Shown piece after piece: positions 1 to 12,684 of a stretch of DNA of 12,684 nt (position 1 is its first letter; each line of letters opens with the position of its first letter). A model generated the notes under the pieces. The model made no database searches. It saw only the letters and a list, made by a program, of their open reading frames with translations, and was not told the origin of the DNA. The stretch comes from Xanthobacteraceae bacterium. Lineage in GTDB: Bacteria > Pseudomonadota > Alphaproteobacteria > Rhizobiales > Xanthobacteraceae. Location of the stretch: contig JASHRR010001272.1 of NCBI GenBank assembly GCA_030037185.1, forward strand, positions 1-12,684, written 5' to 3'. The translations under genes were made by a program, and so were the position numbers.

Positions 1-117
1 TTCGAATTGGCTTCCCCCGAATGCAAGACAGCACTGCTCAAGACCTATTGGAGCATTCCGGAGCGACAGATCGAGACATCCGTCGTGCTGGCCAGCCCGC
101 CGTTTGAAACGGTGTGA
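1..117 (+). CDS. possible 3' end of an unidentified gene (partial)
   Basis: Frame 1 is open from the first base to a TGA at 115-117 and gives 38 codons. The peptide includes LLKTYWSIPERQIETSVVL and ends in PPFETV. Roughly 70 percent of third codon positions are G or C, as expected for a GC-rich alphaproteobacterial gene. I do not recognise the family and the rest of the gene lies outside the window. A frame this short can be open by chance, and an antisense frame at 45-314 overlaps it, so the call is weak. Confidence 0.3.
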   Translation, partial: FELASPECKTALLKTYWSIPERQIETSVVLASPPFETV

Positions 118-281
118 GATGGGCGTCCAAAGGCCGCTGGAGTAAAATTCCGTGCAATCACGGGAATTGTGTCGTTTGTCGATAGCACTACTTGGCCGGC
201 GGAAGTAGTTGAGATCGGTGTAGGACTCCGCCTCCAATTCCAGTTTCTCTGAGCTGATGTGTACACCGCAGGGGCCGTTCG

Positions 282-319
282 TGGCCCACCTCTGACGACT
301 TGCGTGTTGCACAAAGTGG
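282..319 (+). repeat. 38-base repeat, copy 1 (upstream of PQQ dehydrogenase)
   Basis: This segment matches 2433-2470 at 35 of 38 positions in the same orientation. Both copies begin TGGCCCACCTC and end GTTGCACAAAGTGG. The two copies bracket the PQQ dehydrogenase gene. The 14 bases GCCGTTCGTGGCCC at 274-287, which overlap this copy, recur at 2869-2882. Confidence 0.7.
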
Positions 320-358
320 GTCGGTTAGTACTACTGTGTCAGTGGTTCGATGTGGTTG

Positions 359-415
359 TTGAAATTATTGGGTTTTTCAAAAATGACTCAGTTTTGAAAA
401 ATCATGTAATTTCAA
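359..415. promoter_or_regulatory. 57-base AT-rich nested dyad (possible operator or attenuator hairpin)
   Basis: Two inverted repeats share one centre at base 387. The outer arms are TTGAAATTA (359-367) and TAATTTCAA (407-415). The inner arms are TTTTTCAAAA (373-382) and TTTTGAAAAA (392-401). All arm positions pair perfectly. The dyad sits in the only markedly AT-rich stretch of this part of the window, about 170 bases before the PQQ dehydrogenase start. It could bind a dimeric regulator or form an RNA hairpin; the sequence alone does not decide between these. Confidence 0.5.
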
Positions 416-584
416 TTAGATACAATTCTTATGACTCTGTAGTATTAGCTGGGGTACTTCGGACGTGCCGCTCATGTTATCGGGCTGGCAGGACCAGCCG
501 TATTGCCCTAATCAAGCGAAGTAGCCTACTTTGACAAATAACCCCCTCCTAACGGGGAAAGGTGAAATTCAAAGGGAGGCCACG

Positions 585-2303
585 ATGCACTCGCACCATC
601 ATTATTCGCTGCAACGCCTGCTGCTCGTCGCCGGCGCCGTCGTCGCCACCACGCCCAGCCTCGCCGCTGACGTGACGGCCGAGCGGCTCGCCAATCCCGA
701 GCCCGGCAATTGGCTGATGAACCACCGCACCTACGATTCTCAGCGCTATTCGCCACTCGACAAGATCAACAAGGGCAATGTCAAGTCACTCAGGCTCGCC
801 TACGCGGTCGCCATCGGGGGCACGTCCGCGAACGAGAACCTCGAATCAACCCCGCTCGCGGAAGACGGCTACCTCTACATCGTCGATCAATGGGGCGTGC
901 TCTACAAGATCGATGCGCGTTCGGGCGACATGGGCCGGATCGTGTGGCGCATGGACCCTGGGCAGGAGAAGGTACCGCTGGCTAATCGCGGTGCGGCACT
1001 GTGGGGTAATCTTGTTATCAGCGTCGCCAACTATCCGGCGCGGGTCATCTCCACCAACAAGGAGACCGGGAAGGTGGCGTGGGAGGCGAATCTCAGCGAT
1101 GGTCAGGCCGATCTGCAGCTCACCGCCGCCCCGCTCGCCGTGAAGGACAAAATTATCGTCGGTGCCGCTGGCGGCGATCAAGGAGTCCGGGATTTCATAG
1201 CCGCACTCGACGGCGCAACCGGCAAGCTGCTGTGGCGCAAATACACCATACCAGCCCCCGGCGAGCCCGGTTCCGAGACCTGGAAGGACAACAACAACGC
1301 CTGGCAGACCGGCGGCGGCGCCATGTGGGTCACCGGTTCCTACGATGTTGCCAGCAACCAGGTGCTGTGGGGTACCGGGAATCCGGTGCCGATGTACAAC
1401 CCCTTCTACCGCCCCGGCGACAACCTTTACACCAACAGTGTGATCTCCTGGGACCCTGACACCGGGAAGATGAACTGGTACCACCAGTACGTCCCGGGCG
1501 ACATGTGGGACTATGATGCCGCCGGCACCCACATCCTGATCGACGGACAGATCGCCGGCCAGCCGCACAAGCTCGTCACACATTCGGCGCGCAACGGTTT
1601 CCTCTACGCGTTCGAACGTACCAACGGACAGGCCTTGCTGGCCAAGCCCTACATGGAGGCGATCAACTGGACCAAGGGCATCGATCAGAAGACGGGCCTG
1701 CCGATCGATTACGATCCGAAGAGGGACATACAGGTCTATTCGGGCCTGCAAAATCAGACAATGACGGACCGCACCAAGAGGCTGTGCCCATCGCATGAGG
1801 GCGGCAACAACTATTGGTCGGCGTCATACAGCCAAAGGACGCGGCTTCTCTACATTCCGTCGCGGCCGACATGCAACGAAATGACCATGACCCCCGATCA
1901 GCTCAGGAACGCGACCGGGGCCATGCTGGGCGGCGGCATCAGGCTACTCGAGCAGACCGAATCCGAGGTCGTGGTCGCCGACCCGTTCACGGGCGAGGTG
2001 AAGAACAGGGTACGCTCTTCCTATCCAAACTTCAGTGCTGCGCTGACAACGGCTGGCGGCCTTCTATTCACGGGCTTGGGCGACGGCACATTCATGGCCT
2101 ACGACGACGTGAGCCTCGAGCCGCTGTGGAAGATCAACGTGGGGGTGGGCATCAATGCTCCGCCGATGACCTTCGAGGCTGGAGGTAGACAATACCTCGC
2201 GATCATGACCGGCCTGAGCCGTGTTTCGAAGCTCCGGATCACGCTGACCCCCGAGCTTCGCGACATCCGAAACCAGACCATGCTGTTCGTGTTCGGATTG
2301 TGA
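585..2303 (+). CDS. PQQ-dependent methanol/ethanol-type alcohol dehydrogenase, exported, DYD motif
   Basis: This gene encodes a 572-residue quinoprotein of the eight-bladed propeller family, which oxidises alcohols in the periplasm using PQQ. The ATG at 585 is chosen over a TTG at 531 because GGGAGG lies 5 bases upstream and a Sec signal peptide follows (hydrophobic LLLVAGAVVATTPSLAA, cleavage near residue 28). Family landmarks in order are NRGAALW, GGDQGVRD, GGGAMWVTGSYD, GTGNPVP, WDYD, RNGFLYAF and GGLLFTGLGDG. By alignment from memory, the metal ligands are D198 (usually Glu), N266, the catalytic D309 and the extra carboxylate D311. D311 marks lanthanide-dependent members such as XoxF and PedH. 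The adjacent Cys-Cys pair seen in methanol dehydrogenase is absent, and there is no cytochrome c domain. The substrate and electron acceptor cannot be told, and no PQQ synthesis genes are nearby. Confidence 0.92.
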   Translation: MHSHHHYSLQRLLLVAGAVVATTPSLAADVTAERLANPEPGNWLMNHRTYDSQRYSPLDKINKGNVKSLRLAYAVAIGGTSANENLESTPLAEDGYLYIVDQWGVLYKIDARSGDMGRIVWRMDPGQEKVPLANRGAALWGNLVISVANYPARVISTNKETGKVAWEANLSDGQADLQLTAAPLAVKDKIIVGAAGGDQGVRDFIAALDGATGKLLWRKYTIPAPGEPGSETWKDNNNAWQTGGGAMWVTGSYDVASNQVLWGTGNPVPMYNPFYRPGDNLYTNSVISWDPDTGKMNWYHQYVPGDMWDYDAAGTHILIDGQIAGQPHKLVTHSARNGFLYAFERTNGQALLAKPYMEAINWTKGIDQKTGLPIDYDPKRDIQVYSGLQNQTMTDRTKRLCPSHEGGNNYWSASYSQRTRLLYIPSRPTCNEMTMTPDQLRNATGAMLGGGIRLLEQTESEVVVADPFTGEVKNRVRSSYPNFSAALTTAGGLLFTGLGDGTFMAYDDVSLEPLWKINVGVGINAPPMTFEAGGRQYLAIMTGLSRVSKLRITLTPELRDIRNQTMLFVFGL

Positions 2304-2315
2304 TTCTCATTCACC

Positions 2316-2333
2316 TCTCCCCGAATGGGGAGA
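2316..2333 (+). terminator. hairpin after the PQQ dehydrogenase
   Basis: TCTCCCC (2316-2322), loop GAAT, GGGGAGA (2327-2333) forms a perfect 7-bp stem 13 bases after the stop codon. No T-run follows, so Rho-independent strength is doubtful. The sequence continues with GC-rich motifs (GGCGGCGAGCGCG, then CGGGTGAGG), like the palindromic intergenic elements I associate with Bradyrhizobium genomes. It may therefore be both a terminator and a dispersed palindrome. Confidence 0.45.
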
Positions 2334-2432
2334 TCGGCGGCGAGCGCGCGGCGACACGACGGGTGAGGAACGTCATCTCGCGCCGAAATATCGAAAGCTT
2401 GTGGCGGCCTCATCGGGCGCGATGTCTGTTGC

Positions 2433-2470
2433 TGGCCCACCTCGGCCGACTTGCGCGTTGCACAAAGTGG
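2433..2470 (+). repeat. 38-base repeat, copy 2 (downstream of PQQ dehydrogenase)
   Basis: This copy differs from 282-319 at three positions and has the same orientation. The similarity stops abruptly on both sides. The copies are about 2.15 kb apart with the PQQ dehydrogenase between them. No transposase, terminal inverted repeats or target duplication accompany them, so they are better read as members of a dispersed repeat family than as element ends. Confidence 0.7.
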
Positions 2471-3297
2471 CTCGCGTGGCCTCATGTAGGTGACCACCGA
2501 TCCGCCGCCCGATGAGTCCAAACAACGGCTTTTGGCCCGACCCTACCGACTTGGGACGGTGCAGGAAGTCGGCAGCGCACAAATTGGATGGCCCATTGAG
2601 TTGCGTTGCGTCCGCGATGACAGCTGCTGTGGAGAGTGGGGAAAACGGGCATACTTGATGGAGAGATCGGTGTTTGGCTTGCCAGAGTCATCGACGCAGC
2701 GTTATCGTTCGCACATCTACAGTATGATATATCTACCAACCGGTTCGGCAGTCGCGCGCGAGGTTGCTGGCTCGGCCGAGAGATAGGTCCTGCTGCAGGT
2801 GCTAGGAGGGTCGTCTTGGCCAGGCGGCCCTTCTTCCTTTCCAGACTGCCGTTCGCGCCGACGACACAGCCGTTCGTGGCCCGACCCGGACCGAATGGTC
2901 GGCGTCAATCATCGACGGCTCATTGAGTATCGGCGGACCCATTGCGGTCGTTCACCTGCGACCCCGGTCGCGCCCCCGACAATGCAAGACACCCAAGCTT
3001 ATGTCTCGATTATCTTCCCGTGGTTCGGCTCACTGCTGCGCGGGTTGGTACGGCGAAAGCAAGCTTTCCGGCTTCATACCGCCGGACCAGCGGCACGAGC
3101 AGCGGGCCATTTCGTCACTCACCCGGCCAGTCCACAGCACCCGTAAAGCGCCAGCTTGCTCACGCCACACTTTGCAGCGACCGCCGACAAGGGACATGCT
3201 GCTCGTCACGTTAACGCCGACGAAGTGATCAGACGCAGAAACGAAGGACGTAGAACCCGCGGCGGAGCAACGGGACTCGCAAACATGTGGCCGTCCC

Positions 3298-3480
3298 TTA
3301 CGACGAGCGCGCTGCGCCGCGGCGCCATACCGCCATCAGCTTCGGCGCGTATTGCTTAAACTCCGCCGCAGCAGCCTCTCGACAGCCTCGGCCTCAGTCG
3401 CAGCGTCGGCCTCGCCAAGCCATGTCTGCCGGCGAGCGAGCTTGTAGATGGTCCACCGAGACGGCGGCGGAGGCGAAGCA
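3298..3480 (-). pseudogene. frameshifted small conserved gene (WTIYKLA...TWLGEADA type)
   Basis: On the minus strand one frame reads RWTIYKLARRQTWLGEADA followed by ATEAEAVER, then runs into LLRRSLSNTRRS and a stop. Near 3373-3382 a shift of one base restores a sensible continuation, EAAAAEFKQYAPKLMAVWRR, ending at TAA (3298-3300). The joined product resembles small rhizobial proteins of about 60-70 residues that I recall having the form WxIYxLAxKxxWLGxVEAxxExEAIEKAAxEF. A single missing A in GAGAAGGCT would explain the break. I cannot identify a clear start: ATGs near 3485-3492 are in another frame. The function is unknown. The tRNA gene lies just upstream on the same strand. Confidence 0.5.
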
Positions 3481-3540
3481 TTGCCATGCCGTGTCCGGTA
3501 CGATTCGTTACCTATGTGTCCAGGCCGGACTGCTGAATGC

Positions 3541-3616
3541 TGGTGCCGCAAGAGGGATTCGAACCCCCGACCCCATCATTACGAATGATGTGCTCTACCG
3601 ACTGAGCTATTGCGGC
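3541..3616 (-). tRNA. tRNA-Thr (anticodon CGT)
   Basis: The minus strand folds into a complete 76-nt cloverleaf. The acceptor stem is GCCGCAA/TTGCGGC. The D stem is GCTC/GAGC. The anticodon stem is CATCA/TGATG, with loop TTCGTAA giving anticodon CGT (reads ACG, threonine). The variable loop is GGGTC, and the T arm is GGGGG-TTCGAAT-CCCTC with one G-U pair. The discriminator is A and CCA is encoded. No second copy of its 3' end is present in the window, so there is no sign that it served as an integration site here. Confidence 0.96.
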
Positions 3617-3977
3617 TTAACCAATAAAATCAAAAGCTTAAGCCAAAATCGTAAAAGTTTGCCCGCAAATCCGATGAGGATTTGGGGGCATGTACTGTCG
3701 TCGGGATATAGCATGATTAAAGAGACCCGCCAGGATTTTCGACGGCAGGGCCACCGGGGTCGAAAACGGCGCTGGAACGCATCCGGCCAACAGTCAAACG
3801 TTAACGGGTCTCATGCACGTTGCACGGTGCGAGCATTGATAACGCGCGCCGGCGTTGTACTTCGTTTGGGGGCCAGCCACCAGCGTTATCCCCGGGTGAT
3901 CGAAGGACGAGCAAAGGTCTGATGGCTCGCGTCAAGAGCGCGCCTAGGCTCTTTCGTAATTGGGATACGTGGCCTGA
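3617..3977. other. intergenic region upstream of tRNA-Thr
   Basis: These 361 bases separate tRNA-Thr from the end of the secreted-protein gene, both on the minus strand. The 50 bases next to the tRNA are AT-rich, as expected for its promoter, but I cannot place -35 and -10 boxes with confidence. One hairpin (3934-3953) lies just after the stop codon of the neighbouring gene. No coding signal is seen. Confidence 0.4.
3934..3953 (-). terminator. hairpin after the secreted-protein gene
   Basis: AAGAGC (3934-3939) and GCTCTT (3948-3953) pair across an 8-base loop, 24 bases past the stop codon of the minus-strand gene at 3978-4892. No long T-run follows, so this is a plausible but weak terminator. 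Confidence 0.35.
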
Positions 3978-4892
3978 TTAGAAATCAAGCTTGTCCGCAA
4001 TGGGGACCGCAGAGTGCGTTCCGGGATACCACATGATGTTGTCGGCACAGACAAGTTCCAGCCGTTCGTCGAGGGCGCGCCGAAGCGTCACCGTCGCCGA
4101 CCACGGCATCGTGAAGGCGCCTTTATCTTCAACGGTGATTTGGATTTGCAACCCCTTGCCCTTGTAGTTGGGATCGACAGCCGGTCCATTATCAGGATTC
4201 GCGAATTGGAAATTCTCGGTTGCATCCCGTGCTATTGCTTCCATCGTGGTGTCGTAATCAATCAGCCGATACCGTTCCACCACGTGGAGAGCCTCGGTGA
4301 ACGGCGTGCCATACCAGTCGATCATGGAGAACGGGCCGATCTTGATTCGTATGGTATCGACCACCAGCGTATCGCCTTCGTAATGACCGACGGAATCTCC
4401 ATACCAGGACGGCGAAACCTGCGCCGGATGGGGCTGGTTCAGGCGAACCTGGCGGAATTGATGATCGAAGGGATAAAGAATGGTGACCTTGTCGGGCTGC
4501 TGGATCAGCTGCATTCCATAATTGCCAAAAACGAAGGGCACCTGCTCGGGCCAACACTGATTGCGCGGTGTCGGATAGCCCTTGCCGGCTAACGAAATCT
4601 CGCCGAACTTTTTCACGACTTCCGCCGCCCAGGGCTGCAAGATTGGATTCGTGTAATCGCCGACCAGTTGGGTGCCATTGCCCACGCCGGCTTGGGGTCC
4701 TGTGAGCCGGCGTGACCTGTTCCTCACAGGACCCGGCCCCGATAGCGGCAGCTCCAAGCCGTTCAAGGATGCGTGGTTCCAGGAGCCGGAGAAATCCGGG
4801 ATCGATGGCGCTGCCGTCTGCCCAACAGCAGCAGACGTAGCAGCCGTAGCGCTCAATGTGATAAGCAATAGTAAGTCCCGTTGAACTTTCAT
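3978..4892 (-). CDS. secreted conserved protein of unknown function
   Basis: This 304-residue protein starts at the ATG ending at 4892, preceded by GGAGG with 5-base spacing; a longer in-frame start at 5033 lacks such support. The N-terminus is a Sec signal peptide (MKVQRDLLLLITLSATAATS, cleavage probably near GQTAA). The mature part begins PDFSGSW and contains LVGDYTNPILQPWAAEVVKK, NQCWPEQVPFVFGNYGMQ, SWYGDSVGHYEGDTLVVDT, YGTPFTEALHVVERYRL and CADNIMWYPG. I associate this pattern with uncharacterised exported proteins found in many copies in Bradyrhizobium, but I know no function for them. No catalytic motif stands out. It lies downstream of the nitrile hydratase operon on the same strand, 396 bases away, with its own sigma-54-like promoter. 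It is therefore probably a separate transcript that may share regulation. Confidence 0.85.
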   Translation of the reverse strand: MKVQRDLLLLITLSATAATSAAVGQTAAPSIPDFSGSWNHASLNGLELPLSGPGPVRNRSRRLTGPQAGVGNGTQLVGDYTNPILQPWAAEVVKKFGEISLAGKGYPTPRNQCWPEQVPFVFGNYGMQLIQQPDKVTILYPFDHQFRQVRLNQPHPAQVSPSWYGDSVGHYEGDTLVVDTIRIKIGPFSMIDWYGTPFTEALHVVERYRLIDYDTTMEAIARDATENFQFANPDNGPAVDPNYKGKGLQIQITVEDKGAFTMPWSATVTLRRALDERLELVCADNIMWYPGTHSAVPIADKLDF

Positions 4893-5288
4893 AGCAGCCT
4901 CCGACGCACTTCCCGCGCTGACCTGACCAGCATATAATGTGCCAGGAGGACCAACGGCGCCGAGCCGATCCCCCAGCGGAAAGTCGTCCCTTGATCGGAT
5001 TCTTGACGCGGTCTTGCTGAGGAACCGCGGCAATCACTGTTTTGGAAACCAGTCTTCCCCGATTTTGGGAGCCCAGAACCTACCAAATCCCCTCCGATGC
5101 AAGAGCCAGTCGCCTTTGGGATGGAAGGAAACCGCTCGCCCGGTACGCGCTGCGCAAGCAGCGCCGCCAGTATCAAGACCGCATCAAGCACCTACCGAGC
5201 CCTGGCGAGCGACCGATTCGCACGCTCTTCGAAAATGCGAATAAATCTATGAACGCAGTGGTCAATGACCCGCGCCGGGTAAGCAGTC
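4893..5288. other. intergenic region between the nitrile hydratase operon and the secreted-protein gene
   Basis: These 396 bases contain the sigma-54-like promoter at 4929-4945 and two small dyads. CGCGGT (5007-5012) pairs with ACCGCG (5024-5029), about 90-110 bases upstream of the predicted start of transcription. ACCCG/CGGGT (5268-5280) has a 3-base loop just after the operon's last stop codon and could be a weak terminator. Open frames on both strands here are mutually overlapping and unrecognisable. Confidence 0.4.
4929..4945 (-). promoter_or_regulatory. candidate sigma-54 (RpoN) promoter of the secreted-protein gene
   Basis: The minus strand reads CTGGCACATTATATGCT. The GG and GC doublets are separated by exactly 10 bases, as sigma-54 requires, and TGGCAC plus TGCT match the -24/-12 consensus with one T-to-A change in TTGC. 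The predicted transcript would start near 4918, giving a 26-base leader that contains the GGAGG ribosome site. Confidence 0.45.
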
Positions 5289-5645
5289 TCAGGGCTCTGC
5301 AGCCGGGCCAATACCCGCGGTGGCTGGCGGACGAGCTACAAGGTCTTCGGCGGTAATCAGCCCTTGTTCGACAAGGACGCGTTCAAGCGCGGTAAGCCAG
5401 CGCTCGTAGTAGCTCCATGACGGGTCATCGAGCCGGTGCGAATCTTCCCATTCGCCGATCGCGGCGATCAGCTTCAGTCGGAAGTCCTCCCAGTCGAAAT
5501 ATCCGGCCTTGGAAAGCGCAATCGCAACCCCGAAGACTTGACGCTGCCATGCTTGAGCAAAGCAGAGCTTGCCGTCGAGCCGCGGCGGGGAGTCGCCTTG
5601 CCCCAGCATGCTCGCCAGCGCGAAATGCTCAAACCGCGTTTGCAT
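5289..5645 (-). CDS. nitrile hydratase accessory protein (p14K-like, beta-subunit N-terminus homologue)
   Basis: This 118-residue protein belongs to the nitrile hydratase accessory family, related to the N-terminal part of the beta subunit. Visible hallmarks are ARLDGK-like PRLDGKLCFAQAWQRQVFG, IALSKAGYFDWEDFRLKL and SYYERWLTALERVLVEQGL. In studied cobalt enzymes the homologous p14K/NhlE partners an alpha subunit and delivers cobalt by swapping subunits with the apo-enzyme. The ATG ending at 5645 is used; a TTG directly before it is an alternative, and GAGGAG serves either. It is the last gene of the operon, 47-50 bases after the alpha subunit. The beta-alpha-accessory order matches that known from Rhodococcus rhodochrous J1 cobalt nitrile hydratases. 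No signal peptide is present, so cobalt loading should be cytoplasmic. Confidence 0.88.
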   Translation of the reverse strand: MQTRFEHFALASMLGQGDSPPRLDGKLCFAQAWQRQVFGVAIALSKAGYFDWEDFRLKLIAAIGEWEDSHRLDDPSWSYYERWLTALERVLVEQGLITAEDLVARPPATAGIGPAAEP

Positions 5646-5695
5646 CAATCGGACTCCTCGGGCGCGACGTCCATGATGCGACAGGACCGCTCCAT

Positions 5696-6454
5696 TCAGA
5701 CCCGCGCTACTCCCATCATCCCCTCCGGCGTGACGAGCCTGGCGAGATCCGCCTCGCTCATCCCGTCGGTTCCCGCTGGCCGTTCCGGCACGACGAACCA
5801 GCGTATTTGTGCGCTGCTGTCCCAGGTCTTGATCTCCACCGTCGAGGGGATGTCGAGCCCGAATTCCTTCAGTACCGCACGCGGCTCGCGCGCCGCGCGG
5901 GCCCGGAAGGTCGGATCCTTATACCAATAGGGCGGAAGCCCGAGCACCGGCCAGGGGTAACACGAACACAGCGTACAAATGACGAGATTGTGGACGGTCG
6001 ACGAATTGGCCACGGCGCGCATGTGCTCGCCCTCGGCGCCCGCCATGCCCTTTGGCAGTTGCATTTCGGCGATCGCCGCCGGTGTATCCTCGACCAGATG
6101 CTGCTTGAAAGCGGGATCTATCCAAGCACGTGCGACCACCTTGGCGCCGTTGAAAGGCCCCATTTGGGTCTCGAAGAAGGACAGCACACTGTCGACGCTG
6201 CTGCCCGTGATGATTCCCTTCTCGACGAGGAGCGCCTCCAACGCCAACGCGCGGGCCGCGTTCTTGGCTTCGCGATCCGGCGGATAGTCGAAGCGCTGCT
6301 GCGCACGCGCAGGTTCGACGGAGATCGTGGTGCCAAACGCCGGTGCCGCCGCAGCGGCTGTGCTTGCGAAGAGGAGGTTGCGTCGATTGAATCGAGGATT
6401 TGCGTCGGCGACCTTCGCTGACTCCGGCCCTGACGTTTCGAGGTCTGCACTCAT
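5696..6454 (-). CDS. nitrile hydratase alpha subunit, cobalt type, with Tat signal peptide
   Basis: This catalytic subunit converts nitriles to amides. It has 252 residues against about 200-210 usual for the family. Metal ligands lie in CTLCSC, C160, C163 and C165; Thr at the second position is typical of cobalt (iron enzymes have Ser). LFFETQMGPFNGAKVVARAW-like sequence and YPWPVLGLPPYWYKDPTFRARA flank it. The extra N-terminus is a classic twin-arginine signal: RFNRRNLLF at 21-29, hydrophobic alanine-rich stretch to about 46, then PARA (48-51) as the likely cleavage site. The start is firm: AAGGA lies 7 bases upstream and the next Met is residue 98. Tat moves folded proteins, which fits metal loading before export. 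The signal is unusual for this family, whose studied members are cytoplasmic. Thiocyanate hydrolase gamma is a relative but less likely, given the full-length beta partner. Confidence 0.93.
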   Translation of the reverse strand: MSADLETSGPESAKVADANPRFNRRNLLFASTAAAAAPAFGTTISVEPARAQQRFDYPPDREAKNAARALALEALLVEKGIITGSSVDSVLSFFETQMGPFNGAKVVARAWIDPAFKQHLVEDTPAAIAEMQLPKGMAGAEGEHMRAVANSSTVHNLVICTLCSCYPWPVLGLPPYWYKDPTFRARAAREPRAVLKEFGLDIPSTVEIKTWDSSAQIRWFVVPERPAGTDGMSEADLARLVTPEGMMGVARV

Positions 6455-6493
6455 GCCATCATCCTTGCGTCTTCATAGCCGGCCGCGACGGGT

Positions 6494-7213
6494 TCAGCTG
6501 GCCTTGTCGAGGTAAGCTTCGTAGAGGTCGGCATAAATCGTGACATTCTTTTCGGTATTGCCCGGCCAAATATCCTCAGCGCTGAAGCGAACGTCGTAGA
6601 CGGGCATGGCAGGGCCTATTCCGTCGGGCCCGGTCGATGTCAGATAAGCGTAGTTGCCCGGATAGACCGTAGCGATAATGCCCATGTGATTGCGCAGATA
6701 CCCTGGGAGTCGTGTGTGCTCGATGGTCGGGACATTCTTGACCAGGACTTTGTCGCCAACGCCGAAGCGGGGCTTGATGGTAGCCTGGCGCTTGGGCGAG
6801 TCGCCCTCTACCAGATAGGTGATAATGCGTTGATCGATCGCCGGATCGCCGCCGTTGACCGATGCCGAGGCGGAATTGCTCAGGATTTGCTCGGTGCGTG
6901 CGGCGAGCTCAGCTTCAGTGATGTAGCCCTTCTCGACGAAGTAACCGGAGATCCCGCCGAGCCACTTCTCGTAATAGCGGTATTTGAAATAATCGAACGG
7001 GTTGAGCGACTCGGCACCTTTGCGCAGGTCTGCCCAGGTCCAGACCGTGTTGAACTTGCTGGGCGTCGCAGGTAGTGGCAGCTGCGAACTGAGTGCCATC
7101 ATCGCGACGTGAATGCCGAAGATGCGCTTCTCCCAGGGCTCGACGAAGACGCGCTTCTCGAATGTCACGGGCCCGAGCCCTTCGAGGCCTCCAAGGGTAT
7201 GCTGCAGTTTCAT
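6494..7213 (-). CDS. nitrile hydratase beta subunit
   Basis: This 239-residue structural and active-site partner of the alpha subunit begins MKLQHTLGGLEGLGPV, matching the family's N-terminal HDxGGxxGxGPV pattern. It continues with EPWEKRIFGIHVAM and YRYYEKWLGGISGYFVEKGYI in the helical half. The C-terminal barrel shows FGVGDKVLVKN, TRLPGYLRNHMGIIATV and YDVRFSAEDIWPG. Length is normal for the family. AGGGG lies 5 bases before the ATG. It starts 27 bases after the GTPase stop and ends 39 bases before the alpha subunit, so the genes are co-transcribed. It has no signal peptide. If the alpha subunit is exported by Tat, beta would have to travel bound to it, as known for some Tat-exported hydrogenases; otherwise the complex stays inside. 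Confidence 0.93.
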   Translation of the reverse strand: MKLQHTLGGLEGLGPVTFEKRVFVEPWEKRIFGIHVAMMALSSQLPLPATPSKFNTVWTWADLRKGAESLNPFDYFKYRYYEKWLGGISGYFVEKGYITEAELAARTEQILSNSASASVNGGDPAIDQRIITYLVEGDSPKRQATIKPRFGVGDKVLVKNVPTIEHTRLPGYLRNHMGIIATVYPGNYAYLTSTGPDGIGPAMPVYDVRFSAEDIWPGNTEKNVTIYADLYEAYLDKAS

Positions 7214-7240
7214 AACATCCCCTACAATTGGGAGTTCGGT

Positions 7241-8236
7241 TCAGGAATTGGCAACCGGCTCATTAGGCAACCGCCGCAACGCGCCGACACGGCACTCGAG
7301 GAATCCGTCGCGTAGCGCTGCCTCTTCGAGATTTCTTCCGATGAAAACGAGTTCATTGAAACGGGGCTCGTTTATCTTCCATGGCTTGCCAGGTCGCCCG
7401 TCGAGAGTCATGTGGACCCCGTGAAAAACGAACCGCCGGGGTTCCTCCGAAAGATCGATGATTCCCTTGACCCGAAGCAGGTCCTTACCCCGCGCCTGGA
7501 CGAGCGCGTTGATCCAGCGGCTGAACCGCGTGACATCGATTGTCCCGCGTTCGCGAAGTGATACGCAGGCGATGTCGAGGTCGTGCTGATGGGTGCTGTC
7601 GAGGAGCAGTTCAGGGTCAAGTTTCAATGCATTCCGGAGATCGAACGCTCGCACGTCAAGCACCGCGGCAACGTCGATGCAGCAGCTCACCGTGCGATGT
7701 ATACGAGCGAGTGCGTTGAGGGATCGCAACAACCGACAACGCTCCGCAACATCCGGTTCCGAGACGAGATCGCTCTTGTTAAGGAGGATCACATCCGCGA
7801 ATGCAACCTGCTCGCGCGCCTGTTCGTTGTGCAATTGATCGACAATATGACGAGCGTCGGCGATCGCCACGATCGCGTCGAGCTCCGTGTGCGTTTTCAG
7901 CGTCTCGTCGAGAATAAATGATTGAATGATCGGCGCCGGATCCGCAAGGCCCGACGTCTCGATGACAATGCGGTCAATGGTTCGACCGCTGGCGATCAAG
8001 TTATTGACGGCGCGCGACAAATCTCCGCGCACGGTGCAGCAAATGCATCCGTTGTTCAGTTCAAGGATGTCTTCCTGAACATCGATTACGAGTTGGCCAT
8101 CGATGCCGACCTCGCCAAACTCGTTGACGATAACGGCAATCTTTTCCGTACCAGCAGTGGACAGGATGTGATTGAGCAAGGTGGTCTTTCCCGACCCGAG
8201 AAATCCTGTCAACACAGTCGTGACGATCTTGGGCAC
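7241..8236 (-). CDS. COG0523 (CobW/P47K family) metal-chaperone GTPase
   Basis: This 331-residue G3E-family GTPase probably assists metal insertion into the nitrile hydratase. It shows Walker A GFLGSGKTT (11-19), the metal-binding CxCC motif GCICC (C64, C66, C67), ETSGLADP (93-100), NKSD (153-156) and a CobW C-terminal domain with KPWKINEPRFNELVFIG. Homologues (P47K, Nha3) are known activators of iron nitrile hydratases; here the alpha subunit is cobalt type. The start is GTG at 8236, because an in-frame TGA lies 12 bases upstream; the ribosome site is weak. It is first in the operon, transcribed from the sigma-54 site 46 bases upstream. A role in cobalamin synthesis is possible in principle but is not supported by neighbours. 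Confidence 0.9.
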   Translation of the reverse strand: MPKIVTTVLTGFLGSGKTTLLNHILSTAGTEKIAVIVNEFGEVGIDGQLVIDVQEDILELNNGCICCTVRGDLSRAVNNLIASGRTIDRIVIETSGLADPAPIIQSFILDETLKTHTELDAIVAIADARHIVDQLHNEQAREQVAFADVILLNKSDLVSEPDVAERCRLLRSLNALARIHRTVSCCIDVAAVLDVRAFDLRNALKLDPELLLDSTHQHDLDIACVSLRERGTIDVTRFSRWINALVQARGKDLLRVKGIIDLSEEPRRFVFHGVHMTLDGRPGKPWKINEPRFNELVFIGRNLEEAALRDGFLECRVGALRRLPNEPVANS

Positions 8237-8292
8237 GATATTTGCTCAACCGGCATCACAAGGTGGTCGTTGATCTTCACCCAGTCAGCGAA

Positions 8293-8308
8293 AGCAAGCA
8301 CCGTGCCA
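8293..8308 (-). promoter_or_regulatory. sigma-54 (RpoN) promoter of the nitrile hydratase operon
   Basis: The minus strand reads TGGCACG, four bases (GTGC), TTGCT, which matches the sigma-54 core consensus at every specified position and gives the required GG-N10-GC spacing. A match of 12 fixed bases is expected about 0.002 times by chance in both strands of this window. Transcription would start near 8282, 46 bases before the GTG start codon of the GTPase gene. Confidence 0.75.
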
Positions 8309-8441
8309 TTGGTGGCACCCGATTTCCTGCCGTGCGTGCCAACCATGAAACGAATCCATTCGGGTCGACCCGTCTGCCGCACCCGGTGTCCGAGGACCCC
8401 GCATGACCCGGCATATAGATTGCTCCTGCCCCAGCGCGCGT

Positions 8442-8475
8442 GATGCTCGCGATGGGCGGGATCAAACCGAGCATC
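8442..8475. promoter_or_regulatory. inverted repeat, candidate enhancer-binding-protein site
   Basis: GATGCTCG (8442-8449) and CGAGCATC (8468-8475) are perfect inverted arms with an 18-base spacer. They lie about 160-193 bases upstream of the predicted sigma-54 transcription start, the distance at which bacterial enhancer-binding proteins usually bind. The arms do not match the NtrC or NifA consensus, so the cognate regulator is unknown. Confidence 0.35.
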
Positions 8476-8487
8476 GGGCATCTTCAA

Positions 8488-8501
8488 CCAAGGACCCTTG
8501 G
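8488..8501. promoter_or_regulatory. 14-base palindrome, candidate operator
   Basis: CCAAGG, AC, CCTTGG is a perfect dyad placed between the two divergent promoters, about 206-219 bases upstream of the operon's predicted start and 87 bases before the amidase start codon. It could serve either direction. Confidence 0.3.
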
Positions 8502-8529
8502 GCGAATTACAGAGGTCAGGCCCCCATTT

Positions 8530-8558
8530 TTGGCACGCCGGAAATTGGTGTATGGAAT
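8530..8558 (+). promoter_or_regulatory. weak sigma-70-like promoter for the amidase
   Basis: TTGGCA (8530-8535) and TGGAAT (8553-8558) are separated by 17 bases and match the housekeeping consensus at 5 and 4 of 6 positions. They lie about 30 bases before the amidase start codon. The TTGGCACG here also resembles a sigma-54 -24 box, but no GC doublet follows at the required spacing. Confidence 0.25.
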
Positions 8559-8587
8559 TCGCACGGTCAGTCTACTGGGAGCATGAT

Positions 8588-10159
8588 ATGAGCATCGGAT
8601 TTTGTGGTGTCCCTCATCGCCTGATTTTACTGACCGCCATATTTGGAATCTCCATCACGTTACCGGCAGCTTCGCAGTCCGCCGCCACCTTCGACGTCGT
8701 CGAGGCGACCATCGATGGCATTCAAGCAGCGATGCGATCGGGCGGATTGACCTGCACCAAACTCGTTCAAAGCTACCTCGATCGGATTGCAGCGTATGAT
8801 CAGTCTGGGCCTAAACTGAACGCTGTGCAGAACATCAACCCTCTTGCCCTGCGGCAAGCCGCCAATGTCGATGCCAAATTCACTACTCCGGGCGAGATCG
8901 CGCCACTTCACTGCGTCCCGGTCTTGCTGAAGGATCAAATCGAAACTGATTTCATGCCAACCACCTATGGTTCGGCGATGTTCAAGACGTTCGTGCCCAG
9001 GCGCAACGCTACCGTAGTGGAGCGGCTGCAGAGAGCCGGCGCCATCATCCTGGCAAAGACGAACATGGGAGAGTTCGCGGCGGGGGGGTCTGGCTCCGCC
9101 TTCGGTGACTGCCACAATGCCTATGATCCCGCTTATTTCGCTAGCGGGTCGTCCTGCGGCACCGGCATCGGTGTGGCGGCCAGCTACGGGGCGGTCGGAA
9201 TTGGCGAGGACACCGGAGGTTCGGTACGCGGACCGGCTTCGCACGAAAGCCTCGTCGGGCTGCGCCCAACAACCCCGCTGGTGAGCCGTTTTGGGATGAT
9301 GCCGGCATCACCGACGCGAGACACGATCGGACCGATTACACGCACCGTCAGGGATGCGGCTCTCGTGCTTGACGCAATCGCCGGCTACGACCCGAAGGAT
9401 CCTGTCACGGCAGCAAGTTATCGCCGAACTCCGGAATCCTACACGGCATTCCTACAGGACAACGGACTGCGTGGCATGCGTTTTGGCGTTATACGTCAGC
9501 CAATGGATAAGGACACCGATACCAATGCAGCGGACTACAAGGAGGTCCGCGCGATGATCGATCGAGTGGCCGGCGTGCTCAGGATGCGAGGCGCCGAGGT
9601 TATCGATCCGATCGAAATACCAAATTTGCTCCAGTTGCTCGAAGCGAGCGGCACTGGACGAACAAACATCTACGAAACCGAGCAGTCGATTAACGACTAT
9701 CTCGACCAACATCCCGACGCTCCCATTCGGACATTTAAGGCGATTGCCACCTCGCCGCTGCTGATCGAGGCACGGCGTCAGGCGATGATCTATGCGGTGG
9801 GGCATTTGCCGACTGAGCCGGCGTTCATGCTACAGCGTCAAACGCAGGAAGCCCTGCGCACGCAGGTCCTCAAAGTGATAGCAGATAACCGTCTCGACGC
9901 TTTCATCTATGCGACGTTCGACCATGCACCAGCGCGATTGCCGCGCTCTACCCGAGGCAACAACCGTCTATTGGCCCCGATCCTTGGCTATCCGGCCCTC
10001 GCCATGCCGGGAGGTTTTTCAAGCGACGGCCTCCCTCTGGGATTCGAATTTCTCGGCCTACCGTTCGCCGAGGGAACGCTGTTCAAAGCGGCGTACGATT
10101 ACGAGCAGTCTACAAAAATTCGCCGGCCGCCCGCCGTCACGCCGGCACTGACGAGGTGA
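8588..10159 (+). CDS. amidase-signature family amidase with Sec signal peptide
   Basis: This 523-residue enzyme probably hydrolyses amides to carboxylic acid and ammonia, the step after nitrile hydratase. The ATG at 8588 is preferred over one at 8498: GGGAG lies 6 bases upstream and a signal peptide follows (RLILLTAIFGISITLPAAS, likely cleaved near residue 30). The Lys-Ser-Ser triad is complete: K115 in VLLKDQ, cis-Ser S188 in SGSSCGTG and nucleophile S212 in DTGGSVR. The 24-residue gap between the two serines equals that in FAAH and malonamidase E2. Cys190 replaces the usual Gly after the serine pair. It is transcribed away from the nitrile hydratase operon, so the link is by adjacency and matching chemistry. 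GatA is excluded by the signal peptide and by the absence of gatB and gatC. The real substrate is unknown. Confidence 0.92.
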   Translation: MSIGFCGVPHRLILLTAIFGISITLPAASQSAATFDVVEATIDGIQAAMRSGGLTCTKLVQSYLDRIAAYDQSGPKLNAVQNINPLALRQAANVDAKFTTPGEIAPLHCVPVLLKDQIETDFMPTTYGSAMFKTFVPRRNATVVERLQRAGAIILAKTNMGEFAAGGSGSAFGDCHNAYDPAYFASGSSCGTGIGVAASYGAVGIGEDTGGSVRGPASHESLVGLRPTTPLVSRFGMMPASPTRDTIGPITRTVRDAALVLDAIAGYDPKDPVTAASYRRTPESYTAFLQDNGLRGMRFGVIRQPMDKDTDTNAADYKEVRAMIDRVAGVLRMRGAEVIDPIEIPNLLQLLEASGTGRTNIYETEQSINDYLDQHPDAPIRTFKAIATSPLLIEARRQAMIYAVGHLPTEPAFMLQRQTQEALRTQVLKVIADNRLDAFIYATFDHAPARLPRSTRGNNRLLAPILGYPALAMPGGFSSDGLPLGFEFLGLPFAEGTLFKAAYDYEQSTKIRRPPAVTPALTR

Positions 10160-10236
10160 ACCTATCGTAAGCCACCTTACCGCCGAGCAGTGCTCCCGTA
10201 AGTCAGCGCGATATTTGTTGGGATTTGCCGGGGCAC

Positions 10237-10271
10237 CTGGGACGACCGGCTTCTTTGACCGGTAGTCCTGG
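10237..10271 (+). terminator. hairpin after the amidase
   Basis: GACGACCGG (10241-10249) pairs with CCGGTAGTC (10259-10267) with one mismatch and a 9-base loop. Four more outer pairs, two of them G-U, extend the stem. It lies about 80 bases after the amidase stop and has no T-run, so function is uncertain. Confidence 0.3.
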
Positions 10272-10413
10272 AACCTGGAACCGACCGCAGCTCGTCGCCC
10301 CAAGAGCTTCCGCGCTGGCTGATGAGGACGACGCAAGGAGTGGCAGAGTCCCGACGCATCCTGTCGTCGAGGGTGTACGCGGGTTCTTCGCCAAGGCCTT
10401 ATACATTGAATCT

Positions 10414-10443
10414 GTCGGCGGGGAGCTGCCACTCCCCGCCGGC
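10414..10443 (-). terminator. strong hairpin after the phosphoesterase gene
   Basis: GTCGGCGGGGAG (10414-10425) and CTCCCCGCCGGC (10432-10443) form a 12-bp stem with one T-G pair and a 6-base loop (CTGCCA). It lies 28 bases past the stop codon of the minus-strand gene. No T-run follows on either strand, but the stem is long and GC-rich. Confidence 0.5.
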
Positions 10444-10471
10444 ACCTACGCACCTCTGGAATGGATTGCGA

Positions 10472-12684
10472 TCAGTGATCGTTGTCCACTTTATGATTCT
10501 GGTCTAGTGCCATCTTCGGATATGGCTGAGATCCCATCATGCCCTTCCAAAGCACCCTGTTGAACCGCGCTGTCGGAACGCGATCCGCATCCGAGAAGTC
10601 GAAAGCGGCCGTAACTCTCGCCCAGTATTTTGCGCTGTGCTTCGGCTTGACAATCGGCCCTTGCGCAAACCTCACAGCCTCATTCCCTTGCGCAAGCTGC
10701 AGCGTCGTCGTCAAGAGAACGCTCGAGGCTGCCGCCGTATAGCTCCAGGAGCCAAACGACTTGATGTCGAACACTTTTGACATCGGCCGCTGAAACGCCG
10801 TGTTCAAGTTGATGTGCGGCGTACCCAGCACGTCTTCAATGGTACGGAGCACATTGACCTGGCTGTAGTGGGTACTTACAACCGCACCCTTCTTTACATA
10901 CGGACCGACCACATAGGCTGTGGTGCGGTGCGAATCGACGTGGTCCGGACCATCCTGAGCGTCATCTTCCGTGATGAAGATCAGAGTATCGGCGGCATAC
11001 GGGCTGTGCGCGACGGCCTCGACCAGGCGACCGACAGCCAAGTCGTCGTCGGCCTGCTGCGCTTCCGGCGTGTTGACGCCTGCGAGCGCGGTGGAGAAGG
11101 ATCCCATGTGGTCGTGACTGACGCGAACCAGCGACAAGTTCGGCAGGTTGTAGTTGGCGAGGTAAATGTTGAACTCCCGCTTCCACTCGTTATAGCGCCA
11201 CAAATCCGGATAGTTTTGGTCGAAGCCGCGGAAGAAGAGGTCGGTCAGCGGGGCCAGGGAGGGCTTGAGCGGAGCGACCTGAATGATGTTGGCTGCGAAA
11301 GGATTAGATACCGGCGCTGCCTTCGTGCCGATGCTACCGACGTTATTTACGAGGGTCCCGTAGTTGCGAACGGTCCCGCCGGCCTGCAGCACGGCACCAA
11401 AGATATAGCCTTCCTGGGTGCCGAACGGCGCCTCGGAGGAGGCGTGGTTACTGGTGCCAGGCAACAAGTTGGCAGTACCGCCTGGCAGGTTCGCCGACCC
11501 ATTGCTGTAATTGGTGGTTCCGGCAAGTCCGGTCGCGGCATCGCGCTGAGCGGTGGTATCCCAGTTCACCGCCACATTGCGGTTCGATCCCTCGGGGCCA
11601 TAGGACAAACCGCGGTTGACGAATGCGTAATTGAGCCGTTCCGTAATCGTTTCTCCGTTGGTGATACGACCTTGCAATGCCCAGGACTGCCCGTTCATGC
11701 TGCTGTCGCTGGGGTCCGTGAAATTATCGAGCGTAACGAAATTCTTCGCCAGCGCGTGAAAGTTTGGCGTGATGGCCGAACCGAATTGGGTTAATGCAGG
11801 CTTGCCGTTGGAACCGTTGTTCAGGTCGCCCAGAATCTGGTCGAACGTGCGATTTTCCTTGATGACGTAGATCACATGCTTGATCCGCTGACGCAGAAAC
11901 CGCATGACCTCGTCCTCGACCGGTTCGGCGCTGTACATGTTGTTCTGGGCGACCGTGCGCGTCAGTGCCGGCAAGTCGGCTGAGGTCGGCACTGGCGCGC
12001 TGAGCAGGGAGGCGCGTTCTAATTGGAATTGATACTCCTTCGACGCGGCGGCGGCGGCCGCAGCGTTACCGCCCGGAGAGGTGATGTTGGTGATGAAAGC
12101 CGCACTGGCGGACAAGTCATCGGGATTCGGACCGGTGACGCTCTTGCCGTTGACGATGTAGATCCAGGTTCCATCGGCGCTGAACGTGACGTCATGCGGC
12201 TCGTAGGCCGTCGGGATGAGCCCGGCGACTTTGTTGGCGACCGGGCCGGTCAGGGGTATCACGGCGATCGAGTTCGCGCCGGCATTGACGGCATAGAGCG
12301 ATGTGCCATCCGGTGAGATCGTCACCGCAAAGGTCGCTGCGCCGGTGTAACGGGGCGTTTCACCACCAAAATCCTCGGCATGGTCCTCGTCACCAGCCAG
12401 AACACCGGCCAGAGCCCGCGCGTCGATCTTGTTACTGACTGCGTTCGTCGAAGTGTCGATAACTGCGATCTGGTCGGCGTTATCTTGCGCCACGTAGAGC
12501 TTTGACTGCGATGGATCGAGCGTCATCCCGAGGGCATTACCGTCGAGCTTTATCCGCTGGATCAAATGGGCCTCGGTGGGGGAGGAAATGTCGATAGCAA
12601 TGACTTCACGATCGCGATCGGACGACACATAGGCGATGCCATTGCCCTTTACGACCACCGCAAACCGCAAGGTGCCGCCGGCCC
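10472..12684 (-). CDS. YncE-like propeller / alkaline-phosphatase-fold phosphoesterase, 5' end missing
   Basis: The frame is still open at the right edge, so the start, and any signal peptide, lie outside the window; a TTG at 12670 is only an internal Leu codon. About 736 C-terminal residues are visible. The first third is a YVTN/YncE-type beta-propeller (repeats such as SKLYVAQDNADQIAVIDT, TSLYAVNAGANSIAVIP, TWIYIVNGKS). An alanine-rich linker leads to a phosphoesterase domain. ENRTFD (11840-11857) carries the likely nucleophile Thr. HDHMGSF, ITEDDAQDGPDHVDSHRT and NVLRTIEDVLG are typical of the phospholipase C/acid phosphatase AcpA group. This combination is known as bifunctional YncE/alkaline phosphatase family proteins, usually exported; the substrate is not established. 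It is convergent with the amidase and shows no tie to nitrile metabolism. Confidence 0.9.
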   Translation of the reverse strand, partial: AGGTLRFAVVVKGNGIAYVSSDRDREVIAIDISSPTEAHLIQRIKLDGNALGMTLDPSQSKLYVAQDNADQIAVIDTSTNAVSNKIDARALAGVLAGDEDHAEDFGGETPRYTGAATFAVTISPDGTSLYAVNAGANSIAVIPLTGPVANKVAGLIPTAYEPHDVTFSADGTWIYIVNGKSVTGPNPDDLSASAAFITNITSPGGNAAAAAAASKEYQFQLERASLLSAPVPTSADLPALTRTVAQNNMYSAEPVEDEVMRFLRQRIKHVIYVIKENRTFDQILGDLNNGSNGKPALTQFGSAITPNFHALAKNFVTLDNFTDPSDSSMNGQSWALQGRITNGETITERLNYAFVNRGLSYGPEGSNRNVAVNWDTTAQRDAATGLAGTTNYSNGSANLPGGTANLLPGTSNHASSEAPFGTQEGYIFGAVLQAGGTVRNYGTLVNNVGSIGTKAAPVSNPFAANIIQVAPLKPSLAPLTDLFFRGFDQNYPDLWRYNEWKREFNIYLANYNLPNLSLVRVSHDHMGSFSTALAGVNTPEAQQADDDLAVGRLVEAVAHSPYAADTLIFITEDDAQDGPDHVDSHRTTAYVVGPYVKKGAVVSTHYSQVNVLRTIEDVLGTPHINLNTAFQRPMSKVFDIKSFGSWSYTAAASSVLLTTTLQLAQGNEAVRFAQGPIVKPKHSAKYWARVTAAFDFSDADRVPTARFNRVLWKGMMGSQPYPKMALDQNHKVDNDH

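Follow-up and report, generated by a model that had tools for sequence, protein, structure and literature searches.

A conserved Tat-type signal peptide predicted on the alpha subunit of a cobalt nitrile hydratase

Nitrile hydratases and the export of folded complexes

Nitrile hydratase, which converts nitriles to amides, is of considerable industrial importance and has been known as an intracellular protein. The cobalt nitrile hydratases encoded in Azospirillum and Rhizobium genomes and those with solved structures, from Pseudonocardia, Bacillus/Geobacillus and Pseudomonas putida, share with the system described here the family, the metal-site motif, the beta subunit, the accessory protein and the gene order, but are extension-less and have no N-terminal Tat signal. 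The solved enzymes are the nearest relatives of known structure. In the literature searched, the coverage of which leaves most subscription journals outside, no exported natural nitrile hydratase was found.

The closest described precedents for the export that we propose come from other enzymes. The Tat system exports folded proteins and can carry along partners that have no signal of their own: according to the available portion of the source, in the Escherichia coli aldehyde oxidoreductase PaoABC and hydrogenase 2 (HybOC) one subunit bears the Tat signal and the cofactor-bearing partners do not, PaoB and PaoC being carried with PaoA, and HybC with HybO (PMC4273604). These are redox enzymes, whereas nitrile hydratase is a cobalt lyase whose export we infer here. 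The thiocyanate dehydrogenase of Thioalkalivibrio and its relatives likewise has a Tat signal, acts in the breakdown of a nitrogen compound and is encoded in a cluster with metal-handling genes, but it is copper-dependent and a different enzyme from nitrile hydratase; in the accessible parts of these studies, thiocyanate dehydrogenase is the Tat substrate, and the nitrile hydratase relative thiocyanate hydrolase is given no signal (PMC6504805, PMC5328954, PMC5744179). What is new about the present locus is the predicted location, the enzyme and the kind of export being already known.

An alpha subunit with an N-terminal extension

The window, i.e., the complete stretch of 12,684 nucleotides that was analyzed, encodes a nitrile hydratase alpha subunit on the minus strand together with a beta subunit, an accessory protein and a CobW-type GTPase (Table 1). 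A preceding sequence-only reading had described an otherwise normal cobalt-type alpha subunit at this position, and both the coordinates, strand and frame and the identification are correct. The 252-residue protein scores 286.6 bits against TIGR01323 (nitrile hydratase alpha, cut-off 249.85) and matches PF02979 (E 6e-82), with the family match spanning residues 64-250; the score against the thiocyanate hydrolase gamma model is 165.3 bits, below the cut-off of that model (291.45). Residues 160-165 form the metal-site motif CTLCSC, the threonine of which we take to be the mark of the cobalt type. By family membership, the protein is predicted to hydrate nitriles with the help of bound cobalt. 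In a structure model of the protein (mean pLDDT 63.3), residues 1-57 have pLDDT values below 50 and are given no fold. A PDB search retrieved nitrile hydratase alpha and is uninformative on the extension.

Table 1. Features of the nitrile hydratase locus (positions in the window)
Feature	Position	Strand	Basis
Nitrile hydratase accessory protein, signal-less	5289..5648	-	TIGR03889, 74.7 bits (cut-off 46)
Nitrile hydratase alpha, cobalt type, with N-terminal predicted Tat signal, 252 aa	5696..6454	-	TIGR01323, PF02979, reading frame
Metal-site motif CTLCSC, residues 160-165	5960..5977	-	Sequence
Predicted Tat signal peptide, codons 1-51	6302..6454	-	RRNLL, Ala-rich stretch, AxA/Q, conservation in 63 members; PF10518, 17.3 bits (cut-off 22.7)
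Codons of twin arginines R24-R25	6380..6385	-	Invariant in 63/63 rows
AAGGA, Shine-Dalgarno-like, 7 nt ahead of ATG 6454	6462..6466	-	Sequence
Nitrile hydratase beta, signal-less, starts MKLQHTLGGLEGLG	6494..7213	-	TIGR03888, 224.9 bits (cut-off 152.2); N-terminus
CobW-type GTPase, signal-less	7241..8236	-	PF02492, PF07683
Amidase, Sec-like N-terminus MSIGFCGVPHRLILLTAIFGISITLPAASQS (by eye)	8588..10159	+	PF01425

The first 51 residues of the protein, MSADLETSGPESAKVADANPRFNRRNLLFASTAAAAAPAFGTTISVEPARA, are followed by a glutamine and are laid out on the plan of a Tat signal, with a polar start, a pair of arginines at positions 24-25 (in the form RRxLL), an uncharged alanine-rich stretch and the sequence PARA immediately before the glutamine. 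The predicted cut after A51 would leave an alpha subunit of 201 residues, and six extension-less homologues have 202-208. The start codon had been regarded as well supported, and this assessment holds: the Shine-Dalgarno-like AAGGA lies 7 nt in front of it, and between codons 1 and 70 ATG, GTG and TTG are all absent, so that a start further in, at the alpha body, would need an unusual start codon. When the 52 N-terminal residues were shuffled, 335 of 100,000 permutations satisfied our own rule for Tat signals (RRx[FGAVMLI][LITMVF], 13 consecutive uncharged residues and an AxA-type site); the conservation of the extension is stronger evidence for a signal than these odds.

A search scored on alpha residues 1-80 yielded 24 proteins. 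In an alignment of 23 of these with the window and locus L022, from a Hyphomicrobiales metagenome-assembled genome (MAG; G001), the arginine pair is present in all 25 rows; the remaining protein, P0024, looks frameshifted and was omitted. In a search with the full-length alpha subunit, 8000 proteins were scored and the best 120 listed. Our Tat rule was satisfied by 117 of the 124 collected homologues, the other seven being P0024 and six short proteins (P0117-P0119, P0122-P0124); because the homologue lists are ranked by likeness to an extension-bearing query, this proportion is not a measure of frequency. Among the homologues that have a long N-terminus ahead of the body, the RR motif is embedded in Tat-like surroundings in 117 of 118, and in the exception, the apparently frameshifted P0024, the motif sits further in.

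From these sequences we assembled a set of 63 rows, consisting of the window protein and 62 of the 117 proteins conforming to the rule, picked for diversity. The arginine pair, P38 and the alanine at position -1 are present in all 63; position -3 is occupied by alanine (58), valine (4) or isoleucine (1), and position +1 by glutamine in 46 rows. One row, P0114, has an arginine soon after the RR motif. The share of the most frequent residue per position is on average 37% in residues 1-20 and 89% in the body. Between the window and L022, a rough Nei-Gojobori estimate, with synonymous sites near saturation, gives dN 0.37 and dS 1.19 for the extension and dN 0.09 and dS 1.34 for the body, which indicates that the extension evolves as protein. 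The proposal that residues 1-51 constitute a complete Tat signal, with an arginine pair shared by alpha subunits that have the same extension, is thus borne out, and on sequence grounds we consider the predicted signal on the alpha subunit to be real and conserved.

The available profiles recognize this signal weakly. With the 21-position profile PF10518 (TAT_signal), listed at E values up to 10, 39 of the 63 members have a match, that of the window alpha being below the curated cut-off; TIGR02811 is listed for 37 of the 63 and TIGR01409 for 10, neither of them for the window alpha. None of ten extension-less alpha subunits (P0117, P0118, P0119, P0122, P0123 and five loci) has a PF10518 match listed. 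The weak Tat profile scores would fit an extension that is a cytoplasmic N-terminal arm for assembly or regulation rather than an export signal. We hold such an arm to be very unlikely, given that conservation falls on the residues that matter in a Tat signal and at a signal peptidase site, the others drifting, and that the region is given no fold in the model. Some RR signals are usable by Sec, in which case the alpha subunit would leave the cell unfolded and take up cobalt outside. Nevertheless, Sec has no requirement for the arginine pair that is invariant in the 63 rows, and the beta subunit, the accessory protein and the GTPase are all signal-less, which renders this route highly improbable. 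Export through Tat, in turn, is strongly suggested by the sequences.

Some Tat substrates stay membrane-bound, and the translocase might recognize the signal of the alpha subunit without any cleavage, or the complex might stay at the inner membrane, resulting in a membrane-held enzyme that faces the periplasm. A comparable situation is described in the available part of a study of recombinant P. putida nitrile hydratase, in which pelB was uncut on the alpha subunit, but pelB is a Sec signal and the protein is that of a foreign host (PMC3680314). The invariant alanine at -1 and the alanine, valine or isoleucine at -3 are what is expected under selection for cleavage, and retention in the membrane appears unlikely to us. 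The same recombinant alpha subunit, with pelB uncleaved, had activity comparable to the wild type (PMC3680314, same portion), so that an N-terminal extension need not hinder maturation.

Distribution and phylogeny of the extension

Among 78 homologous loci on genome contigs, the upstream frames of which were read by eye, the extension was found in one, L022 from G001; some of the extension-less loci are 81% identical in the body. Extension-less homologues are thus common (77 of 78 loci), and the Tat signal is the trait of one lineage, not a feature of nitrile hydratases in general. The sequence-only reading had tied its case to homologues having both the arginine pair and the extension; the first part stands, since those with the extension keep the pair, but the second does not, most homologues on genome contigs being devoid of the extension. 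Upstream frames were also read by eye for the 30 loci from a search of G001's family and for 44 further loci, and genome matches without a locus were judged solely by the position at which the match starts. On this basis, no further in-frame signal besides that of L022 in G001 was detected in one genome of the genus, 391 of the family, 397 of the order and 385 of the class and in 298 relatives (overlapping sets). An RR pattern was flagged at four of the 44 loci and each was set aside: in L113, L127 and L156 the arginines lie upstream of a likelier start, and in L124 no alanine-rich stretch comes after them. An uncharged run does follow the arginines in L127, the dismissal of which is a judgement. 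The viral contigs searched contained no relative.

According to the source tags, most of the extension-bearing sequences are metagenome proteins. The clade is easily overlooked because automatic annotation designates its members as plain nitrile hydratases and, in one case, has perhaps trimmed the signal. This case is P0119, a protein from a Xanthobacteraceae MAG that is annotated with 202 residues and no signal, and whose body is identical to those of the signal-bearing P0052, P0053 and P0055; automatic start calling may have removed the N-terminus.

For phylogenetic analysis, 64 rows with the Tat signal were combined with 80 others, after the exclusion of sequences with less than 60% identity, stops or short alignments and of copies of an earlier row (P0118 and P0119 were left out as duplicates or near-duplicates). 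In the resulting tree, 62 of the 64 Tat rows form one clade with support of 98/93, and P0106 and P0112 are placed just outside this main clade in the best tree. A single Tat clade is not rejected (p-AU 0.442), and one change is obtained in 47% of the bootstrap trees. In P0019 (60% identity overall), the extension and the first part resemble the Tat clade and the remaining body does so far less, indicating either recombination or an assembly chimera.

The MAG that encodes the Tat-type enzyme of L022 also encodes a second alpha subunit (L139), which is extension-less, 46% identical in the body and has a histidine-rich start. Many of the more distant alphaproteobacterial alpha subunits (L087-L089, L095-L109, L117-L122, L139 and others) start with a run rich in histidine and aspartate, e.g., MSDDHDHEHHHH, which possibly binds metal.

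Operon partners and a putative extracytoplasmic route

On the minus strand, the genes are arranged in the order CobW-type GTPase, beta, alpha and accessory protein, and the gaps of 27 and 39 nt among the first three suggest one operon. The beta subunit had been described as lacking a signal, and the wider comparison agrees: among the best 120 beta homologues listed, none of the 116 scorable ones has an RR motif ahead of the body, and the four without a located body motif show no signal by eye. Seven have 7 to 27 additional residues that include no hydrophobic stretch. Eleven Tat-type alpha subunits could be matched to a listed beta subunit through contigs of equal size, from which we infer the same contig (alpha/beta pairs P0013/P0131, P0033/P0139, P0067/P0154, P0087/P0189, P0090/P0195, P0093/P0183, P0095/P0151, P0097/P0181, P0107/P0185, P0115/P0157 and P0121/P0184), and all 11 paired beta subunits start with MKLQHY. 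In L022, the beta gene is split over two overlapping frames, 5094-5456 and 5201-5842 (L022:5094-5842), caused by either an error in sequencing or a genuine frameshift.

Some activity has been described for alpha subunits in isolation, and with a signal present on alpha only, this subunit might be exported without beta, which would stay inside or have another role. This possibility is quite unlikely in our judgement, considering that alpha and beta are encoded in one apparent operon, that 11 Tat-type alpha subunits have matching beta subunits on what appear to be the same contigs, and that in the E. coli precedent, as reported in the available portion of the source, the export of PaoA stopped when either partner was missing (PMC4273604).

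Joint export of alpha and beta had also been seen as the explanation for the presence of metal chaperones without signals in the same operon. This argument does not hold: the same order of GTPase, beta, alpha and accessory genes is annotated on Azospirillum plasmids, where the matches to the alpha subunit do not start until query residue 47 or 54, so that the signal-less chaperones add nothing in favor of export. The signal-less GTPase and accessory protein fit metal loading before export, but this is equally true of the Azospirillum operons. As to their functions, the available parts of two studies report that the activator of Fe-type nitrile hydratases is Nha3, a COG0523 GTPase (PMC7689651), and that the accessory protein P14K of the P. 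putida enzyme binds the alpha subunit (PMC3680314). TatC is present in G001, the sole species genome found with the signal.

Starting from what is directly seen, that is, the anatomy of the extension, its clade-wide conservation and a beta subunit without a signal, we consider it probable that the Tat signal of the alpha subunit is functional and that this subunit receives its cobalt in the cytoplasm, is exported folded together with beta and is cut after A51 to become part of a periplasmic enzyme. Under this scheme, the accessory protein, perhaps along with the CobW-type GTPase, would help put cobalt into alpha in the cytoplasm, and the loaded alpha would then pair with beta. The folded, metal-loaded complex would exit via the Tat translocase, with the signal-less beta subunit as a hitchhiker, and cleavage by signal peptidase I would yield an alpha subunit of normal length. 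The periplasmic enzyme would make the amide, from which a separately exported amidase could give acid and ammonia.

The candidate for this last step is encoded divergently from the operon, at a distance of 351 nt (Table 1). A role of the amidase as a general partner of the Tat-type enzyme was rejected: the best match in G001 is only 35% identical, and among the eight homologues in 198 genomes of the family a signal-like start was found in one, L147. An extracytoplasmic route from nitrile via amide to acid is plausible, with the amidase link suggested by this window alone. On balance, we slightly favor the broader view that a mostly uncultured clade near Hyphomicrobiales possesses a periplasmic, Tat-exported cobalt nitrile hydratase with beta as a hitchhiker and an exported amidase, such that an extracytoplasmic nitrile-to-acid path would keep toxic nitriles out and only the products would be imported. 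If export is true, a non-redox cobalt enzyme joins the Tat hitchhikers, soil bacteria gain a new site of nitrile breakdown, and a natural design becomes available for a periplasmic enzyme in whole-cell catalysis; moreover, because Tat carries folded proteins, the place of cobalt loading would become testable.

The window contains several other genes. The product of 585-2303 (+) is a PQQ-dehydrogenase-like protein with a Sec-like start, which scores 452.6 bits against TIGR03075 (cut-off 480.05) and 380.5 bits against TIGR04528 (acido-empty-quinoprotein), below the cut-off of 650. It is followed by about 1.2 kb without a recognized gene (2304-3616), adjacent to a tRNA-Thr(CGT) at 3541-3616; this region is possibly an old insertion site. 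The protein encoded at 3978-4892 (-) has a Sec-like start, MKVQRDLLLLITLSATAATSAAVG, and no Pfam or NCBIfam match, and the one encoded at 10472-12682 (-), which runs off the window end, combines YncE-like repeats with a phosphoesterase domain.
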